A stretch of DNA of 64,000 bases from Sulfolobus islandicus Y.N.15.51 (GTDB lineage Archaea > Thermoproteota > Thermoprotei_A > Sulfolobales > Sulfolobaceae), in the NCBI RefSeq assembly GCF_000022485.1, contig NC_012623.1, positions 1,178,001-1,242,000 of the forward strand. Direction: 5' to 3'. Of this stretch, positions 1 to 64,000 are shown piece after piece. Position 1 is the stretch's first letter. Every line of letters begins with the position of its first letter. Under the pieces are notes generated by a model. The model did not search any database, was not told the DNA's origin, and saw only the letters and a program-made list of their open reading frames with translations. The translations under genes were made by a program, and so were the position numbers.

Positions 1-99
1 GAGAAGGCTGAAATTATAAGATATTCTTATAAAAATAGAGAAAAAAGAGGAATTCTTGGAGTTTCTGCAGATTGGTCTCCCAATGGTGGGTTGTGGTGA
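1..99 (+). CDS. C-terminal end of a gene entering from the left, not identified
   Basis: An open frame runs from base 1 to a TGA at 97-99 and ends in the residues SADWSPNGGLW. Its stop overlaps the GTG start of purM (GTGA at 96-99), so the two genes are translationally coupled. By operon context it is probably another purine-synthesis gene, but the 32 visible residues do not let me name it. Confidence 0.6.
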   Translation, partial: EKAEIIRYSYKNREKRGILGVSADWSPNGGLW

Positions 100-1064
100 G
101 TGAAGAATATAAGAAAGCAGGAGTTGATTTGGAAAGATTACGTAATTATCATAATGCAATTTCTCAAATAATCTCGTCTACTTATAAAAATACTATTGTA
201 GGAGCAGGGCATTATTCTGGAGTAATTAAGATAGGTAATCTTAACATAGCAATGCATACTGATGGTGTAGGAACAAAGACTTCACTAGCCTTACAAACTG
301 GAATAATAAAACCTGTAGGAATAGACTGCGTTGCTATGAATGTTAATGACCTCATATGCGTTGGAGCAAAGCCAGTTGCCTTAGTAGATTATATTGCCTT
401 AGAAAAGCCTATGGATAATGTGATAAATGAGATTATTAATGGTATTGTTCAAGGTGCCAAAGATGCTGATGTTGAAGTTATTGGGGGAGAGACCGCTATT
501 ATGCCAGATGTGATTAGAGGATTTGATCTTTCTTGTACTGCGATAGGAGTTGTAGATAATCTAAAAACTGGAGTTGACATAAAGCCTGGAGACTACATAT
601 TGGGATTAGAGAGCAATGGCATACATTCTAATGGGTACTCCTTAGTTAGGAAATTAATAGAAGAAGGTAAGATTTCACTTGATGAGTATAAAAGGGAATT
701 ATTAAAACCAACTAGAATTTATGCCAAACAAGTTTTGGAAGTTATGAATATGATAAAGGGAGCAGCACATATAACTGGCGGTGCATTTACTAAGCTTAAA
801 AGGCTTACTAGTTATAAGATTGTCTTAAATATGCCTGAACCCCCAGAGATTTTTAAAATTATCGAAAAAGCAGGAGTGCCTCATGAGGAAATGTATAAAG
901 TTTTCAATATGGGCATAGGTATTGTCTTATTTATTTCAGAAGAATTAATGAAAGAAGTAAAAACAAAACTAGAAAGATATGGAACTGTATATGAACTTGG
1001 CAGAGTATATAATGGAAATGGGATCACTATAAAGACTTATAAGAACGAGATTCTCAGAGTATAG
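96..1064 (+). CDS. purM: Phosphoribosylformylglycinamidine cyclo-ligase (AIR synthase)
   Basis: PurM closes the imidazole ring: FGAM plus ATP gives 5-aminoimidazole ribotide, in cytosolic purine synthesis. The protein is about 322 residues, normal for the family. Visible PurM signatures are the early VGAGHYSG stretch, the HTDGVGTK nucleotide-binding segment, DCVAMNVNDLICVGAKP, EVIGGETAIMP and GLESNGIHSNGYSLVR, and the C-terminal MYKVFNMGIG. A TTG at 72 would add eight residues, but GTG at 96 overlaps the upstream stop as GTGA and puts MSEEYKKAG at the N-terminus, the usual beginning. The gene is the last of a purine operon that enters from the left. Confidence 0.95.
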   Translation: MSEEYKKAGVDLERLRNYHNAISQIISSTYKNTIVGAGHYSGVIKIGNLNIAMHTDGVGTKTSLALQTGIIKPVGIDCVAMNVNDLICVGAKPVALVDYIALEKPMDNVINEIINGIVQGAKDADVEVIGGETAIMPDVIRGFDLSCTAIGVVDNLKTGVDIKPGDYILGLESNGIHSNGYSLVRKLIEEGKISLDEYKRELLKPTRIYAKQVLEVMNMIKGAAHITGGAFTKLKRLTSYKIVLNMPEPPEIFKIIEKAGVPHEEMYKVFNMGIGIVLFISEELMKEVKTKLERYGTVYELGRVYNGNGITIKTYKNEILRV

Positions 1065-1121
1065 AATTATGTATATACCTTTTAAACTCTAAAGAATATA
1101 GAGGGTTCCAGTGGCCTCTAT

Positions 1122-1577
1122 ATGAAACAAACTGATATAAAGTCTTTAGTAAATTACGTAGCTTTAAAGATACTAGGTGGAAGCGACTATCTATTAGAAG
1201 CATTAGAAGAATACTTAGTTAAGGGAGAAGGACCAGCTACAGTAGCCTATAAATATAATATTTCAAAACATCAACTCCGCGGCTATGCCCAAAGAATTAT
1301 TGAGAAGAGCGGAAGTGAAGGAAAAGCTAAGAAACTCGTGCCAATACTTAAAGCCATTTCAGAGGGAATTACACCAATAGTCAAAAAGGAAAACGACGGA
1401 TCATACGAGTGCTCATTATGTAATATTATTGTGGCTAAAGAAGATAGTGAAGAGCATATTAGGAAGTACCATAAAGAGATTCTCAATGAAAATATTAATA
1501 TCATGATGCAAAGATTAGAGAAAATAAAGAAAGACATACAACAAAATAAAGCCGTAATATTTACTTCTGTAAGTTAA
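1122..1577 (+). CDS. Small protein with a helix-turn-helix-like N-terminus and a C2H2 zinc finger
   Basis: The protein has 151 residues. Residues about 30-60 (GPATVAYKYNISKHQLRGYA) look like a helix-turn-helix of the kind found in transposon or viral regulators. Residues about 95-117 form one classical C2H2 finger: C-x2-C (CSLC), then H-x4-H (HIRKYH). The C-terminus is helical and charged. A nucleic-acid-binding role is inferred; the target is unknown. It sits between purM and a ribbon-helix-helix gene on the same strand, so the two may form a regulatory pair. A TATA-like stretch lies at 1081-1088. Conserved small C2H2 proteins are common in Sulfolobales and their viruses. Confidence 0.75.
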   Translation: MKQTDIKSLVNYVALKILGGSDYLLEALEEYLVKGEGPATVAYKYNISKHQLRGYAQRIIEKSGSEGKAKKLVPILKAISEGITPIVKKENDGSYECSLCNIIVAKEDSEEHIRKYHKEILNENINIMMQRLEKIKKDIQQNKAVIFTSVS

Positions 1578-1639
1578 TGATTTTTTACGTAATATTCAAC
1601 TTCTTTTTAACTGTTTCCTATTGGGAGTCACCACTTAGG

Positions 1640-1648
1640 TTTTTAAAA
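1640..1648 (+). promoter_or_regulatory. A-box promoter of the ribbon-helix-helix gene
   Basis: The stretch gttttaaaa-like at 1640-1648 lies 22-30 nt before the ATG at 1670. That is the spacing expected for a leaderless Sulfolobus transcript, and it favours the 45-residue form of the protein. Confidence 0.5.
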
Positions 1649-1669
1649 ACTGACAACATTCTATTATAT

Positions 1670-1807
1670 ATGCGAAAAGTAGTAAGTGTAAGACTAAAGG
1701 AAGATGTACTGAGAGATATTGATATATATACTAGAAAACTTGGCCTAAATAGTAGAACTGAGTTCATAAAGCAAGCAATTGAATTCTATATAAAGAGTAA
1801 GAGCTAA
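1670..1807 (+). CDS. CopG/Arc-type ribbon-helix-helix protein
   Basis: The protein has 45 residues. The N-terminal strand KVVSVRLKEDV is followed by two helices (LRDIDIYTRKLG and SRTEFIKQAIEFYIK), the complete ribbon-helix-helix fold of the CopG family. Such proteins bind operator DNA as dimers through the N-terminal strand. A longer frame starts at 1577, but the first 31 codons have no family resemblance and a good A-box lies 26 nt before ATG 1670. The target is unknown; the neighbouring arg operon (promoter at about 1864) is one candidate by position only. Confidence 0.85.
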   Translation: MRKVVSVRLKEDVLRDIDIYTRKLGLNSRTEFIKQAIEFYIKSKS

Positions 1808-1863
1808 AGGAAACCTTTAACATGCTATTCATCAAGAATCCCTTATTTTCATGATATCAATTG

Positions 1864-1871
1864 TTTTTAAG
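1864..1871 (+). promoter_or_regulatory. A-box promoter of the argG-argH-carA-carB-argX operon
   Basis: The sequence tttttaag lies 25-32 nt before the ATG at 1896. It fits a leaderless argG transcript and decides the argG start, excluding the ATG at 1851 that lies upstream of the box. Confidence 0.55.
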
Positions 1872-1895
1872 CTACTTCTTTACCCTTTTTGTGAA

Positions 1896-3071
1896 ATGAA
1901 AATAGTCCTTGCATACTCTGGTGGACTTGATACCACAGTATCGATTAGATGGCTAAAGGAAACCTTTAAGGCCGAAGTTATAACAGTTACTGTAGATGTT
2001 GGCCAAAAAGATGATTTCAAGAAGATAGAAGAGAGAGCGTACATAGCAGGTGCCTCAAAGCACTACACAATAGACGCCATTAAGGAATTCGCCAACAATT
2101 ATATATCGTATGCGATAAAATTAAACGGACTATATGAGGGAGTATATCCATTGTCCACAGCATTAGCAAGACCATTAATAGCAGAAAAAGTAGTTGAAGT
2201 GGCAAAAAAGGAGAAAGCAGATGCAGTAGCTCATGGTTCTACATCCAAAGGAAATGACCAAGTTAGATTTGACCTTACAGTCAAGGCATTATACCCGGAC
2301 GTCAAGATAATAGCACCAGCTAGAATATGGAGCATGACTAGAGAAGATGAGATAAAGTATGCCAAAGAGAAAGGTATACCTATCAAGGTTGAAAGCAGCA
2401 AATACAGCATAGATGAGAATCTTTGGGGAAGAAGTATAGAAGGAGATATAATCTCCGATCCTTCTGTTGAGGTCACCGAAGATGCCTTTGAATGGACCAA
2501 ACAGATCGCTAACAATAAGGAAATAATCTCTATAGAATTTAGTAATGGCGTTCCAACAGCCGTAGATGGAGAACAAATGGAATTACATAAGTTAATAGGT
2601 TTACTAAACTTAAAGTTTGGTAACCACGGATTCGGCAGAGTGGAGCATATAGAAAATAGGGTTGTTGGATTTAAGTCTAGAGAGGTATATGAAGTACCTG
2701 CAGCTCTAGGTCTAATTTACTCGCATATTGATTTAGAAAAGACCATTTATACTCCTACTGAATTAAGATTCAAAAAATACGTAGATCAGTTATGGTCTGA
2801 TTTAGTATATCAAGGTTTATGGTTTGAACCACTTAGGGAGACATTACATAAAATTGCTGACGAAATGAATAAATGGATTGCTGGAGAAGTCAGAGTAGAA
2901 GTCAATAATGGTTCGTTCAGAATATTAGGTAGAAAATCGGATTACTCTCCATATTCTGAAAAACTTGCTAGTTATAATAAAGGATGGTATCCGAGCGACG
3001 AAATGGCTAGGGGATTTATAGAGATATGGGGAATGCACTCACTAATAGCGAGAAGAGTAAGGGGACTGTGA
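1896..3071 (+). CDS. argG: Argininosuccinate synthase
   Basis: ArgG joins citrulline and aspartate with ATP to form argininosuccinate in the cytosol. The 391-residue protein begins [16 protein letters not shown], which carries the N-type ATP pyrophosphatase loop SGGLDT. Further family segments are [14 protein letters not shown] and [17 protein letters not shown] frame extends 15 codons upstream to 1851, but the leaderless promoter at 1864-1871 points to 1896. Its stop overlaps the argH start (TGATG at 3069-3073). This is the first gene of a five-gene arginine/carbamoyl phosphate operon. Confidence 0.96.
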
Positions 3072-4405
3072 TGCTATATAGAAAATGGGGATCCGAAAAA
3101 GATGAAGTAGTTAACTATACCTCATCCATAGATAGCGACAAAGAGATCATGGAAGAAGTAAAATTGACTATGAAGGCACATATAATAAGCCTTTATTTGA
3201 GTGGATATATAAAGAAGGAAACCACTAAAAAGATCCTTGCTGCATTAAACGAGTTTAAAGAAATTAGCCAAGGGTATGAGGACGTCCATGAAGCGTTAGA
3301 GGATTTCTTGTTAAAGAATGTAGGAGAAGAGGCTGGATGGATCGGATTAGGTAGAAGTAGAAATGATCACGTTGCTACAGCTTTAAGACTGAAACTAAGA
3401 AATAAGTTAATAGAACTTCTAACTGAGATTAATAGCCTAAGGAAAACATTATTAGATAAAGCGAAAGAGCACATTACAACAATATTTCCCTCGTATACAC
3501 ATTTGCAATTAGCGCAACCCACAACCTTTGCTCACTACTTAACCTATATCGAGGAGGAGTTAGCTTCAAGATGGGAAATAATATTTTTCACATTAAAACT
3601 AGTTAATAGATCGCCATTAGGCTCTGGGGCAATAGTGGGGACAAACGTTAAGATTGATAGAGAAAAGGAAGCAGAACTATTAGGATTTGATGATATAGTA
3701 TATAATACATTGTCCGCTACGTCATCGAGAGCAGATATTATTACTACAATCTCAGAACTAACTGTTTTGATGGTAGTATTAAGCAGAATAGCTGAGGACT
3801 TAATTTTCTTTTCATCAAATAAATTACTTAAATTGCCAGATTCTCATGTTAGTACAAGCAGTTTAATGCCACAAAAAAGAAATCCAGTCACAATGGAGAT
3901 ACTGCGAGCAAAAGTATCAGAGTCTATAGGCATATTAACTAGTTTACTTTCTATTTACAAGGGTTTACCTACCGGTTATAACCTTGATTTACAAGAAATG
4001 AACAAATATTATTGGCTTGCAGTAAATTATACAATTTCTTCAATTAGGGTTTTAGAGTCACTCTTTAGCCAAATACAAATAAATAAAGTAAACATTGACG
4101 AATCTAGCTTAGCCACTGATGACGCAGAACTACTTTCCATAAATAAGAAAGTACCTTATAGATCAGCCTACTTTGAGATAGCTAAAAAAGTTAGGGAGGG
4201 TTCTTATAAGTCAACTTTAAAAATAGAGGATTCAATTAATATGAAGGCAGTAATCGGGTCTCCTAATTTTGATTTAATAACTAATTTGATAAAAAGTAGA
4301 AAAACCAAATTGGAAGAAGATGAAAAAGAAATTGAGGTATATAAATTAAAAATTATTTCAAAGGTGGGAGAATTACAGGTGATCGAAAATGGAATTGAGG
4401 AATGA
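3071..4405 (+). CDS. argH: Argininosuccinate lyase
   Basis: ArgH splits argininosuccinate into arginine and fumarate. The 444-residue protein carries the fumarase/aspartase superfamily signature [10 protein letters not shown] around residue 275, with the flexible catalytic serine loop, plus [14 protein letters not shown] and [16 protein letters not shown] near the active site. The frame is open from 3026, but the ATG at 3071 shares its A with the argG TGA, a classical coupled start. The 3' end overlaps carA by 17 nt. Confidence 0.96.
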
Positions 4406-5492
4406 AAAGGGTTATCTATATCTAGAAGATGGAACATTTATTGAAGGATATGGTTTTGGGGCTAAAGGAATTAAGGTAGGAGAAGTGGTATTTACAACTT
4501 CTATGAATGGATACGTGGAGAGTTTAACAGATCCTTCGTATAAGGGTCAAATATTAATTATTACGCATCCATTAGTTGGAAACTATGGTGTGCCAGAAAA
4601 GAAGTATGAGCAAGGTATTCTAACCAATTTCGAGTCAGAAAGAATCCAAGTTGAAGGCTTAATAGTTGCTGAACATACATATCCTATTAAGTGGAACTCT
4701 TCTTTGACATTAGATGAGTGGCTGAAATCAGAGAACATACCTGGAGTTTTTGATGTTGACACAAGAATGCTTGTAAAAAAGATTAGAACTTATGGTACAA
4801 CAATGGGAATTATAGCTTCTGGTTTAGAAATAGAGGATCCTAGAAAATATCTAGAAAAAAGATACGATGAAATAGATTTTACACAATTAACATCACCTAA
4901 GTCGCCAATCTTTCATCCAAATACTGGAGATATGATCGTAGTGGTAGATTGTGGAATAAAACATGGAATTTTATACGGGCTGTATAAGAGAGGATTCTCA
5001 ATTGTTAGAGTACCTTGTAACTTTAATGCTAGTAAGATAATTGAGTTTAATCCTAAGGGAGTTGTATTTAGCAATGGTCCTGGTAATCCCAATTTACTGG
5101 AAAATCAAATCAAAACGTTCTCTGAATTAGTAGAGTATAGGATTCCAATCTTAGGTATTTGTCTAGGACATCAAATAGCAACTCTAGCATTAGGAGGTAA
5201 GATTAAGAAAATGAAGTTTGGACATAGAGCAATAAATAAACCAGTAATTGAGAACAATACCAATAAATGTTATATATCCACTCACAATCATGGGTATGGT
5301 ATAATATCTAAAAACGATATTCCGCCTAATACTAAAATCTGGTTCTATAATCCAGACGACTATACAATAGAAGGTTTAATCCATGAAAAATTACCAATAA
5401 TTACTACACAATTTCACCCTGAAGCTAGACCGGGTCCTTGGGATACAACTTGGATATTTGATAAATTTGGAAATATGGTGAGTGTGAAATGA
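4389..5492 (+). CDS. carA: Carbamoyl phosphate synthetase small subunit (glutaminase)
   Basis: CarA hydrolyses glutamine and channels ammonia to CarB. The 367-residue protein has the CPSase small-chain domain at the N-terminus ([18 protein letters not shown]) and a class I glutamine amidotransferase domain from about residue 185. The catalytic cysteine is in [15 protein letters not shown], with the His and Glu of the triad in [12 protein letters not shown]. It overlaps argH by 17 nt and carB by 4 nt (ATGA), so translation is coupled. Product carbamoyl phosphate serves both arginine and pyrimidines. Confidence 0.96.
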
Positions 5493-8400
5493 AGGAGACT
5501 CCAAAAAAAGTATTGGTTATTGGATCTGGACCCATAAAGATAGCTGAAGCTGCAGAATTCGATTATAGTGGAAGTCAAGCGTTAAAGGCATTAAAGGAGG
5601 AAGGTATAGAGACCGTATTAGTAAATTCTAACGTGGCAACAGTACAGACTAGCAAGAAATTTGCTGACAAGTTATATATGTTACCAGTAGTCTGGTGGGC
5701 AGTAGAGAAGGTTATAGAGAAGGAGAGACCAGATGGTATAATGATAGGATTTGGAGGACAAACAGCATTGAACGTTAGTGTAGATTTACATAAAAAAGGA
5801 GTATTACAGAAGTACGGTGTAAAGGTATTGGGAACGCAAATTGATGGAATAGAGAAAGCTCTAAGCAGAGAAAAGTTTAGAGAAACGATGATAGAGAATA
5901 ATTTACCGGTACCTCCAAGTTTATCCGCAAGGAGTGAAGAAGAGGCAATAAAGAACGCAAAAATCGTAGGGTATCCAGTGATGGTAAGAGTAAGCTTCAA
6001 CTTAGGTGGAAGAGGTTCTATGGTAGCATGGACTGAAGAAGATCTGAAGAAAAACATAAGGAGAGCGCTATCTCAAAGTTACATAGGAGAAGTTCTAATT
6101 GAGAAATATCTTTACCATTGGATAGAATTGGAATACGAGGTAATGAGAGACAAGAAGGGAAACTCCTCTGTAATAGCGTGTATTGAAAATTTAGATCCGA
6201 TGGGAGTTCACACTGGAGAGTCTACAGTAGTTGCCCCCTGTCAGACTTTAGATAATCTTGAATATCAAAATATGAGAACCTACACAATAGAAGTTGCAAG
6301 GTCCATTAACCTAATCGGGGAGTGCAATGTACAATTTGCGCTTAACCCCAGAGGCTATGAATACTATATTATAGAAACTAATCCAAGAATGTCTAGATCA
6401 AGTGCTTTAGCTAGTAAGGCTACTGGTTATCCGCTAGCATACGTTTCAGCTAAACTAGCATTAGGATATGAACTACATGAAGTTATAAATAAGGTATCTG
6501 GAAGAACTTGTGCGTGTTTTGAGCCAAGTTTAGACTATATAGTAACTAAAATTCCCAGATGGGATTTAAGCAAGTTTGAGAACGTTGATCAATCGCTAGC
6601 AACTGAGATGATGAGCGTGGGGGAGGTTATGAGTATAGGAAGATCCTTTGAGGAAAGTTTACAGAAAGCTGTAAGAATGTTGGATATTGGCGAGCCAGGG
6701 GTCGTAGGTGGAAAGATATATGAAGCTAAGATGAGTAAAGTGGAAGCATTAAAGTATCTCAAAGAAAGAAGACCATACTGGTTCCTATACGTTGCTAAAG
6801 CCTTCAAAGAGGGAGCAACAATTGATGAAGTGTACGAGGTTACCGGAATTAGTAAATTCTTTTTAAATAAGATCAAAGGATTAGTGGATTTCTATGAAAC
6901 ACTTAAAATATTGAAAGAAATCGATGAGGAAACATTAAAACTAGCTAAGAAATTAGGATTTAGCGATGAGCAGATATCTAAAGCGTTAAATAAATCTACT
7001 CAGTACGTTAGAAAAATTAGAGACCAATCAAACATAATACCGGTAGTAAAACTTATAGACACATTAGCTGGAGAATGGCCTTCAGTTACTAATTACATGT
7101 ATTTAACATACAATGGTACTGAGGACGATCTAGAATTCTCACAAGGAAATAAATTATTAATAGTTGGTGCAGGAGGTTTTAGAATAGGAGTTTCAGTTGA
7201 GTTCGATTGGAGTGTTGTATCTCTAATGGAGGCAGCGTCAAAGTACTTTGACGAAGTGGCGGTACTTAACTATAATCCAGAAACCGTTTCAACTGATTGG
7301 GATATTGCGAGGAAGCTTTACTTTGATGAAATTAACGTGGAAAGAGTATTGGATTTAATTAAGAAGGAGAAGTTTAGATATGTTGCCACGTTTTCTGGAG
7401 GACAAATAGGCAATTCGATAGCTAAAGAGTTAGAGGAAAATGGAGTGAGGTTATTAGGAACATCGGGTAGTAGCGTGGATATTGCAGAAAATAGGGAAAA
7501 GTTCTCAAAACTATTAGATAAGTTGGGTATATCACAGCCTAATTGGGTATCCGCGACTTCATTAGAGGAAATCAAGAAATTTGTTAATGAAGTAGGATTT
7601 CCAGTTCTTGTAAGACCAAGTTACGTTTTAAGCGGATCGTCAATGAAAATAGCTTACTCAGAAGAGGAGCTTTACGAGTATGTAAGAAGAGCTACTGAAA
7701 TTTCTCCTAAATATCCAGTAGTAATCTCAAAGTACATTGAAAACGCGATAGAAGCAGAAGTTGATGGGGTTTCTGATGGAAATAGGGTATTAGGAATAAC
7801 ATTAGAGCATGTAGAAGAGGCTGGAGTCCACAGTGGAGATGCAACAATGTCAATTCCTTTTAGAAAATTATCTGAAAATAGTGTAAATAAGATGAGGGAA
7901 AATGTGTTAAGTCTAGCTAGAGAACTAAATATAAAAGGGCCGTTCAACGTTCAATTTGTAGTAAAGGATAATACCCCACATATAATTGAATTAAACCTTA
8001 GAGCAAGTAGATCAATGCCGTTTAGTAGTAAAGCGAAAGGTATTAATCTAATAAATGAGGCCATGAAAGCCATATTTAATGGGTTAGATTTCTCTGAGGA
8101 CTATTATGAACCTCCATCTAAGTATTGGGCAGTGAAGAGTCCTCAATTTTCATGGTCTCAGTTAAGAGGGACTTATCCATTTCTGGGGCCAGAGATGAAA
8201 AGTACTGGAGAAGCTGCATCATTCGGAGTAACATTTTATGACGCATTACTAAAGAGTTGGCTTTCATCGATACCCAATAGGATACCAAATAAAAACGGAA
8301 TAGCACTAGTTTATGGTGATAAAAATTTAGATTACTTAAAGGATACTGCAGTTAATTTAGTCAAATTTGGACTAACAGTCTATAGCATCTCTGAGCTTCC

Positions 8401-8644
8401 ATTACAAGGCATTGAAACAATAGACAAAACGAAGGCAGAAGAGCTAGTAAGGGCTAAGAAGGTAGAGACAGTAGTGACAGATGGGTATCTGAAGAAATTT
8501 GATTATAACATTAGAAGGACAGCTGTTGATTACAATATTCCGGTAATTCTCAACGGTAGATTAGGTTATGAGGTAAGTAAGGCTTTCTTGGATTACGACT
8601 CACTTACCTTTTTTGAAATATCTGAGTATGGAGGAGGAATATAA
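5489..8644 (+). CDS. carB: Carbamoyl phosphate synthetase large subunit
   Basis: CarB makes carbamoyl phosphate from bicarbonate, ammonia and two ATP. The 1051 residues show the internal duplication of the family: two ATP-grasp halves, each opening with a glycine-rich loop ([19 protein letters not shown] near residue 11 and [17 protein letters not shown] near 560). The first half has [10 protein letters not shown] and [20 protein letters not shown]; the second has FNVQFVVKD and [19 protein letters not shown] methylglyoxal-synthase-like regulatory domain closes the chain and is slightly short. Confidence 0.97.
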
Positions 8645-9493
8645 TTGAAGGTAGCCTTAGTAGTAGATATAATTAGACAAGAGGAGAAGTTAATAATAAA
8701 GGCATTAAATGAAAGGCAAATAGACTATGACGTAATTAATGTAGGTCAAGAACCTATTCCGTTTAATAAAGCACTTAGCAAGTATGATGTTGGAATAATT
8801 AGACCAGTGAGCATGTATAGGGCTCTTTATTCATCTGCGATCCTAGAGGCCGCTGGTGTGCATACGATAAATTCAACAGACGCCATCAGCACTTGCGGAG
8901 ATAAGATACTAACATACTCCAAACTATTTAGGAATGGGATTCCAATACCGGACTCAATTATAGCAGCGTCTCCAGATGCAGCTATGAAAGCATATGAACA
9001 GATGGGATTCCCAGTAATAGATAAACCGCCTATTGGGAGTTGGGGGAGAATGGTATCTTTAATAAGAGATGTTTATGAAGGAAAAACAATTATAGAGCAT
9101 AGAGAAATGCTTAACAATTCAGCGCTGAAAGTACACATAATTCAAGAATATATCAAATACAGAGAAAGAGATATACGATGTATAGTAATAGGAGATGAGC
9201 TATTAGGATGCTATGCAAGAAATATTCCGCCTAACGAGTGGAGAGCTAATGTTGCATTAGGAGGAAATCCTACACCTATTCAATTAGATGATAAGATAAG
9301 AGAATTGGCTGTAAAGTCTGTAAAGTTAGTAAAAGGTGAATTCGTGTCCATAGATATATTAGAGCACAAATCGAAGGGATATGTTATAAACGAGCTAAAT
9401 GACGTTCCAGAATTCAAAGGATTTATGTTAGCAACTGGTATCAATGTTGCCGAAAAGTTAGTAGATCATATTATTAGGACCTACCGAGTTTAG
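8645..9493 (+). CDS. argX: LysX/ArgX-type ATP-grasp ligase, probably glutamate-LysW ligase
   Basis: Enzymes of this RimK-like ATP-grasp family attach glutamate (ArgX) or alpha-aminoadipate (LysX) to the carrier protein LysW, protecting the amino group during arginine or lysine synthesis. The 282-residue protein contains [15 protein letters not shown], the ATP-grasp loop, and [18 protein letters not shown] at the substrate end. Linkage to argG, argH and carAB makes the arginine version more likely than LysX; that choice is inference from context. Start is TTG, directly after the carB stop. The last 20 nt overlap the convergent translin-like gene. Confidence 0.85.
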
Positions 9494-10106
9494 CGAGAAA
9501 AATATCGTGATTAGTCTCCTCTAATAGTCTTCTTATAACATCAATCTTTTGTCTTAGTCCAGGGACTAGGGATTTAGGATACTCGAAACTCCATAGTAAT
9601 TCGTATAACTCTTCCATCATCTCATATGTTTTTTCAGCTTCACCTATTTCATTTTTCTTGAGCAATTCTAATACTCTTCTTCTCATCTCACCTATCGCAT
9701 CTGCTATTCCACTTATATAATATATGTCTGGAATACCGAGTTCTTTAGAAAGTTTTAAGTCTACATCAAAATACAAGGAGATCACTATGGAAGCCTCAGC
9801 AAGTTCTTGATATGCAGTACCTATGTCACCATATAATAGTTCAGGAAAGTTATCTATAATCTTTTGAATTTCAGATGCCTTAGAGATTGCAACTTGATAC
9901 TTTCTTAATGCCTCTTCCTTTTTACCCTTATGAGATAATGAGATTGTATCGCCACAATATCTTATTAATTCTCTAGCCAATAGCAATACTCTTTCTCTAT
10001 TCTCAAATCTTTCTTGAAGCGTGTGACTAATTGAGTCAAGATAACCTTTAATTTTCTGAACAAGCATAATAACTTCAATCATATTCTCACTTTTAACTCT
10101 ATCCAT
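9474..10106 (-). CDS. Translin-family protein
   Basis: The 210-residue, all-helical protein resembles the translin/TRAX fold. Features seen are [20 protein letters not shown] near the start and a C-terminal half rich in acidic residues ([25 protein letters not shown]). Translin family members bind RNA or single-stranded DNA as ring-shaped oligomers, and TRAX-type subunits are nucleases. Whether this one is catalytic cannot be read reliably. It stands alone, convergent with argX (20-nt overlap) and divergent from the next gene. Confidence 0.75.
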
Positions 10107-10147
10107 TAGGAGAAACTTACTTATACTTCTTAAACATGTTTATACAT

Positions 10148-11104
10148 ATGAAATCCATTAATAAGGTGGCCGTAGTAGGAGCAGGTATAATAGGCGTAGG
10201 TTGGACAACCCTTTTACTAACGAAAGGTTATAAAGTAAATTTGTATACAGAAAAGAAGGAGACCTTAGAAAAGGGTTTAGCCAAAGTATCAGCCTATTTA
10301 GTTAACTTGAAAAATCTAAGAATGATAGATGGAGAACCAATAGACTATCAAAGAAATCTAACTGGAACTACGAAAATTGATGAGGCGATTCAAAATGTTG
10401 AATTTGTAATAGAAGCTATAATTGAGGATTATAGTGCTAAGAAGAATCTATTCAATTATCTTGACAGTCAATTACCTCGAGACATAATAATTGCAAGTAG
10501 TACGTCTGGTTTATTAATGACGGAAATACAAAAAGCCATGACGAGATATCCAGATAGAGGAGTGATCGCTCATCCATGGAATCCTCCACATCTGTTACCC
10601 TTAGTTGAGATAGTACCGGGCGATAAAACATCAAAGTATACATTAGATGTTACCAAAGACTTCATGGAAAAATTAGATAGGGTAGTAGTTGTACTAAAGA
10701 AGGAAGTTCCAGGATTTATAGGAAATAGATTGGCCTTTGCCTTATTTAGAGAAGCAGTAAATTTAATTGATGAAGGAGTTGCTACAGTCGAAGATATAGA
10801 TAAAGTAATGACGGCTGCCATAGGTCTAAGATGGGCATTTATGGGACCATTCTTAACTTATCATTTAGGCGGAGGAGAAGGAGGGATTGAATACTTCTTT
10901 AGTAAAGGATTCGGATATGGTGCAAATGAGTGGATGTATACTCTAGCAAAGTGGGACAAGTTCCCTTATACTGCAGTTAAGAAAATTGTGGATCAAATGA
11001 AAGAATATGAATTTATAAAAGGAAAGAATTTTCAAGATTTATCGAGATGGAGAGATGAGACCTTAGTAAGAGTCTATAAAGCAGTATTTGGGGAAAAAAG
11101 GTAA
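10148..11104 (+). CDS. 3-hydroxyacyl-CoA dehydrogenase family oxidoreductase
   Basis: The 318-residue protein opens with a Rossmann fold, [18 protein letters not shown], binding NAD, and continues with [32 protein letters not shown] (with the catalytic histidine) and [26 protein letters not shown], typical of 3-hydroxyacyl-CoA dehydrogenases and the related L-gulonate 3-dehydrogenase/carnitine dehydrogenases. It oxidises a 3-hydroxy group; the exact substrate is uncertain. An ATG lies at 10136, but the A-box around 10121-10128 is 20-27 nt before ATG 10148, which fits leaderless translation from 10148. Confidence 0.85.
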
Positions 11105-11142
11105 TCACAATTAATACTTTTTCTTCACTTTATGAGTCTGGA

Positions 11143-11932
11143 GATAGTGTCGTCATTAAGCTATTTATATTTGTATAACGAGTATTACTTATGGGTAGGA
11201 AGGCTGTAGTTAGGCAAGACGTTTCTTGCCCCTCTTGTGGTTCTCATCATGTTGTTAAGTGCGGTAGGCCTTTGGGTAGGCAGAGGTATTTGTGTAGGGA
11301 TTGCGGTAAGTACTTCTTGGGTGACGCTACTTACCATTCCAAGAAGTTGAGGGAGGAGGCTTTAAAAATGTATGCTAATGGTATGAGTATGAGGGCCATA
11401 TCCAGGGTGCTTAACGTACCTCTAGGTACTGTGTTCACTTGGATTAAGCGTTATGGTGGGCAGAAGTACGAGAAGCTTGTTAAGTTGTGGGGGAAGACTA
11501 AGGATTTGGTTAAGGGTAGTGTTGTTACTAAGGTTGTGGATGAGATGTGGGCTTACTTGTACAAGAACACTAGAACATTCTATAAATGGATTTTTACTTG
11601 TTATGTGTACACGAGGTTGGGAGTTTATCTCATTTACTCTGTGGGGGATAGGAATGAGAGTACTTTCCGTGGAGTCAAAAAGTATTTGTTGGAGGAGGGT
11701 AGGTGGGTGAGTGATGATTATAACTTGTACTTCTGGTTGAAAGGTTACACGGTTATCTCACCGGTTAACCCGAATGAGTCACTGTACTCTTCATTGAGGG
11801 AAAGGCTGGTTAGGTTCAAGAGGGCTACAAAGACAGTAAATGGGAGCATTAGTACCATGATGTACCCCATAGCCCTAGTCTTATGGGAAAAGAGGTTAAT
11901 TTCAGCATTTGTAGCTTAATGACGACACTGTA
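11143..11932 (+). mobile_element. IS1-family insertion sequence, ISC796-like (copy 1)
   Basis: About 790 bp, with terminal inverted repeats agtgtcgtcattaa at the left (from 11146) and its complement at the right (ending 11929). A second copy lies at 50823-51618, which defines the full length by its target duplication. This copy has no visible 9-bp duplication (gagtctgga left, accacactc right), which suggests an old insertion or a rearrangement. It sits between two convergent genes and interrupts neither. Confidence 0.9.
11191..11919 (+). CDS. IS1-family transposase
   Basis: The 242-residue protein has an InsA-like zinc ribbon (CPSCGSHHVVKC then CRDC), a helix-turn-helix (MSMRAISRVLNVPLGTVFTWIK) and an RNase H-like DDE core that includes VVDEMWAYLYK and YSVGDRNESTF. 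Unlike the Escherichia coli IS1, which needs a frameshift to fuse InsA and InsB, this archaeal type is one continuous frame. The gene looks intact. G-richer codon use (many aggs and ggts) differs from neighbours, in keeping with a mobile gene. Confidence 0.93.
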   Translation: MGRKAVVRQDVSCPSCGSHHVVKCGRPLGRQRYLCRDCGKYFLGDATYHSKKLREEALKMYANGMSMRAISRVLNVPLGTVFTWIKRYGGQKYEKLVKLWGKTKDLVKGSVVTKVVDEMWAYLYKNTRTFYKWIFTCYVYTRLGVYLIYSVGDRNESTFRGVKKYLLEEGRWVSDDYNLYFWLKGYTVISPVNPNESLYSSLRERLVRFKRATKTVNGSISTMMYPIALVLWEKRLISAFVA

Positions 11933-11945
11933 ACCACACTCCACT

Positions 11946-12482
11946 TTACTCCCTAAATTCTAAAATTCCTAAACTCTCAAGCAACCCAGAGTCTGTTACG
12001 TCAAATAGAACACAATCTTCATCTCCAGTGTTAACATGGTAGTGAATTTCATTTGCAGGTACTACGAAAACGTCACCGGCGTTCCACTGTATCTTATCAT
12101 TTCCAATAACTGAGTATCCTTGACCCTTAAATACCAAATATATCGATGCCATATTATGAGAGTGGGGTTTAGTTGAAACTCCAGGTTTAATTAATTGAAA
12201 CCCCGCCATCATTGTAGGTGTCAGTCCCTTGTTTCTACCAGTAGAGGGAGAGAAGAACATTATTTTGGCTACACCCTCTTGTATCTTCCCTGACTCTGCG
12301 ATCCTCTCTAATAGAGGCAGCACTTTCTCAAATTTTATTAGCTTTGGTTTAACCTTTTCTGGAGGAGTTGTATACTCCATAAACGTTACGACTTTTAAAT
12401 CATCTTGTTCAATTTGCTTCGCTAATTCTTCTATTTCTTTTCTAAATACATCTTGCTTGTCAACTCTTTTTAAAACTTCCAT
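11946..12482 (-). CDS. Cupin-domain protein
   Basis: The 178-residue protein has one cupin barrel in its C-terminal half. The two cupin motifs are seen as [21 protein letters not shown]-type histidines (PHSH) and [16 protein letters not shown]. The histidines suggest a bound metal. It resembles gentisate-dioxygenase-like single cupins, but no substrate can be assigned. Its stop is only 14 bp from the right end of the IS1-family element, which therefore just missed the gene. Its promoter region (12483-12584) holds two copies of attataaaata. Confidence 0.75.
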
Positions 12483-12571
12483 ATGATGATTATGTTTAAA
12501 CTGCTTAAAAAGATGACTATTATAAAATAGACATTATAAAATAATTATAAGATTTAAAGGGCAATAATAGA

Positions 12572-12587
12572 TAGAAATGTGTTTCTA
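12572..12587 (-). repeat. Short inverted repeat at the end of the VIT1-like gene
   Basis: The bases TAGAAA-TGTG-TTTCTA form a perfect 6-bp stem with a 4-nt loop, overlapping the stop codon of the gene at 12585. It could act in termination, but no clear T-run follows it. Confidence 0.3.
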
Positions 12588-13136
12588 TTTTATAACTAAT
12601 AGTGTAATTAATGCAGTAATAATTCCCGCCACTATTAGCTGAACCATTGTGTATATCTTTGCTTTAATTCCCTCACCATAAAGCAAACCCAAAACTGCTA
12701 GACTTAACATTCCTACACTTAAAGATAGCATGGAATCATGAGAATAAACATAAGAGTAAAATACCAACAATCCAACAAATGGAGAAATGCCATGAGCAAT
12801 AGCAGCTAAGACTGCGGCTATCTTCGCGCTATAATCATATATAGTACCTTTTAGGCTCTTCAGAACTTGCTTCTCTATTTTCTCCAATTCAGTTTTTTTC
12901 TCCCCTAATTCTACAACTAGGGCATTCCATGTTGATGAAATTGCAGTAGCTATTATCCCACTATATATCGATAAGGAAATACTGGTTAGGTTAATGTGTG
13001 AGATCACACCAGCCAACAAAATCGATAAGCTTAGTAGAATACCGTCGAATGCACCTAATACTATGTAGCGCCTAATTGAAGATTTTAATTCATATTTTAC
13101 CACGTATTTTAATGCTTCATATAACTTACTTGCCAC
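12585..13136 (-). CDS. VIT1/CCC1-like membrane protein
   Basis: The 183-residue protein has about five membrane helices and the segment GAFDGILLSLSILLAG at residues 28-43, which matches the first helix of the VIT1/CCC1 family of iron and manganese transporters. A charged, coiled segment (ELGEKKTELEKIEKQVLKS) sits in the middle, where VIT1 proteins have their cytosolic metal-binding helices; it lacks an obvious run of metal-ligand glutamate/methionine residues. Metal transport is therefore possible but not shown. It is divergent from the next gene, with both promoters in 13137-13185. Confidence 0.65.
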   Translation of the reverse strand: MASKLYEALKYVVKYELKSSIRRYIVLGAFDGILLSLSILLAGVISHINLTSISLSIYSGIIATAISSTWNALVVELGEKKTELEKIEKQVLKSLKGTIYDYSAKIAAVLAAIAHGISPFVGLLVFYSYVYSHDSMLSLSVGMLSLAVLGLLYGEGIKAKIYTMVQLIVAGIITALITLLVIK

Positions 13137-13185
13137 ATTCCAAATTAGGATTGAACTTTTATATTAGATTAATGCAGTGCTTTTG

Positions 13186-13587
13186 ATGAATAGACAGATT
13201 CTCTTAGCGTTAGCAGTATTGGTAATAATAGTAATGGCTATAGGAGTTTACGAGGGACATAAATATAGAACAGAAATTAATACAATAGTAATAGGCGGTC
13301 AGCAGACAGATGGAACATACACATTGAAAGTTAACGTGATAATGAATTATGGACTATTTGGCGGAGAGTCTCCTCTGCCCAATGCAGTGATTTGGATTTA
13401 TAAATATAATGGAACTACGTATTCATTCTATACTTATAACTTCACCAACTCTCAAGGGATAGCATCTTTTAGTTTACCAGCAGGGCAGTATAAGATCTTA
13501 GTAACGCAGTTGCATTTAACCTATATAGTTACCTTAAATCAAAACGAAGAGGTTATAATAAAGTATGCCTATTTAAATAGTGGATGA
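13186..13587 (+). CDS. Secreted or membrane-anchored small protein with a beta-sandwich domain
   Basis: The 133-residue protein starts with a membrane helix (ILLALAVLVIIVMAIGVY). The exported part looks like a carboxypeptidase-regulatory/Ig-like beta domain: PNAVIWIYKYNGTTYSFYTYN followed by GIASFSLPAGQYKILVT, the usual G-x-A/F-x-L-PAG-Y pattern of such folds. Function unknown; perhaps surface-associated. A TATA-like stretch at about 13157-13165 fits a leaderless start at ATG 13186. The stop codon lies inside the C box of a candidate guide RNA. Confidence 0.7.
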   Translation: MNRQILLALAVLVIIVMAIGVYEGHKYRTEINTIVIGGQQTDGTYTLKVNVIMNYGLFGGESPLPNAVIWIYKYNGTTYSFYTYNFTNSQGIASFSLPAGQYKILVTQLHLTYIVTLNQNEEVIIKYAYLNSG

Positions 13588-13640
13588 GGATTACGGGAGT
13601 ACAACTGAGAAGAATGATGTAGTGGTCCTTCACTGATAAA
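13581..13640 (+). ncRNA. Candidate C/D-box guide RNA
   Basis: Boxes occur in the right order on the plus strand: C-like GGATGA at 13582-13587, D' CTGA at 13605-13608, C' ATGATGT at 13614-13620 and a D box CTGA at 13633-13636. The spacer before D is 12 nt (agtggtccttca), the canonical length. The C box is one base off consensus, and the element overlaps the stop codon of the preceding gene. Confidence 0.55.
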
Positions 13641-13674
13641 AAATTTATTTTAATTCCCTTCTTTTATATTATTG

Positions 13675-14163
13675 ATGAGCGTAAAAATAGATGTTGTAAG
13701 AATAGATATACCAGAAGGGACTAACGTAATTATAGGCCAATCTCACTTTATTAAAACAGTCGAAGACTTATATGAAACCCTATCGTCAAGTAGTCCTAAT
13801 TTAAAGTTTGGTATAGCGTTCAATGAAGCAAGCAGTAAAAGACTTGTAAGATATGATGGAAATGACCAAGAGCTAATTAAGCTTGCAATTGAGAATGTAA
13901 AGAAAATAGGTGCAGGCCACGTTTTTGTAATCTATCTAAAGAATGGGTATCCCATTAACGTGCTAAATAGAATAAAAAACGTAGAGGAAGTTGTTAGAAT
14001 ATTCGCAGCTACAGCTAATCCATTACAAGTTATAGTAGCTGAAACCGATCAAGGAAGAGGCATAATTGGTGTAGTAGATGGATACACCCCCTTAGGTGTT
14101 GAGTCCGAGGCTGATATACAAGAGAGGAAGGAGTTCTTGAGGAAGATCGGATATAAGAGATAA
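13675..14163 (+). CDS. Adenosine-specific kinase family protein (DUF355)
   Basis: The 162-residue protein matches the compact archaeal family PF04008, for which AMP/adenosine binding has been described. Family segments seen are [62 protein letters not shown] and CNPLQ-like [26 protein letters not shown] 13675 follows a TTG at 13672; the T-rich box at 13644-13651 is placed for leaderless initiation at 13675. The last 72 nt overlap the convergent DUF309 gene, an unusually long overlap. Confidence 0.85.
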
Positions 14164-14541
14164 AGCTTTTTCCATCAACATGTCAGAGACGTCAACTTCA
14201 CCTTTTAGATACTTAATTAAGGAGGCGCAAAGCAAAATTATTGATTGCAAAAAATTTTTCTCGTATTTATTTTCTGCTTTTCTCCATTTTTCCTCTAAAA
14301 TCTCATGACATTCCCAAAATCTCATGTCGTAAAATAACTGTTTAAACGTGCCATTGATCTCGGTAACCATAAATAATGGTTCGCCAATTAAGGATATGAC
14401 TTTTTTAGGATCATCTATTATATCTACCTCGATATATTTCCCTATCCTAACGTCTACCACATTAATATTATTAATCCTCAAAAATTTCTTTAGGTCATCG
14501 TTAAATATCCCCCTCTTGTAGAACAATAAAACCCTACTCAT
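14092..14541 (-). CDS. DUF309 family protein
   Basis: The 149-residue protein contains the hallmark of DUF309, [20 protein letters not shown], followed by helices that carry a short hydrophobic core ([19 protein letters not shown]). The N-terminal 70 residues are a separate region of unknown fold. The family has no established function. Two consecutive ATG codons start the frame (14544 and 14541). Its 3' end lies inside the convergent DUF355 gene. Confidence 0.75.
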
Positions 14542-14605
14542 CATTTACATTATACTCTATCTAATACAAAATATTTTTTACCTCTGAAGAGAAATAGTAT
14601 AACGT

Positions 14606-16424
<1,819 letters not shown>

Positions 16425-16484
16425 TCAAAGAATATGATGCATTGCAATATTTATCTTTTTAAGCTATAAGTAGTAATAGTACAT

Positions 16485-17036
16485 GTGACTAGAAGAGATA
16501 CAATAATATCAATAATATCAGCAATACCACCGATTATAGGAACTAGCATTACATCATTTATTATGAGTAGAAGATATGGAGACTTAAAGGAAGTAATTAA
16601 ATATGTGATGATAGGCTTACCAGTCACTTTAGCTACCACCTATTACTTATTTATAAACATAATTCCAAAATACGCGGATTATCTTATAGCAATTCCAGCA
16701 ATTTTGCCGTTGCCAATTTCATTTCTCTTAACTAGGAATAACATTTCAGTCAATTACAGTGAGGATTACATTGAGATAAAATTTAAAATACCAATTAACA
16801 TGACTTCTCATGATCCACATGAATTGTTTAGTTATGTATTTAATAAAGCGCTGAGTAAAATTAGAAACCCCTATTACCATTATAAATTATCCGCAGTGAC
16901 AAACTGCTCGGGGTTAAAAGTGTCTTATCAAAATGAGGACAAGTTAGTAATAAGGAGAAAATGTGGGGATATTGATATTAGAATTGTAATCTCGTCTAAG
17001 AAAATAGCTGACATGGTAATAGATATTTCATATTAG
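16485..17036 (+). CDS. Membrane protein of unknown function
   Basis: The 183-residue protein has three likely membrane helices in its first 90 residues ([41 protein letters not shown] and [17 protein letters not shown]) and a soluble C-terminal domain of about 90 residues with two cysteines (NCSG, RKCGD). I do not recognise the family. GTG start at 16485 is supported by an A-box tttttaag at 16456-16463. It converges on the heme O synthase gene with a 9-nt overlap. Confidence 0.65.
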
Positions 17037-17888
17037 TTTGACTATTATCATAATTAAAAGTATTAGCATTAGGTAAATGTTTGAAAATATAAACGATTTA
17101 ATTGCTTCTTCTTTAGTTGGATTAAGTATTAACCTATAAGAAAGAAACATTAGAAATAAACTTAAAATGGAAAATGCTATAAGCGCTATTAGATTAATAT
17201 AGTATCCTAGCAAAAGTACAATGGGAATCATTAAGGCATTAGAAATTGCTATTGCCCTTGCAGAAGTTGTTATTCCAACCACAGCAGGCAGCATGGGATA
17301 ATGTGCGTTAACATAATCTTCTCTATACTTCAATGCCAACGACCAGAAATGGCCAGGAGTCCACATAAATATTAGAAAACCTAAAAGAAATCCTTCTAAA
17401 GTTAAAGAATTTGTTAAGGACGTGTAACCAGCCCAAGCTGCAGCGCTGCCAGCAAATCCACCTATTACTATATTTAGCCAAGTCCTAGGTTTCAATAAGA
17501 TTGTATATACGAATATATATATTACTACACCTAATGCTATAAAGAAAGCAGTCAAAATATTGTCTATAAAACCTAATGCCGTACCTAAAATTGCTAGAAG
17601 TGAACCAACTATTATAGCTTCCTTCCTATTGACATAGCCAACTACTGTAGGTCTCTTTGACGTTCTAGACATTACTTTATCTCTATCTATTTCAATCCCA
17701 CTATTAATTATCATAGCTCCCATCGACGCTAAAGTACCTCCAATGAACATAGGAATTATTGGTAAAAGTGAAATGCCATGTTTGTAAGCTAAAAAAGCCC
17801 CAGCAACTGCTGCTAAATCAAGTAAGCTTACTACCCCAAGTTTACCCAACTTTAAATAAGCCTTTATTTTCTGCTGTAAACTCATCAA
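17028..17888 (-). CDS. ctaB: Protoheme IX farnesyltransferase (heme O synthase)
   Basis: This membrane-bound UbiA-family prenyltransferase adds an isoprenoid chain to heme b, giving heme O for terminal oxidases. The 286-residue protein has about eight membrane helices and the aspartate-rich motif in [19 protein letters not shown], with a second conserved loop [19 protein letters not shown]. In Sulfolobales the modified hemes serve the SoxABCD and related quinol oxidases; no oxidase gene is seen here. Confidence 0.92.
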
Positions 17889-17920
17889 GTTACAATTGTA
17901 TTATAAGAATAAAAAAATTG

Positions 17921-18865
17921 TCATAAACATCCTTCCAATAATAACACCAAATCTGTAAGAGCACCATATGCAGCATTTGTTGGACCTGCCCCTGGACCTC
18001 TAATAATTATCCTCTGTATTTCATTTTGAATTTCTAGAGCATTTTCAACTCCGTCTATATAATATAATGGATCTTGTGGACCTATAATTTGAGGAGATAC
18101 TTGTATTATATAGTTATCCGCATAGGCTATTAATTTTATTTTCTTACCTTCACTTTTAGCTCTTCTAATCTCTTCATTACTAATCTCAGTTATTCCCTTG
18201 AACTTGAAGTCACCTAGTCTTATGCTTCTGTTCATAATAAAATTTGATAAAATTGTCAGTTTAGCTGCAGCATCAAACCCATTAAGATCTAAAGTTGGGT
18301 CTTCCTCTGCATAACCTTTTTCTTTAGCCTCTTTCAAGGCTTCATTAAAACTTAACCCTTCATAAATCCTAGTCAAAATATAGTTTGTGGTACCATTAAG
18401 GATACCCCTAATCCTAGAGACCTCAGCTACTGGTTGAATCCTAAAGAGATTTATGGAAGGAGTACCACTCATCACAGTTCCTTGGAATCCAATTTTAGCA
18501 CCAGTTCTCTCAGCAACTTCAAATATTTCCCTAAACTTTAGTGCTAATGGTGCTTTATTTACTGTTATCACGTGAATTTTTCTTGACAATGCCTTTATGT
18601 AAGCGCTAACGGACGGCTCACCATCTTTATAATTAGGTGCAGACATATCAACAATAACATCTGGGTTTATGAAATCAATTGCTTCTAATACAGTTATTTG
18701 CTTATCTGGAGAGAAATTCTCCTTATCCCCAACCATTAATCCCTGCCTAGTTAGCATCCCTGCTATCTCAACATTTTGCAATATTGGATAACTATCTCTC
18801 TTTTCATGTAGCAGTCTTCTAAATGCCTTTCCAACATTTCCATATCCGATTAAAAGTAACTTCAT
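17921..18865 (-). CDS. hom: Homoserine dehydrogenase
   Basis: The enzyme reduces aspartate semialdehyde to homoserine on the way to threonine and methionine. The 314-residue protein has the Rossmann motif LLIGYGNVGKAFRRLL and the family stretch GTVMSGTPSINLFR, GILNGTTNYILTRI and EDPTLDLNGFDAAAKL, which includes catalytic lysine and aspartate residues. It lacks a C-terminal ACT regulatory domain, so threonine feedback of the usual kind is not expected. Its start overlaps the stop of the B3/B4-domain gene by 4 nt, so they are coupled. Confidence 0.93.
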   Translation of the reverse strand: MKLLLIGYGNVGKAFRRLLHEKRDSYPILQNVEIAGMLTRQGLMVGDKENFSPDKQITVLEAIDFINPDVIVDMSAPNYKDGEPSVSAYIKALSRKIHVITVNKAPLALKFREIFEVAERTGAKIGFQGTVMSGTPSINLFRIQPVAEVSRIRGILNGTTNYILTRIYEGLSFNEALKEAKEKGYAEEDPTLDLNGFDAAAKLTILSNFIMNRSIRLGDFKFKGITEISNEEIRRAKSEGKKIKLIAYADNYIIQVSPQIIGPQDPLYYIDGVENALEIQNEIQRIIIRGPGAGPTNAAYGALTDLVLLLEGCL

Positions 18866-19536
18866 TTAATCACCACAGTATCATACTCTCTCTTTCCTTT
18901 ACATATCTTTTCTAATAAATCTGCTACGCGATCTACTGCATATTTGACTAGATTTTCATCGATATTGGGAACTCCAGCACCAACTATAATAACGTTTTTA
19001 ACATCTGGAGTTATACTAGTCAAGATCGAGTCCCTATGGGGATATATGTGAAGAACCTTACCTTCATCATCAACTAGTATTGGTATTCCCTTATCTAACT
19101 TTTCCGTTTTTTTACCTAAACCTAAAAACTCCTCACTACCTTTAGACATTACTAAATGTAAATCACCCATTACTTTTTCCCTATCATATAAACCTATGGG
19201 AACTAAAGTTTCAACACTCACTATATTACCTATATCAACAACTATATTAATTCTAGGAAATCTATTCCCCCTGGCTAATCTCCTTCTAAGAGCCTCGCCA
19301 CTTGGCCTAGTTTTAGTTGGATCTATTCCTATCCTCCAATAAAAATCCCTGTAAGCCCTAACTACGGAATCATTTTTTAAATACTCTGGGTCTTGAGAAC
19401 GATACTTTTCTTCAACGTTTTTAATCATATCATCCAAGGCTTGTTGAGAGAATCTAGCGTCTACATTACTCACTTCTGCCATTGCAACAAAAACCCCTAA
19501 CTTTATGACATCATCCGAAATACTAAGTCTTTTCAT
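18862..19536 (-). CDS. B3/B4 tRNA-binding domain protein
   Basis: The 224-residue protein matches the free-standing B3/4 domain, otherwise found as the editing domain in the beta chain of phenylalanyl-tRNA synthetase. Typical segments are RDFYWRIGIDPTKTRPSGEALRRR and IVVDIGNIVSVETLVPIGLYD. A role in clearing mischarged tRNA or binding an amino acid is possible, not shown. It lies between the NikR-like regulator (14-nt overlap) and hom (4-nt overlap) in one operon. Confidence 0.85.
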   Translation of the reverse strand: MKRLSISDDVIKLGVFVAMAEVSNVDARFSQQALDDMIKNVEEKYRSQDPEYLKNDSVVRAYRDFYWRIGIDPTKTRPSGEALRRRLARGNRFPRINIVVDIGNIVSVETLVPIGLYDREKVMGDLHLVMSKGSEEFLGLGKKTEKLDKGIPILVDDEGKVLHIYPHRDSILTSITPDVKNVIIVGAGVPNIDENLVKYAVDRVADLLEKICKGKREYDTVVIK

Positions 19537-19924
19537 AAGGAAAAGATATTAGTAGCCTGGCTTTAAGAATTCCCCTAATTTGACCTAACCTATTGTTTAA
19601 CTCAACAAGCTTACTTTTCTCTCCCTTTACAGCTATGGCTTCTATACATAACCTTTCATTAACGTGCAAATGTAATGTGGAAATTATATTATCCTTGTAC
19701 TCATGTTGAATTTCGGTTAAGGCTTCAGAGGCTTCCTCATGATCGTATACCAGATTTATAATACCATAAATTATCTCAGTGCCTTCCCTATTCTCATCTA
19801 GGTAATTTCTCAAAGCTATCTGAAATATTTTAGATCTATCTGGTATACCTTTTCGGGTAATGAAGTCCTCTAGTTCCCTATAAAGTTCCTTTGGTAAGGA
19901 AATACTTATCTTTTCAGCACTCAT
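19523..19924 (-). CDS. nikR: NikR-like nickel-responsive regulator
   Basis: The 133-residue protein has an N-terminal ribbon-helix-helix (KISISLPKELYRELEDFI then SRSK-like DRSKIFQIALRNYL) and a C-terminal ACT-like metal-binding domain. The ligands expected for square-planar nickel are visible in TLHLHVNERLCIE (H-x-H and a cysteine), with a further histidine in EIQHEYKDN. The family represses nickel uptake genes. No nickel transporter is nearby; it instead heads the B3/B4-hom operon, so the metal or the target may differ. Confidence 0.85.
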   Translation of the reverse strand: MSAEKISISLPKELYRELEDFITRKGIPDRSKIFQIALRNYLDENREGTEIIYGIINLVYDHEEASEALTEIQHEYKDNIISTLHLHVNERLCIEAIAVKGEKSKLVELNNRLGQIRGILKARLLISFPYEKT

Positions 19925-19957
19925 CGATGTTATATATCTAAATAAAGTATTAAAGTA

Positions 19958-21295
19958 ATGATGTTTAAGTACATTAAAAGGGGAGAGGAGCTAGGAGCTT
20001 CATTTGTTGATATTAGATATGAAAAAACAGCAAGTAATGAATTTACAATTACAGATGATAGAAAATATGTAACTTCTGGTAATGACGAGGGTTATTCAAT
20101 TAGAATATTATACAATAGAAATTGGGGGTTTAAGGTAAGTGATAGAATTGATAACAGTACAATAGAAGAAGCAGTAAATTCAGCTTTTGGCGATGAAAGA
20201 GTTAACATAGTGTATTTACCTTCAAAACATGATACTATTAAGATTGGAAAGGAGGTAAATAAATCAAAAGAGGAAATGAGTGAAGACTTAAATAAGATCG
20301 CAAAACAAATAGCTAACCTTCACCCTAGCATAAGGTCATATAATTTAAACTATTATGACGAGACCATCCACAAGGAGTATTATAGTTCTGAGGATAGGGA
20401 AATAATATTAGATGAAAACATTTCTAGCCTAAACATATATGTTATTGCTAGAGAGGGTGACACAATAGTCGATACTGCTGAGAACTTAACAACTCACATG
20501 GGATATGTAGTTGACGTATTTGATATAAACGAAGTGCTTGAGAAGCTTTCACGTAGAATTGAAAATCAACTAAGGGGAAAAACTCCTAAAGCGGGAGAAT
20601 ATCCAGTTGTTTTAGCCCCAGAAGTGGTTGGAGTATTTTTACATGAGGCTATAGGACATTTAAGTGAGGCAGATGTCGCAATAAGTGGAATACTATATGA
20701 ATTAAGAGGAAAGAAAATAGGTGAGGATTTCCTAAACATTTCAGATGTGCCTAGTATTGATAATCCAAACTCTACAATAGTGTATTATGATGATGAGGGA
20801 GTTGAGGGAAGAGAAGTTAAAATTATAGAGAAAGGTGTTTTAAAGGAATTCATGACTAATAGATATTATTCAGCCTATTTAGGGGAACCCCCAACGGGAA
20901 ATGGAAGAACCCAAAGCTATAACGATTTTCCACTACCTAGGATGAGGAACGTTTACATGAAGCCCGGTAACAATACGTTAAGTGAGTTATTTGAAGGAAT
21001 TAAGGAAGGTTATTATTTGGGATCAGCAATTGGTGGAGAGACTAGTAGCGATGGAACATTTCAATTTGCAATACAAGAAGGTTATAGAATAGAGAATGGG
21101 GAAATTAAAGAACCGGTAAGAAATATAGGGTTTTCTGGAAATACGTTAACTACGTTAAGTATGATAGATATGATTTCAAAGGATTTCGGAATGTCAGCTG
21201 GATATTGTGAAAAGAATGGACAAGAAGTCAATGTTAGTGAAGGGGGTCCTCACGTAAGAATAAAGAGCTTGAAGGTAGGGGGATATGTACGATAA
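19958..21295 (+). CDS. tldD: TldD-family metalloprotease subunit
   Basis: TldD and TldE (PmbA) form a heterodimeric peptidase that degrades unfolded or modified peptides. The 445-residue protein contains the TldD metal motif HEAIGHLSEAD near residue 229 (H-E-x3-H), with downstream GETSSDGTFQFAIQEGYRI. Two adjacent ATG codons (19958, 19961) can start it. The next gene overlaps by 11 nt and encodes the partner, matching the usual arrangement. Confidence 0.9.
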   Translation: MMFKYIKRGEELGASFVDIRYEKTASNEFTITDDRKYVTSGNDEGYSIRILYNRNWGFKVSDRIDNSTIEEAVNSAFGDERVNIVYLPSKHDTIKIGKEVNKSKEEMSEDLNKIAKQIANLHPSIRSYNLNYYDETIHKEYYSSEDREIILDENISSLNIYVIAREGDTIVDTAENLTTHMGYVVDVFDINEVLEKLSRRIENQLRGKTPKAGEYPVVLAPEVVGVFLHEAIGHLSEADVAISGILYELRGKKIGEDFLNISDVPSIDNPNSTIVYYDDEGVEGREVKIIEKGVLKEFMTNRYYSAYLGEPPTGNGRTQSYNDFPLPRMRNVYMKPGNNTLSELFEGIKEGYYLGSAIGGETSSDGTFQFAIQEGYRIENGEIKEPVRNIGFSGNTLTTLSMIDMISKDFGMSAGYCEKNGQEVNVSEGGPHVRIKSLKVGGYVR

Positions 21296-22526
21296 GCTAA
21301 TTTCACGGGCGAAATTGATGGGAATTTCCCTAGAAATTTTCTCTCTGAAGCTAAAGGAGTATACGATATCTAAAGAGAAATTCTACATTCCGGAAAACGT
21401 TGAGGAAATTGGTTACGGAATAAGAGTAATTGACGATAAGTCGAGAATGGGTTATATTTATATGAAAAAGCTTGATGAAAACACATTAGAGCAAGCGTTA
21501 AAAATATCTAAACTTGGAGAGCCAGATAAGGCGAATGTATTGCCACAGAAACAACCTATAAACAAAATGAGTGACTACGAGGTAAATCCTGATGTTATAA
21601 AAGATGTAATGATAAGCCTAAGAGAACTGGAGGAAAACGTAAACTTAACTACTATTTCAGCTTCTGCAATAAATTATGAGGTTTCTATATTCAATACAGA
21701 GGGAGTTGAGGTTAGGGAGAAGCGAGGAGTATATTTAGTTCAAGCAGTAGCTAGTAAAAACACGCCAGAAGTTTATGAAATTCTTGTCTCTAAGGATCCT
21801 AAAATACCTGTCAATAAATTGAAGGAAAATCTCTTAGAAAAAATAAAAATAATGGAAAACAGGGAGAGGCTTGAGGGAAAACGTGATGTTGTATTCACTC
21901 AAAAAGCATTAAACGAATTGCTTTCTACGGCATTACCAAAACTATTTTCAGCAAGAAGTTTCCACAAGGGGACTACTCCATTTAAGTTAGGAGAGATAAT
22001 AAATGAAGGCTTAGAAATTATTGATGACCCTTTAGATTCATCCCTGCCTTTTAGTAGATCCTTTGATGATGAAGGAAATCCTTCAAAAGTGGTCAATATT
22101 ACCGATAAAGGGGAAGTTAGATCACCATTAACAAATTCCTACTGGTCAGTAAAATTAACAATTGAAAATACTAGTTCAGCATCAAGACAATTAGACTCAA
22201 TAGTACCATCTTATACAATCCCTCCCTCAATTGGTTCTAGTAATATAGTTATAAGGCATAATAACGTTGAATCAGATATAGAGGATAATAGTGTAGTTGT
22301 TGATCAACTTGAAGGAGTAAATACAATTGACTATAGTTGTGGTGATTTTAGCCTTATAGCAAATGTGAGCTGGTTAAACGAAAAGGGTAATAAGACAGGA
22401 TTGAAAGAAGTCATGATTACTGGTAATATTAAACAACTTCTGAAAAATCTAGTAAGTTCTTCAAAGGATGTAGAAAATTATGGGAAAATAATTAGTGGAA
22501 AATTAAGAGTAAGTGACCTTTCAATA

Positions 22527-22532
<6 letters not shown>
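21285..22532 (+). CDS. tldE: TldE/PmbA-family partner subunit
   Basis: The 415-residue protein is the PmbA-like partner of TldD. It lacks the HExxxH motif, as TldE proteins do, but has the same two-domain layout and the C-terminal stretch VDQLEGVNTIDYSCGDFSLIA. It overlaps tldD by 11 nt and is almost certainly cotranslated. Its last 6 nt overlap the convergent biotin ligase gene. Confidence 0.9.
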
Positions 22533-24285
<1,753 letters not shown>

Positions 24286-24307
24286 TTAACAAGAAAATAT
24301 ACTTGTC

Positions 24308-24358
24308 GATGATGAGATAGGGAAAATTGATTTGATGATTTGTGAGGTGATCTCTGAA
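24308..24358 (+). ncRNA. Candidate C/D-box guide RNA
   Basis: In the 129-bp gap before nuoB, boxes occur in the right order on the plus strand: C GATGATGA at 24308-24315, D' TTGA at 24327-24330, C' TTGATGA at 24332-24338 and D CTGA at 24354-24357. The C box is perfect. The two guide spacers (24316-24326 and 24339-24353) have normal lengths. I did not identify the rRNA or tRNA target. Confidence 0.7.
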
Positions 24359-24363
24359 TAAAG

Positions 24364-24373
24364 TTATTTAAGG
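24364..24373 (+). promoter_or_regulatory. A-box promoter of nuoB
   Basis: The sequence ttatttaagg lies 24-33 nt before ATG 24397, directly after the candidate guide RNA, and suggests that nuoB has its own leaderless promoter. Confidence 0.5.
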
Positions 24374-24396
24374 GAATGATAAAATAGAGTATAGCA

Positions 24397-24909
24397 ATGG
24401 CAGAACAGACTATTTTAGTTGGTAACTTAAATGAAGTAGCCAAAAAGGCAGCTCAATGGTTAATTAATAGGAAACCAATAAAATCAATAATCGATTGGGG
24501 TATTTCATTTTCCCTCTGGCCACCTCACTTTACTACATCTTGCTGTGGTACAGAATTTGGAGCTTTTGCAGCTGCAAGATTTGATGCAGAAAGGTATGGA
24601 ATGCTGCCGTTCTCCTCAGCCAGACAATCGAATATACTTATACTAGAAGGTACGCTAAGCAGAAAAATGGGTAGAGCAGCGAGGATTGTATATGACCAGA
24701 TGCCAGAACCGAAGTTCGTTATCGCCCTTGGAGCTTGTATACTCGAAGGAGGAATCTTCTGGAATTCTTATAATACCGTACTTCCCTCAGACCTTGGAAT
24801 TCCAGTTGATTTATACGTTCCTGGATGTCCAATAAGGCCAGAGGCTGTCGCTAGGGCAGTATTAATGTTACAAAAGAAGATAAGAACTCAAGGAGCCCTT
24901 AACACATAA
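24397..24909 (+). CDS. nuoB: NADH-quinone oxidoreductase subunit B-like protein
   Basis: NuoB carries the terminal 4Fe-4S cluster N2 of respiratory complex I. The 170-residue protein shows the four expected ligand cysteines: the tandem pair in TSCCGTEFGAFA, one in ALGACILEGG and one in VPGCPIRPEAV. In crenarchaea the complex lacks the NADH-binding module, so the electron donor is uncertain. The other nuo genes are not in this window; nuoB stands alone. The last 22 nt overlap the convergent glycerate kinase gene. Confidence 0.92.
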   Translation: MAEQTILVGNLNEVAKKAAQWLINRKPIKSIIDWGISFSLWPPHFTTSCCGTEFGAFAAARFDAERYGMLPFSSARQSNILILEGTLSRKMGRAARIVYDQMPEPKFVIALGACILEGGIFWNSYNTVLPSDLGIPVDLYVPGCPIRPEAVARAVLMLQKKIRTQGALNT

Positions 24910-26090
24910 ATATTATTCACGTTAGTGTGAGTATAGCCAGTTTTTATAGTCCCTCCATAGTTTTCTAGCAAGCCATAACTATTGTGAGTCTCTAATGCAG
25001 CATCTATCTCCTCCTCTGCTATTTTCATGTCCGAATTGACTTTACAACCAGCATATTCTGAGTTACCGTCAATTCCATCAGTAGCGAAACCTAATAGTTC
25101 AAATCTATTTCCTTTTTTAGCGTATTTGAGGAAGGATAGGCAGACCTCTCCATTTCTTCCACCCTTCTCTGCCTTTCCTTGAATTGTAACTTCTGGCTCC
25201 CCACCAAGTAATAAATAGTAAGGTCTCCTTAAAGGTACATTATAGTTCTCTGACGAATTATAAATTGAAGCAATAATAGCTCCCACATCTCTTGCCTCTC
25301 CTCTGATTTCAGAAGTAAGAATGAAAGAGTTGTCCAGAATATTTGCGAGCTTCTTAAGTACCTCCATGTTATCTAGAATTATGTAATTTTTCACAATTCT
25401 AGAGAAACTCTTAGGGGTCTCAGTCAGATACTTGGAGTATTTTTCTAATCCTATATCTTTTAAAATTTCTAATGCATTCTCGTTAGTAGAGGTATCAATA
25501 CTAGTAAGACCACTTCCAATACTACTTATGTCATTACCTGGAACATCACTAACAATAAATGACACTACAGGGATTTTATCTTTTATATATTCTAGTATCT
25601 TACCCCCTTTTATCTTAGATAAATGCTTCCTTACTATATTTATTTTATTAATTCCTATTCCAGAGATAACAAGATTCTTGTTAATCATTCTCAGCTCATC
25701 TAAGGATATTTCAGAATATTCAACTAATGCTGACGCGCCCCCAGAAATTGCAAATATAACTAAATCGTAGTCCTCAGTAGTTAATAGTTCTATTATCCTT
25801 TTCCCAGCCTCTATACTGTTCTCATCTGGCAAGGGATGACCAGCTTCTATAACGTTATTCTCGTTACCTTTAGTACCCTTCGGTGTTACTATTAATTTAG
25901 CCTTTAATTCAATCCTCTCGCTAAAGAATCGTGCCATGGGCAAAGAGGCCTTCCCTACTGAAATCAGTATAGGTTTGTTAAATGGGATATTTTCGTTATT
26001 AAATAAAAGCGAATTATCCTTTATCTTAACTTTCTCTTGCAAAACATTATAGGGATTTGAATACTCCAAAATCTTTTCAACGATATCCAT
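24888..26090 (-). CDS. Glycerate 2-kinase (MOFRL family)
   Basis: The enzyme phosphorylates glycerate to 2-phosphoglycerate in the non-phosphorylating branch of the Entner-Doudoroff pathway. The 400-residue protein has the glycerate kinase N-terminal domain (VSVGKASLPMARF-like ISVGKASLPMARFF, GHPLPDENSIEAGKRI, FAISGGASALV) and a C-terminal MOFRL domain (LLLGGEPEVTIQGKAEKGGRNGE, FATDGIDGNSEYAGC). The family assignment is firm; the pathway role follows what is known in Sulfolobus. Confidence 0.9.
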   Translation of the reverse strand: MDIVEKILEYSNPYNVLQEKVKIKDNSLLFNNENIPFNKPILISVGKASLPMARFFSERIELKAKLIVTPKGTKGNENNVIEAGHPLPDENSIEAGKRIIELLTTEDYDLVIFAISGGASALVEYSEISLDELRMINKNLVISGIGINKINIVRKHLSKIKGGKILEYIKDKIPVVSFIVSDVPGNDISSIGSGLTSIDTSTNENALEILKDIGLEKYSKYLTETPKSFSRIVKNYIILDNMEVLKKLANILDNSFILTSEIRGEARDVGAIIASIYNSSENYNVPLRRPYYLLLGGEPEVTIQGKAEKGGRNGEVCLSFLKYAKKGNRFELLGFATDGIDGNSEYAGCKVNSDMKIAEEEIDAALETHNSYGLLENYGGTIKTGYTHTNVNNIYVLRAP

Positions 26091-26092
26091 AA

Positions 26093-26419
26093 TTATCCAT
26101 TCTCCCTTTTATATTCCTTATATAGTAACGATGCAATCTTTTTTCCTTCTTTACTTAGATCATAGTAAATTCCCTTGGGCTTATGATTTAGTTCTCTAGC
26201 TTTAACTTTTAACCACGGCTTTATAGACGAGGTTACAGATTTTTTTAGGGAGCCTTGAAATCTAATCAAGTATCCCATTTCTTCTAATTTTTTACAAACC
26301 TCTTCTACTCGATTCTCGTCGTATTTTGCCACCCATCCACTTTCTCCTAAAAGTCTTCTCGCCATATACCAAGGGTTATCGGGGCCGTATTTGTAAATAT
26401 GAATTAGGATTTTTTTCAT
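26093..26419 (-). CDS. Winged-helix-like small protein
   Basis: The 108-residue protein begins MKKILIHIYKYGPDNPWYMARRLLG and continues with a predicted winged helix (ENRVEEVCKKLEEMGYLIRF) and a basic C-terminus. It resembles archaeal one-domain regulators of the DUF2250 kind, but the assignment is tentative. A longer frame starts at 26452 inside the upstream gene; ATG 26419 lies 4 nt after the stop of the DtxR-type gene, the natural operon start. Confidence 0.65.
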   Translation of the reverse strand: MKKILIHIYKYGPDNPWYMARRLLGESGWVAKYDENRVEEVCKKLEEMGYLIRFQGSLKKSVTSSIKPWLKVKARELNHKPKGIYYDLSKEGKKIASLLYKEYKRENG

Positions 26420-26423
26420 TAAT

Positions 26424-27062
26424 TCATCCAACAACCAACACCTGATCACCAAGTACTTTACTAACTTCCTCTATTCTCTCTCCTACTTTGATTTTTATAT
26501 CAGTGCCATTATTTTCAATAACTTCAAGTACTGTGCCGGGTTTTAATCCCAGTCGTGTGGCTTCTCTTAAAACCCATTCTTCCTCCCTTACAATCATCAC
26601 AACCTTATATTTACCAATAATATTTATTTCAGATAATTTCTTTCCGTTTACTTTTTTCCTATTTCCTATAGGATGGCCATGAGGACAAGTTGCAGGATAA
26701 CCAAGCAATTTATCTATTTTCTCCAATATATCATCTGGCCAAATATGTTCTAGCCTATGAGCTAACTCGTGAGCTCTTATCCAATCAAGTCCAATTATAT
26801 CTGTTAACAAACGTTCGCTAAGTCTATGAGACCTAATTAATCTTTCTGCAATTCTCTTTCCCTCTTCAGTTAACTTTATTTTTCGATCGCTAGTTCTTTC
26901 TATTAATCCTAATTTTTCTAATTTGTTTAGCGCTTTGCTTATTGTTCCGGGGGAAATATTGAAAATAGAAATTAATTCTGAAACTTTAGCACTGCCCTTA
27001 ATTTCTTCTATCTCATACATCTCTTTCAAGTAATTTTCCAAGGGTTCTGAAAGTTCAACCAT
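26424..27062 (-). CDS. DtxR/MntR-family metal-dependent regulator
   Basis: The 212-residue protein has an N-terminal winged helix ([41 protein letters not shown]), the dimerisation/metal domain with [18 protein letters not shown] and [11 protein letters not shown], and a C-terminal FeoA/SH3-like domain ([20 protein letters not shown]-like). This is the complete three-domain DtxR layout. It should sense iron or manganese. It forms an operon with a 78-residue gene upstream (5-nt gap) and a winged-helix gene downstream. Confidence 0.88.
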
Positions 27063-27067
27063 ATGAA

Positions 27068-27304
27068 TTATGTGTAGATCCTCGCTTTTATACTCTCAAT
27101 TAGATTTGAAGCTCTTTCATCTTTAGCGAAAACTTCTATTAATGCATTTACCGTCTTTCCGTTCATGCCCTCTTTTCGTAAGGTTAACTTTATTTTATCA
27201 ATAGCCTCATCGACTGCTGCAGATATGTGGTCATGTAATTTCGTTTCTATCTCAAAACCATATACCTTAGCTATCGCATAAAACTTTTGTAGCTCGGACC
27301 CCAT
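27068..27304 (-). CDS. Small helical protein of unknown function
   Basis: The 78-residue protein is acidic to neutral and predicted helical throughout, with [23 protein letters not shown] in the middle. No cysteines or known motifs are visible. It is the first gene of the DtxR-type operon, five bases before the regulator, so it may be linked to metal homeostasis; this is inference from position only. Confidence 0.6.
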
Positions 27305-27399
27305 TTCAATATAACTTTATCCTTAAGTCAAAAATAAAGCTAAGGTTCTAACTACGAACAAGCAAAACATTAATATAAAAATTTATCAAATAATTTATT

Positions 27400-27819
27400 G
27401 TGTACAAAGTCATTTTTAGAATTAAGGGAGGATATGGGACGTCATTTAGGGAATTAAGACAAGCTAATTTTACTCCGATTTATTTTAGAAAAGATAAAGG
27501 AGAAGAATATTACATTACTCTATTTAGGGGTAAAGATTTAAGTGAAGTGAAGGAGGCAATTCTAGATCTATCTTACTATTTATCTAAATATGGCAAATAT
27601 GGGGATCATAACTTTGCAACGATATATGAGGTAAAGAATCAAAATTTTGGCAAGGTAGCAGGAGGAGCTGTAGGTGCACTCGCAGGTTATTATCTTGGTG
27701 GGTTAGCTGGATTATTTGTAGGTGCACTCGGGGGAATATTTTTAGGCGAGTTACTAGATATTGAAATGGGAGAAAAATTAGTTGGTGTTTTGGGATGGCC
27801 CATGTCAATAAGCAGATAA
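27400..27819 (+). CDS. Glycine-zipper membrane protein of unknown function
   Basis: The 139-residue protein has a soluble N-terminal half and a C-terminal glycine-rich hydrophobic segment (VAGGAVGALAGYYLGGLAGLF and VGALGGIFLGELL), a glycine-zipper pattern that can pack membrane helices. Start is GTG at 27400. The next gene starts 25 nt before its stop in another frame. Function unknown. Confidence 0.65.
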   Translation: MYKVIFRIKGGYGTSFRELRQANFTPIYFRKDKGEEYYITLFRGKDLSEVKEAILDLSYYLSKYGKYGDHNFATIYEVKNQNFGKVAGGAVGALAGYYLGGLAGLFVGALGGIFLGELLDIEMGEKLVGVLGWPMSISR

Positions 27820-28208
27820 GAAAGAGGTTAATAAGCATATCCTTAGGGGTAGTATTATTAATTACCTCAGCATTTTTAATCATGAAGACTGGAATAAATA
27901 GCGAACAATTACAATCAGCTCTATTTTTTGGGATAAATCCCATTCTGTTTTACATGTTGGGAATTGTATTTGGAATAGAGAGAATAGTATTTGGAGCCAC
28001 TGGCAGTGAGAAGTTATTTAGATTATTAGCGGGTGATGGCGAGCTCTATTACACAGCTCTCCTAGGAGTATTCTTCATATTTATTATATCTGGAGTATTA
28101 ATTTTGGCATATACACCTATAGTTGCTGGAATTATTGAAAAAGTATTAGAGCTTATTAATGGACTAAGTTTCCTTGCTCTTTCAGCAACTTTGTTTATGA
28201 GATCTTAA
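27795..28208 (+). CDS. Four-helix membrane protein of unknown function
   Basis: The 137-residue protein has an N-terminal basic segment (KQIRKR) and four predicted membrane helices with short loops (SLGVVLLITSAFLIM, FFGINPILFYMLGIVFG, LLGVFFIFIISGVLIL and GLSFLALSATLFM). It overlaps the preceding glycine-zipper gene by 25 nt, so the two are coupled and may form one membrane complex. The family is not recognised. Confidence 0.65.
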   Translation: MAHVNKQIRKRLISISLGVVLLITSAFLIMKTGINSEQLQSALFFGINPILFYMLGIVFGIERIVFGATGSEKLFRLLAGDGELYYTALLGVFFIFIISGVLILAYTPIVAGIIEKVLELINGLSFLALSATLFMRS

Positions 28209-28893
28209 TACAATTTATTACCTCCCAAGGTCCTAATTCTTTCCTTTCAACTACTTTTAAGGAGTTCTCTTGAAGTAAATTAATGTAGTAATCGTAATGT
28301 CTTAAATTTACTTTCCACCATCTGGATAGTATCTTAGCTATTAATGAATTCACATTAGCTAAAACCGCGATACTACATTTTCCATTAGATTTCAGTACTC
28401 TATACATTTCCCTTATGGCAAAAGATGGATTAGATAACATGTGTAAAACTAATGTAGAAGAAATCCCATCAGCAATTCCGGATTTGAGAGGTAGATTGTT
28501 AGCATCAGCCCTTACTGCTATCACTTTAGGTCTCTTTCTCTTCATATATGTTAAAAACCTTAAAGATACGTCAATACCGATACAAGTCTTACAATTCAGA
28601 AAATCAAAAATCTTACCTGTACCAGTTCCCACATCAACTACTAAATCCCCATCTATAAACTCTCCAATTGCTCTGAGAAAAGACGCATAAGTTTTACCAG
28701 AAGTGAATAATAACCCTAATGGAGCCCATACACTTTCGTAAACTGGGATTACTCTTGCTAATAATTTATCAACCTCAATATCCTTTAACAAGAAATCGTA
28801 AATCTGATCTTCGATTACATTAAATCTATGACCCTTTTCGCACTCTAACTTCTCGTTTACATCACTTCCATCAATAGGACAAGAGAATATCAC
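28195..28893 (-). CDS. Class I SAM-dependent methyltransferase
   Basis: The 232-residue protein has the SAM-binding motif VVDVGTGTGKIFDFL near residue 87, the acidic motif II GIDVSLRFL, and motif IV-like ADANNLPLKSGIADGI. The N-terminus carries a possible zinc site (SCPIDGSDV and LECEKGH). The substrate is unknown. It overlaps the CBS-domain gene by 4 nt in an operon with mobB. Confidence 0.8.
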   Translation of the reverse strand: MIFSCPIDGSDVNEKLECEKGHRFNVIEDQIYDFLLKDIEVDKLLARVIPVYESVWAPLGLLFTSGKTYASFLRAIGEFIDGDLVVDVGTGTGKIFDFLNCKTCIGIDVSLRFLTYMKRKRPKVIAVRADANNLPLKSGIADGISSTLVLHMLSNPSFAIREMYRVLKSNGKCSIAVLANVNSLIAKILSRWWKVNLRHYDYYINLLQENSLKVVERKELGPWEVINCIKIS

Positions 28894-29612
28894 AATATAT
28901 AACTAAATATCAACTTTATTAAATCTCTGTTAGTAAGAATTTTAACCTTGTTCTTAACACTAGTTTTAATTATTAGACTGCCAACATTTCTCTCCATCAT
29001 TAAATTAACTGCTTCATTTATCTCATTATTATCATCTGCAGTAACTAGATTTACATTCATAATTTTTTCAACTATCATATTTCCAGTTATTGAGTCATAA
29101 GAATATGCTATATCCCTTGCGCTAACTATGCCTAGTGCAATCCCATTAACTACTGGCAAGTGCCTAATATTGTTTTTAAGCATAATTTCTATACAGGTCG
29201 AGATCTTCGTGAAGGGTTGAACTACAATTGCGTCTTTACTAATACTTTCTATATTTTCCTTTACCAAACTCCAGTTGAAAGACCTTACAACATCCTTCTC
29301 GGTTATAATATATTTTCCCCCATATATTACAAAATCCGAGTTCTCGTTAATCATTGTTCTCACTATACTTTTAACATCATTATTCTCGATAAATATCGGT
29401 CTTTTTAACTTTAATTCATTTAGTCTAACTTCTAATCTGTTTTCTAAAATTTGTCTAATTCCATTCTCAATCGTAAAAATACCTATTATATTGTTGGAAT
29501 TACTTACTACTAATCTTCTCACATTATTTCTTCTCATGAAGTATAAAGCGTCTGTTATATACGCATTAGGATCTAGCGATATAATCTCTGATCCACTAAT
29601 CTGAACTGACAT
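28890..29612 (-). CDS. Protein with four CBS domains
   Basis: The 240-residue protein is built from two Bateman pairs of CBS domains: ITDALYFMRRNNVRRLVVSNS with NIIGIFTIENG, a second half with KNNIRHLPVVNG and ALGIVSARDIAYS, then MERNVGSLIIKTS with ILTNRDLIKLIF. CBS pairs usually bind AMP, ATP or SAM and regulate a partner. It sits between mobB (17-nt overlap) and a methyltransferase gene (4-nt overlap). Confidence 0.85.
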   Translation of the reverse strand: MSVQISGSEIISLDPNAYITDALYFMRRNNVRRLVVSNSNNIIGIFTIENGIRQILENRLEVRLNELKLKRPIFIENNDVKSIVRTMINENSDFVIYGGKYIITEKDVVRSFNWSLVKENIESISKDAIVVQPFTKISTCIEIMLKNNIRHLPVVNGIALGIVSARDIAYSYDSITGNMIVEKIMNVNLVTADDNNEINEAVNLMMERNVGSLIIKTSVKNKVKILTNRDLIKLIFSYIL

Positions 29613-30105
29613 TTTTAACTCCTAGTACTTTCATCAAATTATAAAGAGTTAGCAATAAAGCGTTATCTGATGTCACTTCTACTTTCACGTCATCTAATCT
29701 TAAAGCTCTAATCGTCTTTTGACACTCCCTTTTTATATCATTTATGAGTTGTTTGCTTACAGCTTCAATCTCATTTACACTATTAATAACGTATTTCTTA
29801 CCTATATCTACATTCGAAAAACCCTCGATAAGGATAATATCTACTGGGAGAAGGGTAATTAAGGTAAGGGAAGATACGGTAGGCATGAAAAGAACTGACT
29901 CTTCTTCACCTTCTTGAAATAGAATTAAATCAGATCCACAGTTTCTATATCTATGAGTATCCTTTCCAGCTAAGTCCAATTTATGATGAGAATGTTTAAC
30001 CACTGCTACCTTAAAATTATCCTTCTTAATCTCCCTTAAGATATTCTCTATAACGCTTGTCTTTCCAGTATCTTTTTTACCTACAATATGAAATATGCAC
30101 GCCAT
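29596..30105 (-). CDS. mobB: Molybdopterin-guanine dinucleotide biosynthesis protein B
   Basis: MobB is a GTP-binding accessory to nucleotide attachment to molybdopterin. The 169-residue protein has a P-loop, GKKDTGKTSVIENIL, the family stretch VAVVKHSHHKLDLAGKDTHRYRNCG (broken here by variation) and ILIEGFSNVDIGK. In Sulfolobales the cofactor usually carries tungsten. It is divergent from moeA, with both promoters in 30106-30138. Confidence 0.88.
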   Translation of the reverse strand: MACIFHIVGKKDTGKTSVIENILREIKKDNFKVAVVKHSHHKLDLAGKDTHRYRNCGSDLILFQEGEEESVLFMPTVSSLTLITLLPVDIILIEGFSNVDIGKKYVINSVNEIEAVSKQLINDIKRECQKTIRALRLDDVKVEVTSDNALLLTLYNLMKVLGVKNVSSD

Positions 30106-30138
30106 ATCATATATTAATGTGAAGTAAAATATTAAATT

Positions 30139-31308
30139 GTGACACTAATCCCAGTTGAAGAAGCTAGAAAAATAATTAACAATACAAATTTCGAGGTAAA
30201 GAAGAGAGAAAAGGATGTTGATATATTTCAAGCATTAGGTAAAATAGTAACAGAGGATGTGATTGCAATAAAAAGTATACCGGAAAGATCGTTATCAGCA
30301 ATGGATGGATACGCTATCAAATATGAGGACTATCTAAAATATGGAAAGTTGAGAGTAGTAGGGAAGCTCTATCCAAATACATTGAACATTCCAGAATTAA
30401 AAGAGGGTGAAACTTATTACGTAACTACTGGTTCACCATTACCAACAGATGCGGATAGTGTAGTGCCTATTGAAAATTCTAAACTTGAGGGAGAGTATGT
30501 TATATTTAAAGGAGAGGTAAAAAAAGGTAGGAATATAAGGGGAGAGGGAGAAGATATTTACGCAGGGCAAACAATAATACGAAAAGGTACTGAAGTGACC
30601 CCTTATCATTTGGGAATTCTATTACAACAACAAATTTTTCATATTAATGTTTCAGATTTAAGGTTTGCAATTTTTGCTAACGGAGATGAAATAGCTAGCT
30701 TTGAAAATCCAGAGAAGAATAAGGTTATAGATTCCATCTCACCAATACTAATCAAGATTCTCGAGAAATTCGGTAGTGTAAAATATATGGGAGTAGCGAA
30801 GGACGATATAAATGATGTAATCGGAAAAATTGAAAGGTCTTTAGAAATTTCTGATGTAATAATATCTATAGGTGGATCTTCAGTTGGTGAAAAAGATTAC
30901 GTAAAGAGAGCTATAAATAAGCTGGGAGAGATACTATTTGATGGTGTAACTGTAAACATAATCAAAAGAGGTAGTATAGGCAGGATTCAAGGAAAACCGA
31001 TATTGGTATTACCGGGACAAGTAGTTTCTGCTATAACTGCATTTCATGAGTTTGGACTCTCAGTATTGTCTAATATATTAAGTGCTAATCTAAAGAGGTT
31101 TGTAAAAAGTGCTCTCGTAGAGGATATCTATGTAAATCATTCCATGGATTCAATATACTTATTTGACGTTAAAGGAAACTCTGCATTCCCGCTTAGATGG
31201 GGTGTAGGTTTATATAGCGAGTTATCCAAAGCTAATGGATTTACAATTCTCAAGAGAAGTGTAACTTATAAGAAAGGGGAAGAAGTTGAGCTACAACTAT
31301 TCATATGA
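30139..31308 (+). CDS. moeA: Molybdopterin molybdenumtransferase MoeA
   Basis: MoeA inserts molybdate or tungstate into adenylated molybdopterin. The 389-residue protein shows PERSLSAMDGYAIKYEDYL, TGSPLPTDADSVVPIE, the MoCF domain (DVIISIGGSSVGEKDYVKRAI) and KPILVLPGQVVSAITAFHEF. All domains are present. GTG start at 30139 follows an A/T-rich leaderless promoter. It overlaps mobA by 23 nt. Confidence 0.92.
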   Translation: MTLIPVEEARKIINNTNFEVKKREKDVDIFQALGKIVTEDVIAIKSIPERSLSAMDGYAIKYEDYLKYGKLRVVGKLYPNTLNIPELKEGETYYVTTGSPLPTDADSVVPIENSKLEGEYVIFKGEVKKGRNIRGEGEDIYAGQTIIRKGTEVTPYHLGILLQQQIFHINVSDLRFAIFANGDEIASFENPEKNKVIDSISPILIKILEKFGSVKYMGVAKDDINDVIGKIERSLEISDVIISIGGSSVGEKDYVKRAINKLGEILFDGVTVNIIKRGSIGRIQGKPILVLPGQVVSAITAFHEFGLSVLSNILSANLKRFVKSALVEDIYVNHSMDSIYLFDVKGNSAFPLRWGVGLYSELSKANGFTILKRSVTYKKGEEVELQLFI

Positions 31309-31870
31309 CGTTATGATACTAGCTGGGGGACTATCGAAAAGATTTGGAATCGATAAGTGTTGTTTCGAGGTAAATTCAAAAACAATGTTAAGTAGATTAT
31401 TGGAACAATTCGATAATCCTATCGTGGTATCTAGATCGTCTAGGAGAATTAAAAAAGGAATTTTAGTTTTAGAAAACGGCGAATATGAGGGACCTGTTAA
31501 AGGAGTTAAAGAAGGATTAAAATACGTACGAAGGGATAGAGTTTTTATCACTGGATGTGACTTCCCATTTCTTACTAGAAGCTTCGCAGATTATGTATGC
31601 AGTAAGCCGTACGATATCGCAATTCCATTTGATGATAGACCACAGCCATTATTAGCTTGTTACTCTACGGGACTTCTCAATGAAAATATCGATAAAATTA
31701 ATGGACTTGTAGAGTTGATCGAATTCTCTAGTACAGTGTATTTCATTGGTACTGAAGAACTATTGAAAATAGATCCTCTTCTCTATAGTTTGATTAATAT
31801 CAATAGTATAATAGATCTAATTTATAGACCAATTAGAATAAAAACAAGGTCAAATTTAATTATTAGATAA
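31286..31870 (+). CDS. mobA: Molybdenum cofactor guanylyltransferase (MobA-like)
   Basis: MobA attaches GMP to the molybdenum cofactor. The 194-residue protein has the nucleotidyltransferase loop MILAGGLSKRFGIDKC, followed by EGPVKGVKEGL and GCDFPFLTRSFADYV, the usual G-x-D-x-P segment. TTG at 31286 is preceded by an AGGGGAAG-type ribosome site at about 31274-31282. ATG 31313 would begin directly at the loop and looks too late. C-terminal region is short of typical length. Confidence 0.85.
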   Translation: MSYNYSYDVMILAGGLSKRFGIDKCCFEVNSKTMLSRLLEQFDNPIVVSRSSRRIKKGILVLENGEYEGPVKGVKEGLKYVRRDRVFITGCDFPFLTRSFADYVCSKPYDIAIPFDDRPQPLLACYSTGLLNENIDKINGLVELIEFSSTVYFIGTEELLKIDPLLYSLININSIIDLIYRPIRIKTRSNLIIR

Positions 31871-32125
31871 AGAAATATACTTTCTTGATATAGAGATTAA
31901 GGTTTTACTATAAAAAAGTTCATTAGCAAAACATATTCTATAAATAGAGAAGAATAAAAAGTTTTCAGTGTAGTCCAATAGTATCTTTAAAAGCGAATTA
32001 GGATATACGTTATGATTATGAGAAGATGTTATAGTAAGCGTAATTTTTTTTTCGATAATATTCTACCAAGATTTCATTAGGAATGCTTATTAGGTATTTC
32101 AATGTGAATTTTTATCAGATACAAA
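31871..32125. other. Intergenic stretch after mobA
   Basis: A/T-rich, with no convincing gene. A TATA-like ctttaaaag at about 31984-31992 is followed by a 22-codon frame from ATG 32011 and a run of nine T at 32045-32053 that could end a short transcript. None of this is strong enough to call a gene. Confidence 0.35.
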
Positions 32126-32194
32126 ATGGCCAAGAAGAAGAAAGAGCAAGGCGGACAACAGCAACAAAGCGGTGGAGAGCAGAAAAAGAAATAA
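32126..32194 (+). CDS. Lysine- and glutamine-rich 22-residue protein, candidate
   Basis: An ATG at 32126 opens a 22-codon frame encoding a lysine cluster (KKKK), a glycine/glutamine stretch (GGQQQQSGG) and a lysine tail, ending in TAA at 32194. The composition is low-complexity and strongly basic, as in small nucleic-acid- or ribosome-associated proteins. Codon use is protein-like (AAG/AAA alternation), not a plain nucleotide repeat. Too short for certainty; no homologue recalled. Confidence 0.5.
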   Translation: MAKKKKEQGGQQQQSGGEQKKK

Positions 32195-32257
32195 CGAGTA
32201 GTTAGCTAATTTGAAGTAAAGTATTAAAGTTAACTCATTTTTTATCTTTTATATCCT

Positions 32258-32926
32258 ATGAAAATTTGTGTGTTATATTCTGGAGGAAAGGATAGTACAT
32301 ATGCATTACATTGGGCGGTGTTTAAGGGATTTAAGATTGTCTGCTTAATAACGTTAATACCAAAGAGAGAAGATTCTTGGATGTTCCAATATCCTAATGT
32401 AATTTATACCAGATATCAAGCTGAAGCTATGGGTTTTAGACTTCTCACCTTCGAGACTTCAGGGGAGAAGGATAAGGAGTTAGAAGATCTCAAAAAGGTG
32501 CTAGTTCAAGCTAAAAATGAAGGAGCTGTTGGTATAGTCAGTGGAGCGTTACTTTCTGATTATCAAAGGTTAAACATAAGCATTATAGCTGAAGAAATAG
32601 GACTAAAGACTTATACACCACTTTGGAGAAAAACACAAGAAGAATATATGCGATGGTTAGCACGAGAAGGATTTAAGTTCGTGATAACATCAGCTTCCGC
32701 CTATGGCTTCCCATTTGATTTATTAGGCAAGGAAATCACAACAGAGGATGTAGAAAAAATAATTGAGAGAGCAAGAAGATACGGATTTAATCCTGCATTT
32801 GAGGGTGGAGAAGCTGAAACTTTTGTAACTTATGCTCCACTTTTCAAAACGCAGTTAAAGGTGAAAGGTAGATTAAGAAGAATAAGTGAATACGAATGCA
32901 GATACGAAATAACAGATATACATTAA
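32258..32926 (+). CDS. dph6: Diphthine--ammonia ligase (Dph6)
   Basis: Dph6 performs the last step of diphthamide formation on elongation factor 2, amidating diphthine with ATP and ammonia. The 222-residue protein starts with the PP-loop [15 protein letters not shown] and has the family C-terminal signature [15 protein letters not shown], plus [11 protein letters not shown]. It is an N-type ATP pyrophosphatase alone, without the eukaryotic fused domains. It overlaps the amidohydrolase gene by 31 nt. Confidence 0.92.
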
Positions 32927-34131
32927 AAAATTGTCGATTTATCGTAAATTATGATAAAATATTGGAAAATACCAATATAGTTATTCAAGATGGATATATA
33001 AAAAATTTAGGAAGGGAAGTTGAGGGAGACGAGTTTGATTGCTCAGAATACGTTGCGATACCCGGACTAGTTAACGCGCACACACATACCCCAATGATAG
33101 CTTTACGTGGATACTATGATGATGCTGAATTAACAGAATGGTTAGAAAAAATGTGGGAATTTGAAAAAGTTTTCAAGACAAATGAAATGAACATAGCATC
33201 AGAATTGGCTGTAATGGAAATGTTATCAAAAGGAACTACAGCGTTCATAGACATGTACTTTAATCCTGAAGGAGTAAAGGAAATCGCAGAAAAGTATGGA
33301 ATAAGAGCTTACGCGGGTTATACGTTTCTCAATAGATTATTTGATCCTCATGAGATAGATAAAAAACAAAGACAGCTTAAAGCAAGTGAATTATTTAAAC
33401 CAATTGTAAACGTACATAGCATATATTCAACATCTGTAGACACATTAAAATTGGCTAATCAACTCGCAGAAGAAACAAACTCATGGATTCACATCCATGT
33501 GTCTGAGACTAGAAGTGAGATTTATGAGATAAAGAAAAAGTATGGCAAATTCCCAGTGGAGTTGTTGAATGAACTAAGAATCGTGAGGAAGGCCCAATTG
33601 GTTCATTTAGGATGGGTAGCTAATTGGGAACTACAATATGTGACCAATGCAACCCATTGCCCAACTTCAAATATGAAACTTGCTACTGCAGGTTTCTTTC
33701 CATTCAAAGAGTTGATAGAAAATGGAGTGAACGTAACTATAGGTACTGACGGAGCTGCAAGTAATAATTCACTAGATATGTTCAGGGAGATGAAAAATGC
33801 AGTACTACTTCAAAGGCATTCATATTGGGATGTCGGCATAAAAGCATATCATGTACTCAAGGCAGCCACAGAAAATGGATATAAGCTTATTAATTTAAAA
33901 GGTGGAAAGCTAGAGGAAGGTTACATCGCTGATATAGTGCTATTAAAGAAGGACAAATTATATCCGTTAAAAAAGGATAGAATTCTCTCGAATATCGTTT
34001 ATTATAGCGTAGGTGAGCATGTAGGTAAGGTTATAGTAAACGGAAGAATAGTTTATGACGAAAATGTGGAGAGAGAGTTTGATAAGAGAAGAAGGGAATT
34101 ACTTGGCCTTTTGGATAAGATTATACCCTAG
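32896..34131 (+). CDS. Amidohydrolase, S-adenosylhomocysteine/methylthioadenosine deaminase-like
   Basis: The 411-residue TIM-barrel amidohydrolase has the metal ligands in [15 protein letters not shown] and [13 protein letters not shown], and the segment [24 protein letters not shown] that is typical of the MtaD/TrzA group. It probably deaminates SAH or MTA, the by-products of methylation and polyamine synthesis; other aminopurines or guanine-like substrates are possible. The start overlaps dph6 by 31 nt, suggesting cotranscription. Confidence 0.87.
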
Positions 34132-34983
34132 GCCATAAGGGAATGAGATCGCTAATGCTAAACCGGGGATTAAATTTAGTAAATATTTCTTTGGTCCCTT
34201 ATAATAATAGATACCATAACCTATAAGTGGAAAATAGAGGAAAGCTAAGGGATGGAAAATAGCCGATAAAATTGCCAATATATAGTAACTACCATAATAT
34301 GAGTAACCAGTTAAAAAGGTAAAATCTGTAAGACCATCAAATATTAGCATAATGTCGTATTTACTCCTCCAAAGATTTCTCCTAGCTTCAACAATTGATG
34401 AAGAGAAATCAAGCCTTGCGTGAACCTTATTAAGATGCAAACATCTACCCTCAGCTGGCTCTACTTTGTAGCCAATTTTTTTTAGTTTTGCATAAAGCCA
34501 TACATCCTCATCTCTTTCATATCGTTCATCAAAATAGCCAATTCTCTTAATTATCTCCAAATTAAGTCCTGCACACCCTAAATTAGGGTTATTTTCAGAT
34601 AAAGACAATGGTTTTTTAATTTCTTCTTCAGAATAAGCATAATGCATCCAACTATATGCTACTCCATTTTCCAATTTACTTATAATTTTATTAGCATAGT
34701 CCTTAGGTATAACAACGTCACTATCTATCATGATTACATATTTATCATCAATTAATGAGAGCATCTTATTACGTAATCTAGCCATGTTAACCCTTTTCAT
34801 TCTCTTATCCTTAATATAGACCAATTTATCTTTCAACTCCTGAAATAAATTATATATATCACTTCTTTCGCTATTATCGTAAATTATCACCTTATCAACT
34901 GGTTGTGATAACGCCGAATTTACGCTTCTTTTAACCCAATCTACCTTGTCATTAGGACCCACTGGTATTATAATCTGAACCAT
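34099..34983 (-). CDS. Family 2 glycosyltransferase with membrane helices
   Basis: The 294-residue protein has a GT-A fold: an N-terminal [21 protein letters not shown], the metal-binding [11 protein letters not shown] (D-S-D) near residue 88, and [24 protein letters not shown], the acceptor/catalytic region. Two or three hydrophobic helices at the C-terminus ([20 protein letters not shown]) anchor it. It could act on surface glycoproteins or lipids. It converges on the amidohydrolase gene with a 33-nt overlap. Confidence 0.85.
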
Positions 34984-35002
34984 CTAGAAGTAATAATGAA
35001 AT

Positions 35003-36070
35003 ATGAAGAAAATAAAGGTTGCAGTAATAGCCCATGGCTTAGGAATGAGTAGGGGTTATAGTGGTGAGGGAACTATATACAAAACATTTTTTGAAATGTT
35101 AGAGGAAAGAAAAATAAATTATGTTGCAATAAGCTTTGCAAAACCTTATGATAAATCAATACCCTCAGTATATACGTTGCCTTTTCATTTACCAAAGCTA
35201 GATAAGTATCAAAGGTTATTGACCTATTATACGGCGAAAAAAGTAAAACCAGATTTGTATCTAAACGCGTCTGGAGTGCCTATACCGTTATCAGAAATAG
35301 CTCCACACGTAATTTATGCAGGTGCACCTTCAATAGCTAACTTACCAAGCAAGTATACCAGATCCCTTTTTTGGAAACTTTATTTATTACCGTTTCGTCT
35401 CGTCATAAATAAAATAAAAGATGAGGGGAAAAGGGCAAAGATAATAGCAAATTCTCGCTATTCTGCAAAGGCAATAGCTGAAGTTTATGAAATAAATGAG
35501 CCAAAAGTAATATACCCTCCAGTAGATGTAGAATATTTTCAGAGAGCATATAATGAGGAAAAAAGGGAAAACTTCTTTGTGACAATAGGAAGAATAGAAA
35601 GAGGGAAAATGCTTGAAAATTCAATCCTTTTAGCGGCGAAAAGCGGAGTTAAAGGCGTAATCATTGGTTCACTGAATGAAAGAGACTATCTGAACAAGTT
35701 AATTAAGCTTAAGAGAGAACTTAACGCTGAAATAGAAATTGTAACTAATTTACCAAGAGAGGAGTTGCTTAAAGTACTATCAAAAGCTAAAGTCTATTTC
35801 CACGCAACGATAGGAGAGCATTTTGGAATACCAGTTATAGAAGCAATGGCAAGCGGAGTTATACCAATAGTCCCTAAGGAAAGTGGAGCTTACGAAGTAG
35901 TTCCCGAATTCTCGTACTCAGACATAGAAGAAGCCGTAACGCTATTAAAGAGCTTACTGGAAAATGAAAATATAGGGTTGAGAAGGGAAATGAAAAACAG
36001 AGCTCTAAATTTCAGTAAGGAAAATTTTAAGCGAAATATTTTAAGCGAAATATCTTCTATAATTTTCTAG
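35003..36070 (+). CDS. Family 4 (GT-B) glycosyltransferase
   Basis: The 355-residue protein has an N-terminal acceptor domain and the C-terminal glycosyltransferase group 1 domain: [21 protein letters not shown], then [25 protein letters not shown], the E-x7-E type donor-binding motif. Substrates are unknown. It is divergent from the family 2 enzyme and probably joins it in glycan assembly. The last 14 nt overlap the convergent glutamate synthase gene. Confidence 0.87.
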
Positions 36071-38036
36071 CAGTTATTACAGTAAACTTTTCCTTTAATA
36101 GTTCAGTATAAGAGTAGTCCATCATAACCTTAGAATATTCATCAACTACTGGGTACAGTTCCTTAAATTCCTCCTCGGTTAATTCTCTATATTCGTATGT
36201 CGGAACTCCGATTTTCTCTTCAAACAATTTCTTGGCATATTCCTTAGCTTCTCCTTTTAACTTATTAACAATCTCAATATATTCTTCGTTCTTTAGTGAA
36301 TCGTATTCCTCACTAGAAATTAGGCCCTCTAAGAATAGTGCTTTTAGTAATCTCATCACCTCATACCTTGGTGGTTGTAATCCTAGTTTTGATGGAGAAA
36401 CCTTGCCTCTTATGTATATTCTCCCCCTTACCATTCCTGTTCCTACGAAATTTCCCACTGGTTCTCCGTTAAACCCTTTACCAAACACTATCATTACGCC
36501 TCCAGCCATATATTCTCCTAAATAATCATCAACAATACCGCCTATTATAAGATAGGGTCTTTTATCCTTATATTCCCTCATTTGAATACCAACTCTATTT
36601 CCAGCATTACCCTTAACGAAAATCTTACCATTCTGAAAAGTCTGAGCTAAAACGTCTCTCGCATCACCGTAAATTACTACTTTTCCTCCATGCATGGTAT
36701 CACAACAGTCATCAGTAACATTTCCATAAACATAAAATTCGTTACCCTCATTTAGATTTGCTATAGCGTTTCCAACTACACCATAAAGGTTGATTCTCAA
36801 ATTGTTTATGTTTTTAGCCGGTAGGTTTATCCCAATATATCTATGACCTAAAACGTTGGCAACTGTTATTTCCCTCTTTCCTTTTTCAGCTAACTTAAGT
36901 ATCTCATAATTTAACTCCTTATACCCTATATTATATGCATTAATATCATACTTCTCTGGAACCATTATTGGTGGAGGAGAAAATGTCTTTAACTCGTCAT
37001 TGCCCCTCCCATATGATATTATACCTTTTTTATAAGATGCTATAAAGTAAGAACCAGGTTTAAGCGTCCAAATTTTAGCTTTAGGGCTTATTTCCCTAAT
37101 TTCATTCTCTTCACTTGCTACATAATAATATGACTCATCCTCACCAATTATTGCCGGCCTAAACTTAGATCTATCAGCAATAGCTATCAAATATAAATCA
37201 TCACCGGAGTCGTAACCAATAACCGCTGTAAAGGGGCCATCTAACATAGCGTTTCTATATAAATAATCAACATCTTTAGGTAAGGCATTGAATCTTCTTG
37301 ATGGGTTAATTAGAATCTTTACTGCCTCTTCGATGGTTAAACCTTCAGCAATGAGTTCCTCAAATAAAAAAGCTAATACCTCACTATCAGTTCCTACAAA
37401 ACTATTTAGCCCCCTCGAATTTAGATATTCTACGTTAGCTCCAAATGAGCTAACATCGCCATTGTGAACTATAGCAACATTAAATGAGGAAAAGGGATGA
37501 GACCAAAACGGATAATAGCCAGGGGAATTAGTGGGTTGCCTCGTATGTGCTAACCATAAATCACCTTCCAACTCCTCAACACGATATTGTTCTGCTACGT
37601 CTTTAGGATATCCAACACCCTTATACACATGAAGAGAGCTACCAACGCTATACACTCTGCCCTTCTTCTCTTTACCGTTCCACATTATCTCATTTACATT
37701 CCTTATAGCCTTCCTAACCTCATTTATATCGCCCAAAGCAATAAGGTTACAATCGCATAGAGTCGAATATTTAGTTAGCAATTCTACATTCTTAACTTCT
37801 ACACCATACTTGCTAAACATATCCTTCAGCTCACTGGGGTTTCCCTCATAAAACGCTTTAATAACATAATAGTTTCTTTTTTCCAAATTAAATACAGCAA
37901 ATCCTGCTCCCTTATCACTACCCCTATATCTGACTCTATCTATTGCTCTAACAACTAAATTTCCTTTGACTTTTGGAGAGTTTCTTTTCCTTAAGATTCC
38001 AAAAACACCACAACCAGAAGGATAATAGTCAACCAT
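36057..38036 (-). CDS. gltB: Glutamate synthase, glutaminase and GXGXG domains
   Basis: The 659-residue protein joins two parts of a classical GltB: an N-terminal class II (Ntn) glutamine amidotransferase domain with the nucleophile in [11 protein letters not shown] (Cys 9), THRQPTNSP-like [15 protein letters not shown] and [15 protein letters not shown], and a C-terminal GXGXG beta-helix ([15 protein letters not shown] ... [31 protein letters not shown]). The FMN domain is on the next gene. Since Cys must become residue 1, an eight-residue propeptide would have to be removed. It shares one base with the upstream partner (TAATG). Confidence 0.9.
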
Positions 38037-40180
38037 TATAAAGACCCCGCTGGTTTTATTCTAAGTGCTTTCCTTATAGGATAGCTCAAATTGATAGAAC
38101 GTAATAACTCCCTGTTACCGGTCAAAGTAGATTGGACACTATAAACCCCAGCAGCACCGGCAAGCAAAGCTATTTCCTTTTTCATTCCAGCTATGAGACT
38201 GAAGGCTTTCTCTTTCAAATTACCCTTATTTCCCTCACCTATGGCTTTTTCTAAAATAAAATAAGGCATAATTACAGAATCAGCACCCAACAGAACTAAT
38301 TTAAAAGCGTCTGCGGAATGTCTGAGTCTACTTGACTTAGCCAAAATGTCATAATGATTTCTAACACCCACTTCCTTTAATTTGGTATCTAAAGCACTAA
38401 CTACCAATTCTAGATCACTATTTCCACTATCCTCATCAACTATAAACCCTTGAACGCCCATTCCAATAACTTCGTCTATTACGTTCTCATCTGCAGGTAT
38501 CAGGAGATACGAGTTCTCGTAGATATCACTCTTACTCCACCTAGCAATACCTTTCCCATCACTACTTATGAAGACTTCTGCGTACTTATCGATAGTTTCA
38601 TAGTCAAAAACTGCTGAAGACAAAGCTAAAGCACTCCAACTAAACGCTTCCTTATACTCTAAAGAGGCTTCAGTGATATCGAAGATTATTGGGAGTGATA
38701 GATATATCTCTCCACCTTTAAGGTAAAAGGAAGTATCTACATCTTCCCTATAAGGATCTATTGAAGGTCTGGTAACTTGGGCTCCATCAGATCTAAGCCA
38801 ATCAATTATTCTGGCGGGTTTCTCTACATCAGGTGGTGCAGTACTACCCATACTGGTTATTACTGGATTGCCCTTATTCATCAATTCGTGCATGTAAGCA
38901 ATAACTCTCCTATTCCATAATTCTCCCAATTTAGGATTCACTTCATCTTCCGTACCTTCAATTCCTAGAATTTCTAACGTGTCTTTACTCAGGCCATGTC
39001 CATAAAGTAACTCTCTTTTACCTCTAAGTTCCTTAATACTATTCAAACCTAAATTATCTAAAATATTAGCTAACTCCATGGAAAATCCATTGATAAAATT
39101 AACTAGCATCTTAACGCCGAACTCTACGTCAACTACTCTAGTCCCATCAATCTTGGCAGTTAAACCTGTAGGGCATGAGCCTACATGACACTTATGTACC
39201 ATTACACAACCCATAGCTATTAAAGCTCCAGTACCAACGCTCACTACGTCAGCGCCTAAAGCAATTAGTTTAGCAGCGTCTGTTGCTGATGAGACCCTAC
39301 CAGCAGCTATAATAGTAAACTTATCCCTAAGTCCTTCTCTTCTTAAAATATTATCAGCTGAGGCTACAGCTAGCTCTATTGGTATACCAACGTTATCTCT
39401 TATTACAACAGGGGTGGCACCAGTTCCCGCTCCATGACCATCTATTATAACACCATCTGCCCCCATTCTAGCAATACCGGAAACTATGTAAGGGATATAA
39501 TTAGTTGCAGCTACTTTAACAAAAACCGGCTTTCCCGTTGCTTCTTTTAATGCCTCTATTCTTTGTCCCAGATCCTCGATGGAGTAAATATCGTGATGAG
39601 GTGCTGGAGATATAGCATCTATACCAATTGGAATTCTTCTAGTGACAGATATAGGTTCAGTAACTTTATTTCCTGGTAAATGGCCGCCAATTCCAGGCTT
39701 AGCCCCTTGACCAATTTTTATGACAACACCCATACCAGCAGTTAAAACTCTAATATCAACACCAAATCTAGCTGACGCCCACTGCACAAAAATTCTCTTA
39801 TGCTTAGCAACCTCTGGATGTAGGCCACCTTCTCCCGTACCGGCAAGAGTTTCAGTCAAATCAGCCGCAGTAGCAATTGCTATATTGGGATTACCACTTA
39901 ACGCTCCGTATGACATGTCACCTAGATATAAAGGAGACTTCATGTAAATTCCAGAAAATTTTAGTTCCAGATTAGCCTTGGGGGTTAAAGAAATTGAAGT
40001 TGCCTTATCAAGTTTGAATCTAACTTTATCTAATACCCTTAAAGAGTTCATATCTTCATTGAATATTTTATAAGGCTTACCAGTCAAAGAGAGGTACCTA
40101 ATATGTTCTACCTTCTCAACGGTCCAAAATTCATCATTAAATTGTTTTGGCACTGGCAGATATTTGTTGTATACGAGCAA
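38036..40180 (-). CDS. gltB: Glutamate synthase, FMN and iron-sulfur domain
   Basis: The 714-residue protein is the synthase core that turns 2-oxoglutarate and ammonia into glutamate. It shows [35 protein letters not shown], the FMN-binding [18 protein letters not shown] and the 3Fe-4S ligands in [18 protein letters not shown]-terminal extension of about 250 residues follows the barrel. The start is TTG at 40180. A separate NADPH-dependent small subunit is not nearby, so ferredoxin is a likely electron donor (inference). Confidence 0.88.
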
Positions 40181-40623
<443 letters not shown>

Positions 40624-40671
40624 AGTTTTACTAAAAATTGTTTATAAAAAGGTTTATTTTAAGCTTTCTGA

Positions 40672-40725
40672 TTATCAGTTTTTCCAGCGATAATCATCAA
40701 ATCATTGGACCCTCTCATCATCATA
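40672..40725 (-). ncRNA. Candidate C/D-box guide RNA
   Basis: Reading the minus strand: C box ATGATGA at 40724-40718, a 12-nt spacer, D'-like ATGA at about 40705, C' TGATGA at 40699-40694, a 15-nt spacer and D CTGA at 40678-40675. A TATA-like stretch lies upstream at about 40755-40768. It lies between the ABC permease gene and tRNA-Gly. Targets not identified. Confidence 0.6.
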
Positions 40726-40775
40726 TATTATTATGTAATTATATCCAGCAATATATTAAAAAACTCCCTAATATA

Positions 40776-42017
40776 TTATTCCCTTCTGATCGCATCTATT
40801 ACTGTGAGTTTTGATGCTTTCCATGCTGGATATAATCCCGCAATTAGACTTACAGCAATAGCTACTATTAATGCTATTACTATAGCCTCTACAGAAATTA
40901 TTGGCTTAAACGAAAGCAACTGACCAGTTGCGCTACCTCCACTAAATGCTGCAAATTTTCCTCTAAAACCGCTTTCACTTATATTGTTAGAAGATTGAGA
41001 ACTAATTGAAGATAGGATATCTACAAAAGAAGTGCTAATTAAACCAGCAACGATACCAATTAGACCCCCTATTACTCCAATAATACCTGCCTCTGACATA
41101 AAAACTAAAAGAACATCTCTTGTAGTTAACCCTAACGTTTTCATTATACCTATCTCTCTTATCCTCTGATATACTCTACTAAGCATTATAGCCATTATTC
41201 CCACTGCACCAACAAATAGAGATATTGAAGCAACAGTTATTAATAAAAAGCTAAATCCAGAGGTTATAGTTGACACGGTATTAATTAATTGTTGTACAGT
41301 AACTACGTTTAATTGATTACCGTATATGTCTTCAATAATAGTAGCTATGGTATTAACATCATTAACTGACTGAGCTTCTACAATTAATTCGTTATACGAA
41401 GTCTTATTTAAGATAGCCATTGCCTCACCCAAAGGTATAAATATTGAAGTTTCGGAATTTGAGAGAGGATTAGCACCAGATGGTGAAAGAATACCAACTA
41501 CCTCTAAATTTACACTATTCCCTCTAGGAATTTGTATACTTATCTCGCTACCAACTGAGAAATAAACACCCGCTACCGGATTTGCTACTTCTGAACCTAT
41601 TACAGCTTCTGGTGAAGTTATTGGTGGATACGTTGAACCACTCTCAAGCAGTACCTGCCCTAATATAGCTGATAGATTGTTAACACCAATTATAGTAACA
41701 TCTATTGGTTGACCTTCTACATTTATTGTCCCGAAACCACTTACTACTCCATAAACTGCTTCAACGCCAGGTAAGCTCTCTATTGTCGCAACAGTAGCCT
41801 GAGTTAATAATGAACCTCTAGATGGTAATATTAAAATTGTTTTAGGACCTAACGACTCTACTTCCGATAGTATTGATTGACCCACACCTTGAGTGAAAGC
41901 AACTAGCGTGGTAACACTGGCTACTCCTATAACTACTGAAATTATAGCTAATATTGCTATTATCTTTCTAGAAATTAAACCTTTATATGAAAGCCATAAT
42001 ATATCGAAAAGATTCAT
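40776..42017 (-). CDS. MacB-like ABC transporter permease
   Basis: The 413-residue protein has the FtsX/MacB layout: a first membrane helix (IIAILAIISVVIGVASVTTLVAF), a periplasm-like MacB core domain of about 220 residues on the outside, and three C-terminal helices (FLLITVASISLFVGAVGIMAIM, EAGIIGVIGGLIGIVAGLI, VIALIVAIAVSLIAGLYPAW). RVYQRIREIGIMKTLG is the conserved cytosolic coupling segment. In bacteria such systems export lipoproteins, peptides or drugs mechanically. It overlaps the exported-protein gene by 4 nt. Confidence 0.9.
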   Translation of the reverse strand: MNLFDILWLSYKGLISRKIIAILAIISVVIGVASVTTLVAFTQGVGQSILSEVESLGPKTILILPSRGSLLTQATVATIESLPGVEAVYGVVSGFGTINVEGQPIDVTIIGVNNLSAILGQVLLESGSTYPPITSPEAVIGSEVANPVAGVYFSVGSEISIQIPRGNSVNLEVVGILSPSGANPLSNSETSIFIPLGEAMAILNKTSYNELIVEAQSVNDVNTIATIIEDIYGNQLNVVTVQQLINTVSTITSGFSFLLITVASISLFVGAVGIMAIMLSRVYQRIREIGIMKTLGLTTRDVLLVFMSEAGIIGVIGGLIGIVAGLISTSFVDILSSISSQSSNNISESGFRGKFAAFSGGSATGQLLSFKPIISVEAIVIALIVAIAVSLIAGLYPAWKASKLTVIDAIRRE

Positions 42018-44578
42018 TCATTTCCACCTCTTCTCCTTATAAAGATTACTATAATAGCAACAATGACGATTGCAATGATTCCAAGAATTATGTAAAGTAT
42101 AATGTGACTTCCAAAGGCATGACTATGCCTAAATGATGAAAAGTTGAACACTGAAGAGCTATTTAATACTGTTAATGAAATATTGGAATATGAATGGAGT
42201 ACTTGCCCTATATCATTAGTATAAGTATACTCAACTGGTATAATATACGTTCCAGCTTTTGTGAAGTTCAATATTCTAAATGCAAATGTAAACGTTGAGG
42301 AAGTATCAGAACCTAAATTACCTACATAATAAGTATTTTCACCAATAACTTCTATACCTTTTGGAGGAAATACAGTAACTGTTAATCCATTAGCGGGACC
42401 AGTCCCGAAATTATATATAGTGGCAGTAATTGAAACTATCCCTCCTCTTACAGCAACTGATGGCACTGAAGAAACTCCAGTTATCACAATTTCTACTGAA
42501 CCTGCAGCTAACGTGTTTACTATTTCTTGTGTTTCTCTCTGTTGTCCGGACTGGTAATATGATATCGTAGCACTTATCGTTACTATTCCAGAGGAATCTG
42601 TATAGATTTCAACGGGTATAACAATTTTCTGCAACGGCCTTAATAATGGTATTGTAATTGTAGTCATATTAAGATATATTTGCTCTTGTGTAGATAATGA
42701 TATTGTAATATTATATAGAGACTCATTTAATGTGTTATATATTATTAAGGTTGTATGTTGTGTTTCACCAGTAAGCAAAGTGCTTGAGTTAAAGTTTATA
42801 AGAATAGGTATAATAGGTGTATTAATTTGCATTACATAAATTGGTAAACTTAATTGTTCCTGCCTTTGTATATTGTTCTCGTAATACGTTAAAAGCACTG
42901 AAATCGAGTACTGCCCACTAACTTGAGAAAATAGAGTTAATGGTATAATATAGGTTTTACCTGGCATAAGGTATGAGATATCATATGCTGAGATATTAGA
43001 ATAGATAGGAGAAGATATCACTATGGAAATGTTATATAATTTAGTATTAAGAGTGTTTGTAAGGATAAGATTAGCTGAGGAAAACGTACCTGGTTGAATT
43101 ATACTAGGATTAAGAGTAATTATTATAGGAATTGATGGAGCGTTGAGCTGAGAAACGTAGAAACCCAACTCTTGTTGATACACTGAACTTTGATATAATG
43201 AGTTTAGATAGTTTATAGTAACAACTAATTGAGCTGGTTCTCCCTCCGCATTTGAAGGTACGTAAATTTCTATTGGAATTTTAATACTTTGATTATGCTT
43301 TAATATAGGAATTCTTGGAAGGGCGTTAAGAATAGAAAATTGAGAAGATATACTCAAGGATAAGTTATAAACGTTCCCAGTACCTACATTCTGAATAATT
43401 AAAGTAACGTTATTTACACTTCCAGCATACAAGACTATGGGGTTTACGAAAATCTCTAAGTTAGGTTGTCCCATTAACGTTATGGTAAAAGTTGAATATT
43501 GAACTACACTTACTAATACTCCCTCTCCCTCTATAGTATTCCATACAATTTTAATTGGAAATAAGTAAGAACCTAAAGATACGTTATTTATATTTACATT
43601 GAACGATATATCGAATTCTTGATATGGTTGTAAAGACCCGCCTTCAACATATATAATATTTCCATTAGTTTCATTTGTAAACCCGTTAGGCAAAAATATT
43701 TGTATATTATAACTTTCTACAGGTACTGGACCATTATATATTATATTTAATGTTACTGGGACACCTTTTTGATCAGCACCAGAACTTAATAATATATTTG
43801 GAGTTAATATTTTTCCACCTATTGTTTGATTACTATTAATAGTTATTGACATATTTAGTGAATAGTAACTACCATATACTAAGGCCGTTAATGGTATTCT
43901 ATAAGTTCCTATTGTAGCATTATTATAAACATTAGCTATGACTTGTACTGAAGTAAACGAACCAGCTTGAATTAAAGGTACATTCACGGTCTTAGTAATA
44001 AACTGTAATGGATATGTAGAGTTTAAGAATAAGGTAACGTCTGAAGCTGGAGTTGTACCAGTATTATAGATAGTTAGAGTTATTGGTACATCTTCTTCAC
44101 CTGGAAATACTATCCCATTTACTTGAGAGGTTAAATATAACTGAACATAGCCCATAATCGGGATCTGAACCGTAATAGTTTGTGTATAGACTTGATTGTC
44201 TAATGTATATATAATTTGTAGATAGAAATTGTATACCCCTAATGGTATATTAGGCGTTATATTACCTATGAAAGTAAACGTGTACTGCTGATTGGGAATC
44301 ATTACTGAGAGGTAATATTGTTGGTCATTAGGATAAACTATGTATGGAGAGGATTCTATAGGGATAATTTGGACATTTGTTATATTATCTGATCCATGAT
44401 ATATTAATGTAACTTGCAATGGCACTAATTTCTCTCCAGGAGCGACATAAGGAGGAGATACAAGCCATTGAGAAGTTACAGAAAAAGAAACAGAAGATGC
44501 ATATAAAATTGGATAAGCAGATAATATAGATACTAACAGAAATATAGAAATAATTGAAATAGAAATAATTTTATTCGT
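42014..44578 (-). CDS. Large exported protein of a MacB-like ABC operon, with a non-standard start
   Basis: The chain of about 850 residues is a string of beta-sandwich (CARDB/NEW3-like) repeats ending in a membrane helix (HIILYIILGIIAIVIVAIIVIF) and a basic tail, so it is anchored outside the cell. The first usual start codon in frame is GTG 44425, but that would discard a perfect signal peptide encoded at 44572-44510 (KIISISIISIFLLVSILSAY). The frame stays open up to ACG at 44578, which overlaps the ATPase stop region where an ATG would be expected. I infer translation from ACG 44578 (854 residues). Repeat motifs such as YNTGTTPASDVTLFLNS and NFGTGPANGLTVTVFPP recur. Confidence 0.75.
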   Translation of the reverse strand, partial: TNKIISISIISIFLLVSILSAYPILYASSVSFSVTSQWLVSPPYVAPGEKLVPLQVTLIYHGSDNITNVQIIPIESSPYIVYPNDQQYYLSVMIPNQQYTFTFIGNITPNIPLGVYNFYLQIIYTLDNQVYTQTITVQIPIMGYVQLYLTSQVNGIVFPGEEDVPITLTIYNTGTTPASDVTLFLNSTYPLQFITKTVNVPLIQAGSFTSVQVIANVYNNATIGTYRIPLTALVYGSYYSLNMSITINSNQTIGGKILTPNILLSSGADQKGVPVTLNIIYNGPVPVESYNIQIFLPNGFTNETNGNIIYVEGGSLQPYQEFDISFNVNINNVSLGSYLFPIKIVWNTIEGEGVLVSVVQYSTFTITLMGQPNLEIFVNPIVLYAGSVNNVTLIIQNVGTGNVYNLSLSISSQFSILNALPRIPILKHNQSIKIPIEIYVPSNAEGEPAQLVVTINYLNSLYQSSVYQQELGFYVSQLNAPSIPIIITLNPSIIQPGTFSSANLILTNTLNTKLYNISIVISSPIYSNISAYDISYLMPGKTYIIPLTLFSQVSGQYSISVLLTYYENNIQRQEQLSLPIYVMQINTPIIPILINFNSSTLLTGETQHTTLIIYNTLNESLYNITISLSTQEQIYLNMTTITIPLLRPLQKIVIPVEIYTDSSGIVTISATISYYQSGQQRETQEIVNTLAAGSVEIVITGVSSVPSVAVRGGIVSITATIYNFGTGPANGLTVTVFPPKGIEVIGENTYYVGNLGSDTSSTFTFAFRILNFTKAGTYIIPVEYTYTNDIGQVLHSYSNISLTVLNSSSVFNFSSFRHSHAFGSHIILYIILGIIAIVIVAIIVIFIRRRGGNE

Positions 44579-45269
44579 TTTGTATCACCTCTTTCTCAAT
44601 TAATCCATCTCTAATATAAATTATTCTATCTGCATATTTCATCATATCAGGATCATAAGTAGCCATGACTACTGTAACCCCTCTCTGCTCGTTAAGTTTT
44701 TTAATTAATTCAACGATTGCTTCTCCAGTTTTCGAATCTAGATTAGCTGTTGGCTCATCTGCTAATAATATTTTTGGATCGTTTGCTAATGCTCTTGCAA
44801 TAGCTACTCTTTGCTGCTGTCCTCCAGATAGTTCATTAGGCTTCTTGTTCTTCAGTTCTAACATTCCAGGAATCATGGAAAGGATTTCTTCAGCTTTTTC
44901 TCTCCTTCTCCAAACTGGCACACCAGCAGCAGCTAACGCTAACTCTACATTTTCTAAGACTGTTAAATAAGTAATTAAATTATAGGATTGAAATACAAAA
45001 CCAATATACTTTCGTCTGAAAATAGGTCTTTTATCCTCATCAAAATTTGTTACATCTTGATTATTTATTATTATTCTTCCTTCAGTTGGCGAGTCAAGTA
45101 AACCTAATAAATCAAGCAATGTAGTCTTTCCTGAACCAGAGGGTCCTGCAATGACTATAAATTCACCGTTCTTTACTTTTAATGATACACCTCTAAGTGC
45201 AACATATTCAACCTTTTTACTTTTATAGACTTTTTTCAAATTTATAGCCTCAATTATGTAATTTGACAT
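44571..45269 (-). CDS. ABC transporter ATPase, MacB/LolD type
   Basis: The 232-residue ATPase has all nucleotide-binding motifs: Walker A GPSGSGKTTLLDLLG, Q-loop FVFQSYNLITYLTV, signature LSGGQQQRVAIARALA, Walker B ILLADEPTANLD and a switch region with MATYDPDMM, where the usual histidine is replaced. It is the first gene of the operon with the exported protein and permease. Its end (GAA TAA) overlaps the region where the next gene must start. Confidence 0.93.
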   Translation of the reverse strand: MSNYIIEAINLKKVYKSKKVEYVALRGVSLKVKNGEFIVIAGPSGSGKTTLLDLLGLLDSPTEGRIIINNQDVTNFDEDKRPIFRRKYIGFVFQSYNLITYLTVLENVELALAAAGVPVWRRREKAEEILSMIPGMLELKNKKPNELSGGQQQRVAIARALANDPKILLADEPTANLDSKTGEAIVELIKKLNEQRGVTVVMATYDPDMMKYADRIIYIRDGLIEKEVIQNE

Positions 45270-45520
45270 ACATTTTTGTAGTACGATATGCAGTATAAAA
45301 ATATTTTGATAATGTTTTCGATATCTAGTATTAGCTTTAATACTGTATGTAAATTTTATCTTAATCCAAATATATAATATCTATTTTTATTATTGAATAT
45401 CTACATCTATTTCAATACTTAAAACCATTTATATATTGCTATAAAAATCTTTTAATCTTCTTGAATTTTTATAATTAATTTGTTATTCTCATGAGATATA
45501 ATTACTCTCAGTAAAAGGTA
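45270..45520. other. Intergenic stretch before the tRNA-like fragment
   Basis: A/T-rich upstream region of the ABC operon that reaches the left boundary of the integrated element. It should contain the leftward promoter. No gene is visible. Confidence 0.5.
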
Positions 45521-45552
45521 GTGCCGCCGCGGGGATTTGAACCCCGGACAAC
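45521..45552 (-). repeat. Distal attachment-site copy of the tRNA-Phe 3' end
   Basis: 31 of 32 bases equal 53125-53156, the 3' end of tRNA-Phe. The only difference is in the T loop (TTCAAAT here, TTCAAGT in the complete gene). The similarity stops at the IS boundary. It has no acceptor 5' half, D arm or anticodon, so it is not a tRNA gene. Confidence 0.8.
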
Positions 45553-46058
45553 ACGGTAGACCCAAAATCACCTCCTTGAAAATAAATCTATATTATTAAT
45601 AAGCGGTTCTATTGATTTAAATAGAAAATCTTTTAGATAGAATAAATCATCAGAAAACAAGAGTATTAGGAGTATCCTGAACTGCTCCCTCCTCACCTCC
45701 CCCTTGAACACGGTGTACAGGGAGTAGAAGGCCACGGCCAGCACGAAGATCAACGTGCGGAAGACGAACTTAGTAGAACTAGTAAATGGAAGAAAAGCCT
45801 TGATGTTCCGGTAAGAGGTCTCTATGGGACCTCTTACCTTATTGTACAAATCCAACACTTCCCTCTTGGATAGGTCTAGGTTAGTAGCCCTAGCAAAATA
45901 AACAAGACTCTTCTTCTTTCTCCTCACTTTTTCCTTGCTATACACGAGAAGCCTGAACTTGACCTGCTCATCCCTCCTATGCCTCTTACTATTAGTTGTG
46001 TAATCCCCGTCAAACTCCTCATAAACCTTAACATCCCCAACAGGCACAGCAACTATAT

Positions 46059-46066
46059 ACTTAAAC
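46059..46066. repeat. 8-bp target duplication of the IS256-type element
   Basis: ACTTAAAC occurs at 46059-46066 and again at 47393-47400, directly outside the inverted repeats of the inner element. Eight bases is the normal duplication length for the IS256 family. Confidence 0.9.
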
Positions 46067-47392
46067 GGGGCTACTGGGTATAGTTGTGTGAGAAAATATG
46101 TAAGCAGAAGGTTAAAAGTCTTCATCAAGACTCACCTGGAACCTTGAAGCGTGGAGTTGTTTGAGATGATATGAGTAATGCCTTATCACCGACATGGGCC
46201 TGAACTTCCAACGCGAATTACTTTCATGGATCGAAACGTAGAGATAGACCTCCAAGGAGCGAAGAGAGGGAAAGTAACCTCCGAGCTCCTCCTCGAACCT
46301 AGCCAGGGTCGAGTTGAAACTCTCCGACGTGTTATTAGTGTAGAGGTAGTGTCTAATCTCCCTGGGGAAGTTGAGAAAGGAACAATACTTGTCAGCAGCG
46401 TCAAGAAGCCTCTTGGCTCGGGCTGGAGAAAAGGGTTGGACAAGTTGGCTGAGGGACAATATAGCCTTCCTTCCCTCCTCCACGTTCCTGGAGGACTTTA
46501 GATCCCTAACTCTAATCATTAGTTCCTCCTTGTCTGGGAGGACCCTCATGAGGTTCCTAACCATGTGTGTTATACAGAGCTGGTGTTGAGAGGAGGGAAA
46601 GAGCGTGGACACGACGCGATCGAGTCCAGAGAAGTCATCGCTCACGATTACGTCAACCCTGCTGACTCCCCTGCTTACGAGTCCGCTCAAGAAGGACTTC
46701 CAACCGTCCAAGTCCTCCCTATCCCTAACTTCGTAGTCCAAGACGAACTTATTCCCTTCTAAGTCAACTCCTATGGCAATGTAAATGGCTCTCTCCATGA
46801 TCGACTCGCTAATTCTGACCTTTACGATCTTCACATCGATGTAAAGGGCTAGGAGATCGTGAGGTAGTTCGCGGCTCTTGTATTCCTTGAGTTTGTTGGA
46901 TATTCTCTCGGCAACCCGATTCATTACGATCTCACTATACGGTATTCCCTTGGCTGCTAACACGGCCTTGACTTGACTTGGAGTCATGCCTGATAGAACG
47001 AGCTGCTGGAGGAAGTCCTCGTAATCTGGGCTGGTCCTCTCGTACTTCTCCGGAAGGATCTTGGGTCTGAAGCCACCCTTTCTGGTTCTCGGTACTCTGA
47101 GTCTTAATACTCCGTCTCCGGTTCCCAGATATCTGAAGTAGGTCCCGTTCTTGTGGTCGTCCTCAACTTCTAGGTAGGCTTCCCTCTCTTCCATCATGGC
47201 CTCTTGCAAGATTATCTCCTCTATTTCCCTTAGGCTAACTCCTTCTTTGATTGCCTTTCTTATCTTTTCTCTTATTTCTTCCATTACCTTCATGGTATTA
47301 CTCTCCCTTATGGTATTACCCCTTCCGGGGTTATTTTTACTTTTTGTCATTATTTTTCACCTTTTGCTACCACAACTATAACTGGTAGCCCC
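46067..47392 (-). mobile_element. IS256-family element, ISC1332-like
   Basis: 1326 bp, bounded by imperfect inverted repeats beginning GGGGCTAC (GGGGCTACTGGGTATAGTTG at the left; GGGGCTACCAGTTATAGTTG at the right read inward) and by the duplication ACTTAAAC. It contains one intact transposase gene. The copy looks recent, since both repeats, the duplication and the frame are preserved. Confidence 0.92.
46112..47350 (-). CDS. IS256-family transposase
   Basis: The 412-residue Mutator-type transposase shows the DDE residues in LALYIDVKIVKVR, VIVSDDFSGLDRV and TNNTSESFNSTLARFEEEL, and the C-H region HQLCITHMVRNLM between them. The N-terminus has a helical DNA-binding part (GVSLREIEEIILQEAMMEERE). 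The frame is full length. Its G+C-rich codons stand out against the A/T-rich neighbours, which supports recent transfer. Confidence 0.93.
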   Translation of the reverse strand: MTKSKNNPGRGNTIRESNTMKVMEEIREKIRKAIKEGVSLREIEEIILQEAMMEEREAYLEVEDDHKNGTYFRYLGTGDGVLRLRVPRTRKGGFRPKILPEKYERTSPDYEDFLQQLVLSGMTPSQVKAVLAAKGIPYSEIVMNRVAERISNKLKEYKSRELPHDLLALYIDVKIVKVRISESIMERAIYIAIGVDLEGNKFVLDYEVRDREDLDGWKSFLSGLVSRGVSRVDVIVSDDFSGLDRVVSTLFPSSQHQLCITHMVRNLMRVLPDKEELMIRVRDLKSSRNVEEGRKAILSLSQLVQPFSPARAKRLLDAADKYCSFLNFPREIRHYLYTNNTSESFNSTLARFEEELGGYFPSLRSLEVYLYVSIHESNSRWKFRPMSVIRHYSYHLKQLHASRFQVSLDEDF

Positions 47393-48111
47393 ACTTAAAC
47401 TGTGAAATGAAGTTGAGCACATCAACAGTATAGAAACCAGCGTCAAGAGTTATCAACCTTATCTTGAACCCCATCGCGACGACTTGCTCCACGAGGGCCT
47501 TCACGATCTCTTCCTTAGTCATCCCCTTGACTTGAGTGATGAAGGCCAGTAGGAGCACTTTCCCATTAAACTTTGTCGTCGCAGTTGCGTAGTTCCAAGA
47601 GTTTCCCTCCTCCGAACTCCCGAGCCCTCCCACCGGTCTCCCGTACCACGTCTTGGTTGTCCAGTCTATTGAGACGTCTATCTCCTTGACTCCCTTCAGT
47701 ACCTTCAAGGATATCTTCCTGGCGCTTTCCAAGAGTTTCTCAATAACTTCCACCCCTTGCTCCTCCACGTAATTCCTCACGGTCTGTGGGGACACGCCAT
47801 AAGCCCTCGACTTGCTTTCCACCGAATCGTTCCATAAACACGCTGAGATGAGGGTTCTCGCCACCTCTTCCCCTTTCTTTCCCTTGAAGTTCAGCATGGA
47901 AAGTAATTTATATCCTATTTGTTGAATGTTATTTTGGTGAGGGAGACCGGGTGTTACCATCTCACTAACTCACGTGGTAATACTCAATCTCCCTCACCTT
48001 AAACCCTTTCTTCAATTGAATTCTTTATACTCTTATAAATTTCTTTATCGTTTATAAATTCGATATTATCCTATCAGAAATATTTTTTCTAATATGATTT
48101 TGGGTCTACCG

Positions 48112-48372
48112 AACAAGGTGGGCTTCTCTCGCAGCGGTTATAAGGTAGTGGATAGGGGCTTCGTGGGGAAGTCCTCGACCTGGTTGATAGGTTTCTCTAG
48201 TTTCAGGAGGTATGTGGAGTTCTTTGGGATCTTCTTGAGGAGGTATTGGAGGCCTTACGCTACTGAAAAGGGTATGGTCGAGCTCTTTGTCTACGTTATC
48301 GCGTTGATTTACAACTCCTACATCTACACTTCTGTGTTATCGCGTGTTCCGGAGAGTCAACTCGCCCACTAA
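48112..48372 (+). pseudogene. C-terminal remnant of another transposase
   Basis: Directly after the right end of the ISC1225-like element an open frame encodes KVVDRGFVGKSSTWLIGF, RYVEFFGIFLRRYWRPYATE and a hydrophobic tail, the look of a transposase C-terminal third (basic, aromatic, ending shortly after a helix). No N-terminal part is found on the other side of the IS, where the tRNA-like fragment lies instead. So it is a truncated relic older than the ISC1225-like insertion. The family could not be fixed. Confidence 0.6.
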
Positions 48373-48736
48373 CTTGTACCGCGAGAGTTGATCAAGGTAG
48401 TGTGGACTATGTTGGAAATTCTGTTTTTCTCTATACTTGATTATTTTCCATTACAATATAAGCTTAATCTCTCGTTATACTGAAAGATATAATTATATTT
48501 TATTCTTAATTAATTATAAAATTGTTTTTCTATCATACTATATTTATTCAATTATTTGCGCTTGGAACACTCTCTTGAGGTTAAGTCTTAGTATAGTAAA
48601 TTGGAAGATCTATTATTTTCTACAGAAAGCACATTTTTACTGTATCATTCTAATAAAATATATTGAACGAACCCACAAAGCACTGGTAAGCGAAACTATT
48701 AAAATTTTACTCTCTATATTATGTAGTGAGAGTAGA
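48373..48736. other. Intergenic stretch upstream of the winged-helix gene
   Basis: 364 bp of A/T-rich sequence. A frame open from 48437 joins the winged-helix gene but has no coding character in its first 100 codons. The stretch ends in a possible operator tctctatattatgtag at 48711-48726. Nothing else stands out. Confidence 0.5.
48711..48726 (+). promoter_or_regulatory. Possible operator before the winged-helix gene
   Basis: The bases tctctatattatgtag resemble the two 22-bp repeats in front of the next gene (49058-49079 and 49096-49117), which share tctctgca and ctatgt-gaatg. It lies 11 bp before ATG 48737. Confidence 0.35.
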
Positions 48737-49039
48737 ATGAGTGAACTTGTTATAAATAAAAAGCTTCTCGATATTTTGTCAACTCCTATGCAAATATTAC
48801 TATATATTAACATGATGGGTGAGGGATCCTTAATGGATCTGGTAAAAATTAGCCAAATGAGTTGGCATACAATCCAGAAATGGATACCGATTTTAGAAGA
48901 GAATGGGTTAATAGTGGTGAGAGAAGAAAAAACTTCAGTAGGAACTGCTAAGAAGGTAGTGAAGTTAACGGAGACTGGCAAGGTTGTAGTTGAAAAATTA
49001 TTAGAATTAAACGATACTCTAAAAGAGATTGGTAAATAA
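48737..49039 (+). CDS. Winged helix-turn-helix regulator of the integrated element
   Basis: The 100-residue protein has a winged-helix fold: LVKISQMSWHTIQKWIPILEENGLIVVREEK is the recognition and wing region, and AKKVVKLTETGKVVVEKLLEL the C-terminal helix. A frame is open from 48437, but only the part from ATG 48737 looks coding. A similar motif to the repeats around the next promoter precedes it, so it may repress itself and the downstream operon (inference). Confidence 0.75.
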   Translation: MSELVINKKLLDILSTPMQILLYINMMGEGSLMDLVKISQMSWHTIQKWIPILEENGLIVVREEKTSVGTAKKVVKLTETGKVVVEKLLELNDTLKEIGK

Positions 49040-49057
49040 CATTTTTTTATTTGAGAT

Positions 49058-49117
49058 TCTCTGCACTCTATGTTGAATGCAAAAGTTTAAATATCTCTCT
49101 GCATACTATGTAGAATG
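49058..49117 (+). promoter_or_regulatory. Promoter with paired 22-bp direct repeats
   Basis: Two copies of a 22-bp motif, at 49058-49079 and 49096-49117, agree at 19 of 22 positions (tctctgca..ctatgt.gaatg). They are 38 bp apart and bracket an A-box tttaaata at 49086-49093. The second copy covers the start site and the ATG at 49115. That is the layout of a repressor-controlled promoter. Confidence 0.6.
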
Positions 49118-49444
49118 AAGAAAATGAGTTTAGTTGAAATGGCTCAAAAAAACTCCCCAGTTGGGGAGAAAGATCTTCTTTTTTTAATTAGTTTACTAGA
49201 CAGAGAAGATAAGATAGAATTCGTAAAGGAATTCAGAGAAGATTTCGAACAGCAGATAGAAGAAAAGAAGCTGAGCAAAACTGCATACTATAAGTTTCTC
49301 AACGGCTATGCGCCCAGTGACGAAAGAATATTAGAAATAATAGAAGTTGATGAGGAAGCTAAGGAATGGATAATTGAAAGAGTCAAGGAGAAGGCAAAGA
49401 GAGCTCTACAAGTAATTGAAAGAATGGAGGCTGAGGAGGAATGA
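49115..49444 (+). CDS. Charged helical protein of the integrated element
   Basis: The 109-residue protein is rich in lysine and glutamate and predicted helical. A central segment KLSKTAYYKFLNGYAPSDERILEII has the look of a helix-turn-helix, similar in character to the integrase N-terminus (SYEELGIDRVTWWRYKNKNR). Leaderless start at ATG 49115 fits the A-box at 49086. First gene of a tightly overlapping operon (ATGA junctions). Confidence 0.75.
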   Translation: MKKMSLVEMAQKNSPVGEKDLLFLISLLDREDKIEFVKEFREDFEQQIEEKKLSKTAYYKFLNGYAPSDERILEIIEVDEEAKEWIIERVKEKAKRALQVIERMEAEEE

Positions 49445-49608
49445 CTGGAAAGCTCTACTTAGTAAGGTTGCAATGTTTAAACGTTGTCGCAGGAGGACCA
49501 GATGAATTAAGTTTTGCATACGTGTACGCGGACAGCGAGGAGGAGGCAAAAAAGGAAGCTTCTGATGGAATGTGCTTTGCTATAGATGCTGCTGAGGTGG
49601 GAGAATGA
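49441..49608 (+). CDS. 55-residue protein of the integrated element
   Basis: The frame begins with ATG 49441, overlapping the previous stop (ATGA), and ends with TGA 49606-49608, which overlaps the next start. The protein begins MTGKLYLVRLQCLNVVAGGP and continues SFAYVYADSEEEAKKEASDG, a pattern of strand then helix, with two cysteines. Overlaps on both sides make a real gene very likely. Function unknown. Confidence 0.75.
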   Translation: MTGKLYLVRLQCLNVVAGGPDELSFAYVYADSEEEAKKEASDGMCFAIDAAEVGE

Positions 49609-49889
49609 GCACTGCTGCTGATACTAAATACGTATACGTATCTACTGATAAGAAAGTCAAAGTAATTTTAGTAGAGAAGGACGAATATGGCGTTGTAAGG
49701 ATAAGCGGAGACGTAGAAAGCAGCTCCAAGCCGAGCACGTATCACCACACGGAGATTCTTTTTAACAATAACTGGATCCGCTTCTTCTGCTCTTGTGAGG
49801 CAGGAGCTCACGGATTCCTATGCCATCATGTAGCTGAATTGTACAATGTCTATAGAAAGAATGTGAAGAAACTGGGGAGTTTAAGGTGA
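49605..49889 (+). CDS. SWIM zinc-finger protein
   Basis: The 94-residue protein carries a C-terminal SWIM motif, C-S-C then C-H-H (FFCSCEAGAHGFLCHHVAEL; C-x-C-x(n)-C-x-H). SWIM fingers bind DNA or proteins and are known from crenarchaeal plasmids and viruses as well as recombination factors. It overlaps its neighbours by 4 nt on each side. A role in element replication or recombination is inference. Confidence 0.85.
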   Translation: MSTAADTKYVYVSTDKKVKVILVEKDEYGVVRISGDVESSSKPSTYHHTEILFNNNWIRFFCSCEAGAHGFLCHHVAELYNVYRKNVKKLGSLR

Positions 49890-50074
49890 TAGAAGTGGAG
49901 TACGAAGTCCAGGATATATTTCAAGAATTGGATGAGGAAATAAGGAAATTGTTGACTTTAACTCATGAGATAAGAATTGATGTTATATTGGATAATGACC
50001 CAGAGGACAAAATAAAGAGAGCACTGTCGTTAATAGAACACATTCGTTCCAACCTTCTAAGGGTGAGAAAATGA
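49886..50074 (+). CDS. 62-residue helical protein of the integrated element
   Basis: Start is GTG 49886, overlapping the SWIM gene stop (GTGA). The protein is acidic and helical (FQELDEEIRKLLTLTHEIRI, DKIKRALSLIEHIRSNLL). No motif is recognised. It is followed by the ribbon-helix-helix gene with another 4-nt overlap. Confidence 0.7.
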   Translation: MIEVEYEVQDIFQELDEEIRKLLTLTHEIRIDVILDNDPEDKIKRALSLIEHIRSNLLRVRK

Positions 50075-50253
50075 TGAGGATTGTAACATTTAAACTAGAG
50101 GAGGAATTGTTACAGCAACTAGACTTATACTGCATTAATAATAAACTAGTTAGGAGTTCTGTAATCAGGGAAGTTACCAAATTATACTTGTCAATTAAGA
50201 AAAATTCTATTGAAGAGAATTACAAAAACAATGTTAGGGTGCAGGAGCTATGA
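50071..50253 (+). CDS. Ribbon-helix-helix regulator of the integrated element
   Basis: The 60-residue protein has the CopG-type fold: strand RIVTFKLEEELL, helix QQLDLYCINNKL, and second helix SSVIREVTKLYLSIK. Such proteins control copy number in crenarchaeal plasmids. It overlaps its neighbours by 4 nt at both ends. Targets may include the palindrome before the integrase (inference). Confidence 0.85.
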   Translation: MMRIVTFKLEEELLQQLDLYCINNKLVRSSVIREVTKLYLSIKKNSIEENYKNNVRVQEL

Positions 50254-50387
50254 AGAAGAGCACTTTACTAATGCTGTTAGAGAACATATACGAAGACGCT
50301 GACTACATGAACTGTTTTTCGATTAAGAAAAAAGTACAATTTTTAATAGAAAAGATCTCAAAAGAGGGGGTTGAAAATGACAGTTAG
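50250..50387 (+). CDS. 45-residue protein of the integrated element
   Basis: ATG 50250 overlaps the previous TGA, and TAG ends at 50387. The protein begins MKKSTLLMLLENIYEDADYM and ends in a lysine-rich helix (SIKKKVQFLIEKISKEG). It overlaps the following gene start by 11 nt. Continuity of the overlapping operon supports it. Function unknown. Confidence 0.65.
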   Translation: MKKSTLLMLLENIYEDADYMNCFSIKKKVQFLIEKISKEGVENDS

Positions 50388-50652
50388 TGAGATAATAAGG
50401 AGAAATGAGGAATTAGAGCTACAATACGCTAAAGCTATAGACACTATTACTAAACTGCAAAATAAGATTGCAAGATTAGAAAGAGAGAACCAACAACTAA
50501 AGGAGGAAAATAAAAAGCTGAAAAAGTATAATAATATATTGTACAGGGCAATGGAAATAGCTTTACAAATACATAATGCTGAAGCACAGTACAAACATCT
50601 GAAGGCAGTTTTAGAGAGAATAAAACAAGAAACTGAGGAGTTTAAGGGGTGA
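50377..50652 (+). CDS. Coiled-coil protein of the integrated element
   Basis: The 91-residue protein is a nearly uninterrupted coiled coil, with heptads in KLQNKIARLERENQQLKEEN and KKLKKYNNILYRAMEIALQI. A TTG at 50371 is in frame, but ATG 50377 has a purine-rich ribosome site (gaggggg at 50364-50370). It could bridge proteins of the element. Function unknown. Confidence 0.75.
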   Translation: MTVSEIIRRNEELELQYAKAIDTITKLQNKIARLERENQQLKEENKKLKKYNNILYRAMEIALQIHNAEAQYKHLKAVLERIKQETEEFKG

Positions 50653-50822
50653 AAACTTGGCTCTGTCAATCCCATTAGTTATACCGAAAAGGAAGATATA
50701 TAGAGGCCATAAGGGTTCTTACGAGTTTTACGTTATTTATATTCCACAAGACTTCAATAACTTACTTCCGATTCCGGCTTTTGTTTCAGTAATATATGAT
50801 AATGAAACTGTTAAAGTAGGAG

Positions 50823-51618
50823 GGTAGTGTCGTCGTTAAGTTATTTATATTTGTATAACGAGTATTACTTATGGGTAGGAAGCCTGTATTTAGGCAAGAC
50901 GTTTCTTGTCCCTCTTGTGGTAGTCATCATGTTGTTAAGTGTGGTAGGCCTTTGGGTAGGCAGAAGTTTTTGTGTAGGGATTGTGGTAAGTACTTCTTGG
51001 GTGATGCTAGTTATCATCATCATTCTAGGAAGTTGAGGGAGGAGGCTTTGAGAATGTATGCTAATGGTATGAGTATGAGGGCTATTTCTAGGGTGCTTAA
51101 CGTACCTCTTGGTACTGTTTTCACTTGGATTAAGCGTTATGGTAGGAAAAAGCATGAGAAGTTGGTTGAGTTGTGGGGTAGGGCTAAGGAGCTGGTCAAG
51201 GGTAAGGTTGTTGCTAAGGTTGTTGATGAGATGTGGACTTACTTGTACAAGAATGCTAGGGCTTTTTACAAGTGGGTTTTCACTTGTTACGTGTACACGA
51301 AGCTGGGAGTTTACCTCATTTACTCTGTGGGGGATAGGGATGAGAGTACTTTCCTTGAGGTCAAAAAGTATTTGCCTGACGAGGGTAGATGGGTGAGCGA
51401 TGATTATAACTTGTACTTCTGGTTGAAAGACCACACGGTTGTCTCGCCAGTTAACCCGAACGAGCCCTTTCATTCCTCATTAAGGGATAGGCTAATTAGA
51501 TTCAAGAGAGCAACGAAGGCAGTAAATAGGAGCATTCGCACCATGATGTACTCCATAGCCCTAGTCTTATGGGAGAGAAGGTTAATCCCAGAATTTGTAG
51601 CTTAACGACGACACTATC
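50823..51618 (+). mobile_element. ISC796: ISC796 (IS1 family), copy 2
   Basis: 796 bp exactly between the two copies of the 9-bp duplication AAGTAGGAG (50814-50822 and 51619-51627). Ends are ggtagtgtcgtcgttaa at the left and its near-complement at the right. Length, family and duplication size all agree with ISC796 (name from recall). Insertion looks fairly recent. Confidence 0.95.
50871..51605 (+). CDS. IS1-family transposase (copy 2)
   Basis: The 244-residue transposase is the same type as that at 11191-11919, two residues longer (YHHHSRK instead of YHSKK). It has the zinc ribbon CPSCGSHHVVKC with CRDC, the helix-turn-helix and the DDE core (VVDEMWTYLYK, YSVGDRDESTF). The two copies differ in many positions, so they are not products of a very recent duplication. 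Confidence 0.94.
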   Translation: MGRKPVFRQDVSCPSCGSHHVVKCGRPLGRQKFLCRDCGKYFLGDASYHHHSRKLREEALRMYANGMSMRAISRVLNVPLGTVFTWIKRYGRKKHEKLVELWGRAKELVKGKVVAKVVDEMWTYLYKNARAFYKWVFTCYVYTKLGVYLIYSVGDRDESTFLEVKKYLPDEGRWVSDDYNLYFWLKDHTVVSPVNPNEPFHSSLRDRLIRFKRATKAVNRSIRTMMYSIALVLWERRLIPEFVA

Positions 51619-51749
51619 AAGTAGGAGTTAGAAAGCCTTTCAAAGTTGGAAGAGTCAAATACGCTGTTATTCTTCCTAAAGATTTAGCTCCAATTTGGGA
51701 TAAAATTATGCGAGAAAATAAGGAAGTCATTTTGGTTTTGGAACCAATT

Positions 51750-52992
51750 TCAAGTTAACAATTTTGGTGCGTATTTCTCATAAATTTCTCTAAGTTCTTC
51801 TTCCGAAAAAGGCAAATAATGTTCTTGTAGTATTTGGAATTGCCCTGGACTAGTTCTACCTTGAAGGATGTTTACAATCATCGGGCTTACGCCTTGCTTA
51901 ATCATATAACTTGCCCAGAAGGCCCTCAAATCGTATATTCTGAATACTTTTCCTGCTTTTTGCATAGTAGTTTTGATTTCGGCCCTTATCTTATCTTCAT
52001 TCATGGGGAAGAATTTCATCTTCCATTTTTTCAACATCTTGTCCTATTGTCCTTACCCCGCCCCAAAATCTTCTTATGTAAGACTCCCTATACTGTAGGT
52101 AATTCTTCTCGATCCATTCTGCAGTCTCTTTATGAAGAAAAGTTATGTAGGCCCGCTTCGTTTCGTTTGTTTTCATCAGTTTTATCACTCTATGCTTCAA
52201 GTCAACTTGGTCAACTGTTAGACGAAATAATTCTCCAGTTCTTAACCCAGTCTCTGTGGCTAATAAAAAATAGGTCTTAGCTCCTAATCCTTGAATATTG
52301 TTAAATATCGATTTTAATACGTCGAGAGAAAGTATACTCGGCTTGTATTTGGTTTTAGGTTGAGGTATTGAAAATGAATAGTAAAGTATTTGCGCAAGTA
52401 TGGGGTCTTTGCTTCTCACTATTTCTTTTATAAATAATTTGAGCACTATAGCCATCTTCCTAGCTCTATGCATACTCTCCTCTTCCTGTTCCAGTAAGTA
52501 ATCCTTAATCTTCTCAAGTGAAATTACATAATTATTATCTTTGAGAACTCTATTCAAATATCTCCAGTGGTCATCGAATGTATGTTTTGCTTTATTCTTT
52601 TCCAACAGTTTTTTGAATGTTTGTAGATCTTCTGAAGTCACGGGGTAAGAATAAGAAGCTGCTTTGATAAACTCCCCTAAACTCCTTTGCAGTAATGATA
52701 AGAAAAGCTCCCGGAACTCCGGATCCTTAGTAGCTTTTACTATTACACCTATTGCCTCATTGATCCCTATTTTTGATGTATCGACCCCAGCGGTTAGTTG
52801 TAAAAGCTCATCTGGTGTTAAGTACTCTGCAGCTCTTTGAGCTACGTAATCTGGAATTTTCCTATTCTTATTCTTATACCTCCACCATGTTACCCTGTCT
52901 ATTCCTAATTCTTCATACGAAATGCCCTTTTCCAGAACGGCTTTTACAATTTTTATCTTCTGGTCCTCTGTTAAACTGGAAACGTCTATCAT
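51750..52992 (-). pseudogene. int: Tyrosine integrase, one-base frameshift
   Basis: The integrase catalyses recombination at the tRNA-Phe site. The N-terminal part (52992-51997) has a helix-turn-helix (SYEELGIDRVTWWRY), a core-binding domain, and the first catalytic arginine in TETGLRTGELFRL with lysine in LMKTNETKRAYI. The C-terminal part (52037-51750) is in another frame and has IYDLRAFWASYM, LQGRTSPGQF and the tyrosine in LQEHYLPF. One C too many in CCCC at about 52010, or a slip at the A6 run near 52025, would join both frames. It lies directly beside tRNA-Phe. Confidence 0.85.
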
Positions 52993-53004
52993 CTCATATC
53001 CCTT

Positions 53005-53036
53005 CTGATAAATATATCAGAGACCTAACTGATATA
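53005..53036 (-). promoter_or_regulatory. Palindromic operator over the integrase promoter
   Basis: The perfect inverted repeat CTGATA-AATA-TATCAG at 53005-53020 overlaps a TATA-like segment for the leftward integrase start at 52992, and a further half site CTGATATA lies at 53029-53036. A repressor could bind here cooperatively. The element encodes two candidate repressors. Confidence 0.5.
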
Positions 53037-53125
53037 TTCGTTTCCAAAAACTTCCTCAGGCGTTTCCAACCATTCTCTACATAAGAACGTAGAATTCTTT
53101 CAATTTAAGGAAAGAATAAGGGAGG

Positions 53126-53199
53126 TGCCGCCGCGGGGACTTGAACCCCGGACAACCCGGTCTTCAGCCGGGCGCTCTCCCGGGCTGAGCTACGGCGGC
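53126..53199 (-). tRNA. tRNA-Phe (GAA)
   Basis: 74 nt without intron. Acceptor GCCGCCG pairs with CGGCGGC; discriminator A. The D arm is GCTC/GAGC. Anticodon stem CCCGG/CCGGG closes the loop CTGAAGA, giving GAA. The T arm is CGGGG TTCAAGT CCCCG. Its 3' half is repeated at 45521-45552, so this gene is the integration site of the element. Confidence 0.96.
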
Positions 53200-53250
53200 A
53201 TTATAATAATATAGATATGACTTTTTAACTTTTATTGTCATTACTTCTAA

Positions 53251-53340
53251 CGGGGATCTGGCGACACCCTTGGAGAACCCTAAATATTTAGGGGTGCGAT
53301 GAATTAGGGTCTCCAGGGATCCCCACAGTAGGTGACAGAA
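53251..53340 (+). ncRNA. Structured leader RNA upstream of archaemetzincin
   Basis: A T-rich A-box at 53222-53229 puts the transcript start near 53251. The RNA opens with GGGGATC (53252-53258), which pairs with GATCCCC (53318-53324), and has a long inner stem of GGAG-A-ACCCTAA (53272-53283) with TTAGGGTCTCC (53304-53314). A competing hairpin CCCTAA-ATAT-TTAGGG (53278-53293) uses the same CCCTAA. A ribosome site GGTGA (53331-53335) and ATG 53341 follow. It may be a regulatory leader or a separate small RNA. Confidence 0.55.
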
Positions 53341-53883
53341 ATGAAGATTTTAATAGTTACCTTAACTTACATTGAAAAATCAATAATAGATGAAATTGTT
53401 AATAATCTTTCAAGCTATGGACTAGAAGTTGATATATTGTTCGATAGTAGAAAATATCTTCCTATTTCTGCTTTTAATTGGGAAAGATTACAATACGACG
53501 CGGAAAAAGTATTAAGCTTCCTTAAATCTAAATATGACTTTAATTACGATTCCATAATATTCCTCGCAGATTCTGACGGTTATATCGATGGTTATAACTT
53601 TGTATTTGGATTAACTATAGATAATTTTGCCATTATTTTTCTTAATAGATTAAGGGAAGAGTTCTATAATAGAAAACCAGACCTAGAATTGTTTATGAAA
53701 AGAGTAGTAAAGGAAGTAACTCACGAGGCAGGTCATATATTAGGACTAGGCCATTGTAATACAATAGGTTGCGTCATGAATTTCAGCAATACAGTGGAAG
53801 ATGTGGATAAAAAACAAGCGAGATTCTGTAAAAATTGTATATATAAAATAGAAAACCTATCTAAATATCTACAACGAAAGTGA
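53341..53883 (+). CDS. amzA: Archaemetzincin (AmzA) zinc peptidase
   Basis: The 180-residue protein has the archaemetzincin motif HEAGHILGLGHC, followed by GCVMNFSN (the methionine turn) and the C-terminal cysteine pair FCKNC, exactly the H-E-x2-H-x2-G-x3-C-x4-M plus C-x2-C arrangement of the family. It is a zinc peptidase of unknown substrate. GTG 53332 is also in frame, but the GGTGA ribosome site (53331-53335) selects ATG 53341. The 3' end overlaps archease by 23 nt. Confidence 0.92.
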   Translation: MKILIVTLTYIEKSIIDEIVNNLSSYGLEVDILFDSRKYLPISAFNWERLQYDAEKVLSFLKSKYDFNYDSIIFLADSDGYIDGYNFVFGLTIDNFAIIFLNRLREEFYNRKPDLELFMKRVVKEVTHEAGHILGLGHCNTIGCVMNFSNTVEDVDKKQARFCKNCIYKIENLSKYLQRK

Positions 53884-54280
53884 TGACGTAACAATTTTCC
53901 GTCTTTTCTATTGACAGTTGATGATAAGTCATTGCTTTCACTACTGTTCTACGCTCATGTATCTTACCATTAAATTTTTCTCCCCACGCTTTTCCTTCTA
54001 AGGTCATAGAATCTTGATCTATCATGAGATCAAATTTACTGAAGACCATTAATTCAGAATCATAATAATAAAGAAGTTCCTCTATCCATTTATATAACAG
54101 ATTTTCTAAATCATACCCATTTAGATAAATTTCGCGGTATTCAATAGGCTTTACTTTTGAGGTATCTGTAATTATCTCAAAAACTCCTAATGCGGCATTT
54201 GAAAATGCTTCTTCCAATGATTTACCATACGCCCTAATACCAACATCTGCAGTATGTTCAAAGAATTCAAACGATCTCAT
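53861..54280 (-). CDS. Archease
   Basis: Archease stimulates the tRNA-splicing ligase RtcB by promoting its guanylylation. The 139-residue protein shows the family motif FEFFEHTADVGIRAYGKSLEEAFSNAALGVF and the C-terminal VKAMTYHQLSIEK. The metal-binding aspartate and the C-terminal acid (VVDI) are present. Its 3' end overlaps the convergent archaemetzincin gene. Confidence 0.93.
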   Translation of the reverse strand: MRSFEFFEHTADVGIRAYGKSLEEAFSNAALGVFEIITDTSKVKPIEYREIYLNGYDLENLLYKWIEELLYYYDSELMVFSKFDLMIDQDSMTLEGKAWGEKFNGKIHERRTVVKAMTYHQLSIEKTENCYVITFVVDI

Positions 54281-54328
54281 ATAACTTTATAACATTTCTT
54301 CGCATTAATAGTTATTTGATGATATAAC

Positions 54329-54424
54329 ATGGGAGGAAGACAAAAGACAACGTTATTTATGACAAAAGAGGTTAGAAAAGAGAAGAAGAGCAGTCAAACT
54401 AATCCTCAACCCGCTTCAAAATAA
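54329..54424 (+). CDS. 31-residue basic protein, candidate
   Basis: ATG 54329 to TAA 54424 encodes a basic peptide beginning MGGRQKTTLFMTKEVRKEKK and ending SSQTNPQPASK. It is divergent from archease and overlaps, antisense, the last 26 nt of the small membrane gene at 54399-54554. No ribosome site is evident. Protein-like composition gives modest support only. Confidence 0.4.
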   Translation: MGGRQKTTLFMTKEVRKEKKSSQTNPQPASK

Positions 54425-54554
54425 ATTTGCTTATCACTAGTAGAACCAAAACGAGTAGAGTAGTGTAAATGATAACGTAATCGTTTTTTGAATATATAAA
54501 GGCTAGGATACTATCTATTAATATCAATATTATCATCAAATTACTGCTTTTCAC
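54399..54554 (-). CDS. cedA2: Small two-helix membrane protein, probable CedA2
   Basis: GTG 54554 to TAG 54399 encodes 51 residues with two hydrophobic helices (LMIILILIDSILAFIY and VIIYTTLLVLVLLVISKF) and a basic tail. A ribosome site GGAG lies seven bases before the GTG, and the frame starts 10 nt after the cedA stop. The Ced system of Sulfolobales is known to include small two-helix proteins CedA1 and CedA2 beside CedA, so size, topology and place fit CedA2. An ATG three codons upstream is out of frame and leads to a stop after six codons. Confidence 0.7.
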   Translation of the reverse strand: MKSSNLMIILILIDSILAFIYSKNDYVIIYTTLLVLVLLVISKFILKRVED

Positions 54555-54564
54555 TTTCCATCTC

Positions 54565-55368
54565 CTAAAATAGGTCTAATGGAAATGGAACTCTACCACT
54601 GGAGCCTCCAATTGCATTTCCTAATCCTAACGATATGCCAGCTAAAATACTCAAATAAAGCATGGGTATTATTATGAATATAATTACAAGTTCAGGAACT
54701 ATGCCCGCTATTGTCGCAACCAATGTGTTCACATCCGTAATTGTGGATAATTGAGAACCTATTTGAGCCAATGATGTAGAGGACATTTCTTGAATAAAAA
54801 CCGGTAAATACGGCAAACCGATATAAAAGGTAATTGCGGACGATATTAAAGTCCCACCTATACCCTTGCCTATCCTAAAAGGAAGTGATAATAAAAGAAT
54901 ACCAATTGCTATAAGTATCATATAGGATTGTTGTATGAATTCCCCAAGATCGATAAAGAACTGCAATAAAAATATTATATCGGTAATAAAAGATGAAAAC
55001 TGAAGTAGTGGATCTGCAAGAAGAGCAAGAGCCATTGATATCTTTTCAGTAGTAATAATATAATATATACTCTTCACTTGAATGAGTGCACTAAACATAT
55101 TAGCTTGTAACTGTAAAATTGAGGAAAAGAAACTACTCCAATCTACTCCAAGTAAACTTTGAATCTGACCTATGGCAAAAATTATAACGCCATATATGTT
55201 TATCCAAACAGCTGCATATATTGCATCACTCATCATTCTAGGTCCCCATTTCTTCAAGCCATAGATAGGAATTGGCAAGCCATAAAATAATGAGCCAATA
55301 GTGTATGTTAATGTAGCTATATTCATCGCTATGTAAAGTATATAGAATGGAGAATATCCACTACTCAT
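54565..55368 (-). CDS. cedA: CedA, membrane channel of the crenarchaeal DNA import system
   Basis: CedA is the polytopic membrane protein of the Ced system, which imports chromosomal DNA from aggregating partners for repair after UV damage. The 267-residue protein has about seven hydrophobic helices (for example YILYIAMNIATLTYTIGSLFYG and LVIIFIIIPMLYLSILAGISL). A frame opens at 55431, but ATG 55368 overlaps the CedA1 stop (ATGA) and gives the expected size. The ATPase CedB is not in this window. Confidence 0.85.
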   Translation of the reverse strand: MSSGYSPFYILYIAMNIATLTYTIGSLFYGLPIPIYGLKKWGPRMMSDAIYAAVWINIYGVIIFAIGQIQSLLGVDWSSFFSSILQLQANMFSALIQVKSIYYIITTEKISMALALLADPLLQFSSFITDIIFLLQFFIDLGEFIQQSYMILIAIGILLLSLPFRIGKGIGGTLISSAITFYIGLPYLPVFIQEMSSTSLAQIGSQLSTITDVNTLVATIAGIVPELVIIFIIIPMLYLSILAGISLGLGNAIGGSSGRVPFPLDLF

Positions 55369-55607
55369 GATCCCACTTGCGAAGCTATATAAGTTATTAG
55401 TGAGAATACTGTGGTTCCCAATGCAATCCAAAATGCAGCCAATATTGCATCTTCAATTAAGTCTTGACCTGTTCTTTTAACTCTGAAAATAGGTATTGGT
55501 GCACCTCTTAATGCCCATCCAACCGCCCATGCTAGTATAAACACGCTCCAAGCGACTTCAGTAACTTGTGTGTCTAAATTTTGCACAAATTGAATTATAT
55601 CAGCCAT
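55365..55607 (-). CDS. cedA1: CedA1, pilin-like subunit of the Ced system
   Basis: The 80-residue protein has two membrane helices (VAWSVFILAWAVGWALRG and ILAAFWIALGTTVFSLITYIA) joined by a short basic loop (RVKRTGQ), the hairpin form of VirB2-like conjugation pilins. Published work reports that CedA1-type proteins form the import pilus. Start ATG 55607 shares its A with the cmk stop (TAATG). Its stop overlaps the cedA start. Confidence 0.85.
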   Translation of the reverse strand: MADIIQFVQNLDTQVTEVAWSVFILAWAVGWALRGAPIPIFRVKRTGQDLIEDAILAAFWIALGTTVFSLITYIASQVGS

Positions 55608-56176
55608 TACTTATCGTTAATATCTTTTTCTTTTAATGGCTGAGGGTTTTGTGAAACTAATGATAGATAGGTCAGAATTAATTTTACTATATTATTAACA
55701 TCCACGTTAGATGTATTGATAACCAAATCGAATACCGATAAATCATTGATATCAATTCCATAAAATTTGTTAAATCTTTTGTAGTGCATGTATTCCCTTT
55801 TAATTATTTGCGAAATCGCTTGATCATATGATATTTTGTCCCTAATGGCTATTCTATTTGCTCTGATTTTAAGTGGGGCCCATAAATATATCGCGATATT
55901 AGTGTATTCTCTAAATAACCAGCCAGCAATATGCGACTCTATGATAAGATTTTTCTCACTCAATATGAATTCAAAAATCTTTTTATCAACCATCTTGTCT
56001 ATATCAAAATTAGATTCTGCAACCTTATTCAAATTTATAATATCTAATCCCATTTTTTGAGCAATATCTCTAAAAATTTTCCCTGCTGAAATAAATTTAT
56101 ATGACAACTCGTTTGCGAGTTTAATTGCTACTGAGGTTTTACCACTGCCTGGAGGTCCACTTATTATAATTATCAT
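55607..56176 (-). CDS. cmk: Cytidylate kinase
   Basis: The enzyme phosphorylates CMP and dCMP. The 189-residue protein has the P-loop [21 protein letters not shown], the AMP-kinase-like [29 protein letters not shown] and the lid region [24 protein letters not shown] 56179 precedes ATG 56176. Its stop shares a base with cedA1, so the Ced genes are translationally tied to the ribosomal/secY operon. Confidence 0.92.
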
Positions 56177-56223
56177 CAATTTCCTTCCTCATTGTAATCA
56201 AAAATTAAATTATATTATCTAAT

Positions 56224-56481
56224 CTATTGCCTTACCATTGCTTTGATCAGTTGAGCGAGACAAGATGAGCATAAATATCCACCAAAAGGTCTCTCTGGTC
56301 TCTTCTCAGACTTACCATACTTATGTAAAAAGTTAGTTTTTACACCATGTAAAGGTTTCTTACACATCGCACATTTTGATATATCGTTTTTCTTCCTTTC
56401 ATAATGTATTGCAGTCTTTCCACTTGGTAACTTTACATAAATCCTTCTAAGTGACCTAGAGCGTAAAGCTGGTCTAGGCAT
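56224..56481 (-). CDS. rpl34e: 50S ribosomal protein L34e
   Basis: The 85-residue basic protein starts [21 protein letters not shown] and has the zinc-finger cysteines [11 protein letters not shown] and [11 protein letters not shown]34e is an archaeal/eukaryal large-subunit protein. It follows the DUF106 gene in the secY-adkA cluster, its usual place in archaea. Confidence 0.95.
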
Positions 56482-56494
56482 ATCTTAATCTATC

Positions 56495-56944
56495 CTATCT
56501 CGTTTTTAAATTTGATCTTAAAGAAAGAGGGGTAAATAAGATATAAGATGCTATAAACTCAAACAGCGATCCGTTAAGCATCAAATACTCACCATTATTG
56601 CTTTTCACTGTAAGATAAGGTATATAGAATGGAAGATATATATTAGTATTTAAATAATTTAATATAATTACAAGATCAACTATATAAACTCCTACTAATA
56701 TCATTGATCGTAAAAACATATAATATCTAATTGATGAGATATAGGACTCTAACTCTTTGGAAATTTTCTTGTAAGTTTTCTCTCTTCTTTTAGATGATGC
56801 TATACTCTTTAGCCTCTCCTCATATTTTTCAACAAGACTTATCTTATTACTTATTTTGCTATAAAAGTAATACTTATAAATTAGATAAATTATAAAATTC
56901 GATAAAAATGAAATTAAAAAAATATATATCGTACCTAGCTCCAT
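56495..56944 (-). CDS. DUF106 membrane protein, EMC3/YidC-like insertase
   Basis: The 149-residue protein has an N-terminal membrane helix (TIYIFLISFLSNFIIYLIY), a basic coiled coil in the cytosol (KYEERLKSIASSKRREKTYKKIS) and two further helices (MILVGVYIVDLVIIL, IASYILFTPL). DUF106 proteins are archaeal members of the Oxa1/YidC/Get1/EMC3 superfamily and aid insertion of membrane proteins. Its place beside secY supports that role. Confidence 0.88.
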   Translation of the reverse strand: MELGTIYIFLISFLSNFIIYLIYKYYFYSKISNKISLVEKYEERLKSIASSKRREKTYKKISKELESYISSIRYYMFLRSMILVGVYIVDLVIILNYLNTNIYLPFYIPYLTVKSNNGEYLMLNGSLFEFIASYILFTPLSLRSNLKTR

Positions 56945-56948
56945 AATT

Positions 56949-58948
<2,000 letters not shown>

Positions 58949-58964
58949 AATTTACTCAAAAAAA

Positions 58965-59399
58965 TTACTCAGTTGGGCTTAATATTACTTCTCCTCCTAT
59001 CTGCTTCACTTTCTGTATCGCTCTATCGGTAGCCTTACCTACTTTTATAGTAACGGGAACACTTATGATACCACCACCGAGTAATTTATCATACCCTAAC
59101 TCATTTAAGTCTACTATCTTTTTTCCATCTATTTCTTTAATTTTTATAGAACCACTCACTAATAACTCATTAAGTTTTCTCAACGAAATAGCACTTGTCA
59201 ATTTTGTAGTGGGGTTTCTGAATCCATGCTTCCCATACCATCCTTCACCGTATTTAACTAACCATGACCATTTCTCCTTATGCATGCCAATTTGTCTACC
59301 ACCCTGTGATCCTCTATCCCTATGTTGACCCCTAATACCCCATCCCATGGTTCGCGATCCTCTCATTTTTCTACTCTTTTTCTCTCTTCTTACTACCAT
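58965..59399 (-). CDS. rpl15: 50S ribosomal protein L15
   Basis: The 144-residue protein begins MVVRREKKSRKMRGSRTMGW and continues GWGIRGQHRDRGSQGGRQIG, the glycine-rich rRNA-binding tail of uL15. The C-terminal IGGEVILSPTE is also typical. It is one base from L30 in the operon. Confidence 0.96.
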   Translation of the reverse strand: MVVRREKKSRKMRGSRTMGWGIRGQHRDRGSQGGRQIGMHKEKWSWLVKYGEGWYGKHGFRNPTTKLTSAISLRKLNELLVSGSIKIKEIDGKKIVDLNELGYDKLLGGGIISVPVTIKVGKATDRAIQKVKQIGGEVILSPTE

Positions 59400-59400
59400 T

Positions 59401-59877
59401 TTACATCATCCTCCTCATTAATTCATTTATCTTATCTCCTCTATATCCGAACTCACCTTTATTTTTATAGGGCCTTTTAACACTACCCTTAAACCCACCT
59501 TTGGGTGGATGTAATCGAATAGGCAACTTAAAATATTGATCAAGTTTATGTAGGTAAATCTTGCCTTCATATAGCTGTTTTACCATTGTATCAATATTTT
59601 CAATCTTTAACACTTCTTTAACATAACTATCTGAAACCTTATCCCCTTTTGCTGTTTCAAGTCTCTTTATAATTAGTAGCTTTAAAGTATCTGGATCTAT
59701 CTCTCCCCATGTGACATATGGAGAAACTTTATTTAGCATACCCAGTATTTGAGATGTTTTTGGATACATCATCGTATTGAAATTATACCTTAATCTCAAC
59801 ATCTCTAATGTCTCATTAATATACCAAGGAGCCTTTGCCCAACCTCTAATTCTAATTATGCCTAGTAGCTCCACCAT
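59401..59877 (-). CDS. rpl30: 50S ribosomal protein L30
   Basis: The 158-residue protein has the L30 fold (IIRIRGWAKAPWYINETLEML, NTMMYPKTSQILGML) and the archaeal/eukaryal C-terminal extension (PIRLHPPKGGFKGSVKRPY). Order S5-L30-L15 is conserved. Confidence 0.96.
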   Translation of the reverse strand: MVELLGIIRIRGWAKAPWYINETLEMLRLRYNFNTMMYPKTSQILGMLNKVSPYVTWGEIDPDTLKLLIIKRLETAKGDKVSDSYVKEVLKIENIDTMVKQLYEGKIYLHKLDQYFKLPIRLHPPKGGFKGSVKRPYKNKGEFGYRGDKINELMRRMM

Positions 59878-59883
59878 ATCTGA

Positions 59884-60528
59884 TTACCTCTTCCTAGCCC
59901 AATCTTGTAAAGTTACGAAGTTATAAGTGTTATAAAGTGCACTATATCCAGCTCTGACAAAATTCTCTGTAGTTCTAGTCTCACCTTTTGTAGTAGACCA
60001 AGCATCCCTAATACCAGCATAAGTTAACAAGGTCTTTAATACGCTACCAACTACTAATCCAGTACCTTTGGGTGCAGGCAACAAATTAACTTCTACACTA
60101 CCCGCTTTACCAACTACTTTAAAGGGTAGACTATGTGGTTCGCCACATGTACACTGCCAACTACCACAGCCTCTTCTTACTGGTAATATATTCATCTTAG
60201 CATCCCTAATTGCCTTCTGAATTGCAACCCTTAACTGTTTAGCTTTTCCAGTTCCTATACTGACATATCCATCCATGTTGCCCATTATAACTAGAACTTT
60301 ATATCTAGATATCTCTCCTGCATCAGTTTGCTTCTGAACTACTTTAATGTCTACAACTTCATATTTTAGCTTAGGTAACAGAACATCCACAATTTCTGGT
60401 TCAGTAATAGGAAGATTCCTATCAAATAGTTCCTTTATAGATGATATCTTTCCATTCTTTACGAGATTACCTATGGAGGTTCGTGGCTTCCATTCTTCTA
60501 TATTTATACTTGGTACTTCCTCTGCCAT
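59884..60528 (-). CDS. rps5: 30S ribosomal protein S5
   Basis: The 214-residue protein has the double-stranded-RNA-like S5 domain (EVVDIKVVQKQTDAGEISRYKVLV, GYVSIGTGKAKQLRVAIQKA) and the C-terminal GTGLVVGSVLKTLLTYAGIRD. A cysteine-rich insert (RRGCGSWQCTCGEPHSLP) is normal in archaeal S5. ATG 60528 is preferred to GTG 60537 because it lies directly after the L18 stop with GGTG upstream. Confidence 0.96.
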   Translation of the reverse strand: MAEEVPSINIEEWKPRTSIGNLVKNGKISSIKELFDRNLPITEPEIVDVLLPKLKYEVVDIKVVQKQTDAGEISRYKVLVIMGNMDGYVSIGTGKAKQLRVAIQKAIRDAKMNILPVRRGCGSWQCTCGEPHSLPFKVVGKAGSVEVNLLPAPKGTGLVVGSVLKTLLTYAGIRDAWSTTKGETRTTENFVRAGYSALYNTYNFVTLQDWARKR

Positions 60529-60529
60529 T

Positions 60530-61120
60530 TCAACCACCAGAAGATTTAATCTTGTTTAATATCTCCTCAAAATGGGAGGGTAAGTTCTCAGGATTTAGTC
60601 CCCTTCCCAAATACCTTGAAAATAGTTTATTATATAAATCTAAATTCTCAGATTTCAACTTTTCAGCATACTTGGCTATATGCTCTCCCTTTATTCTATC
60701 GTTTTCTATACTTATATCACCTATCGGAATTTTCAACCCAGCATCTATTGCACCTTTTATTGCATAGAACACCTTATTACCCTTGGACGGTACATGAAGT
60801 CCTATATCTGCAACACACTCTGTTACGCCTTTCTTCACAGCTCTTAAAGCTGCTAAATATCCAGTAAGGTATGCGGAGGGAGTATTATTTTCATCTCCCT
60901 TCCATTCAAACTTTTTAGTAAGTTCTGAAGAATGAGCACTAGCAACCATGATATCGCCCTTAGGATCGATTTTTGCAATTTGAACTATAACGTATTTGTT
61001 CGTTATTCTTACAATAAACCTTATTTGTTTACTTATGACATAAACATATCTCTTATAGTAGTTAGTTTTTCCTTCTCTTCTTCTCCTATGTTTTATCTTA
61101 TAATTAGGACCATTGGCCAA
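60530..61120 (-). CDS. rpl18: 50S ribosomal protein L18
   Basis: The 196-residue protein has the L18/L5e features [43 protein letters not shown] and [20 protein letters not shown]. It contacts 5S rRNA. It lies 2 nt after L19e. Confidence 0.96.
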
Positions 61121-61122
61121 AT

Positions 61123-61581
61123 TTACTCACCTCTTAATTTCCCCATCTGTATTAAGACGTTCCTAACATCTGAAACTCCCTTATAGTTGCCACCCTTGGC
61201 TTTTAAGTATAATTCCCTATAAGTATGACTATCAATAACCTTATGATCTCTCAACCATTTAAGATAAGCCCTTATTTTTCTTATCCTCTTAACCCACATT
61301 CGTTTGCTATTTGCCCTTGCTCCCTTCTTGCCTTTTCTACTTCCTGCCTTTTTCCCTTCACTCTTAAGGCTCTTCTTTTTTCTTCTCTCCTTTAATCTAC
61401 CGTCGCTTATTCCAACCTTTTTAAGGATTATAATCTTACCATCCTTTATCAAATTCCTAATTTCTTCTCTGGTTAGTGCGCTTTGAACGTCCTCAATATA
61501 ATCCTCAACAATCTTAACTCTGCTTATTCCTACCCCTGCAACCGATGCTGCTAGCCTTTTTTGAGCTTTCAAGTTAGTCAT
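61123..61581 (-). CDS. rpl19e: 50S ribosomal protein L19e
   Basis: The 152-residue basic protein starts [18 protein letters not shown] and carries the L19e pattern [18 protein letters not shown], the lysine-rich linker and [21 protein letters not shown]. It overlaps L32e by 4 nt. Confidence 0.97.
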
Positions 61582-61994
61582 GCACTGACACCCTCATTAC
61601 TTACCTTCAAACCCAATTCCCTAGCTTTATTTAGAATTTCAAGCCTCTTTTTAAAACCAACTGAAGAAGCTATTGTTACAATAACACTGTCTTTTTGATT
61701 TTGCACTTTAACTAGATCGTTAACATTATGAACTATAACTTGCCTTAATCCACTTGGATGAAATCCCCTAACTTCTTTAGGCAGTCTGTAACCAACACTT
61801 ACTATAGCAGGAAATCCCCTAACTTTTAATCTAGTCTTATTATCTCTTCCGTAGGGTCTTCTCCATTTTTCCTGTCTTCCTAATCTGAAGAACTTGTCGG
61901 AATCATAACGTAAGAACCTTGGCTTCTTTGCCTTAAGCTTTTGCCTTATTACATAAATCTTTTTCCTATATGACTGTATTTTTTCTTCGGTCAT
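61578..61994 (-). CDS. rpl32e: 50S ribosomal protein L32e
   Basis: The 138-residue protein has the L32e signature [26 protein letters not shown] and [18 protein letters not shown]. It overlaps L6 and L19e by 4 nt each. Confidence 0.97.
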
Positions 61995-62536
61995 TCAACC
62001 ACCTCTTTTTTATAGATGAAAATTCCATCCGAGAAGATACGTCTATCAAAACCAGTTATCTTTGAAGCTGCTTCAATATTTGCTGCAGTTTGGGCAACAG
62101 CATCTAAATTCGGGCCCTCCACAACTATATCTTCACCTTTCACAGTAACCTTAACGCCCTGTAGTATTGGCGCCCTCCTTATATTCTTTTCACCTATTAG
62201 ATTAGTTATTTGAACTTCGTTCCCTACTACCTTTACAGATGTTGGAAAGTGAGTATATATAATTTTAAGATAATACCTATAACCCTTAGTTACTCCAGTT
62301 ATCATATTTTTGATATGACTAACTATACTATAGAAGGCCGCCTTTTTTCGTCTATTAGCAAATGTAGTTTCTAACACTATCTTATTTCCATCTAAACTAA
62401 TTTGTATACCCCTAGCAAAGCTGAAATCTTTAACTACTTCACCTTTAGGTCCTTTCATCTTAATTACTGAGTCTTTTAAATCAACATTTACATTGCTCGG
62501 AATTTCAATCTCTTCCCTTAAAATTACTATCTGCAT
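61991..62536 (-). CDS. rpl6: 50S ribosomal protein L6
   Basis: The 181-residue protein has both L6 repeats: [21 protein letters not shown] and [21 protein letters not shown], with [21 protein letters not shown] in the second. It lies between S8 and L32e. Confidence 0.96.
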
Positions 62537-62547
62537 TAAAAATCACC

Positions 62548-62949
62548 TCAATATACATATCCCAATGCTACTCCTCCTAGTCGCATTCTAGCTGCTTCTT
62601 TATGAGACATTACTCCTTTAGATGTCGAAACAATAATTATACCAATCTCTTTTGATGGTAAGTAACGCCTGATATAATCTGGTAATGCAATCATCTGTCT
62701 ATAACTAAGAGGATATCGTGGAGTTATTGGTCCACACTTGTTAACTCTTCCTAACAACTGTACTGTAATCTTGCCCCATCTACCATCATCAATATACTCA
62801 AATTCTCCTACATAACCCTCCTTCTGCATAACTCTTAAAACATTTATTACCAATTTAGATGCTGGCATTATAATAGCTTGTTTATTCCTTCTCATCTCAT
62901 TGTTGTAGATAGACGTTAACGCATTTGCCAACGGATTTACGAATACCAT
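62548..62949 (-). CDS. rps8: 30S ribosomal protein S8
   Basis: The 133-residue protein has the S8 domains [37 protein letters not shown] and the C-terminal [20 protein letters not shown], which binds 16S rRNA. Confidence 0.97.
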
Positions 62950-62955
62950 AACCTA

Positions 62956-63120
62956 TCACCAATACTTCCTAAACCCTAACTCATACGCGACTTCTCTAAA
63001 ACATTGTCTACATAAATAAATCCCATATTTTTGAATTACAGAATCCCTACTTCCACATCTCTGGCAAGCTTGAACTCCTTTACCATATTTTCTCTCGGCT
63101 GGAGGCTTGTATTTTCCCAT
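62956..63120 (-). CDS. rps14: 30S ribosomal protein S14 (zinc type)
   Basis: A 54-residue gene lies in the gap between S8 and L5. It starts MGKYKPPAERKYGKG and has the zinc-ligand pairs ACQRCGS and CRQCFREVAYELGF. This is the short archaeal S14 with four cysteines. It is preceded by L5 (5-nt gap) and followed by S8 (6-nt gap), its standard place. Confidence 0.96.
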   Translation of the reverse strand: MGKYKPPAERKYGKGVQACQRCGSRDSVIQKYGIYLCRQCFREVAYELGFRKYW

Positions 63121-63125
63121 TTCAT

Positions 63126-63665
63126 TCACCCTTCTACCAACTGTACATTAAAATTATTTCTTAAAAATTCCATAGCTTCTTCCTTCGTAACCCTATGCCT
63201 CCTTGGAATTCTAGTCTTTTTTCTTCTTCGTCTCGAAATCCTATAGCCAGCTCTCTCGAGAGTGATAGCTATATCCATGCCGAATATACCTATTTCTGGA
63301 TCATATCTTGCACCTGGTAAGATCACATGTTCCGCAATCCCAAAAGATACGTTACCATATTCATCAAAACTACTTTTCTTTAATCTATATCCTATAGCTT
63401 CTAAAACCTTTCTTAAGAATCCTTCAGCTTGAGTACCCCTTAAGGTCACCTTAACTCCAATTTCTTGACCTTTTCTAATTCCAAACTCCCTTATAGTTTT
63501 CTTGGAAATAGTATATACTGGTTTAGCTCCAGTTAACTCTTGTAAAAGTTGATAAGCTTTTTGTAACCTATCTCCAGATTCACCAAGTCCTATATTAACA
63601 GTAACCTTGGCTAACTTAACTTTCCTCATTGGATTTTGATTAACAGATAAAGTAGACTCTGTCAT
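63126..63665 (-). CDS. rpl5: 50S ribosomal protein L5
   Basis: The 179-residue protein has [21 protein letters not shown] and [21 protein letters not shown], then [28 protein letters not shown] 63674 is in frame, but ATG 63665 follows the S4e stop by one base and gives the normal length. Confidence 0.96.
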
Positions 63666-63666
63666 T

Positions 63667-64000
63667 TTAATCAACTCTCATGTCAGATTTTTCCCTACCT
63701 ATACTCATCACATTCATGAGATTAGTCTGATAAGTATTACCATCTTTGCTTTCTAGTGTTATCACACTATATTTTCTAGACTTAAACTTACTCAAATTTA
63801 TATTTTTAACAACACCGTGAATACCGACGTTCTTACCGCCTACAAAGATTGCATATGAGCCTTCAGAGATAATGAATGAATCCACTATATTTTGGCTTGG
63901 TAACTCAATCTTTAATGTCATAAGCGTTTTGAAACTCTTTGCAGTTTCTTTATCGACTAGGATATTTCTTCCATCCTCTAAATTAAGCTGAATACTACCT
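63667..64000 (-). CDS. rps4e: 30S ribosomal protein S4e, C-terminal part
   Basis: The frame is open to the right edge (residues [20 protein letters not shown] come first) and ends with [12 protein letters not shown] at 63667. The KOW-type segment [19 protein letters not shown] and [16 protein letters not shown] identify S4e. An ATG at 63921 is internal. The N-terminal half lies outside the window. Confidence 0.93.

Follow-up and report, generated by a model that had tools for sequence, protein, structure and literature searches.

A conserved hairpin RNA upstream of an archaemetzincin gene in Sulfolobus islandicus is a probable box H/ACA guide with two candidate rRNA targets

INTRODUCTION

Productive archaeal H/ACA guide RNAs have the so-called "10/5/9" geometry (PMC4652768). 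Among the Sulfolobales, whose H/ACA guides are poorly catalogued, the Sso1 H/ACA sRNA is described as guiding the formation of pseudouridine 35 of tRNA-Tyr (Muller et al. 2009, as cited in PMC4652768). Small RNAs may also lie within the leaders of protein-coding genes, and 11 sRNAs were found inside 5′ UTRs in Thermococcus kodakarensis, from which they are presumably released by processing (PMC4247193).

We analyzed a 64,000-nucleotide stretch of the S. islandicus Y.N.15.51 genome, hereafter the window, in which an earlier note had described a structured leader RNA with two mutually exclusive stems before the archaemetzincin gene amzA. We conclude with high confidence that positions 53252 to 53327 encode a pseudouridylation guide RNA of the archaeal box H/ACA type, i.e., a single-hairpin sRNA gene with a putative promoter of its own and predicted targets in rRNA.

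RESULTS

The RNA has the anatomy of an archaeal box H/ACA guide

The RNA can be divided into the following elements.

53252..53259, + strand: H/ACA lower stem, 5′ strand GGGGATCT; covaries with 53317-53324
53260..53265, + strand: left (5′) guide strand GGCGAC of the pseudouridylation pocket; invariant in the family alignment, pairs with the 16S and 23S candidate targets
53266..53272, + strand: upper (GA) stem, 5′ strand ACCCTTG; partner strand at 53303-53310, with two positions showing double changes
53273..53274, + strand: non-bulged strand of the kink-turn, GA; scored by rule, GA is present in 31 of 32 homologs
53275..53297, + strand: apical stem-loop including the CCCTAA/TTAGGG hairpin; stem kept, sequence variable
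53298..53302, + strand: bulged strand of the kink-turn, bulge GAT followed by GA; NNU-GA in 31 of 32 homologs
53303..53310, + strand: upper (GA) stem, 3′ strand ATTAGGGT; together with GA, 10 layers on the 3′ strand in nearly all homologs
53311..53316, + strand: right (3′) guide strand CTCCAG; invariant in the alignment, six pairs with 16S UUGGAG beside the U966 equivalent
53317..53324, + strand: H/ACA lower stem, 3′ strand GGATCCCC; covariation
53325..53327, + strand: ACA box; invariant in 21 aligned family loci, NCA in distant homologs

Three structural features that define archaeal box H/ACA sRNAs are present: a lower stem lies below the pocket, the ACA box follows directly 3′ of that stem at 14 nt from the pocket, and a kink-turn is found about ten layers up. 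The ten-layer upper stem and the kink-turn (NNU-GA opposite GA) occur together in 31 of 32 homologs, and the GCGAC of the left guide strand is invariant in distant families too. A Cbf5-type gene was found in the genome. We rejected a box C/D sRNA, as neither the sequence nor the alignment contains C (RUGAUGA) or D (CUGA) boxes at the ends. In a search with the Rfam covariance models, no H/ACA family scored above its gathering threshold, and the single match, to SCARNA7 with an E value of 0.86, was meaningless; the RNA thus lies outside the listed families, which does not exclude it from the H/ACA class. It is a guide RNA absent from Rfam, well supported as a member of the H/ACA class and amenable to a testable target prediction, and it very probably guides pseudouridine formation in rRNA.

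The lower stem covaries, but the proposed alternative stem does not

The computed folding energy by itself appears only mildly unusual, with the 95-nt leader folding at -31.1 kcal/mol against a mean of -26.0 for shuffled sequences (z = -1.76; 6 of 200 shuffles as good). The alignments were decisive. The outer stem described in the earlier note, GGGGATC (53252-53258) with GATCCCC (53318-53324), was confirmed as a conserved element with strong covariation. In the family alignment, 94.5% of its cells are paired, including 30 with double changes, and none of 500 shuffles scored as high on most measures. The wider homolog set yielded 93.4% pairing and 50 double-change cells, again with 0 of 500 shuffles as high on most measures, in an alignment that was itself fitted to the covariance model. 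Compensation is apparent in combinations such as GGGGATC/GATCCCC, GGGGACC/GGTCCCC, GGGGCCC/GGGCCCC and GGGGCTT/AAGCCCC, and the covariation of the lower and upper stems combined exceeded that of all shuffles on most measures.

In contrast, the compensatory changes that were expected for the 11-bp inner stem are missing. It is 72% paired and has zero double changes, and 500 of 500 shuffles were as good. The complementarities CCCTAA/TTAGGG and CCTTGGAGA/TCTCCAGG both exist in the window, as had been noted, but the latter breaks in relatives; to judge from the aligned sequences, the mutually exclusive stems are a property of this single sequence rather than a conserved feature. The alignment shows an invariant 3′ strand of the inner stem, AGGGUCUCCAG, opposite a drifting 5′ strand, which argues that the 3′ strand is fixed by an outside partner and not by a switch. 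The CCC/GGG hairpin recurs in homologs as the apical stem above the kink-turn.

These results bear on the proposal that amzA is controlled in cis by a leader switch, a riboswitch or thermosensor whose 11-bp stem and local hairpin would alternate and so uncover or occlude the ribosome site. Either stem can form in the S. islandicus sequence, the minimum free energy fold includes the inner stem, and the GGTGA motif is close behind the element. However, that same predicted fold leaves GGTGA unsequestered, the alternative stem is unconserved, being broken in many relatives with one strand invariant, and the RNA persists where no amzA follows. Furthermore, the invariant bases correspond to guide strands and not to a ligand core. 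We consider such a switch very improbable.

The guide RNA has a promoter-like box and is conserved across the family

Two features precede the guide RNA.

53124..53199, - strand: tRNA-Phe(GAA); lies divergently next to the guide RNA in the family homologs that were inspected
53216..53235, + strand: putative promoter region of the BRE/TATA type, with its centre about 26 nt upstream of the first base of the stem

An AT-rich box of the TTTTTAA type is conserved around positions -31 to -23 in 27 loci. The presence of a TATA-like box belonging to the RNA itself, together with the divergent tRNA-Phe gene, supports an independent RNA gene. The possibility of an independent small RNA, which the earlier note had offered as an alternative, is supported by this box, by the homologs without amzA downstream and by the complete H/ACA anatomy.

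Inspection by eye of the minus strand downstream of tRNA-Phe (51750-52992) revealed a tyrosine-recombinase-like integrase that appears to be split into two overlapping frames of 331 and 95 aa, which suggests a decayed integrated element at the 3′ end of the tRNA gene. An ORF of the IS-transposase type (50871-51605), also recognized by eye, adjoins the split integrase.

By DNA search, 25 genomes from the window's family were found to carry the element. With the covariance model, it was detected in 30 of 31 family genomes and in members of two further families within the order; the single family genome without it is 71% complete. Homologs in the two other families are more diverged, and in the distant ones the lower stem is shorter and UCA replaces ACA. 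In the homologs of family f8 (L110-L113, L146, L148-L155, L157-L158), the 3′ end CUCCCGGCCUUCA is almost invariant, also in sequences whose lower stem differs on its 5′ side, a conservation that reaches beyond the lower stem.

Two rRNA uridines are candidate targets

We ranked all uridines (about 900) in the rRNA operons of relatives, from five family genomes and an f8 genome, by stacking energy, with the register of the pocket set from the upper stem. With permitted pocket offsets that were chosen after the sites had been seen, the uridine equivalent to E. coli 16S U966 ranked 1, 1, 1, 2 and 1 in the five family genomes, and the equivalent of 23S U2457 (E. coli numbering) ranked 3, 2, 2, 3 and 3. 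In the f8 genome the 23S uridine ranked first, with a left duplex of 9 bp. Shuffled guide strands placed the 16S site at rank 1 in 0.1 to 0.2% of trials and the 23S site within rank 3 in 1 to 2%; for rank 1 of the 23S site in f8 the value was 0.1%. The 16S uridine is the one set off by hyphens in UUGGAG-U-C-AACGCC, a part of helix 31, and the 23S uridine is that in ACAGGG-U-C-GUCGC; the 3′ part of the 23S gene of the window's genome contains the ACAGGGUCGUCGC site.

The hypermodified nucleoside m1acp3-pseudouridine derives from a pseudouridine. In S. solfataricus it occupies the tip of helix 31, at position 930 of 16S rRNA (PMC11698992). We take this position as equivalent to E. coli 966, since the spacing between 930 and C1364, 434 nt, matches that between 966 and 1400 in E. 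coli. Position 2457 of E. coli 23S rRNA is a pseudouridine. The 23S pseudouridines of archaea, including S. acidocaldarius, are located in the peptidyl transferase center and helix 69 (PMC7991803), and our literature search found no exact list of 23S pseudouridines for the group to which the window belongs.

The predicted duplexes are flawed. That with 16S rRNA has two mismatches between the left duplex and the pocket, and the right duplex with 23S rRNA is just 3 bp long. Pairing with 16S rRNA is weaker in the distant families. In one genome (G016, locus L078), helix 31 has UUGGAGUCAACACC instead of CAACGCC, so that CGCC is replaced by CACC and the predicted left duplex is broken, with an unchanged guide. 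In view of both flaws and of this partial loss of the 16S match, the target assignment is likely but less than certain: 16S U966 and 23S U2457, the latter with its strong left duplex, are the most likely targets as predicted by base pairing. We favor a double-target guide, in which GAC would be needed for 23S and CUCC for 16S rRNA. Matches to tRNAs were out of register and were discarded, and a two-site use of 16S GGAGACC and GUCGCCAG was dropped since no uridine would sit in the pocket.

Might the H/ACA guide mainly target something else, whether a tRNA, an mRNA or a different RNA, or act as a chaperone of rRNA folding? The ideal target GGAG-U-N-GUCGCC is missing from the rRNA examined and both actual duplexes are imperfect, in line with such a role; moreover, some archaeal sRNAs are known to lack recognizable targets, and roles as chaperones have been suggested (PMC3608112). 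On the other hand, neither tRNAs nor the rest of the rRNA offered a better conserved match, the relatives' genomes contained no conserved match to the ideal pattern, and the two rRNA sites are top-ranked well beyond what shuffled guides achieve. We regard another main function as possible but rather unlikely.

The guide RNA probably doubles as the leader of amzA

Downstream of the guide RNA, the window contains the following features.

53331..53335, + strand: Shine-Dalgarno-like GGTGA of amzA, read in the sequence
53341..53883, + strand: amzA, archaemetzincin (Peptidase M54) of 180 aa with an intact HEAGHILGLGHC; PF07998, E value 7.6e-59

GGTGA is complementary to the 3′ end of archaeal 16S rRNA. 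This ribosome site ahead of the ATG at 53341 is present as had been reported, and amzA has no obvious promoter of its own in the window. Given this site and the lack of another obvious promoter, amzA is most simply read as co-transcribed with the guide RNA, which likely doubles as the 5′ leader of the amzA mRNA in the window's genus.

The downstream gene varies among relatives. In 10 of 30 loci the RNA is followed by an archaemetzincin whose active site is intact, and amzA is intact in some genera only. At other loci the start codon abuts or overlaps the ACA box, and the gene product is an M54 relative that has diverged and lacks HExxHxxGxxH; this proximity indicates that the guide RNA and the mRNA probably share a transcript. 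The ORF right after the ACA box is such a relative in L008, L011, L014, L018, L021 and L091. These proteins match PF07998 at 1e-9 to 6e-5, with no Pfam match in genus g10. No M54 motif was found within 1.1 kb downstream of the RNA in the genera g4, g6 and g9, and some loci have a T-rich stretch after ACA instead. Protein-based searching of the genome contigs contributed no amzA relatives. As far as the sequences indicate, the enzyme appears to have decayed repeatedly, with conserved synteny beside the guide RNA in several genera.

A shared transcript raises the question of whether L7Ae also represses amzA through the kink-turn of the leader, as it does for the l7ae mRNA, making the RNA both a guide and a regulatory leader. 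The kink-turn is canonical, L7Ae represses several S. acidocaldarius mRNAs via kink-turns (PMC5539422), and the start codon touches the ACA box in several genera. However, the ribosome site is located 3′ of the hairpin and outside the kink-turn, which does not mask it: GGTGA at 53331 is nearly 30 nt 3′ of the kink-turn GA (53301-53302). Several genera, in addition, keep the RNA without amzA or without its active site. We deem this regulation improbable.

DISCUSSION

We propose that the guide RNA transcript would start near position 53250. Its kink-turn would recruit L7Ae and its ACA box Cbf5, and the internal pocket would open. GGCGAC and CUCCAG would then pair with rRNA on both sides of a uridine, which Cbf5 would isomerize. 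In the window's genus, transcription probably runs on into amzA, to be translated from GGTGA, so that the guide would form the 5′ part of a longer transcript, from which processing might release it.

More speculatively, and somewhat doubtfully, this could be a dual-function transcript in which H/ACA assembly excludes translation of amzA, while one pocket serves two central rRNA positions, one per subunit. The ACA box that is needed for particle assembly would sit beside the start codon of amzA, touching it in some genera. If so, the capacity for ribosome modification would be mechanically coupled to the expression of archaemetzincin or of its catalytically dead descendants.

In the papers covered by our literature search, the hypermodified P-site pseudouridine at 16S position 930 had no guide assigned to it. 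The locus provides a directly testable candidate guide for this position, together with another candidate site close to the peptidyl transferase center, and represents a guide RNA kept against the start codon of a protein-coding gene over several genera.

With the "10/5/9" class, which comprises the Pyrococcus abyssi set and Archaeoglobus Afu46, the RNA shares the lower stem, a pocket of 6 and 5 nt, the ten-layer GA stem, the kink-turn and the ACA box 14 nt from the pocket; in contrast to that class, it matches no Rfam family and its targets are predicted. Sso1, as far as its description in the citing paper goes, belongs to the same RNA class and order and has the same reported fold type; the window RNA differs in that its guide strands match no tRNA in the proper register. 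The H/ACA-like sR201 to sR210 of Pyrobaculum have a shortened lower stem and NCA for ACA, as do the f8 homologs, whereas the window RNA has a full lower stem and ACA. Finally, the T. kodakarensis 5′-UTR sRNAs resemble the window in that a guide RNA is located in the leader of a protein-coding gene, but the arrangement described here recurs over several genera, with start codons that touch the ACA box.
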